Source: Massariosphaeria phaeospora (Eukaryota; Ascomycota; Dothideomycetes; Pleosporales). Taken from it: 64,000 nt of DNA. A program made the translations under genes and the position numbers. Location: positions 1,116,001 to 1,180,000 of the forward strand of contig JAADJZ010000003.1 in NCBI GenBank assembly GCA_011032825.1, given 5' to 3'. Under the pieces are notes generated by a model. It was not told where the DNA came from. It searched no databases and saw only the letters and a program-made list of their open reading frames with translations. Below, one piece after another: positions 1 to 64,000 of the stretch. How positions within the stretch are numbered: the first letter of the stretch is position 1; every line of letters starts with the position of its first letter.

Positions 1-336
1 CAGCGCGATGCCATCGAGTAACAGTGCGGTACGAGGGTCGTAAAATTTGCGTTGGACCAGATGCAGAGGCGTCGTAAGAAGTAGAATGGGCACTAATGTG
101 AGAATAGATATGATGATGGTGGCAACCAGGGGTGGCTGAAGCTATGTGCTTGTTAGCAAGAGCCTAGAGTCAAATGCAAATCTTCATATCAACTAACGTA
201 CCGGGCCGCCACCTCTGATGGACAATGCGTATGCTGTGAGTGCCAGGGTGAGGATTGCGAACAGGAGTTGGAAAGCTCGCAAACCAAGGACCCATCGCGG
301 GATTGGAACCGCCCCGCCACGGGGCATGTAGACCAT
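1..336 (-). CDS. MARVEL-like membrane protein, 5' part only
   Basis: Two exons on the minus strand. The first (336 to 202) encodes a short N-terminus and a hydrophobic helix containing the stretch PRWVLGLRAFQLLFAILTL. An intron with a GTACGT donor, a CTAAC branch site and a TTCAG acceptor (201-136) follows. The second exon (135 to the window edge) continues in phase with a second hydrophobic helix and then an FYDPRTALLLDGIAL segment. A WVLGLRAFQ-type first helix and a second helix before a short loop resemble fungal MARVEL-domain proteins, four-helix membrane proteins of unknown precise role. The rest lies outside the window. Start choice is uncertain: ATG at 336 or at 327; the upstream in-frame ATG at 417 would add a non-hydrophobic leader. 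Confidence 0.55.
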
Positions 337-844
337 TGTGATGAACGAGTTAAAGTGAATAAGCGCTAGGATGAGACTGTGGTGAGTGTAGGTAGCCGGT
401 TTAGATGATTTTACCACCTGATATTCAAAAGTCAGACAAAGGACTGCAAGTTACCTGGCTTCCCGCGTGACTGTTTGCAGTCAGGAGCGACAACTGCGGA
501 ATGCACGCTGTCGCCCGTTTCGGCAGTGGACAAAGGTCGCATAGAAATACAATATTAGGTTTAGAGAACATTGAGTTTATGCAAACAATACTCCACACAT
601 AGATTCTGTGTGTGTTTGGTTCATTCTCAAACAGACTTGTGTAGTGCTACTAGAGCGCGACTACACTAATTGTTAAGTGAAACCTGACCACGGCCAAGTG
701 GTCCTCGACGAATAATCAGCCAATACTTAGAAATCATCAACGAGGTTCCCACAAGACAGCCACAGGGAGAGGCTTGCCGCAACGTTCACAAAGCTCAATC
801 TACACAACCCAACACTCTCCGCCAACTGAACTCCTCCCTGAACC
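337..844. other. Intergenic, no gene seen
   Basis: About 500 bases between the MARVEL-like gene and the coding-like stretch downstream. No open frame with protein-like composition, RNA gene or repeat was recognised. It presumably holds the promoter of the MARVEL-like gene. Confidence 0.5.
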
Positions 845-1794
845 CTAACCTCTCCTTGATTTTCTAATTACTGACCGACGCCTCCTCTTTCCCATGACCC
901 TTGTGTTAGGACACATTCTCTTCAGAAACGCCACGCTACTCTCCACTTCCGAATTCGTGATCTCATCAATGACCGCATTAACTACCTGAACCCCCAAACC
1001 ATATTTCTCGAAGCATAAATGACACATGCTACCCAAATCGCGCGCGGCTGTATAGGCCCAGCCATGTTGCTTTCCACCACTCGGGCTTGGGGTCACACTA
1101 CTGGGATTTGTCTCGAATTTGGTCCGGCTTAATGAGTGCACCGATTCTCGAGGCGTATACATCCACAATTGGGAATCCGCGTGCGAATGTGGCGATACCT
1201 GTTCCATGTAGAGTTTTAGACGTCCATGGGATTGGTGGATGTCTTTTCGTCGGATGGAGAAGAGGGGTAGTCAACATCACCATCCGCATAAGTAATGCCG
1301 TATGTCGTGAAGCTGGACGCGAGGGTGATCTCCTTAATGCCGGGTTCGAAGGTGATGTTGTACGAGCCCATGGTATTGATCCTGAAAGTTGCGCAGTCGG
1401 GGACTCGATCCGGCGGAGGGATGCCTCGACATGTTAGCATCCGACCTAGTTCAGACAGATTGTGCAATCTTAAAGTAGCATGAAAGACTATTGAAAGCTT
1501 AGGCTCCGTCCATGAGATCGGCTTTGAGGCTGTGTAGTTGGGGATGCGGATGGAAGAGGTACGACGTCGACGTTCAGTATTTTGCGACCATGCTCCAAAA
1601 GCTTTGCGATACATGACGGCCTGCGACATCAGAGCCACCAGTAAAGACATTTCCTTTCGCAGATGTGAGAGGTGGCCCCATATCAACTGACTATTAGTAG
1701 TAATGAAGAGTGATGCCAAGCTGTCAGTGAGTGTGGAAAAACCATGAGAAAACATATTGCATAGCAATATATAAGCTACTAGAGCTTTCCGCAC
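845..1794 (-). other. Unassigned coding-like stretch
   Basis: Minus-strand frames are open over most of this interval: 1794 to 1216 (about 192 codons) and then 1207 to 845 (about 120 codons) in another frame, with a third open frame overlapping at 1289-1098. Pieces such as SYNITFEPGIKEITL and GLGVQVVNAVIDEI look protein-like, but no domain is recognised. The change of frame near 1210 could be an intron or a frameshift in a decayed gene; I could not find a convincing splice pair. It may be a diverged hypothetical gene or a relic. Low certainty. Confidence 0.2.
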
Positions 1795-2017
1795 AAGCCG
1801 CTTACCCTTTTCAGAAGGCTAGATGAACCCAATTGACCGTTCGTCTTCGGTATTACCGCACTTCTATAGGCAGCACATGTCCAATAGGTGAAGATTCATC
1901 AGATAAAGCGCTGACAAATAGTACATTCGGCTGTATTATTCAGCCAGTCGAATCCGTAGTGTAGTGTGACACCGATTCTGGCGCCAGTTCTCTCAGCATA
2001 CTCGCCACCGGATGCCC

Positions 2018-2902
2018 TCAGTTGACCTGTGTGCCATAGCCCCTAATAGACTCAGCGAAAGCCCAGCTCTGGTTCTCCAACTTTTCATCCTCCTGCAACT
2101 CCACACCGTCTTTCGTGATAACGGCGATTGAATACTTATCCAGGCTCCGTGCATCCCTGTAAAAGAGGACCTTCATGCATTCTTTAACCAGCTTCACAGC
2201 TTCCTCCTTGTTGACCTTCGCCACCGAAGCCTCGTCAGGCAATGCTCTCCTCAGTATCGGCTGAGCCAAATGTGCTCCAAAGCCAGTGGCTAGCGTTGGT
2301 GATGAGAACGTGGTGCCCAACAGATCCGCACTCGCAAGGAAAGGCTTCGACTCTCCATCCAGTCCAGCAATCAAGAGATGATTCCACAACGGGTTGAAGT
2401 CGGACCGGCGCTTGTACATGACTTTGGACAGGTAGGTGTGGAGATTCTTGGCATGCAGAGAGTTCTCGGTACTCGAATAGTTTTCGCGGATGTCAAGGGA
2501 GTTGAGCAGACGGTCAAGGTACTGCATATCAGAGACGTCGCCGCCGAAGCCCACCACTACTTCATCGTTGAACTTGCGTAGACGTTTGACATCGGTGAAG
2601 CGGGCAAGGGATCCATAAGAGGCTGTTAAAGTCCGTTAGGAAGATACATCTAAATATGGTAGGAGCTATGTCTGTACCCAGGTTGTCTGCCGCAATAACA
2701 ACGCCATCCTTGAACTTCGCCGCGACTACGGAAGTTCCGGTCACGATCGGGCTTTGTGTATGCTGAATAGGGCCAACAGTCTGAAAGTGTGAGTGGTCGT
2801 AAGCGCCATAGACATCGTCCCTAGGCTATTGAGGTCAGTATGCTGTTGTTTCGATGCGATTGGTACACATACGCGGCCCCAAGCTTGTGGCAGATGGTTC
2901 AT
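2018..2902 (-). CDS. PRE4: 20S proteasome subunit beta-7 (Pre4/PSMB4 family)
   Basis: Subunit of the 20S proteasome core, acting in cytosol and nucleus; the beta-7 subunit is structural and has no N-terminal catalytic threonine. Three exons (2902-2873, 2825-2678, 2622-2018) join in frame to 260 codons, the usual size. Introns are 47 and 55 nt with GTATGT/AATAG and GTACAG/AACAG ends. Recognisable family stretches are [19 protein letters not shown] before the core fold, [38 protein letters not shown]-like [13 protein letters not shown], and [12 protein letters not shown]. The start at 2902 gives the short [10 protein letters not shown] exon known from fungal orthologues; an in-frame ATG at 2941 is less likely. 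It is divergent from the HCNGP gene, with PRE7 a little further on. Confidence 0.95.
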
Positions 2903-3146
2903 GGTGAGGCGATGTGGAGGAGAAGTAGTCAACAGAGGCAAAAATACTAGTTAGAATTGCCGGAGAGCTTGTTGTAGAGAGTGACGAGGTGAGGGCGTCA
3001 GGTTGTGGTGGGCGATGATCGACCAGGCAGCTTGAACGCGAGGTTGCCAAGACCGCCAAGCTTCAGTGGCCCAAGCTCCATACCTATATCCATCCCGAAG
3101 TCCCTCCCTGGCGCGATCGTGCTCCCAACTGACCGCATTCGCGAAC
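2903..3146. promoter_or_regulatory. Shared promoter region, PRE4 / HCNGP gene
   Basis: The start codons of the two divergent genes are 244 bp apart, so both promoters must lie here or inside the 5' ends. No specific regulatory motif was identified. Confidence 0.6.
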
Positions 3147-4042
3147 ATGCTGGGAATCAACTACGAGAGTAGCGACGAGGACGAAGTCGTCTTGGCCCCA
3201 AAGAAGCCTCAGGTGAGTGCGATAGATAGTTCACCAAGGGCTCGATAGCTACTAATATGGAGTTGTCGCATGTCTCTGTTCACAACGCGCCAGCGCCAGC
3301 GCTGACACCGACACCGACACCGACACACAAAGTCCCTTCTGTTTCCGCCGTGCAGAAGCAGTCCAGCTCTGTGGGCTCGGTAGATGAAACTCCGCAAGGT
3401 CCTGCAGTACCTCCGCCCGACCCTTCAAACCACGCCACTCCTGGCTCTCCATATACTTCCACTCGTTCGATGATCCGGAACCTCACCCTCCCTACTATCC
3501 CAAACTTCGACATTCCCGCCTCGCCGCCAGGTTCGCCCCCGCACCAAACTACACAGAAGTTTGCAAAATTCCTCGACCTAAAAAAGAACGGGCAGCATTT
3601 TCACCAGCGGCTAGAGAGCTCTCTAGGTCTGAGGGATCCAGGCCATCTCAGTAGGCTGATGGACTTTGCCGGAGTGAATGAGGATGAACAATACTGCTCA
3701 TCACTTCCCCAGGATCTTGCAGTACCGACCATTTTCCCATCGTGGGCATATGTTGAGGAATTGCACACCTCACAGAAGAAGATCGTCAAAGCGAGAGAGG
3801 GGCAGAGTTCTAAGACTCAAAGAGAAGCCATCGAGTTTGTGTCAGCGAAGCCCGGTGCCTCTGGAGGCACTGCGGCGAAGACCGCACGGCAAAGCGCCAC
3901 GGAAAGAGTCATGGGAGATCTGGACAAACAATCATCTCGGTCCAGCTCGTATGTCGCGGGAAAGCGAAAGGAACTTGAACGGAGAGGCGGAAGGAATGAT
4001 GAGTCTTCTAGGAACGGCTCCCAGAAGAAATCAAGGAGTTAG
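3147..4042 (+). CDS. HCNGP-family (SAP30BP-like) nuclear protein
   Basis: Predicted nuclear regulator of the HCNGP family, whose animal member binds SAP30 and is linked to transcription and splicing. Exon 1 (3147-3212) starts MLGINYESSDEDE, typical of the family N-terminus. Intron 1 is about 3213-3262 (GTGAGT donor, ACTAAT branch; the GAG acceptor is weak, so the exact junction is uncertain). Exon 2 gives 260 more codons. The family core lies at about residues 115-165: a KFLDLKKNGQHFHQRLES stretch followed by PGHLSRLMDFAGV and FPSWAYVEEL. A Pro/Ser/Thr-rich linker precedes it and a basic Ser/Arg-rich tail follows. Total about 281 aa. It sits between two proteasome genes. Confidence 0.8.
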
Positions 4043-4557
4043 AAGCGTCGGCGTTGAAGTTCAAGCGATGCGAAATCTATGACACAAGACTCAAGTTTTG
4101 TGACCAAAATAGTGGTGTTCATGGAATTAAATGAGGTTATTTGACTACAATGGCCGCCTGAGTGAAATAGACATACTTACGGGCCCGAAAAACCTATATA
4201 TTGGAAAACAAACCGAGTGTACAGTGTTCCTCCCAAAGTTCATCATTCGTTACTAGGGGTAGTAGACATCCTGGGTGATGATATTCCATGCAGCAAGCTG
4301 AATACTGCACGCCCAGGTGGAGTAACCTCGCGGTGAACCTTCCAAGGTGCGGTCGGAACCTTGGCACCTGCACCTGGGGCAAGGACCCAGTCACGTGCAA
4401 CCCGGAGCTTGGGCCATGCAGGGTCTTGGCGTAGGCATCTGAAGCTCCGCGTCAACCCCCAGACTCCAGAGCTCGCCCATCAGCAACCAACATCCCCACC
4501 TGCCACGTTCGAATTTACCTTCGTTCGCCCAGATACAACAGTCTCTAAACAACCGCA
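4043..4557. other. Intergenic between HCNGP gene and PRE7
   Basis: Holds the 3' end of the HCNGP transcript and the PRE7 promoter and leader. The reading frame open from 4361 is accidental upstream extension: the true PRE7 start is in another frame at 4558. Confidence 0.6.
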
Positions 4558-5401
4558 ATGGCTGCAGTCTTCTCCGGAGCACCACCACAGGGTGGCCCAG
4601 GCTATTCGTTCACGCAAACCCCCACAACAGCTCCATCAGGCGAACGACAGCATGGCTTCTATCCGTACGAGACTTGTAGAACTTGTACTCTCTGTATCAC
4701 TAATTCTCCGCAGCTATACCGATAACGGCGGCTCTACACTCGGCATCTCTGGCAAGGACTTCACCATTCTCGCTGGTGACACTCGTTCCACGAGCGGCTA
4801 CAACATCAACACACGGTACTCTCCGAAGCTCTTCAAAATTGGCGGAGAGGGACCCGACAACAAGGGCGCACGGATAGTACTGTCAGTTGTCGGTTTCGCC
4901 GCTGATGGCGATGCGCTGAAGGAGCGTCTGGACACGATCGTCAAGATGTACAAGTACCAGCACGGAAAGCCGATGACGGTGACAGCCTGCGCCCAGCGAC
5001 TGAGCCATATCCTCTACAACAAACGATTCTTCCCTTACTACGTACACGCTATTCTCGGCGGTCTCGATGAGGAGGGCAAGGGTGCATTATACTCGTACGA
5101 CCCGGTGGGCAGCTATGAGAGGGAGCAGTGCAGGGCAGCCGGTGCGGCAGCCTCACTCATCATGCCCTTTTTGGACAACCAGGTCAACTTCAAGAACCAG
5201 TACGAGCCTGGCAGCGGAACCGGACACGATCTACAAGCAAAGGTCGCGCAGCCGCTACCACGGGATCATGTTGAGGATCTAGTTAGGGATGCGTTCACGA
5301 GCGCGGTAGAAAGGCACATTGAGGTCGGTGATGGGCTACAAATGATGATCATTACGAGCGACGGCATAGCAGAATCTTTCACGCCGCTGAAGAAGGATTG
5401 A
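4558..5401 (+). CDS. PRE7: 20S proteasome subunit beta-6 (Pre7/PSMB1 family)
   Basis: Structural beta subunit of the 20S proteasome core. The start is ATG 4558 (MAAVFSGAPPQGGPGYSF), in a different frame from the long open frame that reads through the second exon. Exon 1 is 4558-4664; the 49-nt intron has a GTACGA donor, CACTAAT branch and CGCAG acceptor (4665-4713); exon 2 is 4714-5401. The join restores HGFYPYTDNGGSTLGISG, diagnostic of fungal beta-6. Further family blocks are DFTILAGDTRSTSGYNINTR, VGFAADGDAL, NKRFFPYYVHAILGGLDEEG and a C-terminal DGLQMMIITSDGI. Total 264 aa, normal length. It is separated from PRE4 only by the HCNGP gene. Confidence 0.95.
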
Positions 5402-6651
5402 GCGGATGTGGGCGGATAACAAGGTCAACAAGGATAAAGGCTTCGGAGTCACAGCGAAATGCCTCTGTATGCAAACTGGGTTACGCTATAGAGTCGTGAA
5501 ATCACCGACATAGGTTCAACATGTCATCTTATTGCGTTAAGGGACAAGGATAGCCTTGTGCTACTCCAATTCACGCTGGCACCCCGATCTTTGCAAAGAC
5601 CGCATCATGACCTCAAGATGTATGATCTGTGTCGTCATTCTTGCCATGAATACATCTAGCAGCTGACCCTTGCCCTACTATACTTCCTCGTGTGCTTTGT
5701 CTGACAGCAGCAAGGCTACAGGGCGTGAACAGCCCATGGTTGCAACCTCGTAGCTACTATATTAACAAACGCTTTTGGGGGCGCTTGTGGACTTGATCTT
5801 CACTACAAAGAATCGTACAAGAACGGAACGCAACTCCGTAACTCATGACAGAGGAGAAGAAACTTAGTAGCTCATGAGAACGAGTAACTTCCATTCATCA
5901 ATATCGACACCAGAGCGCTTCCATCTGCGCTCACCTCCTCATACCTTCCCCATTCTCCTTCTCCAGGCCTGGCAGCTTGGGCATACCCGGCAAATCCCCA
6001 TCCCAAATCCCCTTCATACTACGCGGGAACGGGAAATAGCTGCCCCAGATTTCCTTCATGCAGACGCCCAAGCCACACCTTGTTCAACATGCATTTGGGA
6101 CCAGGCGCCGCCGTAGGGTCTTCAGTTTGCAGGCTGTCTTGAGCATGGTAGTTAGTGCGATGTGGCTTGCGTCTTCGTCAAGCCACGAGTAGGTCAGTAT
6201 TGCGGGGAACGCCAGATTACCACCTGCAGTGTCTCGTGCAAAGACGCTATCGACGACCTTGGGTTGGACTGTGCGCGCATACCTGTTGTGCAATTGGACC
6301 AGAAGCCCGTTTGCTTGAGCAGACCTAGCGGGACACTAGCTGCTGCTTAGCAAGGCTTGATATCGCTAGCCTCGACTGTTTCGGCTAGACGCTCGGTGAT
6401 CAGCTGCGCCCTCCAGCGGCCGCGTCTGCGCAGACGTTGGGATGATGTTGGTGCACGCTGCAAGCACCGTCGTCCTGTGCTACGTGTCTCGCGCCCGGTA
6501 CTTCACCAGCGTCATCCTCGCAGTGAAGTACTACATTGACCTTATTGCTATCCATTATCCGCTGTCTGTTCCCGCCAGTTTGCGACCACTCGCGTCGCGC
6601 CCGCCCGCGCCCGCGCATCAGCTAGCCTTCGGAGCCCGCCGGACGCTCACA
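5402..6651. other. Gene-poor stretch with a possible relic
   Basis: No well-supported gene. On the minus strand around 6293-5930 there are short protein-like pieces, for example DTAGGNLAFPAILTYSWLDE and, in another frame, MKEIWGSYFPFPRSMKGIW before a stop near 5930. They could be the decayed 3' end of a gene, faintly like the C-terminal region of FAD-linked oxidoreductases, but the frames do not join cleanly. The last part (about 6440-6651) is the leader of the C2 gene. Confidence 0.25.
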
Positions 6652-8505
6652 ATGGTCGAGGAGAGGACGACCACGACCGCGACACACAATGCGCCGGTCA
6701 ACAACAGCACATCTGGGACGTCTGGGACGTCTGAGAAGACTGACGACTGCGCGCAAGAGCCACCACCGCCGCTAAAGCAGAAAACAAAGACCAATTCGAG
6801 TAAGAAGAGGGGCCCAGAGGGTGGCTTCGACGACACGCCCGTCCCACGAGCCCCGCCTGGCTACACTGTCAAATTCACCTTTCACCGGGCCTCCAATCTC
6901 CCACTCGCCGACATCCAGACCCTCTCCGCCGACCCGTTTATCGTTGCGGAGCTGACTACCGCCCTCCAACCTAGACACAAGGAAGACCCTCCGCTACAGC
7001 TGCGCACCCCAACCGTACGGCAGAACACCGATCCAGTGTGGAATACGGAGTGGGTAGTGGCGAACATTCCGGCGAGTGGGTTCAAGCTCAAATGTCGCAT
7101 ATACGACGAGGACCCCGCGGACCACGATGATCGACTGGGGAACGTCCACGTTCTTGCGGATTCGATAAGCGAGCAATGGCCGGGAATCAGGGACCAGTCG
7201 TACCCTATCAAGAAGCGCATGGGCAGCAAGAGAGCATATTTGCTACGTGCTTTTGCTGTCTGCTTCAACAAAGTGGAGCACATGACTGGAGCTTTGCGCG
7301 TGAGTGTAGAGGTACTCGGGCGCACGAAAGACGAGAACGGCGGGCGCACATACACGATCGGCCCACAGTTTTGGATCCGCCATTACTCGCCACTGTTAGG
7401 ACGTCTGCTGGGCCAGAAAGAACCGAGTCAGGGCGCGGTTTCGATGAGAACTGGCAAAGTCAAACCGGAGAGGTACAATTTTCAAGCCAATCAGATGCAG
7501 CTACGCGGCCCTGCTCCTGAAGCCATGTACCACCGCTATGTTGAGTTCAAACCTTTCGTGAAAGCCATGTTCACTGCGACAGGCGTTAGGGGCTATATTC
7601 TATCCAAGGTATTGCACAAACAACACGCCCGCGTCTACAATTACGACCAGAACACTGCATACGAGGTATTTCGCGAACCTTGCACTGAGTTCACCCAGAA
7701 ATTCCTGGAACTGGTTCACTACGACCATGGCGGACGTATTTATACATACGTCCTGACCTTAGATGCGCTCTTCCGCTTCACCGAGACCGGCAAGGAATTC
7801 GGCATCGACATGTTGTCGAAGCATACCATGCACAGTGATGTGGCTGCTTATGTGGCCTTTTCGGGCGAATTCTTCATTCGTCGGCTAAGATATCGGGACC
7901 GCGATGTCTCAGAGGAAGGCGGCGACAACAAAACGCATCCTCCAGACGACATTGATGACAGCCCAGCAGAAGAGGAACCAGAAATAGACCCTGGCTATTA
8001 CCAGTTGGTGATAGACAACGATTCGGGCACCTACCGGCCGAATGCGAGTCTTCTCCCTCAACTCAAATCCTTTTTTGAGCTGAATTTCCCCGGCCTGCAC
8101 GTGGTGACCATGGACAGCCAGGGCGATGCCGAAAAGATGGCATCCATGAAGAAGGAGCAGCGAGACCGCAAACATGCAGAGGGTGATCAGATCATCTACA
8201 CGCAACTTTCTAGGAGCAGTAGTATGAGTAGTAGCGATGTTGAGGAACTGGATCGCTTAGAGGAGGCTGGGGAAATGCCGGTGCGGCATCTGCGGCACCA
8301 AATTATAAGAGAGGCAGGGGCAAGAGCGGACGCGGCGAAACTACATATGAAAGAGTACAAGCCGGCTGGAAAGCACGAGGGCTGGAAAGCTGGAGGCCCT
8401 AAGAGCCACACGACGCATGGCGATTTGGCAGACGGGGACACCAAACAAATAGGCGTAGGAGAAGCTTCCGCGAGTAAGCTTAATGAGAAGGCGCACACAA
8501 GCTAA
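6652..8505 (+). CDS. C2-domain protein, fungal
   Basis: Single-exon gene of 617 aa starting at ATG 6652 (context CACAATGG); the frame is open 210 nt further upstream, but that part has no coding character. After a low-complexity Thr/Ser/Lys N-terminus, a C2 domain starts near residue 71 (YTVKFTFHRASNLPLAD, then SADPFIVAEL, TDPVWNTEWVV and KCRIYDEDPADHDDRLGNV), including the acidic loop residues expected for Ca2+/phospholipid binding. A conserved-looking central region (GPQFWIRHYSPLLGRLLG, FVKAMFTATGVRGYILSKVL) and a C-terminal acidic, charged tail follow. No transmembrane helix is evident. Likely a peripheral membrane or lipid-binding protein; the specific function is unknown. Confidence 0.8.
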   Translation: MVEERTTTTATHNAPVNNSTSGTSGTSEKTDDCAQEPPPPLKQKTKTNSSKKRGPEGGFDDTPVPRAPPGYTVKFTFHRASNLPLADIQTLSADPFIVAELTTALQPRHKEDPPLQLRTPTVRQNTDPVWNTEWVVANIPASGFKLKCRIYDEDPADHDDRLGNVHVLADSISEQWPGIRDQSYPIKKRMGSKRAYLLRAFAVCFNKVEHMTGALRVSVEVLGRTKDENGGRTYTIGPQFWIRHYSPLLGRLLGQKEPSQGAVSMRTGKVKPERYNFQANQMQLRGPAPEAMYHRYVEFKPFVKAMFTATGVRGYILSKVLHKQHARVYNYDQNTAYEVFREPCTEFTQKFLELVHYDHGGRIYTYVLTLDALFRFTETGKEFGIDMLSKHTMHSDVAAYVAFSGEFFIRRLRYRDRDVSEEGGDNKTHPPDDIDDSPAEEEPEIDPGYYQLVIDNDSGTYRPNASLLPQLKSFFELNFPGLHVVTMDSQGDAEKMASMKKEQRDRKHAEGDQIIYTQLSRSSSMSSSDVEELDRLEEAGEMPVRHLRHQIIREAGARADAAKLHMKEYKPAGKHEGWKAGGPKSHTTHGDLADGDTKQIGVGEASASKLNEKAHTS

Positions 8506-8741
8506 CCCACGAGGACCGTTTTCTTAATCCACTCTTCAGTTACACTTTACTAGGTTTGGATTGCCGTGTCCGTTGGATTTTCAACAGCTGGGACAGTGGT
8601 TAAACATCAGGAAACGTGCTCGACGATACCCGCCGCCATTCACATTTGGCACTTAGCATTTCATTAGTCTTTTGTAACGCAATGCACTTCATCATTACCT
8701 CTAGTTCATCTAATCTTAGTTCCAATACCGAGTCGAGTCAC

Positions 8742-9297
8742 TTAGTACTCCTGCATAATGCTCTCGTCTCCAACCCGCCCCGTGAAGACCACTGTGCGTT
8801 CCTTGATGCGCCAGATGCCACTGGCGCCCTGCACTCCCTCATAATCGCCGCCGTTCGCATCAAGAAGCACGAGCACGTCGATGTATTTCCCATAGGCACT
8901 CAGGACCTTGCCCGCATGCGGCCCCTGGCCTAGGTGCGCGCCGATGAAATGTGTTGTTGCATTCGCGGTCCTGCCGTCCCGACTAAATGTGATTATTTGA
9001 GTAGTAAGACTGTGGTGGGTCTTGATTGGGCCTAGCCTAGATGTCCGGGTCTTAGCGGTGTCGTCCACCTTCTACCATAACCTCCAGGGCTTGGAGATGA
9101 CGAGACACATACCGAGTTTGAATCGCAGCCTTGACCGCATCTACCCCTTTTAGAGCCGAGTTGAACGGATAGTCGGCGACGACCTCTGGCACGAAGACAT
9201 AGTTGAGTAAGGGGAAGAACTTGGTATCGAGGGCTTCGCAGTAGCGGGAGAGGACGTTCTGGATGGCGATGTGGTCGAGGGGGTTTACTGCCGCCAT
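8742..9297 (-). CDS. SnoaL-like (NTF2-fold) protein
   Basis: Two exons (9297-9113, 9036-8742) with a 76-nt intron (GTATGT donor, CGCTAAG branch, TCTAG acceptor) join in frame to 159 aa, the usual size of one SnoaL-like domain. The N-terminal block DHIAIQNVLSRYCEALDTK followed by FPLLNYVFVPEVVADY and the LKGVDAVKAAIQTR helix matches the SnoaL_4 pattern; the second exon supplies the beta-sheet half (TTHFIGAHLG, YGKYIDVLVL, GIWRIKERTVVFTG). Members include polyketide cyclases and dehydratases, but many fungal copies are of unknown role. The start at 9297 is chosen because the domain begins immediately after it. Confidence 0.75.
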
Positions 9298-10462
9298 TTC
9301 GATGGCGTGTTTCCTCGCGCGTAGATAGGTGAGGAAGTAGTATCTGGCGATATGGTATATTATCATGGTATTACAGTCATTTGTGTGGGCTGGTTGAGGT
9401 TCCAATGTTTGGATGGGGGGACCGCCGGATGGCATCGGAACCCCACGACGCGTGTTATCCCCGGGGTGCTCTCGGCTGACTGTTCGCTCGTATCCATGGA
9501 TGTTTAATCCTCGATGTCATTGAGACGAAATCAGTGGCTACGCACAAACAGCATCACTCGTCTTCTCAGCTTCACGTGCCACTGCTGGCCACGCCAGAAG
9601 CAGTAAGCTGTGGGAAAGCTTGTTTAATTGCCACCTCGGGCACTAGTGGGGCGCTGTCAAACGGCTGCAGTGACGGCTTCTTTGTTCAACGACATCGCTC
9701 CACAACCCGGACGATGCAGCGTTTCGGCCACGCCTGTCTACCCCACTTCGCCGTCGACGAGCGTAGTACATGGCCTACCTTGGCTCCTATAGCTGCGTCT
9801 CAATGCCCTCGCGTGCTACGGCTAGATGACTGAGGCGCTGCTTCACTCCCGATGCCTCACGGATTGGCGAACTTGATCGAAGTCTTGATGAAAGACAACA
9901 GATGCACATGGCCTGCATGGCGCAAATGGGATATCGGGACAAGGTCGTTGGAACACTATTCACGAAAGGGATACAGACGGGAGCCAAGGCAACGCTGGTT
10001 ACCTGTGTATGAGTTCTAACATCCCCAATATCCTCAAGGATGTGACCCGTGGACCGATATGCAGGTCGCTCTGCGAACTGCCGTCTGAAGATAGCTGAAG
10101 CTCAAGCTATGGGGCTCCGACTCTACTCTGTATACATATACAGATGGGCACACAGTTGGCCGTTTCAAGGTTTGCCCGTCCATGGCTGGTATAGTAGGCG
10201 TCCGGGCTGCTCAATCAACCTTGGAACATCGCCTGGGCACCTTCTCATGGCTTGGGTAGCCGCATACCCGCCTACCCGCCTAGGAGGAGCGTGTCGCGTG
10301 CGCGCTTTCTATGTCGGTGGATGAAATTTCGTCTTCACCGCCACACACCTGGGCACGTACCTAGGCACCTCCACCGTCGTGCTATCCCGCACCACCTTCA
10401 ACCCTCAGAAGGTTTCTCTACTCGCTAAGCCCATTACCAACACACACCACGCCCTCACCAAT
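9298..10462. other. Intergenic, no gene seen
   Basis: Over 1.1 kb with only short unconvincing open frames. The last ~150 bases, C- and T-rich, are probably the leader of the transporter gene. Confidence 0.5.
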
Positions 10463-12619
10463 ATGGCGCCGCCGCAACCAGTCGTTGTGCTATCTGAGCG
10501 CACGTCTGGCTCCGCAAGCAACGTGGACGTGAGCACGGCAGATACCGGTTATGGCACGAAGTCAACCCGTCGACTTCTTCGTAGGCTTGACCTCGCCCTC
10601 ATCCCGTGGCTCGCCTTTCTCTATCTGTGAGCGAGCCCCGTCGGACGGCCGGCCTTGCAGCTAACCATACACTAGACTAAGTTTCCTCGATCGCAGCAAC
10701 ATCGGCAATGCGCGCCTGGCTGGGCTCGAGAAAGCTCTGGGCATGCGCGGCTTGGACTACAATGTCAGTTCTATCTTGACACACCGGATCCCCATGCTGA
10801 ATCAGGGGACAGGTTGCCCTCGCCATCTTCTTTCCATTCTACGTCTTGGCCGAGATCCCGTCGAACCTCATGATGAAGCGATTCCGCCCCAGCATCTGGA
10901 TACCCACCCTCATGGTGGCTTGGGGTATCATGTGCTGTCTGATGGGCGCCGTTCGGAACTACGCCGGACTGCTTGCCGTTCGTGCTGCACTCGGCCTCGC
11001 TGAAGGTGGCCTCTTCCCTGGTATCAACTTCTAGTAAGTCGACACAGTTAACACGACAAACAAAACCCCCCACTCTGACATAGCCTCCGTAGTATCACCA
11101 TGTGGTACCAACGCCACGAGTGTGCCTTCCGCATGGCTCTGTTCTTCTCTGCCGCAACTGCCGCCGGTGCGTTCATATTTGACAAGCTTTATCCACTCGT
11201 TTTGCGCTAATTGCGGTTGAACAGGTGCATTTGGAGGATTGCTTGCTCGTGGCATCATGGAGCTAGACGGTAAACAAGGCATAGGCGCTTGGGCCTGGAT
11301 CTTCATCATTGAGGGAGCAATCACAGTCGTTGTTGGTACGTGTGTTCGAAGCCCGGCAGCACATGTTCTTCAATGTGTACCTCATAGTTCCACCGAGCTT
11401 GTTTCACAAGCAGATGTACAATCTTACTGACACGAGAACCTGCAGCTCTCATCGCCTACTTTGTTATGTACGACTATCCCGACACGGCCAGGTTCCTCAG
11501 CAAAGAGGACCGACTCGAAGTGCAGCGCCGCCTTGAGGTAGATCGTTCTTTCCTCGACGATAAATTCAATCTCAAGTACTTCTGGGATGCATTGCGGGAT
11601 TGGAAGATCTGGGTTCACATGCTCCTCACCATCTGCATCTACTCGCCTCTTTACTCCTTCGCACTTTTCCTCCCTACCATAATCAGTAAGCTAGTATACA
11701 AGGACCATACAGCACAGCTCATGTCGGTCCCGCCATACATTGTGGCTTGTTTCTTCTGTATTCTAGGCGGCTGGATGGCGGATAGAAAAGGTCAGCGGGG
11801 CATCTTTATGATATGCTTCAACATTCTGAGGTAAGTGTTTCTCCATCTCCTATACCTGGACTTTGTGCGCCCATCTGTCCTGCCTATATTAGTCTAAATG
11901 GCTGCCATACGCCATATGCTGTCATGGTTGTCACGGCGGAAACGTTGCACATCTCACCGCTCTTTTGTCTCAAGTTTCTATCTATCTTCACCATATTACT
12001 TCTGTTGTGACAGGCCGGAGTGCAACATTAAAGTCTCACTACGCACTCTCCAAGTCCCTACTGTATCTCTTTAGCTGCATGGCCCGGAACCTTAGTTCAT
12101 GGTGATCAACAACGGTCTTCGCTTCCCCACTGATCACAATATTGCCCTTTACGTTGAACTTATGCTAATCGATAAACTAGTATCATAGGTTTCACCATTC
12201 TGCTTTCCGCCCACCAAGTCAAGTACAAATATATGGGCACGTTCTTCGCGGCTGTAGGCGTTTACTCAAACGTTCCATTAACCGTGGCGTGGAACGGCAA
12301 CAACATTGGCGGCTCCACCAAACGCTCAGTTGGTCTTGCTATGCAGGTTGGCTTTGGTAATCTTGGCGGTGTGCTTTCTGGCTTTACATACACATACGTC
12401 GACGCGCCTCTGTACCGCCGTGGTCATTCTATTGTGATTGGCCTACTTACAATGAGTACTGTTCTCATTGTGTTCATGCGCTGGTGGTGGGGAAAGGAGA
12501 ACGAACGGCGGAGACGCGAGGATGAACGCACCGGTAGGGCCAACGGATGGTCTAGGCAAGACATGATCGCCGAGAGTCACAAAGGCGACCAGGCGGGTTT
12601 CTTTCGGTTCACTCTCTAA
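10463..12619 (+). CDS. MFS transporter, anion:cation symporter (Dal5-like)
   Basis: Membrane transporter of the major facilitator superfamily, probably for an organic anion. Seven exons (10463-10626, 10676-10763, 10813-11033, 11093-11166, 11225-11335, 11446-11830, 12181-12619) join in frame to 493 aa. Diagnostic blocks are RRLDLALIPWLAFLYLLSF, FLDRSNIGNARLAGLEKAL, FPFYVLAEIPSNLMMKR, RAALGLAEGGLFPGINFY and, in the last exon, YSNVPLTVAWNGNNIGGSTKR, all typical of the allantoate/vitamin permease group. Twelve helices are expected. The first five introns are 49-110 nt; the last (11831-12180) is 350 nt, unusually long here, though its splice ends (GTAAGT, AACTAG) and phase are good. The substrate cannot be told from sequence. 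Confidence 0.9.
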
Positions 12620-12783
12620 GCCTGTCGGTATATCGGTAACCACGAAGGAACCAATATATAGACTGGACTGCGTCTCTGACACTAGCGGACATGAGAGATT
12701 ATTGGGTATAAATTTCCATCAGGGTGGAGACATTGGGCTAGAGATATATACTAGCCGTACATATCCGGAATAAACAAGATTAT

Positions 12784-13319
12784 TCATGAATCATTCTGCT
12801 TGTGCACGTAACACTCGCTAACGGGATCGCCTTCGCCTTCGCCGCACGCTACAACCCATTTCCACATGCCCATCTCCGACGGCACTGTCCGGACTCCCCT
12901 CCCGCCCCCTCTAACAATCAGGTTACCGGGCCGGTAGTTCAGGTTTACTTCCATGCGTCTGACGACGCTACCATGGATGATGGCGTCAGCGGGGATGTCG
13001 CGCACTTCGCCCTTGGGAAACGGCCACGCGATGGACTTCCAGGATCTGTTTTCTTGGAGGCCCATGCGACGGAAGGGAAGGTATTCCATCATGTTCCAGG
13101 ATAGTAGGGAGAGTCGGGGAGCGCCATTGTTGAATTGGAGCACGTCGTGGATTTTGCCACGTAGTGCTGCAAAATGTAGATGTGCGTGGGATTTGTTCTA
13201 TGGGGCTCTTTTCTCGCCGTTTATGGCAGTGACAAGCGGGTGGTCGATTGGTGAAGCGGATTCGAGAGGGCATGGAGATGCTGGATCAATCTCGATTGTC
13301 GACAGGGGATGCAGAGTCT
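12784..13319 (-). pseudogene. DUF2235 (Tle1-like alpha/beta hydrolase) C-terminal relic
   Basis: The minus strand encodes the C-terminal part of a DUF2235 protein, a family of alpha/beta hydrolases related to Tle1 phospholipases. The recognisable stretch is NMMEYLPFRRMGLQ, then RSWKSIAWPFPKGEVRDIP, AIIHGSVVRRM and YRPGNLIVRG. Upstream in the same frame, HAHLHFAALRGKIHDVLQF continues the domain but is preceded by an in-frame TAG near 13194, and before that a further in-frame stretch (ASPIDHPLVTAINGEKRAP) runs to another TAG near 13319. The catalytic N-terminal part (GxSxG nucleophile region) is absent. A broken and truncated copy. It lies 1.4 kb upstream of the STAND gene. Confidence 0.6.
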
Positions 13320-14758
13320 AGCGACGTGTATCAGATGTGAACACCGAACCCATCCTGTCGCGAGGAGCGTCAAGATAGTTTTGGAGCAACTCTCTCACGA
13401 GTATATATCTCGCGTTTTGGGGCATCATCACCTAGACCAGTCCAAAAAAATGGCAAGATAACGATTTAATGAAAGAAAATGATGTCAAGATATCGGTCAG
13501 ACTAAGATAGAGTAGGGCGGAAGGTTCTGAGCACAGATGAAACTGTCACCACATCCTGAGCATCAGGCGCACCTCCTCTATGGTTCGCCGCCAGAAATCA
13601 GGCTGAGCTGCTCAATCACCCACCCCAACTTTGGATTAGTTTGGATGTGACCTAACCCGTGACAGTGGATGTTTTCCAGAGGAGCCACATACTGGCTTGG
13701 GGTGGATGTGCCCATCGAGTCTCTGTGCAGGTTTGATGACGCCTCGAGATGCCTAGAGATGTCAAGGGGTCAATTAGTACTAGATGTGGGGCAAGTTGAC
13801 GCTGTGGCCAAGATATTATCGTGTGCGAAAACCACCTCTTGCAATACCATCGCGTGAAGCCGAAGTACTCGGCAGTAGCCGAACTTGTCCGGGAGCAGAC
13901 AAAGACCAACGGATCCTCGCCATAATATCCGACGCTCCTTTACAATAAGCACGGTAGATCTCGGACTAGTCCTGACGCCGAGTGGAAGACAAGTGGTGTT
14001 TGGGCACTGCTGCCGCGCGGGTGCGACATAGCTGAAGCGGTCGAGCTGTGTTGGGTGTTGTTGTGCTAGAGGGCGGTGGGTATGTCGTCCGAAAAAGCAT
14101 TCACATCCCCGGCCCGAAAAGGCTGAACCCTGTCGGGATGATCTGTGCTCGCTCGACACCCCGAACATCCTTCAACACCAACGACAGCTCCTCGCTGCAT
14201 ACGTACATGCTAGATGTTCTGGTCACCTACATATCTGTAAATTTAGGTTGAATTGCGTACGGAGTACCATATCCCGCAATCCCGCAATCCCGCAATGCCA
14301 ATTATTACGATAGACCGGAGATAGCTAATATCTCAACAAGGAAGATCCAAGCGGTCTCATGGTGGAACTCAAAAGCATAGGATTCAAGGATCTCAAGACC
14401 CTTAGACAAGTCATGCAGAACAAGAAGGCGAGCTTGTTGACGATAAGACCAACATGATGGAACGGGTTGGGTGATTTACCTCTACAATCTCCATTGAGAC
14501 AACTCACCTCTGCCATCTCTACTTGGCGAATAGCACGACTCTGTAAAGACAGAGGTAGATTATCTACCCATGGCTACAGTTTCGTAGGCTGCCAAGAGGA
14601 TCGCTTTTATCAGATGTCGGCGGGATACGGAGCACGCCAAGGCCGACCCTAGCCACGCTACGACCGTGCACGTGTTAGTTTCTGACGGACTCCGATCGGC
14701 GCGTCGACGACAGCAACAACAACATCCAGATAAGTACCACCCCACTTTGTCTGAAGTA
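13320..14758. other. Gene-poor stretch
   Basis: No supported gene. Open minus-strand frames at 13652-14168 have no recognisable domain. An 8-bp unit CCCGCAAT is repeated three times in tandem near 14273-14296. The last few hundred bases carry the promoter and leader of the STAND gene. Confidence 0.4.
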
Positions 14759-17402
14759 ATGAAGCCACTCCCAGCGGTTGGGCTGGCTTCGAGTCTTGTT
14801 CAGATAATTGACTTCTCAGTCAAAGTCCTACAGAAAGAATACAAAATCTATCAATCTGCTGACGGTGACTTCATCGAAAACCCTACCTTACTCCAGAATG
14901 CAGTTGACAATCTGTTCCGGCTCCTATTTCAGTTGGAGAATAATGATCTCAAGAAGCTCAGTGCGGATCCTAAGAGGGGGAAATTAAGTGAAGCCGCGGA
15001 ACATCTGCTGAAGCTAGGCGATGAAACCAAGCTGCTTGCGACGCCACTGATTGACGCGATTCTTCAGGCGCAGGCGAAGGGTTCGTATGGAGATCCGAAG
15101 TGGACCACTCTGCGCGAGGCGCTGCTCACAGTGTGGAAAAAGAAGGATGTCACAGGACTCAAAAAGAAACTCAGGAATGTCAGGAAGGACGTCGACACAT
15201 CACTTCTACTTGCTCTCAAGTACGCTCTAGACCGGAACCCAGTTACCAACAGCTAATTGGAAACTAGACAGTATCTCAATCAGTCTGCAGAGACCGGCTT
15301 ACCCGTATTCAGCGCCGAAGATGCTTCGCACGTTGAAAGATGGCAGAATGATGCTATGGATGCAGTCCATACTAACGATTGGAAGCCAAAGACCAAGAAA
15401 GACGTGGAAGGATTTTCCAAGCACGTGGACTTGTTAGTTCAAGTTGAAAACCAAGCACACTTCTACAGTCAAATGTTCGCCAAACTCTACTTTCCACACA
15501 TGGATGATCGACTGCACACCCTTTCAGCAGCGCACGAGGGTACATTTGACTGGATTTTCGACTCTAACAACGATGAATCGAAAACAATACATTGTATTAA
15601 CTTGCTAGACTGGCTGAGTGACTCGAGCGGGCAGAACTTATTCTGGATTACTGGTGAGGCCCACACTATATAACTTTGTTCAATTACACATGCTCATACC
15701 GGGAGTAGGAAAGCCAGGATCCGGGAAAAGCACGCTCATGAAGAGTCTTCTTCGTAACCCACGACTTTTTCCAAGTCTAGAGTCGTGGTCTGACTCTGCA
15801 CCCGGCATCATCACCGGATTCTTCTTTTGGGGTTCTGGTACCAAGCTACAAAAGTCGGTCGAAGGACTACTAAGATCCCTACTATACGAGGCACTTCAGG
15901 ACATGCTATATGGACCACTAGAACAAGATCCAATACTTGTTCAACTACTCTTCCCCAGTCGATGGAACCAATTCGCGTCGTACGGGGGTGGAATGTACCC
16001 TTTCACGGTGCCTGAACTTCGACTTTCATTCGATCTCATGATCTCAGACGTGACGAGGAAGTTTTTTCTTTTGATCGATGGGCTGGATGAGTTGGATGAC
16101 TATCCAAACGACATCATCGATCTTCTGTTAAGTGCCACGAAGCGGGATAACGTGAAGATATGTGCGTCAAGTCGCCCTTCACCAGGTTTTCAGGACGCTT
16201 TTCAGGAAAGACCACGTCTAGTTGTCGACCAGAAGACCCGTAAAGATATACAAGCCTATGTACAGCAAATGTTCAATAAGGATGAGAGACTAAGCAGGCT
16301 ACGTCAAGAGCAAACGAAGGATGCCCTAGAGCAAGAGCTCGTTCACACAATGGCAGAGAAGTCTTCCGGTGTGTTTTTGTGGGCATATCTTGGTACAGAT
16401 TCCCTTCTGCAAGCGGGCGATGAACTAGACGAGGAGTCGGACGGGCTAAAAGTAGTTTCAACACGTTTGAAGGGTCTTCCTCTGGACCTCAACCTTCTGC
16501 TCACCCAAATATTCGAGACAATGGGCCAAGACGATCTCTGGCAAGCCTCTCGACTCTGTCGCTTGATCGACGCACACGGCTACCCCGGCCTTCTATCGTT
16601 ATCTTTCTCCAACGACGTAGACACTAGATCGAGTTTACACGCTGACATTCGGCCACTTAAGGACTCGGAAGTCACCAAGAGGCTCGACGACATGACTGAT
16701 CTACTCAGTACTAAATGTAGAAATTTATTTTCTGTCTTTGAAACGTCAGGGTCCGAAAGTCATGATGTTGGACATCTTAGGGTCACCTACGCGCATCGTT
16801 GCATTAGAGATTTTGTCCATACGAGGCCAGTATGGAGCAAGATATGCGAAGCGACAGGCAATGACTCCTTTAGCTCGGACGAGTACTGGGCAAACGCAAG
16901 TCTCTGGTCCCTCAAAACGCTCCAGGCACGACGGACATCGCATATAGAAGTCCTTCGGATCTGGGACGATCTAGCATGGTGCATCGAATATGCGCTCCGC
17001 CTCGAGGACCACGACAAAAAAGTCCGCGTCACATACCTTGATGAAGTAGGCCGGGCCGCCATCATCGAACGACGCGATCAAATCTCTGTCATGGATCTGC
17101 CTCAAGGCGTGACCGTGGAGAGCTTTCTCGACATTGCTGTGTGGCTAAACCTACAAGGATACGTAGCCATCAAGGCGAAAAGCGCAGAAAGAAAGGAAAT
17201 TAAACACGCGATGGAGTATTCCAAGGCATTGAGGAGACAGCTTGGGATCAGTGGCGAAGTTTTCTGGATTGGGGAGAAAAAGAGGATAAAGAGTGCGTAT
17301 GGTCAATCTGCGCTCGAGTTAGGTCAGCTATTGGAGTATTATGCAAAGCCTGTCAAATTCGCAACTTCGAAGCCGAAGTTCGAAATTCCAGAGCATGAGT
17401 AA
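14759..17402 (+). CDS. STAND/NACHT NTPase, fungal NLR-like receptor
   Basis: Signal-transducing NTPase of the kind used in fungal non-self recognition and programmed cell death. Three exons (14759-15219, 15268-15653, 15709-17402) join in frame to 846 aa. The N-terminus (VGLASSLVQIIDFSVKVL) resembles the helical HeLo-like N domain of fungal STAND proteins. The NACHT domain has Walker A GKPGSGKS at residues 283-290 and Walker B FFLLIDGLDELDD near 401-413, then a KICASSRP sensor segment. The C-terminal ~400 residues are helical and show no WD40, ankyrin or TPR repeats. The first intron is 48 nt, a multiple of three, and contains an in-frame TAA; splicing GTACGC..CTAAT..CTAG removes it, so the gene is intact. 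The start is placed at MKPLPAVGLASSLV; a 31-codon in-frame extension upstream looks non-coding. Confidence 0.85.
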
Positions 17403-17820
17403 CATGCAGCGATCGGTGCTGAAGGAGCAACTACCGATACATGAGCGATGGCGATGGGGATAGCGACAGGAAGTCGTTGTTGGAAGTTGCATGCGAAAAG
17501 TTGATACAAGTTTAAATACCCCTTGTTTGGAGTTCGGATACAAATCTATGAAGCTATGAGACCTGAAGACTTGTACCATAGCTGGAACCCGAAGCATTCC
17601 GAATGCCGGCAAGCCGAACCGCTAAAGCCGAGGAGAAACGCAACGCTCCGCACTTTGTCACGTCCGTACTTTGTCACGTCCGTAATCGCTAATCCATGAT
17701 ATGACGCTGTAAATTCTTGAAGTATAACTACACTCCACCAAATAGGAGCTTATTCAATGTTAGAGTTGGACGGCCATCCATAAATTCCCATCTGTGAAAC
17801 AGCGAGCGAGCTACAACATC
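17403..17820. other. Intergenic between STAND and nitronate monooxygenase genes
   Basis: About 420 bases. A short direct repeat (GTCACGTCCGTA) occurs twice near 17658-17682. No gene seen. Confidence 0.5.
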
Positions 17821-19013
17821 ATGACGGATATCGCAAGACTCAAGACAGACTACCCATGGATCGAAACGCCGCTGATTGTTGGAGCACCTATGAGACTGAT
17901 TGCGTTGGCGGATTTAGCCACTGAAATCTCGAGGGCTGGTACGCTCGTTTACCGCATATTCTTTCTTTCGAGTCTGGGCTACAACTCACGATTTGCACTT
18001 CTAATCAGCGCAATCCACATCCCAAATCAGTATATACTAACACCAACCCAGGCGGCATAGGCTTCATAGGTGCCGGTACCGACGTCTCAAATCTCGCATC
18101 ACACCTCCAAGCCGCCCAGCAACTTCTCCAAAACCAAAACACCACACTCCCAACCCGCGAAGGCATGCTCCCGATCGGTGTAGGCTTCATCAACTGGGGC
18201 GTTGCTCTCTCTGAAACTATCCCAATCATCGAACGCTACCGTCCAGCAGCGGCATGGTTCTTTGCGCCCTCATCCATTGCATCGCTCATGGAGTGGACTG
18301 AGAAGTCGCGCAACGCGTCCCCCGAAACTAAGATCTGGGTCCAGATTGGCAGCGTAAGGGAGGCTGTGGATGCGCTGAACGCGAGGCCAGATGTGCTCGT
18401 TGTGCAGGGTACGGATGCGGGTGGGCATGGGCTAGTGCAGGGGGCTAGCATTGTGAGTTTGGTCCCCGAGGTAGACGATGCTGTACGTGGTATAGCGAGG
18501 GCCGCAGGATTTGAAGCACCCGTTATCCTAGCTGCTGGTGGCATTGTGGAAGGTAGGAGTGCAGCTGCGGCGCTTGCTCTAGGTGCTTCGGGAGTCGTTT
18601 TGGGGACGCGGTTCCTCGCAGCCAAAGAAGCGAATATCGCCAAGGGCTACCAAGATGAAGTAGTCAGAGTGAATGACGGTGGCCAGACGACTGTCAGAAC
18701 AAAGGTGTACGATGATTTGCGGGGGACGACTGGGTGGGCGCAAACGCATAATGCCAGGGGGATCATCAATAGGAGTTTCAAGGATGCATTAAAGGGATTG
18801 GATGAGGCGGAGAACAAAAGACTGTATGAACAGGATATGAGAAAGGGAGATGCAGGTTGGGGAGCTGAGGCCCGGATGACAACCTACGCCGGCGCGGGCG
18901 TTGGTCTCGTAAGGGCAATTGCAGGTGCGGGACCCATTGTGAGAGATGTTAGAAGCCAGGCAGTGAAGGTGCTGGAGAAGTTCACCAGAGCTGCAGCTAG
19001 TGGTAAGCTCTAG
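17821..19013 (+). CDS. Nitronate monooxygenase / 2-nitropropane dioxygenase family
   Basis: FMN-dependent TIM-barrel enzyme that oxidises alkyl nitronates such as propionate-3-nitronate to the aldehyde and nitrite. Two exons (17821-17938, 18052-19013) with a 113-nt intron (GTACGC/CCCAG) give 359 aa. Family marks are the N-terminal TPLIVGAPM, GGIGFIGAG at the exon join, the GTDAGGHG block (residues 159-166; its His is the proposed catalytic base and the glycines contact FMN), AAGGIVEGRSAAAALALGA and GVVLGTRFLAA (phosphate-binding loop). Length and order are normal for class I fungal enzymes. Likely role: detoxification of nitronates or nitro compounds. Confidence 0.9.
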
Positions 19014-19270
19014 AGTGGACTGAAAACGAGGTATTATGTAGTCTTCTTCCCAGACGTCGACTGAGATGTTTGCTGCTGTATTTGCTCAAGCCCGATCAGA
19101 TAGCATCATGCTTCCCCACTGTTTCGTTGCACATATACCTGGAAACCTTGAGCCGTATGCGCCAGCAGTGAAGAGCGAAGTCCAGATATCCACTAACGCC
19201 GCCCAATGCTGACCGTTAAGATGCCTCGATCGCCCGGGCGTGCTAATTGATGTTCACACAGTTCATCTGC

Positions 19271-19986
19271 TCAACCAGTCTTTCTAGAGTTGCGCTCGTT
19301 GGCGCGCTGTTTCCTTTCATTTCTCCTGACCTTCTCCTTCCGTTCCTTCCGGCCATCACTTCTCTGATCATGAGCTTCGCCTGTCTCCCGCTCCTTCTTC
19401 GCGTCAACCTCGACCAGCCACTCGTTCTCAGCGTCTTTGTTCTTGCCCTTGTATCCCCACTTCGGAACCCACTCTCCGCTCTCCTCATTGTAGACTGTCT
19501 TACCCTCACGCCTCTTGTCCTTGATACCCTTCTTCTTGGCGAAGAGCTCCCACTTGGTCGGTGGCTTTTCGGCAGGAATGGGCTTCTCGCGGGGAAGCGG
19601 GGTGGTGGCCGCGGGGAGGACGAGGTGGACACCATCGGGGGTGGACTTGATCTCACAGGTGCTGAGCAGCTGGTTTATGAGAGCCTGGGCGGCATCGCGC
19701 GCTGTTGCCGCAAGCGTGTTTTCGTCCACGTCGCTTGGCAACGGATTCGAGTCGTTGGCGAGCAGGTTGCCCAAGTCGAAGGTGAAGGGCGTAGGCTTGT
19801 GGACGTTCACTTCTCTGCAGGCGAGTCAGTGCTGCGCGGGTGCATCAGACGCAGCGGCGCGGGAACTCACAGCGACGGCGGCGATTTGACGTCCATGGCG
19901 CCAGCGTCGATTTCGTCGGCAAGCTGCGTAAAGGTAGGCGAGGGTTCTGCGAGGGCCACGCCGCCATTCATCTCCGAGTCTGACAT
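19271..19986 (-). CDS. RRS1: Ribosome biogenesis regulatory protein Rrs1
   Basis: Nucleolar factor needed for 60S subunit assembly (with Rpf2 it brings the 5S RNP to pre-60S particles). Two exons (19986-19871, 19814-19271) join in frame to 219 aa, close to the yeast length of about 200. The core block spans the splice site: VNVHKPTPFTFDLGNLLA, then ALINQLLST, LPREKPIPAEKPPTKWELFA and KKKGIKDKRREGKTVYNEES, then EWVPKWGYKG. The C-terminus is strongly basic, as expected for a nucleolar protein. The intron of 56 nt has GTGAGT/CTGCAG ends. Start MSDSEMNGG at 19986. It is divergent from DAP3. Confidence 0.93.
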
Positions 19987-20285
19987 GCTGGGCGGCAGTG
20001 ATACGGCTTTGCCCTGCAGATTCCAAGCGGTGCGCAAAGGTTCGCGCAAGTGTGGTGGGCGGCCGCAAAAGTTCGCGGGATAATTTGTGGCTGCGGGCCT
20101 CGGGACTAGGCGCGTTTGGGGCTAGTGGTTAGTGGGTGGCAGAGCTGCGAGAGCACTGGCAGCGCAGCGCTGAGCGGACTTCCGAGCTTTTGCAGCCCTG
20201 GGAACGTCGTCGCGAACTTCGTCCACCAAGCGCAGCACAGCATCTGGCCGCCGGTCGCGAGCCCCGCGCACTCCACTCCTTTGCT
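19987..20285. promoter_or_regulatory. Bidirectional promoter region, RRS1 / DAP3
   Basis: The 299 bp separating the two start codons must drive a cytosolic ribosome assembly factor one way and a mitoribosomal protein the other. GC-rich; no motif assigned with confidence. Confidence 0.6.
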
Positions 20286-21770
20286 ATGCCGTCCTCGGTC
20301 TGCCTCCGTGTTTTTTCCCAGCTCTCTCGCGACCGCACCGCCCTCGCCGCAGCTGCTCCTCGAGGCCTCCTCCCTGCACTGCCAGCATCATGTTTCTCTA
20401 CATCGGCCCCCCGCTGCGCGAATCCAGCGCCGAAAAAGAAGAACATGACTGCTGCCCCAAAGCGCGGAGCGAGGACGTTGAACGTGAAGAAAGGAGGCAA
20501 GGGAGTCGCCCAAGACACAAGCAAGCGGGCCGCTCCGGGGGAACGCAAGGCGATGCGGAAGCGCATCGTCCTCAGCAATAACAACGCATTGGAGGTGCGC
20601 TCCCTGCAAGATCTGGACAAGCCGAGTGCGCTGAGTGAGAGGCACGAGGGGCAGGTCAGAGGCATCCCGGAGGACGTCGTAGATTCGTTGCGGGCTGTCG
20701 AAGCCTTCAAGCCAGCACAAGGCTGGAGTCTTTTTCGCCGGCCGGCTACATTGATGCGGAAGCAGACCATGCAGCTTGCACAGCTCCTCAAGGACGCTGA
20801 GACTACCGATGGAGAGCAGAGGAAGACAATACGGCGGGTGCTGGTTGGCGAGAGAATGAGCGGGAAGACCACACTGCTACTGCAGGCGCTTGCGATGGCT
20901 TTCCTTCGAGACTGGGTGGTCATCAACTTACCCGAAGGTATACACCTGCACTCCCCTTTGGACGTGAAGTGTGGCAGCTGACCTCTCGCAGCCCAGGACA
21001 TTGTCAACGCGCACACGGAATACGCTCTACTTCCTGATTCACATCCAGTGCAGTATACGCAGAACACCTATACCGGAAACCTTCTCTCGCAAATACTCAA
21101 GGCCAACGAAAGAATCCTGGATACTATGTCCGTGACTACCAACCCTACCTTGCCCCTTCCTCTCCTTCCCAACGCCACCTTGAAACAGCTTGTTCAACTC
21201 GGTGTAAGCGACACCGAAGCTTCATGGCCTGTCTTTGTCGCACTCTGGCAAGAGTTAACACAACCCGGTCGGCCCCCGATTATGCTTGCCATGGACGGCC
21301 TAGCCCACATCATGCAGGACTCGGAATATCTCTCCGCAGAAGCAGCACCCGTGCATGCGCACGATCTCACGCTCGTTAGGCATTTTGTCGACCACCTTGC
21401 GGGCAGGAAATCTCTTCCTAATGGCGGAATGGTCCTTGCCGCAACCTCCAAATCCAACGCACCGGCTTCTCCTGCTTTAGACTTTTCCGTCCAGGTCGCG
21501 GAGGCTCGTCAGTCCCGCCTTGAAAATATTCCAAGCTGGAACCGATATAAAAGGGTCGATGAGAGGGCAATGGATGTGTTGAAGGATGTAGACGTGATCA
21601 AGGTCGGTGGCTTGAGTAAGGAGGAGGCAAGGGCTATCATTGAATACTATGCCGAGAGTGGAATGCTCAGGGCCAAAGTGGATGAAGGGTTTGTGACCGA
21701 GAAATGGAGTTTGGCTGGCATGGGCAACGTGGGCGAGCTGGAAAGAGTTACTGTGAGGTTGAGGATATAG
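20286..21770 (+). CDS. DAP3: Mitochondrial small-subunit ribosomal protein mS29 (DAP3/Rsm23)
   Basis: GTP-binding protein of the mitochondrial ribosome small subunit. Two exons (20286-20937, 20992-21770) join in frame to 476 aa. The N-terminus is rich in Arg, Ala and Ser with few acidic residues, consistent with a mitochondrial presequence. The P-loop GERMSGKT lies at residues 188-195, followed by LLLQALAMAFLRDWVVINLP across the intron into AQDIVNAHTEYAL. Later blocks match the family: PIMLAMDGLAHIMQDSEY (Walker B region) and LVRHFVDHLAG. The stop is only 40 bp before the first transposon, so its 3' UTR and polyadenylation signal probably lie inside transposon sequence. Its original downstream neighbour was ATG10, 20 kb away now. 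Confidence 0.92.
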
Positions 21771-21908
21771 ACGTTCGGAGCTGTAACATAGTATCTTGGT
21801 ATGTAGAATACAGTGCCCGTGCACCTCGTGCACGGTTTCGGGTCGTGCACGATTCTCAAAACCAACACCTAAACTTTACCTTACTATAATTCAACAACCA
21901 CAATAGCT

Positions 21909-23787
21909 ATGGATAAAGCGCTTGCAGCTATCGACGCGCTGAAACCAGGAGAAAAACTTGTATATAAAAAAATTGCTGATAAATATGGTGTTAATCGCAC
22001 AACGTTGTCGCGCCGCCATCGCCTGATTACGCGCCCACGCGACGACGCGTACAACAACATGCGCGCACTCAACGTACAGCACGAAGCTGAGCTTGTCAAA
22101 TATATCAAAAGCTTTACAGAGAGACGCCTACTACCTACAAGAGCAATGATACAATTATACGCCTCCAAGCTAGCAAAACAGGACGTCTTTGAGAGCTAGG
22201 TTACGCGCTTTCTAGAGCGCAATAAAGATGACTTAACATCTCGCTGGGCACCTGCCATGGATTCTGTACGCCACAACGCTGATTCCTCTAAGAAATACAT
22301 CTTGTATTTTCAACTACTCCAAGAGAAAGTCACTTAGTACGATATCTGGCCTCAGGATACCTACAATATAGATGAAAAAGGCTTCGCAATTGGAGTGCTT
22401 GCAAAGTCAAAAAGAATCTTTAGCAAAGAGGCTTATACACGTAAGCGTGTAAACTCAGCTCTCCAAGATAGCTCTCGTAAGTGGATAACGCTATTGGCGT
22501 CAATTTGCGCTGATGGCACCGCGCTGCCGCCAGCCATTATCTATCCAGCTGCCAAAGGAGACGTACAAGCTGGCTAGGTTGAGAATATCGAGCCTAGCAT
22601 CCATACAGTACATTTCACGACTTCTCCATTAGGCTGGACAAACAATGAGATAGGCCTTGCGTAGCTAGAACAAGTTTTCAATCGCTATGCAAAGCAGAAA
22701 GCACGGCGGAGATAGCGATTACTTATTATTAACGGGCACGGCAGCCATGTAACGATCGATTTTATCAACTTCTGCGATGAGAATAGGATACTACTCTGTA
22801 TATTTCCTTCGCATTTAACTCATACGCTGCAACTACTAGATGTTGGATGCTTTAGTCCACTAGCATCTAACTATAGTCAAGAGCTCACAAAACACCTCCA
22901 TACATTGCTTGAATAGATCCCAATCAATAAGAGCTACTTCTTCTCATTATTCTAGGGCGCCTGGAGCTCTACATTCAACGAGAAGCTGATACTTAGCTCG
23001 TTTGAAGCCACTGGCATATCGCTACTCAATCCAAACAGGATACTCGATAGGTTTAGGCTATTAACACCAAATAGCTTAGGATCGTCAGAATCATCTACCT
23101 TAGTCTACTCAGGAGGCGATTGGCAGAAAATAGAGACGTTGATTAATAGATCTGTGGAGGATACGCACTCCAGGGAGACGCGCAAAGTAATGAGAACTCT
23201 CTACTACCTTGTAGCTTAGAACGAGCTTCTACACTATGAGATAGCTGCTATAAAAAAAGCTCTACAGAAGAAAAAGCAGCGCTTTACAAAGCGTAAAGCT
23301 CTACCTCTACAGCAGCATCAGGAGTATCATGGAGGTGCTGTTTTCTAGTCACCTCGTGCTAAGAGAGAAGCAGAGAAACGATATAAGATTTTTCAACGCC
23401 TTGCACATGAAGAAGAGCTTGCAAAAGCTAATAGAAAAGAGCTTTAAAACAATAATAAGCTACTTAAAGAGAAGCTTGCAGAGGAGAAGCGTGTAGCGCG
23501 AGAGGCAGCCAAGTTAGTGCAAAAGAGAGAGAAGGCTAAGAAAGCTGAACAGGCAGCTGCGCGCGCACAAGAAAAACAGCGCCAAAAAGAAAAGAAAGAC
23601 GCTCAAAAAGCTCTACAATTATTCTAAAGAGGCAGAAAGGTAGCTTTAAAGCCTTCTATTAAGCAGAAAAAGCGTGCGCGTCGTGCTAGAGGTGCTGGAA
23701 ATAGTAAGTCGTCTGATGTGGCTGCGCTAGCTGCAGCGCCTACTGTCAACTCTCGCGGGCGCAAAATCACTCGGCCAGCTAGGTATA
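21909..23787 (+). pseudogene. Fot1/pogo-type transposase of element A (RIP-mutated)
   Basis: One continuous frame starting at ATG 21909 encodes a helix-turn-helix N-terminus (KIADKYGVNRTTLSRRHRL), a CENP-B/psq-like DNA-binding region, and a DDE_1 catalytic core with NIDEKGFAIGVL, LLIINGHGSHVT and PLASNYSQEL. The C-terminus is a charged coiled-coil (KAKKAEQAAARAQEKQRQ). There is no frameshift, but many stops break it, nearly all TAG plus a few TAA, lying where Trp or Gln is expected (for example the TAG before VTRFLERN). This is the C-to-T pattern of RIP at CpA. The frame ends TRPARYI followed by a stop only when the insertion at 23788 is removed. Not functional as it stands. Confidence 0.85.
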
Positions 23788-23989
23788 TTGTGGTTTCCGA
23801 AATACCTTTGCCATGGTCTGTGCGCGAGATAGGCTAAACATCGGCCACAAGCCAATTTTGTATGGGGCAAAATGTATCAATAATCTCTCATCTGTTTTTC
23901 AATCAATATCGTTCTAAAACTGTTCAAATATCGTGGATTTCGTGAGGCTACGCCCTACGCCTGTTCAGGCACCTAAAAAGGCGCTCAAA

Positions 23990-24976
23990 ATGGAGAGAGG
24001 AGGTGGCAGGAAGCTCGAACCAGAGCTTCTCCAGCGGGTAGTCAATCGAATTGAGGCTGGCTACAGAGACTGCGACATCAACAGGGAGCTAAGAGTCAGC
24101 AACCAAAGCCTCCGTAAATACAGGCTCAACTTTGACGTATTTGGGGAGCCATACGCCTTAGTCTCTGTACAGAGAAGCCGGCCGCCGTTGTTGCTACAGG
24201 CTTATCTTGATAGCCTTATTGCTTTTCTCCGCGAGAAGCCGAGCGCGTACCTAGAAGAGATGCAGGCGTTTTTGTACGATGAGTTTGATGTAACGGTCTC
24301 TGTAACTACGCTATACAGAGGCCTAGAGCGAGCGCGATGGAGCCGTAAAAAGGCAACAAAACACGTCCGCGAGAGAAGTAAGCCGCTGCGCGCAGTGTTT
24401 CGATATCGCCTTCAAACGTAGAGAGCAGAGCAAATCGTCTGTATTGACGAGTCTGCTGCCAACGAGAGAACTGGGGATAAGAAATATGGCTGGTCACCCG
24501 TTAATACGCCAGTTGACGTTGCCTACTCTATGAGGAGGTTAGAACGGTGGAGCTTGTTGCTAGCATTGACAGTTGATGGCTATCTCTGCCATATAGTGTT
24601 TCAAGGCGCTATTAATAGCGAGATATTTGAGGATTTCTTGCGGGAGCACGTACTGCCTCATTGCAACTCCTACCCACTGCCGCGGTCCATAATCGTACTG
24701 GATAACGCGTTAATTCATCGATCTCCGAGTATTGCGGCGCTCTGCGCTGAGCGAGGTGTTTAGCTAGAGTTCCTGCCGCCATACTCACCGGATTTCAATC
24801 CGATTGAGCAGTCCTTCAAGGTGTTGAAGTCCTGGCTCAAGCGGCATCAGGAGGAGGCAGAGATGTTTACTAGCTTCGAATACGCTCTCGAAATGGCCGT
24901 AGAGCAGTGTTGCTATAGAGAAGCAGGCTAGGCAGAAAGCTTCTTCAAGCACTGTAGATATATTGTGGATAGGTAA
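23990..24976 (+). pseudogene. IS630/Tc1-type DD34E transposase, element E (three in-frame TAG)
   Basis: A single frame from ATG 23990 to TAA 24976 gives 328 codons, collinear with the intact 326-aa copy at 39148-40128. The order is a homeodomain-like N-terminal half (ELLQRVVNRIEAG), YLEEMQAFLYDEFDVTVS, the first catalytic Asp in CIDESAANERTG, the second in IIVLDNALIHRS and the Glu in PDFNPIEQSFKVLK. Three TAG codons interrupt it at 24419, 24761 and near 24928. The first stands exactly where the intact copy has Trp (LQSWDADQ), so it is a TGG-to-TAG change as RIP makes. No frameshift. Inactive. Confidence 0.85.
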
Positions 24977-25105
24977 CGATGGGATGACATCCGGAGATAA
25001 CCGAGGTAACTCCGGCTATACACAAAAGTTACCCCCTCAACGCTGTAGCAACAGCCAACGCCATTAGAAAAAAATAAAAATAGTTACCACGTTGCTGCAG
25101 AGTTG

Positions 25106-27106
25106 TTAGCAATCAGCGCGCAGTGTTTTGGTGTACGTAGGTAGCTGCGTTGTTGACTTACTGTGTTTTTTCTGTAAACGCGCTAAATTTTCAGGAACAT
25201 TCTCTGCAGGATCGCTCTCGCCGCTAGCGCCGTCGGATTGTATCAACGGCGGGTTCTCTAGGTGCTTCTCCATACGCCTCATCTCTGCTTTACGGCACTT
25301 TAGGTCCTGCGCGTCGTCAAGGCCGCTGTAAGTTAGCCTTCACTCTAGCGCTTTCTGCTTTACTGTTGATAAAAGAGACACTAGCGCCTTGTAATGAGAT
25401 ACCCAAGTTTCTAGCGTCAAGCCATGTACTAGGTCTATCATTTGGTTTAGGTTCTACTTATCTCCTTCTACGATCTTTAACTATATCTCTTTTTTTGCTA
25501 TAGGTAGCGTATTTGCGTCGTTGTCAATCCACTAGTTGACAAAGTTCAGTGCGTGATAATACAGCTCGCGGGAGCGATCCACTTCAATATCCTCCCAAAA
25601 CGGCTCGCGAGATATCTCACGAGCTGCCTCACAAGATGGCTCGCGTCGCATTTGAGTAACAGGTGGCCTGTGTTTTGTAGGCGTAGCTCCGCCGTATTGG
25701 GCTGCCTGCAACCGGATAAGCTCGTTTATCTAGGTTGACATTATCACCGCCTGCATCTGCTGCAGAGACTGCCCAACTCCCTCACTAAGTTGCTCCTTCT
25801 GCTTTGTACGCTCGCGATCCTTTTTAGCCTGCTCTTTTGCGCGATGGAGTACTAACGTAACATGATCCGATGGCCTCTTGACGCTGCCGCGGCCAGCGTC
25901 AATCTCTTTACACCATATGGCTACAATATTGCCAGAGACTGGATAATGGTTCTCCTATCGATCTAGCCGTCCATCAACTCGGCTAGAGACCTAGCAAGGG
26001 CGTTTGTGGTTCATACAGTACGTATTTTTACACTGCCACTCGTCTATTATCTCTATTGCGTGGCCGTCACCTACAACTCCCGCCTCAATTGTATTGGCAA
26101 GGCCTTGCTCTTGTATATTTGTGGCAATCCGCGGACGCTGAGATTGAGATAGCCCAGCCTGAGTTTGGCTAGCAGCAGCAACAGGCGCCAGAGCATCCGC
26201 CGGCGCCAATAGCAACTCAAAATCCACATTGGGTGGCCATGAGTATCGCTCAATGATCCTCCGCAGCGACTTCTTGACCTTATAGAAATCCATGAGCGTC
26301 TCCTTGCGCAGCGAGATCACCCAACGATCGTTTCTCGTCATCTTATCGTGAAAAACGGTAGCCGTTAGACTGCTAAACTTTACAGGCAACTTATCTCGCT
26401 GCTCGTAAATCGTATCGTCAACCTAGCGCTACAACTCTGCCTTATCGAGATTGTACAGCCGAACAGTGTCGCTATCATACGCAGTAGCAATCGCCGCCTT
26501 GTCAAAGTTGCCTACGCCTGCTCGCCGGCGTACGTTGACGAGAGTATCGTCAATTTGAGCCTCATCCACCTCATCTCGCACAAACAGGCCCTCGCTGACG
26601 TCACGGGCAGCTAGGCGCTCTCTATTAGCAATCTCTGCACCTACGCCCTCTCTCACACCTACACTCTCCGCGCCACGATTTCCTCGCTGAGATCCGGCTG
26701 GGGGCGCGCTCTCGACGCCTCTCGCAAACTCTTCGACGGCTGCCGTCGCAGCTACGCCCTCTCCGCTATACAAATCGAGACCCGCGTCGTCGAAATCCTC
26801 GCCGAGATCGTCGTCCTCCGTCAGCTCCACAATCTCTGCGTTTTGGGCGCCTGATGGCTCGCTCGCTGTGACCGGGGCGCGATTGTTGCCAGACGTAGGT
26901 TCGAGCGCCTGCCTCGCCAGGCCTCCTTTGCGGACGGCCGTAGACCGTTTGTCTGCCTTTTTAGGTGCTCCATTGTCTGGCTGGGTCCCGCTGGCAGGCG
27001 CCTTACGTTTGCCTGCCTTTTTGGCGCCGGGCGGATTCGTACCTGCGTCGAATGCTACGGTCGCCCGCTTGGCCCGGGTAGCTCGCAGAGAGCGATTTTC
27101 GTCCAT
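25106..27106 (-). pseudogene. Unknown transposon-borne protein, ~666 codons, element E
   Basis: One frame of exactly 667 codons from ATG 27106 to TAA 25106, interrupted only by point stops (TAG mostly, one TGA). The N-terminus is basic and proline-rich (NPPGAKKAGKRKAP), then an acidic patch (ELTEDDDLGEDFDDAGLD), a region with VNVRRRAGVGNFDKAAIA, and a central conserved block where ATNIQEQGLANTIEAG and ENHYPVSGNIVAIWCKEI match the plus-strand protein in element F. A charged coiled-coil (AKEQAKKDRERTKQKEQL) follows. I do not recognise the family. Its repeated association with a DD34E transposase suggests it is part of the transposon rather than a host gene. Confidence 0.6.
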
Positions 27107-27419
27107 CCGAAGTAGCGCCGGGCGCCTATCACAGTCAATAATCACGCAAAACACCAAAAAACGTATACTGACGTTGAGATAGGGCAAATATGGCTCAATG
27201 GGGCGAGGTGGGTGAAATTGAACTCTATCGGCATAATTCTACATACAAAAACGCTAGGACCTTGATGCCTTGGCGGTTCGGCGCCTCCTAGTTCCAGCGC
27301 ACGGTCCATAGCAAAGGTATTTCGGAAAACACCAATAACGTAAAGCACTACCGAGTGCGCTACACTACCGAGTGCGCTAGAATTTCTTGGCACAACCAAC
27401 TCATCTCGAAGAACATTAG

Positions 27420-28078
27420 ATTAATTGCTATCAAACAAGGAACCTGCGTACGTTATGCTAGCCTCAGATTCAGAAATTGCTTCTAAATCCTTTTGGCAGG
27501 TTCGGGCATTGTGCCCTGTATTACTACAGTTTTTACAGCGCCGTAGAGCTAGTTGTGCTCTCTCTTAACCCTCTCCACTACGCGCTTTCTTTGATAGCTA
27601 AGGCGCTGTAGACGCTTTAGCAGCTACCTGCGCTAATCCGTTACTGTACTCTATCGTACCACCTGTTTGAATCCGCTTTCGTTTGCGCAATTTCCGCTTG
27701 GTTATCTCTGCTAATTGATCTTCAAGCTCCTTGATACGGTGGTCCTTAAGCGCGTTCTGATGCAGCATTAATTCAGGCTCTTTTACAAGCTAGGAGAAGC
27801 TACTCTGCGCTAACGTAGGCGATCTAGTAATAGAATCCCGTACTAGCTTTGATTGTGATCCAAATTCGAGTGTATTGCTTGGAGTCTTTGACTGCCACGG
27901 CGTCTCTAGTGCGGGTAGTAGTAGTGGAGTACACAGCCGTACTTCAAGACAATCAAGGACTACCTGCGCATTAATAGGGACTAGCCCTGAAGCCTCAAAG
28001 GCCTTCTTGCAGTTCTTTGCTGTAAACACCTCGAAAAACGCGTCTCTAAAGGCTGGTAGGAAGCCTTTTTTGTTGATA
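27420..28078 (-). pseudogene. Pogo-like transposase of element B, C-terminal part
   Basis: Minus-strand continuation of the transposase at 35066-36093, reading GFLPAFRDAFFEVFTAKNC, then CKKAFEASGLVPINAQVVL, and ending with a CCHC zinc knuckle (CKNCSNTGHNARTC, near 27530-27490). The knuckle is a feature of this subgroup of fungal DDE_1 transposases. The frame has an in-frame stop near 27790 and others further on. Confidence 0.75.
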
Positions 28079-28124
28079 TTGTGCAGTCCGAATAACCGCA
28101 TACACCTCAAAAACAGTGTAGTTA

Positions 28125-28548
28125 ACGTACCTCACGAGTTCGCGAGCCACACGGGTTCGCGAGCCACCTAATTTTACTAAGGAAAATCAATAATCTAGAG
28201 CTTAATAACTCTACAACTGCTTAATAGAATTCTCTAAAAATCAAATATGCTATTTCTGTATATATAAGCTTTATGTAACTAAGATTACTAAGCTCTAGCT
28301 AGTCTAGAAGAGTAGATAGCTAAAAACGCACGAACGTTTTTAACTTTTCTTAAATAACTTTCTAAGTACTAACGCTATAGCTTAGTAATCTTAGTTACAT
28401 AAAGCTTATATATACAGAAATAGCATATTTGATTTTTAGAGAATTCTATTAAGCAGTTGTAGAGTTATTAAGCTCTAGATTATTGATTTTCCTTAGTAAA
28501 ATTAAGTGGCTCGCGAACCCGTGTGGCTCGCGAACCCGTGAGGTACGT
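28125..28548. repeat. Foldback MITE, 170-bp arms
   Basis: Arms 28125-28294 and 28379-28548 are near-perfect inverted repeats around an 84-bp loop. Flanked by TA (28123-28124; 28549-28550). Each end starts ACGTACC and then has two abutting 17-bp units (ACGAGTTCGCGAGCCAC and ACGGGTTCGCGAGCCAC). No coding capacity. Confidence 0.85.
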
Positions 28549-28767
28549 TATTACTATTTATTATAGTAGTTTAGTACTAGAAGTAGAGTTTAGAAGCTAA
28601 GCGAGTCTCTTTATACTTAACTCTTAATAACTCTAGCTATACTAGCCCTATTTAGGCAATTTTTAGTTAGTCTGAAAGTGCTAGGGTAAGGCTTTAAAAT
28701 GGTGTAAAAACTATCTAAATAGCTCTACTATTAGTAACGTTATTAAGCTTTAAACCTAAGAATTTAG

Positions 28768-28824
28768 TGCCAAGAAATTTTGGCGGGTTCGCTGGTGTAG
28801 CGGGTTCGCTGGTGCTTTACGTTA
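28768..28824. repeat. Isolated element terminus with paired 17-bp units
   Basis: Reads outward to ACGT and TA, and in reverse complement shows two abutting units CACCAGCGAACCCGCTA and CACCAGCGAACCCGCCA. It resembles the ends of element B but with a different unit. No partner end was found nearby, so it is a truncated remnant or the end of a degraded element. Confidence 0.5.
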
Positions 28825-28899
28825 CTCTGTATACTACTATATAAAACTAAACTATCAAGAAAAATTATCTTATTATAGTAATGTACCTACGCTGGCGAA

Positions 28900-29100
28900 T
28901 GGGTAGGGGGTACCCATCGATGGGTATAGGTTGGGTTATGGGTCGCACAGACCTTGGGTTAAGGTTGGGTCATGGTTACTCTAGCGTAGGTAGGGGTTAG
29001 GTTAGGGTCATCAAAGCGTTGGGTTATGGTTTGGTTAGGGTGATCGAAGCTTGGGGTTAGGGTTGGGTTAAAGGTTACATCTGGGTTATAGGGTTATGTG
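28900..29100 (+). repeat. Left subterminal telomere-like repeats of the hAT element
   Basis: Many imperfect copies of GGGTTA, GGGTTAGG and TTGGGTTA in one orientation. The mirror array sits at the other end. Spacing is irregular, unlike a true telomere. Confidence 0.75.
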
Positions 29101-29253
29101 TTAGCTTAGAGAGTCGCTAAGGTTTAGAGAGTTATCACAGCTAGTTATCACATTTAAGAACGCGCAAATCGTATTTACGAAGTTCTGTCATTACAGCTAC
29201 TATTCACGTACAAGGACACAAGTGGAGTAGGAAGAGTTGTATTACTACAGATA

Positions 29254-31946
29254 TTAATCACGGTAGCGTAGAGGTCGAGCGCGCTTCCGTGGCGGAAGTG
29301 GCGAATCCTCTTCTCCTGAATCATCATCCGACAGAGTTATCCTTGATCGTAAAGGCCTAGATGTAGGCCCAGATGTAGGCCCAGATGACGGGCCAGGTGT
29401 AGGCCCAGATGTTGGCCCAGGTGTTGACCCAGATGACGGGCCAGGTGTAGGCGTAGATGTAGGCCTAGGGGTAGAGTCTACATACTGCGCTCGAAGGTCA
29501 AGTAGGTCCTCAACCTCGTCACATGGTAGTTCCTCATTATCTGCCTCTGCAGACTGAGGGACGCTGTCCTGTCCTTCCTCTTGAGCAATACAGTTTCTCA
29601 ATATCATAATCCGCCGAATCGTCTGGGCAGCAAGTCGGTGCCTTCTATCGCCAATAACATCCTTAGCAACGTTGAATTCGCGCTCGACCCCAACCTGGGC
29701 AATCTGTACTGCAAGTACATCTTTTGCAACTTGTGATAGGCGTGGATACGTTTCTTCATTTACTTGCCACCATTTAAGGATATCAAAAGAGGCACTGGCG
29801 CGTACGCAGGCAATGCTTAGATAGGCCTCCCCTTCTTGGCGAGTTGGGCCCTTTCCTTCTTCTGTTTCGTCTAGGTTGACAGATGAAAAACTGCTTGGCA
29901 GCGACTGGGGCAGAGGCTTTGGTCTCCGAAACCATTCACTACCCTGGGGTCTAGTTGTACGGGACGGAGGGATAGGAGTAGGGGCAGGGCGAGTATCGTC
30001 GTCATAGCGATCGAGGTAATCAAGAAACTCTTCGCGGTAGGTGTGCTTGTCTTGATTATCCCAGGTTTCGTCCTAGACGCGCAGTTAGCATATGACTGTG
30101 ATAAGTAACTGTGATAACTATACCTCGTACGCCGTGAGCTTTTGGCTAGGGTCCAGAACAGTAGCACAATTAAATAAGAACCCTCGTTCATCGCCAGTCC
30201 TCCCATAATACTTGCTAAGTTTAGCCCTTCCTTTATCTGCAGCGGCTCGTACAACTGTAGGCCACTCAGAAGTATCTCGATTTTCTGTGTCGTCGTCAAG
30301 TTCGTCCTGCATACTGTCTAGGAAGTTGAAAAGACGGTTGTACATAAGCCAGATATACTGGACTTGTGGCCTGTGGTTTTCACTTAAGAAGTTTGTTGCG
30401 TCCTTAAAGTTCTTAAGCATATCAGTAATTAACTTTAGGTGGTGCCATTCGTCTGGTGTTAATTTTAGTCGCCTAAGGTCGCGGAAGTCTACCTCTGCTG
30501 TATCCTCATTATCTGGGATACTGCCTGCACTGATTGTTATCTTAAGTGCGATCTCTTTCACTAGCCATTCGTTGATAAATCTCTGGATCTTAAGTGCGCG
30601 CTCGCACATATCGTAGGTTGAATTCCATCGTGTTTTAACGTCGCGGATAACAGACATCCGTTGTTTTAGTGGCAAGTGTAGTTGCGTAGCGATAAACCGC
30701 TCGTATCGTTGGGACGACGAATCAATTGCTATGCAGATAGCTCGAAGCTAGGTGTGTGTTAGGCTGTGATAAAAGTATGTAATAACGCACTGTATACCTT
30801 GCGGAGAGAGTTTGGAACAGAGATATTCGCCTGCACGTCGCTCAAATGGCGTCTCTGTAGTATTTCTCCTGGTTCAACGTCGGCACCTGCTGATGCTGCA
30901 AGCTTGAGGTGTGAAATGATATCTTGAACAACAAGGTTGATGATGTGAGCAAGACACGGGATTGAGTTTTCTGATGAGCTCCAAGGTATGTCCTCTGCCT
31001 CTAGTTGCTGTTCAATAACACGACCAAGCGTTTTGTTTTCCCCAGCATTATCCGCAGTGATTGCTAGAAGGCGTAATTTGATGCCAGTGTCTGAGAGTAC
31101 TTGCAGTATATCAGCAGCTGCAGCAGCACCAGTATGTCTTCCGCGTAGAGGAACGAAATCTAGCAACTTCTCCCGAAGCTGCCAGTTGCAGTTAACGTAG
31201 TATCCTTTAACTGCAAGGAAACTAAGATGATTAGAAGCAGACCACCCATCTATCGCAATTGAGATCTTGGTTGACTGGCCAATGTCATTAAGAAGTGATG
31301 CTTTAGCCTCTTCAAATCGTTCATAGAACATTCCCTGGAATTTGAATCGGCTAATACTTGGAATATCAGGTCGAAGAAATTGAAGAAATCGCTGGAATGA
31401 GGGCCGCTCAATTGTTCGAAAAGACCAGTTGCTATATATAACTACTCGTACTAGTTCCCGTTCAAAGGCCTGGGTCGAATATGGTGGTACAATAGTAGTA
31501 AATTGAGGTTGACGTAGTGCTAGCTGTAGACGAGGTTGAGAGTGAACAGGAGCAGGCGTTCTTCGGCAGGTCCTAGATTCGAGGTGGTTGAGTAAGTGTT
31601 TAGTCCCGATAGTCTTAACTGCTGGGTGCTGAAGAGCAAGGCCGCAATTATAGCAGAATACGTAGGGGTGGCCATTACTAGAATCAGCAGCTTCTTCAAA
31701 CTGTAGCCATACCTGACCAGTGCGTACAGCAGAGTTCCATCGCGGATTTGCTGTCTCTGGGTCTAGAGCCCACTTAGTAGAACTCCACCACATTTTCCAC
31801 GCAGTTACTACTGCCTCTCGTTCTGTATCATCCTCAATATGCGTAGAAGGATATTTTACTAGATGTAGTTTATTCCTTTCTCCCCCTCGGACGAATTGCT
31901 CAGCGTCGAATTTAAATGGACGAACAAGTGGCGGAAGTTCTGCCAT
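29254..31946 (-). CDS. hAT-family transposase
   Basis: Transposase of the surrounding element. Three exons (31946-30798, 30747-30124, 30072-29254), all in phase 0, join to 863 aa with no stop. Introns are 50-51 nt with GTATAC/CCTAG and GTATAG/TCTAG ends. A BED-like zinc finger lies at about residues 98-121 (C98, C101, H117, H121). The RNase-H-like catalytic part contains ISIAIDGWSASNHLSFLAVK (first Asp), LAITADNAGENKTLG (second Asp) and the IPCLAHIINLVVQD C-x2-H motif. The C-terminal dimerisation domain reads WWQVNEETYPRLSQVAKDVL and then VGVEREFNVAKDVIGDRRHR, diagnostic of hAT. A Gly-Pro-Ser-Thr tandem repeat and a basic tail end the protein. It appears unmutated by RIP, unlike the elements around it. 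Confidence 0.93.
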
Positions 31947-32327
31947 GTTTATGACAAAAGGTATAGTACAAGAGCGCAGGTACTGTGATAATAGACTGTA
32001 ATAATTGGTGTTAGAGTAGACTGAAGATAGAGGACAGGTACATTGCCAAAGGAGAACACGCAGATTGTCAAAGGAAAACAGAACATGCCTCTCTGCCTGC
32101 GAAATATTGCTGACGTCCAAGCGCAAAGGCTGAGGCAGTAATGCAACCGAGATTAGGGCTAGAATTAAAGCCGCAGTAGTAGCGCCTCAATCTTACAGTT
32201 CTAATTGGGTTATACTTGCTAATCTGTCAATCGCAATGTCATGCACGTTTCAGGCCGCGTCATAGACAGTAGATACTAGCTGTGTTCATGCTAGCGACGT
32301 CTTAATTTACATAGGGGGTAGAGGGCC

Positions 32328-33646
32328 TTAGGTCTGCGCCTCCTCATGAGCGTCACCATCGTCAGAGAAACCCTCCCAATCTGAATACTCCACCGACTCA
32401 GTCTGCTCCACCACCTCAGTCTGCTCCACCACCTCATCCACCACCTCATCCTGCTCCTCATTCTCATCCTTATCCTCAACCTCTTCCTCATCTTCACTAG
32501 AGGACTCGTCTGCTTCTGCTAACGCCTTCCTCCACTGATCTTCTGTCTCATATTCGTCTTCACACTCATTGTAGAACGCATCAATTTCTGAGTCGCCACT
32601 TGCCTCTTCCTCACACTCATCAATTGTAGGCGCTGGAATATACGGGCTGTCGATATCTTCATAGGCATCGTCGCCGTCAACGCGCAGTTCGAGAGGGGGC
32701 GTAGGCTCGCGTGGGCTGGTGCAGTTAGTATAGGTATGTGATAAACCGCTGTGATAACTTACTTCCAGTCCTCAGCAGTTACTAGTGTCAGATCCTCTGG
32801 AGTCAACGTCTTCACAAACTCTTGCCAATCCATTTTAGCCTCCTCGTTCTCAAACGAATTATTCTTTAACTTGGCTAATCCGTCTGAGTAGATACGTCGC
32901 ATAATCCTATCAGTAGCCCCGCCAGCGCCAAATATTCGCGACATTGGCTGATTCTTAATCTTCCTCTTGTCTTCTGGTGCTTTGGCGATCTGTTCAAGGA
33001 TGTTTCCGTGCTGTCGGAGGTCAACATCGTGATAAATACGGGCCCACTTTTTATGGGCAAGGCCAAGTTTTGCTTGAAGCCACTCAACTGCGTATTGTAA
33101 GTACAATAACGTGATAAACTAATATGATAACTTACCGCTCTTCTGTGCGCGGTAGCGTTGCTCATCTAGAAGCTCAAGTTCAGTTGCTAACTGCTTCTTC
33201 TGGTCGTGCGCAGACAACGCAGTAAACTCCTCCTTCGCCTTAAGCCTCTTCTTAAGCTGGTATTTTGCTTGCCGATCTCCTGCACTAGCATCTGCAATAG
33301 CCTTTCCTTCAGCACTCAGGTGAGCTGTCCGATCTCTCTGAGCAGTCGCGCGGGCAGTATCGCTCAATTGACTCTTAGACAGTAGCTTGTAATGTGTAGG
33401 GCGCCCTCTTCGTGATCCAACGCAACCGCGATCCGCTAGTACGCTGAGGACTTCGTGCTCTTCAGACTCAAAGCCCTAAGTCTGTTAGCAGATGCTGTAA
33501 TAAACTTCTGTGATAATTACATTTGTAAGCGCCTTCCACTCCGCCAGCTCAAACCCAGTCGGAACCTCAATCTCGTGAGGCGGAAGCAACTTATTATCAA
33601 GCTCGTAGTCCATCTCGTCGTCAAGCTCCTGCTTAATTGCGGCCAT
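32328..33646 (-). CDS. Acidic-tail protein carried by the hAT element, unknown family
   Basis: Four exons (33646-33521, 33475-33136, 33087-32763, 32715-32328) join in frame to 392 aa; introns are 45-48 nt with GTAAKT donors and CTAAC-like branches. I do not recognise a domain. The N-terminal ~40 residues are acidic and hydrophobic, then GFESEEHEVLSVLADRGC, a basic GSRRGRPTHYKLLSKSQ segment, a long charged helix (RQAKYQLKKRLKAKEEF, ATELELLDEQRYRAQKSG) and EWLQAKLGLAHKKWARIYHD. The last ~70 residues are extremely acidic (SSSEDEEEVEDKDENEEQDE). A basic coiled-coil body with an acidic tail is common in histone chaperones, and its divergent neighbour is a histone, so a chaperone or partner role is a reasonable guess but only that. 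Confidence 0.75.
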
Positions 33647-33941
33647 CGTATTTGTGATAAATGTAGGTGATAATGAGGCTGGTTGTAGTACGTAGGTAGG
33701 TAGAGGCAGAAAGTGGGGTGGCAGAAGGTTAGGTGGCGGATTTACAGGCTAAATTCTGTGTGGGGTAGCCCGTGCGCTGCTGCAGAGGCTGCAGCCTTGG
33801 CTAGCGCCTCGCCGCCAGCCACTCAAAACACGCACCTCTGCTGCAGCCTCTGCAGCCTCCTCACCTGCCGTAATTATCACGAATAATTATCACGACTTTC
33901 TACTCTCTACACTACACCTATTACGCATCAATCCTTCCGCG
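33647..33941. promoter_or_regulatory. Bidirectional promoter between acidic protein and H3-like gene
   Basis: The 295-bp region separates two divergent starts. It contains a perfect 16-bp inverted repeat, GCTGCAGAGGCTGCAG at 33779-33794 and its complement at 33841-33856, and two copies of TTATCACGA (33873-33894), which in reverse contain TGATAA, the core of GATA-factor sites. Confidence 0.6.
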
Positions 33942-34494
33942 ATGGCCCGCACCAAGCAAACCAACCGCCACCACCCTGCTACCGGCGGCAAGGTTCCGCG
34001 AAAGCCTCTCGCAGCAAAAGCAACTCGCAAATCTAGCAATCCGTACAAGAACAAGAAGAAACCAACAACAGGTGGTGTGAAGAAGCCTTACTGCTGGAAG
34101 CAAGGGAGTAAGTTATCACAGCAGTCAATTGCAGCCTTGTCTCTAACAACATGCAGCTGTTGCGTTGCGCGAAATTCGACGATACCAGAAATCGACTGAG
34201 CTCCTCATGCGCAAACTGCCATTTAGTCGGCTAGTTCGCGAGATTGCGCAAGAGTTTAAGCCTGATCTACGCTTCCAAGCTAGTGCAATTGAGGCTATAC
34301 AAGAAGTAACAGAGGCCTTTCTGATCGGCATCTTCGAAGGTATAGCTTCCTACCTGTTGCTAGGTGCAGGGCTAACTTTAACAGATACCAATATTAACGC
34401 CATACACGCGAAACGGGTGACGATCAACACGAGGGACATGAATCTAGCACAGAGATACTACAAGAAGTACAAGGAGGGTTCGCAGCAAATGTAG
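33942..34494 (+). CDS. Histone H3 variant carried by the hAT element (no K9)
   Basis: Three exons (33942-34107, 34157-34339, 34385-34494) join in frame to 152 aa, against 136 for canonical H3. The first residues are MARTKQT as in H3 (K4 present), but the next residues are [10 protein letters not shown] instead of the usual ARKSTGGK, so K9 and S10 are replaced by His. K14-, K18- and K23-like lysines remain, and TRKS keeps a K27 equivalent. After an insertion ([10 protein letters not shown]), TGGVKKP resumes. The fold is well kept: [63 protein letters not shown]. Loop 1 has the canonical H3 length, unlike CENP-A. The C-terminus is a longer basic [12 protein letters not shown] tail. Introns are 49 and 45 nt; host H3 genes also commonly have introns, so retro-origin is not implied. 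Confidence 0.93.
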
Positions 34495-34679
34495 GAGCTG
34501 AAGTCTAGTTGCTGCTTGTTCTAGCGGTATAAGGCTATAATGATTCTGAATTTTCTAGCGATACCTAGCGTAGACGTTGCTCTGTACTTAGCTATTAGAA
34601 TGCAACTGATCCTACGCTGTGATAACAATCTGTGATAAACTTAAGCAACCTGTACTCTGCTAACGTCGAAATACAACAT

Positions 34680-34880
34680 GTAAACTCTAAATATAACAAC
34701 CCAACTATAACCCAACCATAACCTAGAGCCCGTGCGAGATAACCCAACCTTAACCCGAGGTCTGTGCGACCCAACCCAACCATAACCCTGTACTAGCGTT
34801 GAAAGATTGGGTATATGAGTAGGGTTGGGTCAGGGTTATAAAAAAGGCAACCCAACCTTAACCCAACCTCTACCCATTCG
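34680..34880 (-). repeat. Right subterminal telomere-like repeats of the hAT element
   Basis: Imperfect TAACCC, CCCAACC and TTAACCC units, mirror image of the array at the left end. Confidence 0.75.
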
Positions 34881-35065
34881 CCAGCCTAAATGTACCTTTA
34901 ATATCTTAATATTTCATCTTTTTCGTGTTGATGAGGGAGGATTTCCGTACTAAACTAGTATAGTATAGAATATACCTACAGGCTACAGTGTAACTTTGTG
35001 TACATAGAGATACCTCGCACTAAACTTTTTTTAGGGTGTATGCGGTATTACGGACTGCACCAATA

Positions 35066-36093
35066 TAGAAGACGCGCCGGCGCGCCAAGTCCCGAACGCG
35101 TTGAGAGTACTTCAACTTCAGCGGCGAGAAGCAGACCACATCTAGCGGCTAGAGGATATGGGATGAATAGGCTGGCATGCAGAGCGTAAGGATCTTGTTC
35201 TCAAGGCAATAGTCCTTGAAATCCTGAGATTGGTGGCTCTCATGGCCGTCCAGAATAAGCAGCTGATACTCCCCTACCTGACGCGCCTTTGTGTGCGCGT
35301 CAAAATGCTTCAACCACCCAAGACCAAGAGCGTTGTTTGTCCAGCCGTTCTCAGAGACTGAGAGCTTCTAATTGCTAGGTATAGAATTCTCCTCGTACTA
35401 CGCTGAGATGTGAATGCGCTCTTTGTAGATAATAAAGGGCGGGATCGCGTACTCTGCGGCGCAGATGCTCTGGATAACTGTTACCCACTCCCGATCGCCT
35501 GACTGGATAAGATTAGGGCGAGTACGTCTTTGAGAGCCTGTAACGACTTTCATAGACCCAATTACGCCTATCTAGAAGCTAGTTTCGTCAAAGTTGTGCA
35601 CGTCATCGTCGTGGACGCCGTACTTGGCTTTGGTATCCCCAACAAGCTTAAACCACGCGCCAATAACCTCAGGATCTTCCTGTTGTATCCTCTGCCGGTC
35701 CTTTGCTCGATTAAAGGCCATCTTAAGCTCGCCTGAACGCGTTACGAATCTCTCAGCCCAGTTCTTGCCCACTAGCTCTCTACCCCGCGCAGCCACTAGT
35801 TTATCCCCCATATCTCCCACCTCAGACAGCCGAGGGGCAAATCCTCGCGAATCAAGGTCAAGGATATATCGAACGATCGTCTGCTCTTCAGTCGCAGTAA
35901 GCTTCTGGCTGTTTAGGGTACAATCGCGTCGTGCAGCCATTCCTTTAACGCGTCGGCTAAGGGTTGATCGGCAAACATTAAACGCAGAGGCAGCGGCGCG
36001 ATAGCTTCGGAATTAACCGGATTAGAAAGCGTGTAGGGCAAGCTCAAGCGCCCCTTCGTGATGAATTGAGGATAGTGTAGTGCGTGGAGTCAT
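35066..36093 (-). pseudogene. Pogo-like transposase of element B, N-terminal and catalytic part
   Basis: Starts ATG 36093 on the minus strand. It reads SYRAAASAFNVCRSTLSRRV (helix-turn-helix), EEQTIVRYILDLDSRGFAPR, AFNRAKDRQRIQQEDPEVI, VHNFDETSF with the first catalytic Asp, and LLILDGHESH with the second. Stops include TAA at two Gln-like positions near the start and TAG further in, consistent with RIP. It continues at 28078 after element D. Confidence 0.8.
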
Positions 36094-36409
36094 ATTATCC
36101 GAAAAGTTGATAGTTGATGCCAAGAGAATTTTGGCGCACTCGGTGGTGTGGCGCACTCGGTGGTGCTTTACGTTATATAGAGAGTCATTTTATCGCAGAG
36201 ATCTATAGAGTACTCCACTAAAAAATCTTTGCGATAATATTATTTGTACGTGGCTCTAGAGCCTCATATCCAGAATAGCTATTATTTTCGAAAATCGTGC
36301 ACGACCCGAAACCGTGCACGAGGTGCACGGGCACTGTAACGTATTCCACCACCGAGCGGGTCAACCCACCGAGTGGATCAAAAATGCTTGGCAACACGAA
36401 CTCATGCTA

Positions 36410-36913
36410 CGCATCTTCATTTTAATCGCTATTAAACAAGGAGCCTGCATACGTCGTGCTCGCATCTAACTTAGAAGATGCCTCTGTATCCTTTTTGCAC
36501 GTTCGCGCATTGTGCCCTGTCCCGCCGCAGTTCCCACAGCGCCGTAGAGCTGGTTGGGCTGTTTCTTAATTAGTACCACCACGAGCCTTCTTAGACCGTC
36601 TAGCAGCTACAGAGGCCTCTGCGGCTACCTGCGCTGCTGCAGTCTCATACTCTATAGTGCTACCTTGCTGTATCCGCTTGCGCTTACGCGATTTTCGCTT
36701 AGTTATCTCTGCTAATTGCTCTTCAAGCTCATAGATCCGAGCAGCTTGAAGAGCGTTTTAGTGCAGCATTAGTTCACTACCTTTTATAAGCTAGGAGAAG
36801 TCAGCCTGTGCAGTAATAGGCGAGCGAGTAAAAGAATCGCGTACAAGCTTTAACTAAGATCTAAACTCGTGAGTATTGCTTAGAGTCTTCGACTGCCAGG
36901 GCGTTTCTTGTAG
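36410..36913 (-). pseudogene. Pogo-like transposase of element C, C-terminal part
   Basis: Encodes on the minus strand the end of the transposase, with an intact CCHC zinc knuckle (CGNCGGTGHNARTC near 36540-36490) and a basic KRKRIQQG segment before it. Parallel to 27420-28078 in element B; interrupted by stops. Confidence 0.7.
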
Positions 36914-37127
36914 TATGGGCGACGTTCGAAAGTCCAGATCCACCCCTTAGAGGTTGAGAGGGGGCCGGGTGGACTTCGGCTATATCTAAATCATCCAGCG
37001 CCACCCAAATTACCATAGTACTGTAGAAAATGACAGAGCCATCTATAACGTACCTACGCCTCTGTGAGATGCCCCCCCGTATTGTTTGAAGCCCAAATCT
37101 GGTGTTGAGATTGCCTGCAGACTCGAG

Positions 37128-38984
37128 ATGAGTCAGCCAGCTAGCCAGCCAGGGGTCAAGCGCGCCCACAAGCCGAAAATTCGGTTCGAGCAAGGCGAGA
37201 ACCCGCCCCGACAGAAGAAGCAGAAGCAGTCCCAGGTTTTGCAGCCACTGCAGCCAAACGAGAGACAGCCTTTGCAGGAGGTGTCTGGCAACGTCGGCCT
37301 CCCGATCGATATCGATGGCGGCGCCGCCGCCGCTGGCGCACCCGGAGCCTCGCGGAGTCGGGGTTTGTTTGTAGGAGATGATGAGGATGAGGATGAGGAG
37401 GATTTTGACGACCTGTACGACGACGACGACGATCCCGGCGCTGTAGGAGGCGTTAGTACACAAAACAGAGGTAGCGAGAGAGGTGGCGAGAGAGGTGGCG
37501 AGGGAGATGGCGAGAGAGATGACGCTCTCTCGTTACCTGCGCCATCTGCACCTCCGCCATCTGCATCACCTCAGCGGATTAACAATCCGCCGTCGCCATC
37601 TTGTAGTGTTGAGATTGAGGTGCGCTGTGAGGTGCGCTGGAGGGCCTGTTTTGGCGATATGGATAAGAACCAGGTGTTAGAGGCTACCGACAGCGAGTCG
37701 GATTATAACCTAGGCGCGCTGAGTTATACGAACCTGTGGGAGTGGATTGACAACACTACGAGAGGTTTGCTGCCTAGGCGCGTAAAAGTGAGGAGCGTAC
37801 TTGCCACTGTATATCATACGAAGCAGCACAAAAAGGATAGGCTCGTCAAAAAGCTCCCAGCGTCGGATACGCGGAGGCGTAACTGGGTCAAAGTTATGGC
37901 GCTGGCAAAGTCAATTTTTGAAGAGACCTCATGGAAAACTCACATCGACTTTGACCTCATCCTAATGGACGATCCAGCGGCGCAACCTCAACTGCCTACT
38001 CCTAGTAGAGCACCTGGCGCTAGAGTTAGAAATACTGCCACCCAGATTCAAGAGGATGGTTTAGCAAGAGTTATCGTAGCAGAGCAAGCAGGTGGCGGCG
38101 TAGCTTTGGGGATACGGGATCATTGGGCGTGTAGAGATGCCCACTGTGAAAATTTTCCGCTCACTTGCTGGGTGCGGCGTAGAGAGGGTCAACCGGATCA
38201 GTTTGAGAACCACTACGCCGTCAATGGCCATATAATCGCTATGTGGGCTCGTGAGGTTTCGCAGGAGCGGAGTACAATACAGGAGCCGTCGGATAACGTT
38301 CGTGTAGCGATTCTACAGGATAGGGATCGCGCTGTTGCAAATAGGACCCAGAAACGGAAAGGAGCAGGTGCGGTTGACAATGAGAACCTGGTGCGGTTAG
38401 AGAGGCAGTTACTGAGTGCTTAGGTGCAGCAAATAACTGCGCAGGCGCAGCCAGCGCCTCATACACCTAGCTCTGGCGCTGGCGCTGCTGCGTACGGCGT
38501 CAATCTAGATGTGCCTACATCTGAGATCCTACCTGCAATGTGAGCGCCTATCAAGTATCGCGTACATTGGGAGATGGTAGAGCACTCGAAAAACTTCTTC
38601 AATTGGTGGCGGCGCAACTCGCCGTACATGAAAAGAGATATCTCTGTAATAGAGAAGAAGATGTGCTGGAAACTAGGCTACGATATTAATATAGTGATAG
38701 ACTGTTCTAGCAACGGCCTTACCTTGCTTATATAGAGTTAGTACTTTGGATGGGAGCTAGTATACTACTCCTACCTGCGTACAGAGGTTAGCAGGTTTAG
38801 GTTGACGTATAAAGGCCTTACAGAGGAAAATTAAGAGAGAGTTGACGAGTGGAAACTGCGCAGCGCGCGCGGCGCCGAGCATGATGAGATGCTAGATTTA
38901 TGGCAGGATGGCCGTGGTGAGTCACATCAAATGTTCAACCCTATCAACGCACCTACTCTACAACACTACCACAACGTTAAATAA
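37128..38984 (+). pseudogene. Unknown transposon-borne protein, ~618 codons, element F
   Basis: One frame from ATG 37128 to TAA 38984. The first 431 codons are open; a TAG at 38421 and four more stops follow, without frameshift. The N-terminus is basic (KRAHKPKIRFEQGENPPRQK), then an acidic run (GDDEDEDEEDFDDLYDDDDD), SLPAPSAPPPSASP, and the block shared with element E: TQIQEDGLARVIVAEQAGG and FENHYAVNGHIIAMWAREV. Near the end, KNFFNWWRRNSPYMKRDISV is Trp/aromatic-rich. No family recognised. The level of similarity to the copy in E is moderate, so the two elements are old relatives rather than recent duplicates. The open part could still be expressed as a truncated protein. Confidence 0.6.
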
Positions 38985-39147
38985 TTCTGAAACTTTAGGA
39001 GCTTTGTCGCTAACATGTGAATAGACACCTCCTAAATTACTGGAATTTAAAAATCGCGTTATGGTGGTTGCGCACGCAGCTACCAAAACAGAGTTGAAAG
39101 TTGCATGAAAACGCTCTAACGTTTGACATCCGTGACTGCACGCTAAC

Positions 39148-40128
39148 CTACACGTACCTAGACCTCTTGAACAGCTCTCTCGCGTCGCAGTAACAGCTGC
39201 TCTGTATGCCTAGCTCTAAAAAGTATCCAAAATTATCAAACACTGCCGCCTGCAGGTAGTGTTTGCGAAGCCACGTCTTCAACCGATGGAAACTTGACTC
39301 TATCGGGTTGAAATCTGGCGAGTATGGCGGCAGGTACTCTAGTATAACGCCAGCGTCCTTACAGAGCTGTTTGATACGGCCTCCTCGATGTATTGACGCG
39401 TTATCCAGTACAATAATTGACCTGGGTCCTGGGTAGGGCGAACAACGCGGCAGTACGTCCTCGATGAGAAACTCCTCGATGCTCTCTGCAGTGATTGATC
39501 CCTGGTAAATCCGGTGGGCGATGTATCCTTCTGTTGCTATAGCAGGCAGAATACTCCATCTTTCTGAGCGCTTGATCGGATAGGCTGGCTCACAAGGCAT
39601 ACCCAGAGGAGACCACCCATATTTCCTATCGCCTGTACGCTCGTTGGCAGCGCTCTCATCAAGGCAAACAACTTGATCCGCATCCCAGGACTGTAGCCTT
39701 GCCTTAAACACCGCTCGGAGCACCTCACTGCGCTCTCTAGCTTTCCTAGTTACTGCTTTATAACTCCAGTCGGCCTGCCGCAGCGCTCTGTAGATCACAC
39801 TGCGAGAAACAGTAAGGTCGTGTGTATCGTATAAGAACTCCATCATCTCCTCAATATACTGAGTAGGTCTCCCCTCCAAAAACGACAACAGGCTATCCTT
39901 GTGAAACTGCCTCATATGGCCAGGTCGCCCCATCTTAACTGTACAGGGAGGATATGGCTGCCCCCACTGTTCAAGAGATAATCGAATTGCCCGGGAGACG
40001 TGTCGATGGACGCCAGTATCTCTGAGGATTTGGGAGAGGTTGAAGCCTTGATTGATACGGTCAATCACACGCTGCAGAAGCTCTGGCTGAAGCCGATAGC
40101 CATTTGGGCGAGATTTAGGGCTCTCCAT
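39148..40128 (-). CDS. Intact IS630/Tc1-type DD34E transposase
   Basis: An uninterrupted 326-aa frame starting at ATG 40128. Two N-terminal helix-turn-helix-like regions (LQPELLQRVIDRINQG; IEEMMEFLYDTHDLTVSRSV) precede the DDE_3 core: D157 in CLDESAANERTG, D242 in IIVLDNASIHRG and E277 in PPYSPDFNPIESSF. The 34 residues between D242 and E277 give the DD34E spacing of Tc1-like enzymes. All catalytic residues are present and length matches the family. It lies in element F and has a broken relative at 23990-24976. It may still be active, although its neighbour gene in the same element has stops. Confidence 0.88.
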   Translation of the reverse strand: MESPKSRPNGYRLQPELLQRVIDRINQGFNLSQILRDTGVHRHVSRAIRLSLEQWGQPYPPCTVKMGRPGHMRQFHKDSLLSFLEGRPTQYIEEMMEFLYDTHDLTVSRSVIYRALRQADWSYKAVTRKARERSEVLRAVFKARLQSWDADQVVCLDESAANERTGDRKYGWSPLGMPCEPAYPIKRSERWSILPAIATEGYIAHRIYQGSITAESIEEFLIEDVLPRCSPYPGPRSIIVLDNASIHRGGRIKQLCKDAGVILEYLPPYSPDFNPIESSFHRLKTWLRKHYLQAAVFDNFGYFLELGIQSSCYCDARELFKRSRYV

Positions 40129-40348
40129 AACGGTACAAGAACCTCAACACCAAATATAGGCTTCATATGATGGGGGAACACCTCACGTTGACAGAAAACA
40201 GCAGAAATAGGAGACTAAGATGGCTGCGTCATTTTGCCCTATACTAATCTCTATACGGAATGATGACGCAGCCATTTCCGGTTACATCCGATCTCCGCGC
40301 CTCTACGCTCTCTCAGGGGGTGGATCTGGACTTTCGCAACGCATCATA

Positions 40349-42027
40349 AGAGTGCTAGTAGGGTACGCAGCTGTACTTCAAGGCGATCCAACACTACCTG
40401 CGCGTTAATAGGGACTATCCCTAACGCCTCAAAGGCCTTTCGGCAGTTAGCTTCTGTAAACACGTCAAAAAACGCGTCTCTAAAGGCTGGCAGAAAGCTT
40501 TCTTTGTTGATATACGAGGACGCGTCGGCGTGCCAAGTCTCTAACGCGCTAAGAGTACTTGCGCTTTAGCGGCGAAAAGCAGACCACGTCAAGCAGCCAC
40601 GCAGCTAAAGGATGTGCGATGAGTGAGGTAGCATGCGGAGAGTCAAGACCCTTTGTTCAAGGCAGTAATCCTTGAAATCCTGGTTGAGGTAGCTCTCATG
40701 GCCGTCCAAAATGAGCAGCCGATACACCCCTACCTGGCGCGTCTTTGTATGCGCGTCAAAGTGCTTCAACTACTCTAGACTAAGTGCGTTGTTGGTCCAG
40801 CCGTTCTTAGAGACCGAGAGCTTCTAATTGCGCGGTATATCTGCCTTCTCGTACTACGCTGAGATGTAGACGCGTTCCTTGTAGATGATGAAGGGCGAGA
40901 TTGCGTACCTAGCATCGCAGATGGTCTGGATCTCTGTAACCTACTTGCGGTCGCCTGGCTGAACTAGCTTAGAACGAGCGCGTCTCTCTGCGCCTGTGAC
41001 GACCTTCATAGAGCCAATCACGCCTATCTAGAAGCTAGTCTCGTCAAAGTTGTGCACGTCGTTGTTGTGGACGCCGTGCTTGGCTTTAGTCTCCTCCACC
41101 AGCTTAAACCACGCGCTAATAACCGCAGGATCTTCCTGCAATATCCTTTGCCTATCCTTAGCTTAGTTAAAAGCCATTTTGAGCTCCTCTGAGCGCGTTA
41201 CAAAGCGCTTAGCCTAGTGTTTGCCAACTAGCTCACCACCGCGCACACCTAGCACTTTATCAGCTATATCTGCCACCTCGCACAGCCAGGGCGCGAATCC
41301 TCGCGAATCGAGGTCGAGTATATATTAGATAAGGCAGACCATCAGCGGCACCCCAATCCTCGTAGGCGGCACACCAGAATTTTGGTAGCAGCAACTTCAG
41401 ACGGGAATATCTCTATGAGTTTTCATCAGATTCTTATAATTCCTAGGCCAAATTAAAGAGCTCGTAAAGGCGCACATTTTCCATATACTATATAAAATTC
41501 TATCTTCTGTCGTTCAAAAGTTATTCTTAGGTGAAGTAGGTGACTTTTAGTGAGCGGTATAGCCATCCCATGTACCCTGCTTCCATCTGATCTTTTCTCT
41601 AAAGTCACCTACTTCGCCTAAGAATAACTTTTGAACGACAGAAGATAGAATTTTATATAGTATATGGAAAATGTGCGCCTTTACGAGCTCTTTAATTTGG
41701 CCTAGGAATTATAAGAATCAGATGAAAACTCATAGAGATATTCCCGTCTGAAGTTGCTGCTACCAAAATTCTGGTGTGCCGCCTACGAGGATTGGGGTGC
41801 CGCTGATGGTCTGCCTTAGATAATTGTTTGCTCTTTAGTCGCTGTGAGCTTATGGCAGTTTGCTAGCGTTTTAGGTCGAAATAGAATTCCGTGGAATCAG
41901 CGAGTTAAAGTCGTAGGAGGTACATTAAACGCCTGAGGCTTCGAAATTGGCGTGTATTGTAGGCAGAAAGGGCAAGCTGAATTCTGCCTTCGCTGTTAGA
42001 TAATTGCGCGTTTTGTTGTTGGGCCAT
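40349..42027 (-). pseudogene. Pogo-like transposase of element C, N-terminal and catalytic part
   Basis: From ATG 42027 (MAQQQNAQLSNSEGRIQLAL) through YILDLDSRGFAPWLCEV, AKDRQRILQEDPAVISAWF, VHNFDETSF and LLILDGHESYLNQD. A MITE (41332-41816) interrupts it just after KEQTII. Many TAG stops and a frame change near 41960. Inactive. Confidence 0.75.
41332..41816. repeat. Foldback MITE, 216-bp arms
   Basis: Arms 41332-41547 and 41601-41816 are almost perfect inverted repeats around a 53-bp loop; ends start AGGCAGACCATCAGCGGCAC and are flanked by TA (41330-41331; 41817-41818). The arms show little decay, so this insertion is recent or its arms are kept alike. Confidence 0.9.
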
Positions 42028-42151
42028 GTTACGTTGATGAGGGAGTAGGTAGTCTTGGCAGAAACTGATCCACTCGGTGGGTTGACCCGCTCGGTGGTGG
42101 AATACGTTACTGCATCTGTGTATATTAGATCTTTTCTCTGCACTGGCTAAT

Positions 42152-42897
42152 TCAAGCTCGCACGTTATCCTGCACTATTCTCAGTGGCACAATCAGTCCC
42201 ACATAGCTGCCTATAGCTCCTATGAACAACATCAGATACTCTATAGGGGTGATATCCTTGGCGCCTACGCTCGCCTCCAGGACTGCAGCCGTCTGGCATG
42301 GGTGTATAAAGAAGACAGGCGAGTTAGTCGCAGGATGGTCCTATCAGACAGCTGAGAATGGTATCTTTAATACTCTACAGCTAAACTCACCGTGATTGAG
42401 ATGCCGCCGATGACGCCTACATTTTCAGCCTGTGCCTTGAGCTGCGGATGAATGATATTGTGGTACAGGGTTGCCATCGTGGGTGGATGTCGACAGCGAG
42501 GATCCCTGATGCTGAAGTAGAGCACAGGTACTTGATATATTGGCGAGAGCATGATGTCGAATTCGATTGTGGCTTTTAGAAATGGAGGGGGAATGAGTGC
42601 TTCCTGTCAGCGTTTAGTACACGCTTAGGCACTTCCAAATATGGCACCTACCTGGTCGTCCTCCCGTAGCTCATCCTCGTCTACCTCCACGTCCAATCTA
42701 CCACCGGTGGTATCATGGTCCTCAAGATGCAGGTCCTTTTCTATCTTCAGGTAGCTGTCTCCATCGTGCTGTACCACGTCCACGCTCGTCCAATCGGTCT
42801 GCAACCCACCCTGACCTGCATACCTCGCCGCGAGGTTTCCACACGCGCCGCCAAACTCGGACTTGGAGACATGGGGGAATGAGGGCAGGTGTGGCAT
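42152..42897 (-). CDS. ATG10: Autophagy E2-like enzyme Atg10
   Basis: Conjugates Atg12 to Atg5 in autophagosome formation. Three exons (42897-42652, 42603-42391, 42340-42152), all phase 0, join to 215 aa. Introns are 48 and 50 nt (GTAGGT/GACAG and GTGAGT/GATAG). The fold region is FDIMLSPIYQVPVLYFSI followed by GVIGGISIT; the join restores DHPATNSPVFFIHPCQTA, where the HPC cysteine is the catalytic residue. The end, EYLMLFIGAIGSYVGLIVPL, is characteristic of fungal Atg10. The stop lies 42 bp from the end of element C. It is divergent from the kinase gene. Confidence 0.92.
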
Positions 42898-43174
42898 CGT
42901 GGTGTGTGGTGGTGATGCTCGGGCGGCCGGCAGCGCGGCGTGTGGCCGCTAGCCTGCAAGTGGCCGCAACCTGGGGGAGCTCTAGCCTCCAGGCACCCGT
43001 GGCCGCTAGCCTCAGGCAAAGATAATCCGCCGCCCGCGACTCGTCTGGAAAGGCACTTCGCCCTACACCTCCATTGCTCATTGCTACACCTCCGCCAATG
43101 CCCTGTGCTTTTGACGCAGCTCTACAGCTCGAGTACCAGTTCTGATTCGTTTCTTCTAGCACGCACTGCCCAGG
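42898..43174. promoter_or_regulatory. Bidirectional promoter region, ATG10 / Chk2-like kinase
   Basis: 277 bp between the two start codons. Contains short repeats of GTGGCCGCTAGCCT (near 42945 and 43001) interleaved with a related AAGTGGCCGCAACCT. No other motif assigned. Confidence 0.5.
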
Positions 43175-45401
43175 ATGCTTCCGGCCACCGAGAAAAGCCA
43201 GCTCAAGCGAGGCCGAGTATGTTTGCTCCCACCCTTGCGCTCCCGTACCCATCGTTGGCCACCCAGCTAACCATGCCCTGTGCAGCCCTCCCAAGGCGAG
43301 CAGGTCGAGTCCAAGAAGCCGCGTCGCTCGCAGCGTCGCTCGCCCTCCCACGACCGCAGCACCGCCCTCAAGCAGGGCCAGGGCCAATTGCCGTCGCCAG
43401 TGACGAACAAGCTCTCGACTTCGCCCGACGACTACAAGGAAAACACCACTACCCCTCCTACCGTACCAAGCGAACCCTCTCATGCCGCCTTCATCCGCAG
43501 CCCGCCCCGCCCCGGTGCCGGCGGTCTGTCGTCACCTCCGTTCGACACGCAACCAACCCAGGAAGGTTCCCAGATCAGGCCTCCGAAGACCCGGCCCTAT
43601 GCAGTAGAGGATGAGGATGGCGAGGGCGTGTGGGGCTACCTCGTTCCTCTGACCGGCCGCTCGGGCGACACCCTTGTTCTCCGCCGGCGCTCTGCCTGTC
43701 CAGTGCCCCCGTCCAAGGTAGGAAAGACTTCTGGAAAAGAGCGGGTGCCACGCAAAACGTACGAGAAACAAGAGGAAGAGTATGAACAGGAGAAGCAAGA
43801 GCGTGGTGTCAACGCTGGCGGCTACCTCATTGGCCGCCATCCAGAGTGCGGTAAGCATTCCACTGGCTCCACCACGGGCAAATATCTAACCTGGCGCAGA
43901 TCGGCAGATAAACTCCCTCACAGTCTCTAACCGCCATTGCTTGCTGTTTAGTGAAAACAAAGGGGGCGACGCTATTGCTATCCTGGAAGACCTGTCAGGC
44001 AATGGAACCTTCGTGAACGATACTATCGTTGGCCGGAACAAGCGGCGGGAACTGCATGAGGGTGATGAAATTGCTGTTCTCGATGCTGCTCGCTACGTCT
44101 TCAGATACCCGATCAATCGCGATACAAACGGTTTCCAACAGCAATACACGATGCAGGAACACTTAGGCAAAGGCCACTTCGCTTCAGTCTACCTATGTGT
44201 CGAAAAGAGCTCAGGAATACGTTACGCTGTCAAGAAATTTGAGAAGTCTTCCGGACCTGGAGAGAAATCCAAGATGGAAGGTCTTCAGCAGGAAATCGCC
44301 GTTCTGATGGGCGTTAGCCACCCCACATTGCTCTGTCTCAAGGACACGTTCGACGAAGACGATGGCATATACCTTGTTCTTGAACTCGCTGCGGAAGGGG
44401 AGTTGTTCAATTGGATCGTGATGAAGAAGAGGTTGACAGAGACGGAGGCACGCAAAGTATTCGTCCAGTTATTCCAAGGTGTGAAGTACCTGGTACGTAT
44501 AATCGATCGGCTACGGGTAGAACGTATCACTAATTGAGTACAGCATGAGCGGAATATCGTCCATCGTGATATCAAACCGGAGAACATCTTGCTCACCGAC
44601 AAAGAACTCAATATCAAGCTTGCCGATTTCGGACTTGCTAAGATCATTGGCGAGGAGTCTTTCACAACTACCCTGTATGTAATACGACTCCTAACTCCAG
44701 ACCATCGACTAACGTTTTGCAGATGCGGAACTCCCTCTTATGTCGCCCCGGAAATTCTCGAGAGCGGCAACCACCGCCGGTACACTCGTGCCGTCGATGT
44801 GTGGTCTCTGGGCGTGGTCCTGTATATCTGCTTATGTGGTTTCCCACCCTTCTCCGATGAACTTTACAGCAACGACAATCCCTATACACTCTCTCAGCAA
44901 ATCAAGACAGGCCGCTTTGACTACCCTTCTCCCTATTGGGACGACGTCGGAGATCCTGCTCTGGACTTGATCGATCGCATGCTCACGGTTGATGTCGATT
45001 CTCGCATTACGATTGACGAATGCTTGGAGCACCCGTGGCTTACGCAGGACCACATAAATCCTGCAGACAGTACGGACGGCCTGACTGGTGCTATTGCGAA
45101 TCTGGACTTCTCAAAGCGCAAGGTTCACCGCGAGAGAACCCTCCTCAGTAGTATCAACGATATTCGCATCAGTCGGGTCATCGAGAGCCAGGATGGACAA
45201 CCACCACTGAAAGTGTTCGAAAAGAATCCATCGCAGCAGGGTACCAAGTCTAAAGGTGCCGTAAAGGAGACTACACCAGCAGCTAACAGGGCTCCAGATG
45301 AATTCATACAGATGGGCGGGAAAGGAGATCAACAACTCTACGACACTGTGGATGGTTCGCGGTATCCTGCCGACCCGTCAGCTGCCACAGTGAGCGATTA
45401 A
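43175..45401 (+). CDS. CHK2: FHA-domain checkpoint kinase, Chk2/Cds1/Rad53 family
   Basis: Ser/Thr kinase of the DNA-damage and replication checkpoint. Five exons (43175-43216, 43286-43850, 43900-44492, 44544-44674, 44723-45401) join in frame to 669 aa. A Pro/Ser-rich N-terminus holds SP and TQ-type sites (DTQPTQ). The FHA domain covers about residues 110-265 with IGRHPEC, LTVSNRHCLL and SGNGTFVND, the phosphothreonine-binding residues. The kinase domain (about 280-555) has GKGHFASVY, YAVKKFEK, HRDIKPENILL (D409), ADFGLAK and CGTPSYVAPE; it ends with DECLEHPWL. A basic nuclear-type tail follows. One FHA only, as in Chk2/Cds1 and unlike Rad53. Exon 1 has only 14 codons (start MLPATEKSQLKRGR). 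Confidence 0.93.
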
Positions 45402-45868
45402 GAGGCGGCACTGTGATGCAGTCTTGCGAATCTCATACTTCCTCGCGGACGGCGCAATTAGTCTTTAAATGGCTCTGGTGTTCGGTGAACCGGTCTGCGC
45501 CTTCCGTTCAAAATGACTTTGCGGGTAAGGAACACGGTATTCAGCTTCTATCACGATGCCTTCACGCCTTCGGGCCTATGATTCTCCATACAGCGAATAA
45601 GGGATGCGACGCTTTGGCCGAGGCTTTCACACATGGGTTGTATGGCGCTACCACGTGCTCGTAGTCAGAACGGGCGAGCTGTGGACAGTCAATCAACGAA
45701 TAAATACGGCGCACAAATATGCATTTTTGTAATCGACGTGATGAAGCCATATCAAATGGTGCTTGTGCTTGTGCTTGTGGAGCAGCGCTGGCGCATGCCC
45801 GTGTCGTCAGTTGATATCTAGTGCTAGTGCGCTTGTGGCCAGAAACAGACCTCGGAAGGGAAAGGCGG
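45402..45868. other. Intergenic, last normal sequence before AT-rich repeats
   Basis: 3' flank of the kinase gene; no gene recognised. Includes a short CTTGTG tandem near 45762-45780. Confidence 0.5.
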
Positions 45869-45870
45869 TA

Positions 45871-46335
45871 ACGTGTCTGTGCGCGTGCCGAGCTACCCAT
45901 CACCAAAACACCGAAATCCCCCTAACTTTGACGCGTCTTAACTCCACCAACATGGAAGCAATCGACGATACAATTAATGCGATCGAATCTTTGAACCTAA
46001 GAGAATCATTCTTGTATAGAAAAATCGCTGCCACCTATAATGTCAACAAAACTACGTTATCCCGAAGGCACAAGCGCGTTCAGGCCTCTAATAAAGCTAA
46101 AAAGATTAATTAACAGAAACTTAACCTATAGCAAAAGCAGAAGCTTGTATAGTATATCAAAGAATTATCAAAAAAACATATACTTTCTATAAAAGAGATA
46201 ATACAAAATTTCGCATTAGTAATAGTCTAGAAACTAGTTAGTAAAAGCTAGGTTATGCGCTTTATTAACTAGCACAGCATTTATTTTATATTACAATAGA
46301 TAGTTAGCATAGACAGCAATTGCTACAAAGCTAAC
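45871..46335 (+). pseudogene. Fot1-type transposase start, element H (5' part intact, rest mutated)
   Basis: From ATG 45952 a frame of 49 codons reads MEAIDDTINAIESLNLRESF and KIAATYNVNKTTLSRRHKRV, close to the N-terminus of element A's transposase. After about 46110 stops accumulate (TAA and TAG at Gln-like positions), and the base composition drops sharply. A TA followed by ACGTGTCTGTGCGCG at 45869-45885 may be the left terminus. No right end was identified. Confidence 0.6.
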
Positions 46336-46499
46336 TTAAAAAATAAATATTGCTTCTATTTTTAGCTTTTATATAGCAAAATTGATTAATATTAAATAAA
46401 TTCTCGTTATAACGTACTTTACGAGTTCGCTGCCTACACGAGTTCGCTGCCTACTTTTGCCAAGCTCCTACCAAAACTACTCTATTCTAGCGCAAAACA

Positions 46500-46800
46500 G
46501 CTTACTTTAGCTCTATATAAAACAATGCAACTTAAGATATTATTTAGAGTTTACTTTTACTGCTTGCTTACACGTACGCGCGTTATGCCTAGTTTAATTG
46601 CACCGCTCGCAGCGCTTTTAAGATAGTTCACCTGCTCTAGCGCGCACCTGCGTTTTTAGCTTTTTTGTATTACTACGCGCTTTAAACTTCTGTAGAGCAG
46701 TTAGACGAGCTTTATTCTTAACTATCAAAGTTCTTTTTACCTAAACTCGCTTTCTTTTATGCGATCTACGCTGCGTAGCAGCTTTATTTGCTGCTCGAAG
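46500..46800 (-). pseudogene. Pogo-like transposase of element G, C-terminal part
   Basis: Minus-strand remnant with a degenerate zinc knuckle ending RHNARTC near 46570-46600 and a basic stretch, parallel to elements B and C. Full of stops. Confidence 0.55.
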
Positions 46801-46810
46801 TAAAAGAGGA

Positions 46811-47088
46811 TCGCCTAGGAAAGCAGGTTCCAAATAAAAAATGTAATGAATTCGATAGAGTTTATCTACAGCGCGGACAAGAGAGCTCTATATACTTTAT
46901 AGTTAGTTAGCTTTCAAATTACCTGCGGAGCGCTTTTGAAGGCTATGTAGAAACTTAATACCGCAAGGCCTTCGTTAACTAGAAACTAGCGAGGCTTTTT
47001 TAGGTATCGTCGAAGCTGTTACGTACAGCGTTAATAGCTACTAAAGTCTTACGACTAAAGCAATTTATAGAGCTTTCAGCCTATTACA
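46811..47088 (-). repeat. 278-bp LTR (3' LTR of the minus-strand gypsy element)
   Basis: Direct copy of 52487-52764 and inverted copy of 61135-61412; all three are 278 bp and differ by scattered, mostly C-to-T or G-to-A changes. Confidence 0.85.
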
Positions 47089-50000
47089 TAAGCTTTCTTT
47101 TTAATCTATAGCAATTTACTTACTTCGCTAGCGTCCTAGCGTCCTTTCTAAAGGCGTGCTGTTTTGAAAGTCTTTTAGCAATTTTCTATCGGCGTTCTAG
47201 TAGGCCGCTGAAAATTCTTGCTAAGTAGATAAAGCTTTTGTGTTTTCGAGTTCTAGCGCTAGTTCCTATGTAGGCTAGTTATAGCTAGTCCATTTGACCT
47301 AATATTCTAGCTTTTGGCTTTTTTTAACTTTTTTCTAGCGCTTACTTGTAATGCGCTTAACTAGCTATTCTTGCTCGCTTTCTACGGTAACGCTTCTTAG
47401 GCGCTAATCAAATACTGTCTAGCTCTTTAAAGAATTGTTTGCTGCAAGTCTAAGCCTATCTATTAGAAATGTTGAATTTATTTTAAAAAGTGTGTCTAAA
47501 ACTACGTTGCCTAGAAACTTAACTTGTAAAACTGTATATTTGCTATTTTTTTAGTTTAGTTTCTTGCTTAGGCGCCTATTAGAGATGTGTTTTTTGTATT
47601 GCAACTACACTTTATTTCCTACTCGAAGCAGCGGCGCCTCTTTTTTATGTCAATTTGCTTATTTTTTTTGCTTCTATTAGGCCTTCGCCATAGCAGCTTG
47701 CGCGAAGTCGATAACTTTTTTTATCTTTTTAGCTATTTTCGCTGCGCTTCGCTAAGGGTCTAGAGTTGCCTAGTAAAGCGTATCCGCTTTTTTCTCTACT
47801 TGAAGCTAGATTAAGTCCATCTCGTAACTATGCTAGAAAAAAAAGAAGCTTACTTTTGTTAACACTACTTTTTGTTTTTAGATTGCAATTTGTACAATAG
47901 AGCATAGCTGCGCTTAGTTTTTTTAGTTTCAATTTACAAACGGCCTTAAAACAGTTTTAATTATTAAATTTGCTTTTTCTGTAGCTTCGTTAGTTTCTAG
48001 GTAAAAAGCTGTAGATAGCTGCTTTACAATCCTAAGCTCTTTGCAAAGCGTTTTTTAAAATTCACTTACAAATTGTGCTCTTTAGTTAGAAACAATAGCG
48101 TTAAAGAGCTAGTAGTAAGCTACTACTTTTTTAATAAATACTTTTGCTACAGTTGCTGCGTTAATTTTCGCTATAAAAATCAAGATTATATTCTTGCTTA
48201 ATTAGTTTGTAATAACTAGTAGATTCGTGCACTTTTCGCTTTTTGACAAGTTAGTAATAAAGTTTATAAAAAGTTCTTTCTAGATTCTGTCTAGAACAAA
48301 GAGCGAGCGAAAAAAACTACTTTTTATTTTCTGCTATAGTTTTGCTCGTTTACATGCATCGCAGTTGGCAATGTACTATCAAATGTCTAAGCTTATTTTT
48401 AGCTAGAAGAAATCTCTTTTGAGAATATTGTAGGTGTTTTTTTTGCTAGAGTGCTTTGCGATAGGCGAGTTGTAAGCTCTAAAAATTAATCTAGTGCGCA
48501 GTTAATACGTTTTTAGCACTTATTTCTTTTTTTAATAAAAAAGCGCGTCGTTTTTAACAGCGCAATCTGCTAAAAACGCCTTTAATTAAAGGCTCAAAAG
48601 AAACTTTCTACGAGTACTTTCTTTAGTTTAGCTTTTTTTTACGGCTTCTAAGGCTTCCTAGTACAAATCGTCTTTTTAAACTCTTTTATTTTAAAGTTTA
48701 TCTAAAAACAGCTTTTTTGTATTATTCTTAGAATTGTTTTTTGTGCTAGCATTTTTTTTTTGTCTAGCAGCATTTCGTTTAAAACCTGCAGCATTCTGCT
48801 TCTTAGAGCCTACACTTTTAATCTAAAAAAAAACGTTTTGCTTTAGAGCTTCTACTACATTTGTTTTGTAAAAAGCATTAAGCTTACTAGCGAGTACATT
48901 TAGCGTTAGAATTAAGGTGCTATAAAGCGAGAACGCGCGGATTACGCTTAAAGTTTCTTTTGTAATGTTATTCTTGTTTAACACACTAGTTAGTTTGAAA
49001 AGTTAGAATTTACAGCTTTTTAGCTAAACATTGTTCTAGTTTTAAAGAAAATCCTGCTCTTTTTGTAAAAAAGCGTTTGCTTTTTTATTAGCCGCTTTAG
49101 AGCAGTACACAAACTTTAAGTTGTATTTAAAAAAAATGTTCGCCTAGCGGACATGTTGCTTTGTTAGTAACCTTGCTATAGTAAAGTACAAAAAGTTTTT
49201 GTAATTAGTATAGACTATAATCTTTAGCACTGCTTTAAGCTTCGCTTTTTATTTAGTAATGCATTTAATTACTGCTAATAATTCTTTGTTGTAAATAGTG
49301 TAGTTAGACTTTGCAAGTAACATTTTAGCAAAGTAGTAAGCTACTGCTTGCTACAAGTTGTTTTTTGCTTTTTAAAAAAGCGCTTTTTTAGTAGCTATTC
49401 TTAAAGCGTCCGCTTTAATAGCAGTCTTTAAATTAAAGTCAAAATAAGCTAATAACAGCTTAGATATGAACTTTTTCTTAAGCGTGTTAAACGCTTCTTG
49501 TTGTTTAAGCTCTTAACAGAATTCAACGCTTTTTCTTGTTAACTTTGTTAGTAGAGAAACGATTGCAGAAAAAGCGCAAATAAACTGCTAGTAAAAGTTT
49601 GCAAAACTAACGAAGCTTTGTACTTTTTTAACTAAGGCTAGAGCCTTTTATTCAAAAATCGCGCAGACTTTTTTTAGATCTATGCTAATTTCTTTGCCTA
49701 CTTTGATAATAAAACTAAAGTATTTAGTTTTAGTTACTTCAAACTTGCATTTCTTAATATTAAGTTGTAACCTCGCTTTTTTTAACTTGTTAACAACTTT
49801 TTTAACACGTTGCTAGTAGTTTTTTTAAAAACTTTTAAAGTAAATAAGTATATTATTTAAGTATGCAAAAGCGTTAACGTTAATGTAATTACGCAAGATG
49901 TAGTTAATAAATTGCTAAAACGTACTCAAAGCGTTAGCAAGGCTAAATAAGCAAACTATTTATTTGTACAATTTAAATCTTGTACAGAAAGCTGTTTTTT

Positions 50001-52486
50001 ACTTGTTTTCTTTAGCAATTTAGACTTTGTGAAAGGCCTAGATAACGTCTAGCTTAGTAAACTATTTAGCTTAGCTAATCTAATTTAGAGTTTTGTAAAT
50101 TAAAGGCAGCGAGTATTGGTTTTTTTTCGTAATAGCGTTGAGCGCTTAATAGTCTACGCAAAAGCGTAGCTTTCTACTAGGTTTCTTTGCAAACAACACT
50201 AGCGCTTCGGCCTAAAAGCAACTTACTCTAATAAACTCGCAATTTAAATGCGCAGTAAGCTGCTTTTGCAAGACTAATAGTTTGTTTTTAAACATGTTAT
50301 ACAAAAGTCTCTATAAAACCTCTGCTTCTTTTTTGTTTTTTTTAATTAGTTTAATGCCGTAGTTTATTAGGCTTTGGTAAAGAGATAATTTGTTAGCCTC
50401 AAACTGCATAAACGCTGTATACTAATTTTTTATTTAGTTAAGCAGCGTTAGGCGTAGGTTGACTACTACTTTAGTCTAAAGAGCTTTCTAAATGTCCGCT
50501 ATAAACGCAGCGAAGATTTTAACGCTAGAGTTTTTTCTTTTAAACTGCTGCATTATTATTTTAAACGCAGCTGCGAACACTTGCTAGAGCTTTTGTTTAA
50601 GCTTTTTTTCTTTCTAGCTTCGCACGCGTGTTCTAGTTGAATAGATGAAAATCGATTTTTTTGCCGAAGCTAGCGTTACCTAGCTTCTGTTTATCTATAA
50701 GCGCTCTAAGATAATATCGTATTTGTTATTCTTAGTTATAACGTACGCTTAAACTGTTTGTTTGTGCCTATTTAGGTTTATTGTAAACTAAGCAGCTTTT
50801 GTAACTTTAACAACTTGTTCGCTAATGCTTACTACAAGCTTTTCTTTTATTAAAATACGTAAAAAACGGTTTTTTTTATAAAACTTTTTGCTAACAAGAC
50901 TATAAGTAGTGCACCTAAAGTCGAGCATTGCTAAAGCAAAAATAAATTGATTAATAATTGCATGTACTGTAAGTAGTTTCCTGTTCGGCTAGCGCTAGCG
51001 AAACTTTAGAAAATTATCTAATAAAAAAACTGTGTTTTTTTTCTACTATTCTTAACCGCGCTTTTGGTTAGAAGTGTTTAGTTTTCTAAGTCTTTAGACT
51101 CGAAAACTTTTTTAACTTTTGCTATTGTCTTAACTAGTTTAAAAGTTGCTTTTTAAGTTGTAGCGAGCTTCTTTAAAGCTGCGAGCTTACATTTATTAAA
51201 CATGTAAGTTGCTAAACTACATTAGAAGCAAAAGTAATTTTTTTGTTGTTTCGTTATTTCTGCGTTGTTTGCTTATTTGGCTCGCTTTTTTTTCTTGTTG
51301 TTAGTAGCCGCGCGGATTGCCTAGGTAGCAATCTTAGTTGCTAGCTCTTAGTCTATAGCCTTTGTGTTGCTTATTAATTAATTTAGTACTATTCGCTACT
51401 AGTTGTTTGCCTTCGCGCGGTTTAGGTTTTTTTCAATCTAGGTAACCTGTTCTATTAGGTCCTAGAGTTGCTATGCTAGGAAAACAATAACGCTAACTAT
51501 TTTATTCTGTAGATTAGCGCGAAGCCTTGCTTTGTACTAGTTTTTTAATGTAGCTACGTTGCTCGTTATTTTTGCGTTGTACGCAAGGCGCATGAATTTC
51601 TTATTGTACTTTTAAAAGAACATCTTCTTCTGCCTAAAAGTAAAAAGTTAGTTGAGCGCTTTTTGCGCTTGCATGTAGTTTTGGTAGTGCCTATTAAAGT
51701 ACTTTTAAAACTTCTTTGCCGTTTCGTTATAGTGTTTCTAATACTAGGCGAGTTTAGTAGTAGCTGCTTGCTTTGTTAAGCAGTTGTAGATGTAGCCGCA
51801 TAAGTTCCTAATTAGATTCTCGTTATTAAGCATCTTGTCTTTTACTTGGACTTTAAACTGTCCGTAGTTTGACTTTGTTTCGTTAAACTAGGCTAGGTTA
51901 AGCATTTTGTTGCGCTTTGTAATTAGCGTAGAAGCTTTTAGAATACTAAGAGAAGTTAGCGGTGTTGCTAGCGTAGCTCTTTTTTTCTTCTAGAGAATTC
52001 GAACCTAATTTTGCAGTATTTTAATAAGTGCCTAAGCTTTTGCACTTTCGTTATTAACTAGCTGCTTAGGATTTGAAAGTTCTGCGAGGACTAGCTTCGC
52101 TGCTAGTAGCTAATCGTTTGTTACTCTTTTAGGTAGTTCTATTACGAGTTTTGTAACGAATATTTTCATATATGTAGCTTTCGCTGCATTGAAACAAATC
52201 TCTCAAGTTTCTACATTAAGTTTGTTGTTATTTATTAGCTTTTGTAGAGCTTTTTTAATTGCTTCGCTGCTTTGGCTTTTGCTTTCTAGCTTGCAGGCTT
52301 TTACAACTAGCATCTAGATATACTTATCCTAAGTGCTGTTTATCGTAGCAATTTAGTTTTAAAAACTTTTTTTGCTGCGTTTTAGAGTTTTTTAGAAGTT
52401 GCTTTTAACTTCTAAAAGTGTTGTACTTTTTAAAAATCTCACGACCTTTACTGCGTAGAAATTAATTAAATTTAAATAAAAGAAAA

Positions 52487-52764
52487 TCGCCTAGGAAAGC
52501 AGGTTCTAGATAAAGAATGTAATAAATTCGATAGAGTTTATCTACAGCGCGAACAAGAGAGCTCTATATACTTTATAGTTAGTTAGCTTTCAAATTACCT
52601 ACGAAGCGCTTTTGAAAGCTATGTAAAAACCTAATACCGCAAGGCCTTCGTTAACTAGAAACTAGCGAGGCTTTTTTAGGTATCGTCGAAGCTGTTACGT
52701 ACAGCGTTAATAGCTACTAAAGTCCTACGACCGAAGCAATTCATAGAGCTTTCAGCCTATTACA
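52487..52764 (-). repeat. 278-bp LTR (5' LTR of the minus-strand gypsy element)
   Basis: Partner of 46811-47088; the boundary with element G sequence is just after ATTACA at 52764. Confidence 0.85.
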
Positions 52765-52779
52765 CAAAGCTTTGCAATT

Positions 52780-54170
52780 TTCTTTTGCGCTAATACTAGC
52801 TTATGCGCGATAATTGCTGCTTTTTTTAAAACTTTCTTAAAGGCTTTTACTACAGACGTTGGTAAGCTATCTATATACCTCTAAATTCTTGCTTTTACAA
52901 GCGTTAATTGCGACTTTAGTTTAAAAGTATTGCTTAGAGTTTGCAACTGCTAGGGCTTGTTGTTAATAGGCAGTAGTAGTAATAGAGTACGCAACTAAAC
53001 GTTAAAAGCTGTTATAACCTATTCTAGGTTAAATAGAACTAATCTAGCGCTTCGAAACTCTTTTTGAATATTACTAAAAGTAATTGCAGCATTATAGGCG
53101 CGTATGAAGCATAGTAAAAACTTAAGTTTTGTAATATAAGTAATTTAGTTGCGCATAAAATCTTTAGCTTAGCGCTCGTACGCTTTTTTTAAGAAAGCAA
53201 AACAACTTACATTAAAAAGCTGTAGAAAGTGCAATAAGTGCGAAAGCATGCAAATAGTAATAATCTTGTTTTTCTTGTAGTATTGCTAGAATTCAAGCGA
53301 GTCGTAGCTTTTATAGCCGTTAATTGCGAGTAGTTAGTAGCTACTAACTACTCTTTTCTTTGTATGCTTATCAAAGTGCTTTAACTACTTAAAACTAAGC
53401 TTATTCGTTGTCTAGCCGTTTTTAGAGACCGCAATAACTTAGTTCTAGAGTAGGTTATTTTCTTTATACTAGGCAAAGAAGTAGTAGTAGCTTTTGAAAA
53501 TAATAAAAAGTAGAATAAGCTACTTTGTTGCGTTGATGCTTTAGATAACTATTGTCTACTCTCTATTGCCTTGCTGTACTACTTTTAGCCGTTCTCGTTT
53601 CTCTAAAGCTATAACAACTGCTCTAGTTAATATCTAGCCTATTATAAAGCCTGCTTTATTAAAGTTATACGTGTCTTTATTCTAGATGCTGTACTTAGCT
53701 TTGATATTAGCTACTAGGCTAAACTAGCTTTAGATAACTTTTAGATTCTTGCAAAATGCTTTTTTATAATTGTACTTGCGATTGAATTTTATTGTAAACT
53801 TAAAGCAGCTCTTAACCTACGTACTAGACTAGTTTAAGCTAACCTAGCCTAGATTGCGCTTTGCGCGTAAGAAATTAGCTATATTAGCTACAGCTGCGAG
53901 CCTAAAGAGAAATCCGCGCGTAATAAGCTTAAGTATATACTTAATAACTACTTTCTCTTTAAGCTTAGTTAGATTCTTTAATTTAAGCTAGCGATTTGCT
54001 TGTAAAAAGCGTTCGGCGTATTAATTGCTTAGTGTTTTTTAAAAGACGTTATAGATAGCTGCAGCGCGTTGCTAAAAAAGTATTGCATTTTGTTTAAAAG
54101 CTTAAAGAGCAGTTTGTACCTAGCGTTTCTTAGAAAGTTTTATTTAGTATTGTTGTTAAAGCATCGCGTA
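52780..54170 (-). pseudogene. Pogo-like transposase of element G, N-terminal and catalytic part
   Basis: Degenerate minus-strand match to the element B and C transposases, including a remnant of the DETSF catalytic region and LDGHES-like stretch near 53310. Too many stops for any product. Confidence 0.5.
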
Positions 54171-54370
54171 CATAGATAGAGTTAGTAGAAGCTTAGCAAA
54201 AGTAAGTAGCAAACTCGTGTAAGCAGCGAACTCGTAAAGTACGTTACGTACAATATAAATAAAAAAAGCTTTATAATTAGTATTATAAGTAGATTAAAAA
54301 AATATTTAGCTAAAAAATGTAAAAAAAGAAAAAAGTTAAAGCATTGCTTTAAAACAAAAGCTGCGCATAG

Positions 54371-54748
54371 ATGTTATTAGAAGTGTTTTTTTACTAACGG
54401 TAATTGTAATTGAACTTAAAGATTTTGCCTAAGAAATTGTTCTATGTTTAGAAAGCTTAGTAACAACAAAAAAAAACAATTTCAATTCTATTTTAAATAG
54501 AATAACAAAGTAACAATTTGTTGCTTATAGATCTAATCTATGTATAAAATGTACTTAGAAAAGTTAACTACAAAGAATTTAAATTGTAAAAAAAACTTTA
54601 CTAATTTATATAGTTCTATAATTCTTTGCTAAAAGCGTTTTACTTAGTTTGCTTAGTGCGCTTAGTTGCTAAGCGCTTTAAACTAGCTAAGCGCTTGCTA
54701 CTTAGTATACTTAGTTCGCTAAAACTCTAATCGCACTAATTACTATTA
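54371..54748. repeat. Direct repeat copy 1 (~378 bp), possible solo LTR
   Basis: Begins TGTTATTAGAAG and is repeated at 55831-56206 with many transitions. Contains several TTAGTTGCTAAGCGC-like words. The pair could be LTRs of a small element or two solo LTRs; no target duplication was found. Confidence 0.5.
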
Positions 54749-55830
54749 ACGTAATCTACTACTAAGCAGCTTAAACTACTAAGCAGCTTAAAACTGCTAA
54801 GCCTACTACTTTTTTCTTGCACCTACAATGCTTACACCTACAAACGCGTTATTACTTTAACACAAAGAAAAACTCTAGCTAGCTCTTAAAACTTTAAAAG
54901 CTAGTAAGTTTCAAAGCTACTGCGCTGCTGCTGCTGCTTTTAATATTAAACGCTGCACTTTTTTTTATCGCACCTAAGGACGCGCTTTCTGCGCAAAAGC
55001 TCTACTTAACGGCTGCAAGCTTACAAAAACTAAAGAGCAAACAATTGTCTAATACATTCTTAACTTTGATTCGCAAGAATTTGCACTTTAGCTGTGTAAA
55101 GTAGTAGATATAGCTAATAAACTACTAAGTATGCGTAGAAATAGGTTAGTTAGCAAATACTAAGCTAAGCGCTTTATAACGCGTTCAAACGCGCTTAAAA
55201 TAGCTTTCAATCGAGCGAAAGATAGGCAGAGAATACAACAAAAAGATTCTAAAGTAATTAGCGCGTAGTTTAAGCTTGTTAGAGATACCAAAGCTAAGTA
55301 CAGTATTTACAATAATAATATACACAACTTTAACAAAACTAGCTTTTAAATAGGTGTTATTAGGTTTATAAAAGTCGTTACAAGCTTTTAAAAACGTACT
55401 CAACCTAATCTTATCTAGCTAGGCAATTGAGAGTAGGTAATAGTTATCCAAAGCATTTGCGCCGCAAGGTACGCGATTCTGCTATTTATTATCTACAAAG
55501 AGCGCGTTTACATTTTAGCATAGTACGAAAAGAACTTTATATCTAGCAATTAGAAGCTTTTAGTTTCTAAGAACAGCTAGACAAACAACGCTTTTAGTTT
55601 TAAGTAGTTAAAGCATTTTAACGCGCATACAAAAGCGCGTTAGGTAGAAAAGTATTAGCTACTTATTCTAGACAGCTATAAAAGCTACTAATCTTAGAAT
55701 TTTAAAAACTATTGCTTTAAAAACTATTGCTTTAAAAACAAAATCTTTACGCTTTGCATGCTAGCTTATTTATTCTATATTCTCTAGCTGCTAGATGTAG
55801 TTTGCTTTTCGCTGCTAAAGTTAAAGTACT
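54749..55830 (+). pseudogene. Element I: pogo-like transposase 5' part, truncated
   Basis: Starts after TA with ACGTAATCT and two perfect 17-bp units ACTACTAAGCAGCTTAA (54758-54774, 54775-54791). The transposase frame from ATG 54828 shows AFNRAKDRQRIQQKD and HNFNKTSF, matching elements B and C, but with many TAG and TAA stops. It is cut off near 55830 by the second direct repeat. Confidence 0.6.
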
Positions 55831-56206
55831 TGTTATTAGAAGTTTCTCTTACCGAAGGTAATCTCGATCGAACTCGAAGATTCTGCCTAAGGAATTGTTC
55901 TGTGTTCGAAAAGCTTAATAACAACAAAAAAACAATCTCAATTCTATTTCGAATAGAATAACAAAGTAACAATTTGTTGCCTATAGATCCAATCTATGTA
56001 TAAAATGTACTTAAAAAAGTTAACTACAAAGAATCTAAATTGTAAAGAAAATTCTGCTAATCTATATAGTTCTATAATTCTTTGCTAAAAGCGTTTCGCT
56101 TAGTTCGCTTAGTATGCTTAGTTGCTAAGCGCTTTAAGCTAGCTAAGCGCTTGCTGCTTAGTATGCTTAGTTCGCTAAAGCTCTAATTGCACTAATTACT
56201 ATTACG
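55831..56206. repeat. Direct repeat copy 2
   Basis: Copy of 54371-54748. It retains more C and G than copy 1 (for example TCTCGATCGAACTCGAAG against TTGTAATTGAACTTAAAG), a clear C-to-T difference. Confidence 0.5.
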
Positions 56207-56589
56207 TAACTGCTAACTTAATTCTGCTTTGCGCATTGCTGTATTTCTGTTTTGCAAACTTGCAAGCTTTAACAACTTTTTTGCGTCGTTGCTTAGTCTA
56301 CGATACCTAGTATTGTCTTTGTTTGTAACATTATTTCTTTTTTTAAGAATATTATTTCGATAGCTGTTCTACTATGCTGTGCTAGTTTTTTTTGTGCTTT
56401 GCATCAAAAGTGCTGTTTTGTATAAAAGTAAGTTAACCTCAATTCTCGTTGTGTCGTAGCTTTCTTTTGTATTCTTTTGAGTTTTTGAGTTTAACTATGC
56501 TTAAGTCTTTGCTTTCTATAAATTCGTGCTCTAAGTTAACTTATTGTTGTTACAATTAAGTTGCTTGTATTTGTAAAACTAGTCTAAAA

Positions 56590-57050
56590 ATGCCTGCTCT
56601 TTGCGGCCGTTGTTCTAAAAAAAACCTAAAGTGCCTAGTTAATCTCTCGTTAGATAAGTGTGCTAAATGCCTTTAGTCTAGCGCGCCTTGTAGTCTTGCT
56701 CTAACAAAGAGAAAGTAAGCAGCTTTTTAACAAAAGCGTTGCAACTTGCAACATTAGCTTTTGCTAGCTAAGCAACAAGTGCTATCTGCATAGATTTAAG
56801 CTGCTTAGCTAGTGTTTGCAGCAAAGTCTCGTACTGCTACTCTTCGAGTAGAGCTTTCTATTGCTAAAATAAAAAGAAATTAGCGTTTTGCTAATAAGTA
56901 GGTTGCTATTAAAGAGCTAAAAAAACTAGAAGCTGCGTAGTCTAGCGCTGCTGTTGATTCTAAGAGTATAGCTTCTACTAATAGTTCTATACTACCGCTA
57001 TTTAAAACGCTTTCGACTAACTTAAGCTAGTTACAGACTAACTTTTCTCT
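56590..57050 (+). pseudogene. Cys-rich protein remnant
   Basis: A plus-strand frame starts MPALCGRCSKKNLKCLV and continues with DKCAKCL, a pattern of two C-x2-C pairs resembling small zinc-binding domains of fungal repeat-borne proteins. TAG and TAA stops follow at short intervals. Family not recognised. Confidence 0.3.
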
Positions 57051-57299
57051 ACTTGTTTTTTTTTTTTTAACTTTTCTGCTTTTCTAGAGAACTTGGATTC
57101 TTTGCTTCTAAATTTTGCTAGTAGTACTTTCGTACTAGTTCCTTGTAGTTCGTAAAATTCCGTATTAGTTTCTATGTGTTCTAGCTCTTTAGCTATTCTT
57201 GCTATTTAACTATGTACTTCTACTAACGTTCAAACTTCTATAGGTTTTTAACTTCTTCGACTTTGTATTCCTTGTCTTTGAGTTCGATATTAGTTGCTA

Positions 57300-60200
57300 C
57301 TTCGGCGTCTAGTAGTGCTAGTTTAAGAAGTAATTTGTAAAAAACTAAGTGTATGCGCATGCTTGTAAGTAGCTATAGTTTAAATAATACAAGTCTTTTA
57401 ACTTTTAGAATTTTGAATAGTTTTATTTAGAAGTTGTTTAACTTGTTGCATAGTTGTTTAGTTTTTAGGTTTTTTCGTAAGAGGAAAACTCTATTTCTCT
57501 CTTTAAGAGTTAGTTCTTTAAGCTTTTTTTTATTTGCTAACTTAGCTATTGTAAAGTTTCTTTAAGCGATTCGTTAGCTTAATTTGTTGTGTAATTTTTG
57601 CATTCTAGAAGCCTTGTCGTCTGCTGCTAGCAAGATGCTTTTAATATTCTTTAGATTCTAATAAGCTACTAGCTTATATCTATAGTTTGCGTAGTATAGC
57701 AAGTGTTCTATCGTTGTAAACCTCGTGCTGTTGTATGCTAATTGTGCTGTTAGCAAAAGTTTAACCTAGTTGTTCTGCAGCTTGTTAGTATACATTTGTA
57801 GGTACTATTCTAGCGTTTAGTTTGTTCGTTTCGTCTAGCCGTTTGTTTGCGAGTAAAAGCTAGTCGATAGCTTTTTTGCAACTTCTAACTAGGCTAGAAA
57901 CGTATTTCAAAACTTTAATGTAAACAGCTTGTTTCTATTTGTAATAAACTGTTCTAGCAATTTGTAATTAGCAACTAGCGTTTTCGTAACCTCGTAGGCT
58001 ATTTTTTCTGCTGTAATTGATTTTTCTGTTAGTACGAAATGTAATTCTTTAGTTAATTAATCTACGATTACCAAGATCGAGTCGCATAGCCGTGCTAATT
58101 TAGGTTTTAACAATTTTAAAAGCTTTACTATAAAGTTTATTGTTACGCTAATCTATAAGCGTGCAAAAAGTTCTAGTAGTTAAAGTAATTTGTAAAGCTT
58201 GTGTTTCTTAGGCTTGTTCTTTAAACAATCTAAATAGTTGCTTACTACTTTTTAAACTATGTTTTGTACGTAGAGCATTAAGTACTCGTTTAAAATTCGT
58301 TAAACTATTTTGTTAATTTTTAAGTGTTTATATGCTTGTGAAGCATGTAATTTCTAAATAAGCTATGTAGCTTAAGTGTCGTTTGTAACTATTTATCTTT
58401 GCTAGTTGTTTTTGCTTTATTTTTAGTGTATTCTTTTTTTAATGCTTGTAACTCTAGCTATCTTAGCTAGTCGTAGTTAGTTGTATTTGAGAGTTCTGTC
58501 TAAGTTCCGTCGTAATACTAAGTTATGCGTAACTAGTTTGTTAGTTTCTATAAAATCTAATTTTCGACTAAGCGCGTTTGCAGCTCTATTGTTGGTTTCT
58601 TTGCGATAGTAAATCTTGATGTCGTAATTTGCTATGAATTTAGCCTATCTAACTTGTTGTCTATTTAATTTCTTAGTTGTAGTAAAGCTAGTAAAGTTTT
58701 AATAATCTAAGTACACTTGTACTTAATGCTTTGCTTTTTTTAGCTGTGCTTTCTATTGTTTAAAGGCGTTTATTATTGCTAATAGCTCTTTATTGTAAAC
58801 GTTGTAGTTAAGTTCTGCTTTTAAAAACTCTCTAGAATAGTAAAACACTAGTTTTTATTTCTTGTCGTTGCATTGCTGTAAAAGTATTGCTCTTAATGCA
58901 TAGTCTAAGGCATTAGTTTCTACTTAAGTTTTTTTTTCTAGGTTGTGCATTTGTAGCATTAGTGCCGTTGTAAACTTCTTTTTAAGTTCTTAAAACGCCT
59001 GTTCTTGTGCTTTTGTTTATTTAAACTTTTTATTTTTCTTAGTAACTTCTAAGAGCAGTGTCGTAGTTTTAAAGTAATTTTTAATAAACTTTCAATAGAA
59101 GTTAGCGAATTTTAAGAAAAACTACACGTTTTTTACTATTTTAAAAGTTAGCTATTCTTGTACAGTTTGAATCTTCTTCGGGTCTATAAACATACTTTCT
59201 TTTAAAATAATAAATCCTAAATAGCTAGTTTTTGTAACGTGAAATTTACATTTTTTTAAGTAAAGTAGTAGTTAGTACTGCTTTATCTTTCGTAGCACTT
59301 TTTTAACATGCTTTTAATGTTCTTTAAGCGTTTCTTTAGAGTATATTAATACGTTATTTAAGTATGCTGTAACAAAAATGTCTAAGTATTTATATAGTGC
59401 TTTGTTAATTAAGGCTTAAAACGTAGCTAAGGTATTAGTTAGTTTAAACGGCATAACCTAGTACTTATAGAGTCTATATTAAGTTTTGAAAGCTATTAAC
59501 TATTCGTGCTCTTTTGCAATTTTAATGCGATAGTATTCGTCTCGTACGTTAAGTTTTGTAATTTATTTTACTTTTTAAAGTTAATCTATAAGCTTTTAAA
59601 TAAGTAGTAGTAAGTATTAGTTTTTTTGTGTAACGTTGTTAAGCTGTTAATAGTCTACGCACAGTTTCAATTTTTCGTTTTTCTTTAGTACAAACAATAT
59701 CGGCGAAGCTATTAAGCTTTCGCTTGGTTGTATATATTCTCGTTAAATATTTTTTTAAATGTATTTCTTTAGTTTCTTTTGCTAGTTGTAAGTTAAGAGA
59801 TACATTGGTTCTAGTCGCAGTTTTGTTCTTTCTTTAAAGATAATTTTGTAATTTTATTCTTAGTAGTTTGCCAAGTCGTGCTTTTCGTTTTTTTTAAAAA
59901 AACTTTTAAACTTCGCTTGGTATTTAGTAGAGAAGTTTTTAAACTTCTTTTTTTATTTCTTTAGAAAGTTAGATTGTAGTTTGCTTGCTTTTAGAAGCGC
60001 AACTTGTTGTATCTATATAAATTCTATTTGCTAAGAGTTTTTTTTACAAATTCTTGCAGTTTTGTAAAGTAAAATTAAACTAATTCTTTCGTTCTTAAGT
60101 AAGCTTTAAATTGTTAAACTATTTTGTAGTACTATAGCAACTTTCTTTCTAAGCCTTCGGCTGCGTATTGTTTTGTTTTTTTAATTAATGTCAAAGTTGT

Positions 60201-60906
60201 GCTTTCGTAGCTAGTCGTACCTAATATACATGTTAAAACTTTTAAAGTTTATAATATTAATACACTGTCGGTGCTTAATGCTTACAACTTTTAACTCAAC
60301 TTTTTAGGTTTCTAGGTTAATCAAACTGTTTTTATATTTTAATAGTTGTCCGTTAGCTAGCACTATTTGTATTTGTTAATTCTTAACTTAATAAAGTATT
60401 TTGTTTTTTTCTACTTAACCTAGAGAGACTAATGTCTAAGCAGCTTTGCTATTAAGTAGCGCAATAAGCTTTTAGCTTGCAACTTTCGCTTTTACTTTTA
60501 TGTAATTCTGTTTTGGTTGCGTTTTTTGTACGCTTTGTACAGTCGTGTTAAGAGCACTTATACTATTCTAACCGTAGGTCTAGTAGCCCGCTAGTTTTTT
60601 GCTAAAAAAGCCTTTAAAACTTGTTTTTTTAGAATGTTCCATTGCTCGTAGTATTTGCATTAGTTAATAAAACACTTTTATAGCTGTAAGTGTTTGCTGT
60701 AGTTTTAATTCTTAAAATTCTATCTAGTTGCATATTTCTATAGCTAATAGATCGCGCATTTTTAAGTGCAAAAAAGCTAGCGTACTACTTAGCACGTATC
60801 GTAGTTTTTTGTGCATAATTTGTTGTTGCATTCTAGGTAGTTTTCGTTCTTTAGACTTATAAGCTACTATTTTGTAATATGCTTGTAAAACTAGTGTGTT
60901 TAACAT
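57300..60906 (-). mobile_element. Second Ty3/gypsy retrotransposon family, pol remnant
   Basis: Read on the minus strand, about 59700-59400 encodes a reverse transcriptase core recognisable through its stops: LKLCVDY, LRDAYHRI-like NVRDEYYRIKIAKEHE, and YRLYKYQVMPFKLTNTLATF. A gag-like start MLNTLVLQAYYKIVAYKSKE lies at 60906. It differs from the gypsy family at 46811. No LTR pair was identified for it. Confidence 0.7.
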
Positions 60907-61134
60907 TTTTTATTGTAACACTACGCCTATTCGCAGCTGCTGCTGTAGTTTTTAAACCAATTGTTGTAGTTATGTACGTAACATTTGGTTACTGTATATT
61001 CGCTGTTTTTAAGCAAAACGTGTAATAGTAGTTTTAGCTATTGCTAAGCGAGAATTCTATTGTCTGCGTAGTACACACAGTTCTTTTCGTTGCACTAGTG
61101 CCAAAGTAAGTTTTTGTAATTTTCTTAATTCGCA

Positions 61135-61412
61135 TGTAATAGGCTGAAAGCTCTATGAATTGCCTTGGTCGTAGGACTTTAGTAGCTATTAACGCTGTAC
61201 GTAACAGCTTCGACGATACCTAAAAAAGCCTCGCTAGTTTCTAGTTAACGAAGGCCTTGCGGTATTAGGTTTTTACATAGCTTTTAAAAGCGCTTCGCAG
61301 GTAATCTAAAAGCTAACTAACTATAAAGTATATAAAGCTCTCTTGTCCGCGCTGTAGATAAACTTTATTAAATTTATTACATTTTTTATCTAGAACCTGC
61401 CTTCCTAGGCGA
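61135..61412 (+). repeat. 278-bp LTR of a third, inverted gypsy copy
   Basis: Inverted copy of the LTRs at 46811 and 52487, same length; here it is the 5' LTR. Confidence 0.85.
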
Positions 61413-64000
61413 TTTTCTTTTATTTAAATTTAATCAATTTTTACGTAGTGAAAGTTGTGAGATCTTTAAGAAGTACAACACTTTTAAAAGTTAAAAGCAA
61501 CCTCTAAAAAACTCTAAAACGCAGCAAAAAAAGTTTTTAAAACTAAATCGCTACGATGAACAGCACTTAGGATAAGTATATTTAGATGCTAGTTGTAAAA
61601 GCTCGCAGGCTAGAAAGCGAAAGCCAAAGCAGCGAAGCAATTAAAAAAGCTCTACAAAAGCTAATAAACAACGACAAACTTAATGTAGAAACTTAAGAAA
61701 TTTGTTTCAATGCAGCGGAAGCTACATATACGAAAATATTCGTTGCAAAACTCGTAATAAAACCGCTCAAAAAAGTAACAAACAATTAGCTACTAGCAAC
61801 GAAGCTAGTTTTTGCAAAACTTTTAAATTCTAAGCAGCTAGTTAATAACGAAAGTGCAAGAGTTTAGGCGCTTATTAAAACACTGCGAAATTAGGTTTAG
61901 ATTCTTTAGAAAAAAAAAAGAGCTGCGCTAGCAACACTGCTAACTTCTTTTAGTATTCTAAAAGCTTCTACGCTAATTACAAAGCACAACAAAATACCTA
62001 ACCTAACCTAGTTTAACAAAACAAAGTTAGACTATAGACAGTTTAAAGTTTAGGTAAAGAACAAAATGCTTAATAACAAAAACCTAATTAAGAACTTATG
62101 CGGCTACATCTACAACTGCTTAACAAAGCAAGTAGCTACTACTAAACTCGCTTAGTATTAAGAACATTGTAACGAAATAGCAAAGAAGTTTTAAGAGTAC
62201 TTTAACAGGCACTACTAGAACTACATGCAAGCGCAAAAAGCGCTCAACCAACTCTTCGCTTTTAGGCAGAAGAAAATGTTTTTTTAAAAGTATAATAAGA
62301 AATTCATGCGTTTTGCGTACGACGCAAAAATAACAGGCAACGTAGCTACATTAAAAAACTAGTACAAAGCAAAGCTTCGCGCCGATCTACAGAATAAAAT
62401 AGTTAGCGTTATTATTTTCCTAGCATAGCAACTTTAGGACCTAATAAAATAGGTTACTTAGATTAAAAAAAACCTAAACCGCGCGAAAGCAAACAACTAG
62501 TAGCAGATAGTACCGAATTAATTAATAAGCGACATAGAAGCTATAGACTAGAAGCTAGCAACTAAAGCTGCTACCTAGGCAGTCCGCGCGGCTACTAACA
62601 ACAAGAAAAAAAAGCGAGCCAAATAAGCAAACAACGCAGAAATAACGAAACAACAAAAGAATTACTTTTGCTTTTAATATAGTTTAGCAACTTACATGTC
62701 TAATAAATGTAAGCTCGCAGCTTTAAAAAAGCCTGCTACAACTTAAAAAGCAACTTTTAAACTAGTTAAGATAATAGCAAAGGTTAAAAAAGTCTTCGAG
62801 TTTAAAAACTCAAAAAACTAAACACTCTTAACTAAAAGCGCGGTTAAGAGTAGTAAAAAAAGAACACGGTTTCTTTATTAGATGATTTTCTAAAGTTCTG
62901 CTAGCGCTAGCTAAACGGAAAACTACTTACAGTACATGCAATTATTAATTAATCTATTTTTGCTTTAGCAATGCTCGACTTTAAGTGCACTACCTATAGT
63001 CTTGTTAGCAAAAAGTTTTGTAAAAAAAACTATTTCTTGCGTATTTTAATAAAAGAAAAGCCTGTAGTAGGCATTAGCGAATAAGTTGTTAAAGTTACGA
63101 AAGCTGCTTAGTTTACAATAAACCTAAACAAGCACGAACAAACAGTTTAAGCGTACGTTATAACTAAAAATAACAAATACGATATTATTCTAGAGCGCCT
63201 ATAAATAGACGAGAGCTAGGTAACGCTAGCTTCGGCAAAAAAATCGATTTTCATTTATTCAACCGAAACACGCGTGCGAAGCTAGAAAGAAAAAAAGCTT
63301 AAACAAAAGCCCTAGCAAGTGTCTGCAGCTGCGTTTGAAATAATAATGCAGCAGTTTAAAAGAAAAAACTTTAGCGTTAAAATCTTCGCCGCGTCTATAG
63401 CGAACATTTAGAAAGCTTTTTAGACTAAAGTAGTAGTTAACCTACGCTTAACGCTGCTTAACTAGATAAAAGATTAGTATACAGCGTTTATGCAGTCTAA
63501 AGCTAACAAATTATCTCTTTACTAAAGCCTAATAGACTACGGCATTAAACTAATTAAAAAGAATAAAAAAAAAGTAGAGGTTCTATAGAAACCTTTGTAT
63601 AACATGTCTAAAGACAAACTATTAGTTTTGCAAAAGCAGCTTACTGCGCATTTAAATTGCAAGTTTATTAGAGTAAGTTGCTTTTAGGCTAAAGCGCTAG
63701 TGTTGTTTGCAAAGAAACTTAGTAAAGAGCTACGCTTTTGCGTAGACTATCAGGCGCTCAACGCTATTACGAAAAAAAACTAATACTTGCTACCTTTAAT
63801 TCACGAAACTCTAAATTAGATTAGCTAAGCTAAATAGTTTACTAAGCTAAACGTTATCTAGGCCTTTTACAAAGTTCGAATTGCTAAAAGAAACAAGTAG
63901 AAAACAGCTTTCCGTACAAGATTTAAATTGTACGAATAAATAGTTTGCTTATTTAGCTTTGCTAACGCTCTAAGTACGTTTTAGCAGTTTATTAACTATA
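61135..64000 (+). mobile_element. Ty3/gypsy retrotransposon, inverted copy, cut by window end
   Basis: After the 5' LTR come a gag region and the start of pol, in the plus orientation and inverted relative to 46811-52764. Near 62950 LDFKCTTYSLVSKKF looks like the protease domain region; 63720-64000 encodes LRFCVDYQALNAITKKN, KTAFRTRFKLYE and FANALSTF, the Ty3/gypsy reverse transcriptase. Trp, Gln and other codons are converted to stops throughout. Confidence 0.85.

Follow-up and report, generated by a model that had tools for sequence, protein, structure and literature searches.

A hAT transposon of Massariosphaeria phaeospora with an intact histone H3-like gene that lacks lysine 9 and a regular array of paired motifs

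The window, a stretch of 64,000 nucleotides from contig JAADJZ010000003.1 of Massariosphaeria phaeospora, contains a complete hAT element of 6,001 bp at window positions 28888..34888. The TIRs are alike at 18 of 19 bases (left end TACGCTGGCGAATGGGTAG; right end, as the reverse complement, TAGGCTGGCGAATGGGTAG), and the 8-bp target site duplication AATGTACC stands on both sides, the right copy (34889..34896) being an exact repeat of the left (28880..28887). A small repeat flanks the insertion; seven of its copies spanning the insertion point were listed and six were fetched for comparison. All six are uninterrupted at that point, and these empty sites hold a single AATGTACC, exact in four copies and with one mismatch in two. 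The window element is therefore shown to have inserted as one unit, and an assembly artefact, the doubt that the earlier note on this DNA had raised about the junctions, is ruled out by the empty sites and by the many other copies of the element. The 8-bp duplication, the TIRs and a transposase with a dimerization domain are those of the hAT superfamily. ORFs on either side of the element, at 27.8-28.1 and 35.6-35.9 kb, were guessed to be transposase pieces and gave no Pfam match.

Between the TIRs lie genes for a transposase, a central protein and a histone H3-like protein (H3L). The transposase gene (29254..31946, minus strand; exons 31946-30798, 30747-30124 and 30072-29254) encodes 863 aa, with a match to PF05699 (Dimer_Tnp_hAT) near the C-terminus (Pfam; E 4e-16, 59 bits against a cut-off of 21.4) and, at aa 98, a CX2C...H...C pattern that we take to be BED-like. 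The central gene (32328..33646, minus strand; exons 33646-33521, 33475-33136, 33087-32763 and 32715-32328) encodes 392 aa with an RGRP motif and an acidic tail (C-terminal 122 aa, pI 4.05). The central protein has relatives in two other Pleosporales, at 44% (a P. seminiperda protein) and 35%; Pfam gave nothing above cut-off for any of the three, and no PDB sequence matched the central protein at E 1. A structure predicted for the P. seminiperda relative from an alignment of two sequences (mean pLDDT 61.9, pTM 0.27) is confident only in long helices at about residues 81-180. The earlier note had described a whole element with matching TIRs and an exact duplication, an intact 863-aa transposase and an intact three-exon H3-like gene, and on each of these points it was correct, but its inventory overlooked the central gene on the minus strand between the other two.

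H3L (33942..34494, plus strand; exons 33942-34107, 34157-34339 and 34385-34494) encodes 152 aa, identical over the full length to an annotated M. phaeospora protein (P0002). It resembles canonical fungal histone H3, as represented by the host gene (L009), in its core, where 65 of 89 histone-fold residues are identical, and in retaining most tail lysines; furthermore, 81 of 97 invariant H3 positions are kept. At four-fold sites, 23 of 54 match host H3, where a fraction of 0.27 is expected at saturation. These comparisons indicate a core that has been conserved while silent sites are near saturation, which is newly described here. H3L differs from the host protein in its altered C-terminus and in its introns, which lie at codons equivalent to 45 and 106 rather than at codons 8 and 120; the intron positions and the divergence rule out that H3L was recently taken directly from the host H3 gene. 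H3L is not a CenH3, because it is closer to host H3 (75%; C23:2041772) than to a gene at C31:113244-113588 (51-53%), the latter being CenH3-like by a label assigned in the present analysis. The best 120 of 8,000 scored sequences in a homologue search were dominated by canonical H3, and a search with the tail alone matched solely M. phaeospora proteins.

The tail of H3L is unusual. K4, K14, K18, K23, K27 and K36 are kept, and K9 is the sole one of eight tail lysines changed relative to host H3. The conserved tail of canonical H3 includes K9, and H3L has His instead, as is also found in an alignment to solved H3; the RIPped copies of H3L read Tyr at this position, as expected of mutated His codons. 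That the one changed lysine is K9 could be a coincidence. The tail also carries insertions of 2 and 8 residues compared with host H3, and residues H39-P43 are altered (Y, C, W, Q).

A paired motif, TTATCACA-N5-TTATCACA, recurs at both ends of the element, upstream of all three genes and in all five introns of the transposase and central genes. It is without mismatch at the left subterminal site (29132..29152, plus strand, starting 244 bp from the left end), in transposase intron 2 (30097..30117, minus), in central intron 3 (32737..32757, minus) and at the right subterminal site (34618..34638, minus, ending 250 bp from the right end). One mismatch is present in transposase intron 1 (30765..30785, minus), in central intron 1 (33496..33516, minus) and upstream of the start codons of the transposase gene (31984..32004, minus, at 38 bp) and the central gene (33653..33673, minus, at 7 bp); two mismatches are present in central intron 2 (33110..33130, minus) and upstream of the start codon of H3L (33874..33894, plus, at 48 bp). 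H3L intron 1 holds a single TTATCACA without a partner (34113..34120, plus) and starts with GTAAGTTATCACAG, as does central intron 3. Ordinary hATs such as Ac/Ds and Hermes have an 8-bp TSD, short TIRs, a C-terminal dimerization domain and repeated subterminal motifs; the M. phaeospora element shares all of these and has two additional genes, and its motif pairs extend beyond the ends into the promoters and those five introns.

At least 40 loci in the M. phaeospora genome match the histone end of the element. In 12 other full-length copies, with other 8-bp duplications, the two duplicates agree at 8/8 positions in four, at 7/8 in three and at 1/8 to 6/8 in five. The histone lies inside the TIRs and travels with the element, as the earlier note had proposed, and given these loci and duplications the one-off capture at a fixed host locus against which that note had set its claim does not apply. 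Summed over the 12 copies, 11,227 of 11,337 substitutions are C>T or G>A, and H3L is dead by C-to-T (RIP) mutation in 24/24 other full-length genes examined; the window copy holds the one intact H3L found in M. phaeospora. The family also has a gene-less MITE derivative of 393 bp. The window copy is intact and probably the newest member of a hAT family predicted to be autonomous.

The novelty that the earlier note saw in a core histone as hAT cargo does not stand: such elements are reported in two papers. Manning 2013 (PMC3538342) found a hAT transposase, a central ORF and an H3-like gene between TIRs in Pyrenophora tritici-repentis and had already suggested a chromatin effect; Dhillon 2019 (PMC6710886) found hATs with H3 in six further species and considered the one in P. 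tritici-repentis to be a recent event of independent origin. The M. phaeospora element is of the same kind as those of P. tritici-repentis, compared here by description only: the gene content is alike, both H3Ls have N-terminal tail insertions and both are neither H3 nor CenH3, at a size of about 5.6 kb in P. tritici-repentis and 6.0 kb in M. phaeospora (PMC3538342). The P. tritici-repentis copies (10 long and 16 short) are described there as nearly identical, with little RIP, whereas those of M. phaeospora are RIPped but for one. The elements of Pseudocercospora, Cercospora and Sphaerulina likewise have an H3-like sequence inside, an 8-bp TSD and RIP-killed copies, but are about 9.5 kb long, carry one or two H3 copies from an intronless transcript, are reported to share no nucleotide similarity with that of P. 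tritici-repentis, and are all dead (PMC6710886). New in the present case are a single copy that is undamaged where many others are dead, the odd histone tail and the regular array of paired sites, the last newly described for such elements; a limited, mostly open-access literature search found neither a K9-less transposon histone nor a paired-motif array in them.

Our main explanation, to which as a whole we give a probability of roughly 0.4, is that the intact copy carries an old, selected histone that enters nucleosomes and escapes K9 methylation, and that an element protein binds the paired motif. We infer that H3L has long belonged to the element and is under selection there, rather than being fresh cargo, because its core is kept alongside near-saturated silent sites, its intron positions are its own and its intron 1 is element-like; the same gene trio in P. 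tritici-repentis (PMC3538342) and the conserved central protein suggest a long residence. H3L would enter nucleosomes with host H4, and these, because lysine 9 is absent, could not carry H3K9 methylation, which may help the element to be expressed and to move between cycles of RIP. The paired motif would be bound at ends, promoters and introns by the BED-like finger of the transposase or by the central protein, and the latter, being acidic, is a candidate partner or chaperone of H3L. An H3K9me3-HP1-DIM-2 path operates in fungi (PMC13297926). Any protection from RIP by the element would be weak, because all other copies examined are RIPped and because RID alone suffices for RIP of new euchromatic repeats, with no need of H3K9me3 (PMC13297926).

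Alternatively, H3L was captured by transduplication, brings the element no benefit and is intact only since the window copy has so far escaped RIP. This is a serious though somewhat doubtful possibility. It matches the published view of related elements in both reports (PMC3538342, PMC6710886); the former concludes of its H3Ls that they 'may have undergone drift', and it judges H3L transcription unlikely to affect host gene expression. Every other H3L copy examined is dead, and the non-RIP changes among copies show no sign of selection in the recent source lineage, although their number (two nonsynonymous and two synonymous ones shared in H3L) is too small for a test of it. Against it stand the constraint on the protein alongside near-saturated silent sites, the element-like intron of H3L, the paired sites that precede H3L and the other two genes alike, and the report of the same three genes in another genus (PMC3538342).

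As to the paired motif, its reverse strand, TGTGATAA, contains TGATAA, a GATA-type site, and a host factor such as a GATA factor might bind it in place of an element protein. We consider this rather unlikely, since 33 of the 35 exact pairs in the 42-Mb genome are confined to the element family, 28 of those being in the MITE, which retains one pair in addition to its ends. This retention without genes and the restriction to the family indicate a role in transposition.

An action of H3L in trans, directed at host chromatin rather than at element DNA, is improbable, whether as a dose or decoy effect titrating H4 or chaperones or as a general disturbance of silencing: the many H3L copies with ESTs reported in P. 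tritici-repentis (PMC3538342) would fit, and the changes at H39-P43 beside that at K9 could disturb normal nucleosomes, but the single intact copy found in M. phaeospora means a small dose, and no phenotype is known. Most improbable is a full chromatin kit, in which the acidic RGRP-motif protein would load the K9-less H3 as directed by the paired sites, giving silencing-proof nucleosomes on the element's own DNA.

In summary, if H3L is a passenger, the element is one further case of transduplication and RIP. If instead selection maintains its histone, the element would be one of the rare parasites that contribute a nucleosome component of their own. The intact copy, the histone tail without K9, the conservation of the central protein and the array of paired sites make the altered-chromatin idea of 2013 specifically testable in laboratory fungi.

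The element at 28888-34888, on contig C23 of a genome of 42.08 Mb, is flanked by copies of AATGTACC. Two proteins are encoded on the minus strand, a transposase of 863 aa and a central protein of 392 aa; the plus strand encodes the histone H3-like protein (H3L) of 152 aa, whose spliced product is identical to the annotated M. phaeospora histone H3 (P0002). The earlier note's account of an element with an 863-aa transposase and an H3-like gene between AATGTACC duplications is borne out, and its gene content was right for the transposase and histone genes; the central gene was missing from it. The insertion is genuine: the site falls within a small repeat, seven uninterrupted copies of which span the site among the matches, and all six of those retrieved have one AATGTACC only (four exact, two with one mismatch). 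This small repeat, of about 400 bp, has its own inverted ends (...TGCAGTCCGAATAACCGCATACACCC; window flanks at 28.8-35.1 kb and loci L063-L068), and its left part is replaced in the window by yet another repeat. Relatives of the central protein occur in P. seminiperda (44%) and B. sorokiniana (35%); all three proteins have acidic tails, a common EGFSD near the C-terminus and a core GRP, which reads RGRP in two of them.

Histone-end matches occur at 40 loci or more, the window among them (pieces merged by hand), a lower bound since 40 of 85 candidates were scored. The 8-bp duplications vary from locus to locus in 12 other full-length copies, agreeing at 8/8 positions in four, 7/8 in three and 1/8 to 6/8 in five, where mutation or misplaced ends account for the lower scores. 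One contig holds four copies in a stretch of about 58 kb (C49:1326759-1384410), which suggests local or nested insertion. At C36:117881-120491 about 2.6 kb separates the left end from the histone end; this shortened copy is reminiscent of a 2.3-kb short form that has been reported from P. tritici-repentis.

Summed over the 12 copies, differences from the window copy comprise 11,227 C>T or G>A changes, the signature of RIP (C-to-T mutation of fungal repeats), and 110 other substitutions. CpA is favoured among the RIP-type changes (0.48 vs 0.25-0.29), GC content is 0.27-0.38 vs 0.475, and in the L042 copy every one of 686 differences is C>T or G>A. The window copy itself suggests a RIP-type change at one site only. 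It is thus near the source sequence; either it escaped, or no insertion known here is younger. Among the loci examined, all 24 other full-length H3L genes have lost the start codon and carry three to seven stops (identical slices collapsed; L046 and L028/L052, with partial alignments, excluded). Similarly, a genome search, counted by hand, found a stop within 39/39 first-exon H3L matches at other loci, some of which extend a few codons into intron 1.

H3L has a clear histone domain (PF00125, 124.7 bits), keeping 65/89 core and 31/44 tail residues of the canonical host H3 and 81 of the 97 positions invariant among 16 H3s. Four-fold sites match host H3 at 23/54 (0.27 expected at saturation). Because fungal H3 hardly changes, we infer that purifying selection was most likely acting while this divergence accrued, whether in the element or in an earlier paralogue. 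Introns split host H3 at codons 8 and 120, and H3L at codons equivalent to 45 and 106; GTAAGTTATCACAG opens both H3L intron 1 and central gene intron 3, which suggests long residence in the element. K4, K14, K18, K23, K27, K36 and K37 are retained, and His aligns with the K9 position in both the host H3 and the HMMER alignments. The 24 RIPped copies have Tyr-Tyr in place of the window copy's His-His, the outcome expected when His codons undergo C>T, so His is ancestral in this hAT family. At residue 28 the window copy has Thr, and 10 of the 12 copies have Ala. Non-RIP changes common to the copies are few (nonsynonymous/synonymous: H3L 2/2, central gene 3/0, transposase 1/0) and fit selection as well as its absence. 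Manning (2013; PMC3538342) considered drift of H3Ls possible.

All 13 occurrences of the motif TTATCACA in the 64-kb window fall within the element. Allowing three mismatches, the window holds 11 pairs of the form TTATCACA-N5-TTATCACA, ten in the element (0-2 mismatches) and one outside (three mismatches); over 100 runs with element-like simulated sequences the mean was 0.05 and the highest count 1. One pair lies in each subterminal region, 244 and 250 bp from the respective end; the others are upstream of all three genes and in all five introns of the minus-strand transposase and central genes (30073-30123, 30748-30797, 32716-32762, 33088-33135 and 33476-33520). The paired motif makes up most of these introns, which are 45-51 bp long, as though they were free space for keeping putative binding sites inside genes. 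In H3L, intron 1 carries a single unpaired copy and intron 2 none. The position upstream of each gene suggests possible self-regulation; as a first guess, the candidate binder is what we take to be a BED-like finger at transposase aa 98.

A gene-less 393-bp MITE retains both element ends and one pair, which argues for a role of the pair in transposition. It is found genome-wide (for example L042:1016-1408, L069 and L070), and the hAT copies L040 and L042 each contain one. Exact 8-bp duplications (GCTAGGTG, ATTTTTAC, AAAATAAC, CTGCATAC) surround all four MITE copies inspected. With 40 of 375 candidates scored, the matches listed comprise, besides the query itself, at least 39 full-length copies that are 93-95% identical and one that is 87% identical. 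Genome-wide, 35 exact pairs occur: four in the window element, one in a RIPped copy, 28 whose coordinates fall within listed MITE copies, and two unassigned ones at C1:1504353 and C34:374146; the reversed control had no match in the whole genome. The MITE may have survived because its length falls just below the lower size limit for RIP, quoted as roughly 400 bp (PMC6710886).

A histone without K9 would be unable to join the fungal H3K9me3-HP1-DIM-2 silencing path (PMC13297926). Loss of K9 need not stop RIP, since RID alone deals with RIP of new euchromatic repeats (PMC13297926), and any putative protection of the element by H3L is weak, because many copies are RIPped. The claim that no hAT with a core histone had been described was wrong. 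Manning (2013; PMC3538342) described elements in P. tritici-repentis with H3L ESTs and the same three-gene arrangement as in M. phaeospora, and Dhillon (2019; PMC6710886) described hATs that carry H3 in P. fijiensis as well as in five relatives, deeming the P. tritici-repentis case independent. Histone-bearing hATs were already known, and the M. phaeospora element adds another.
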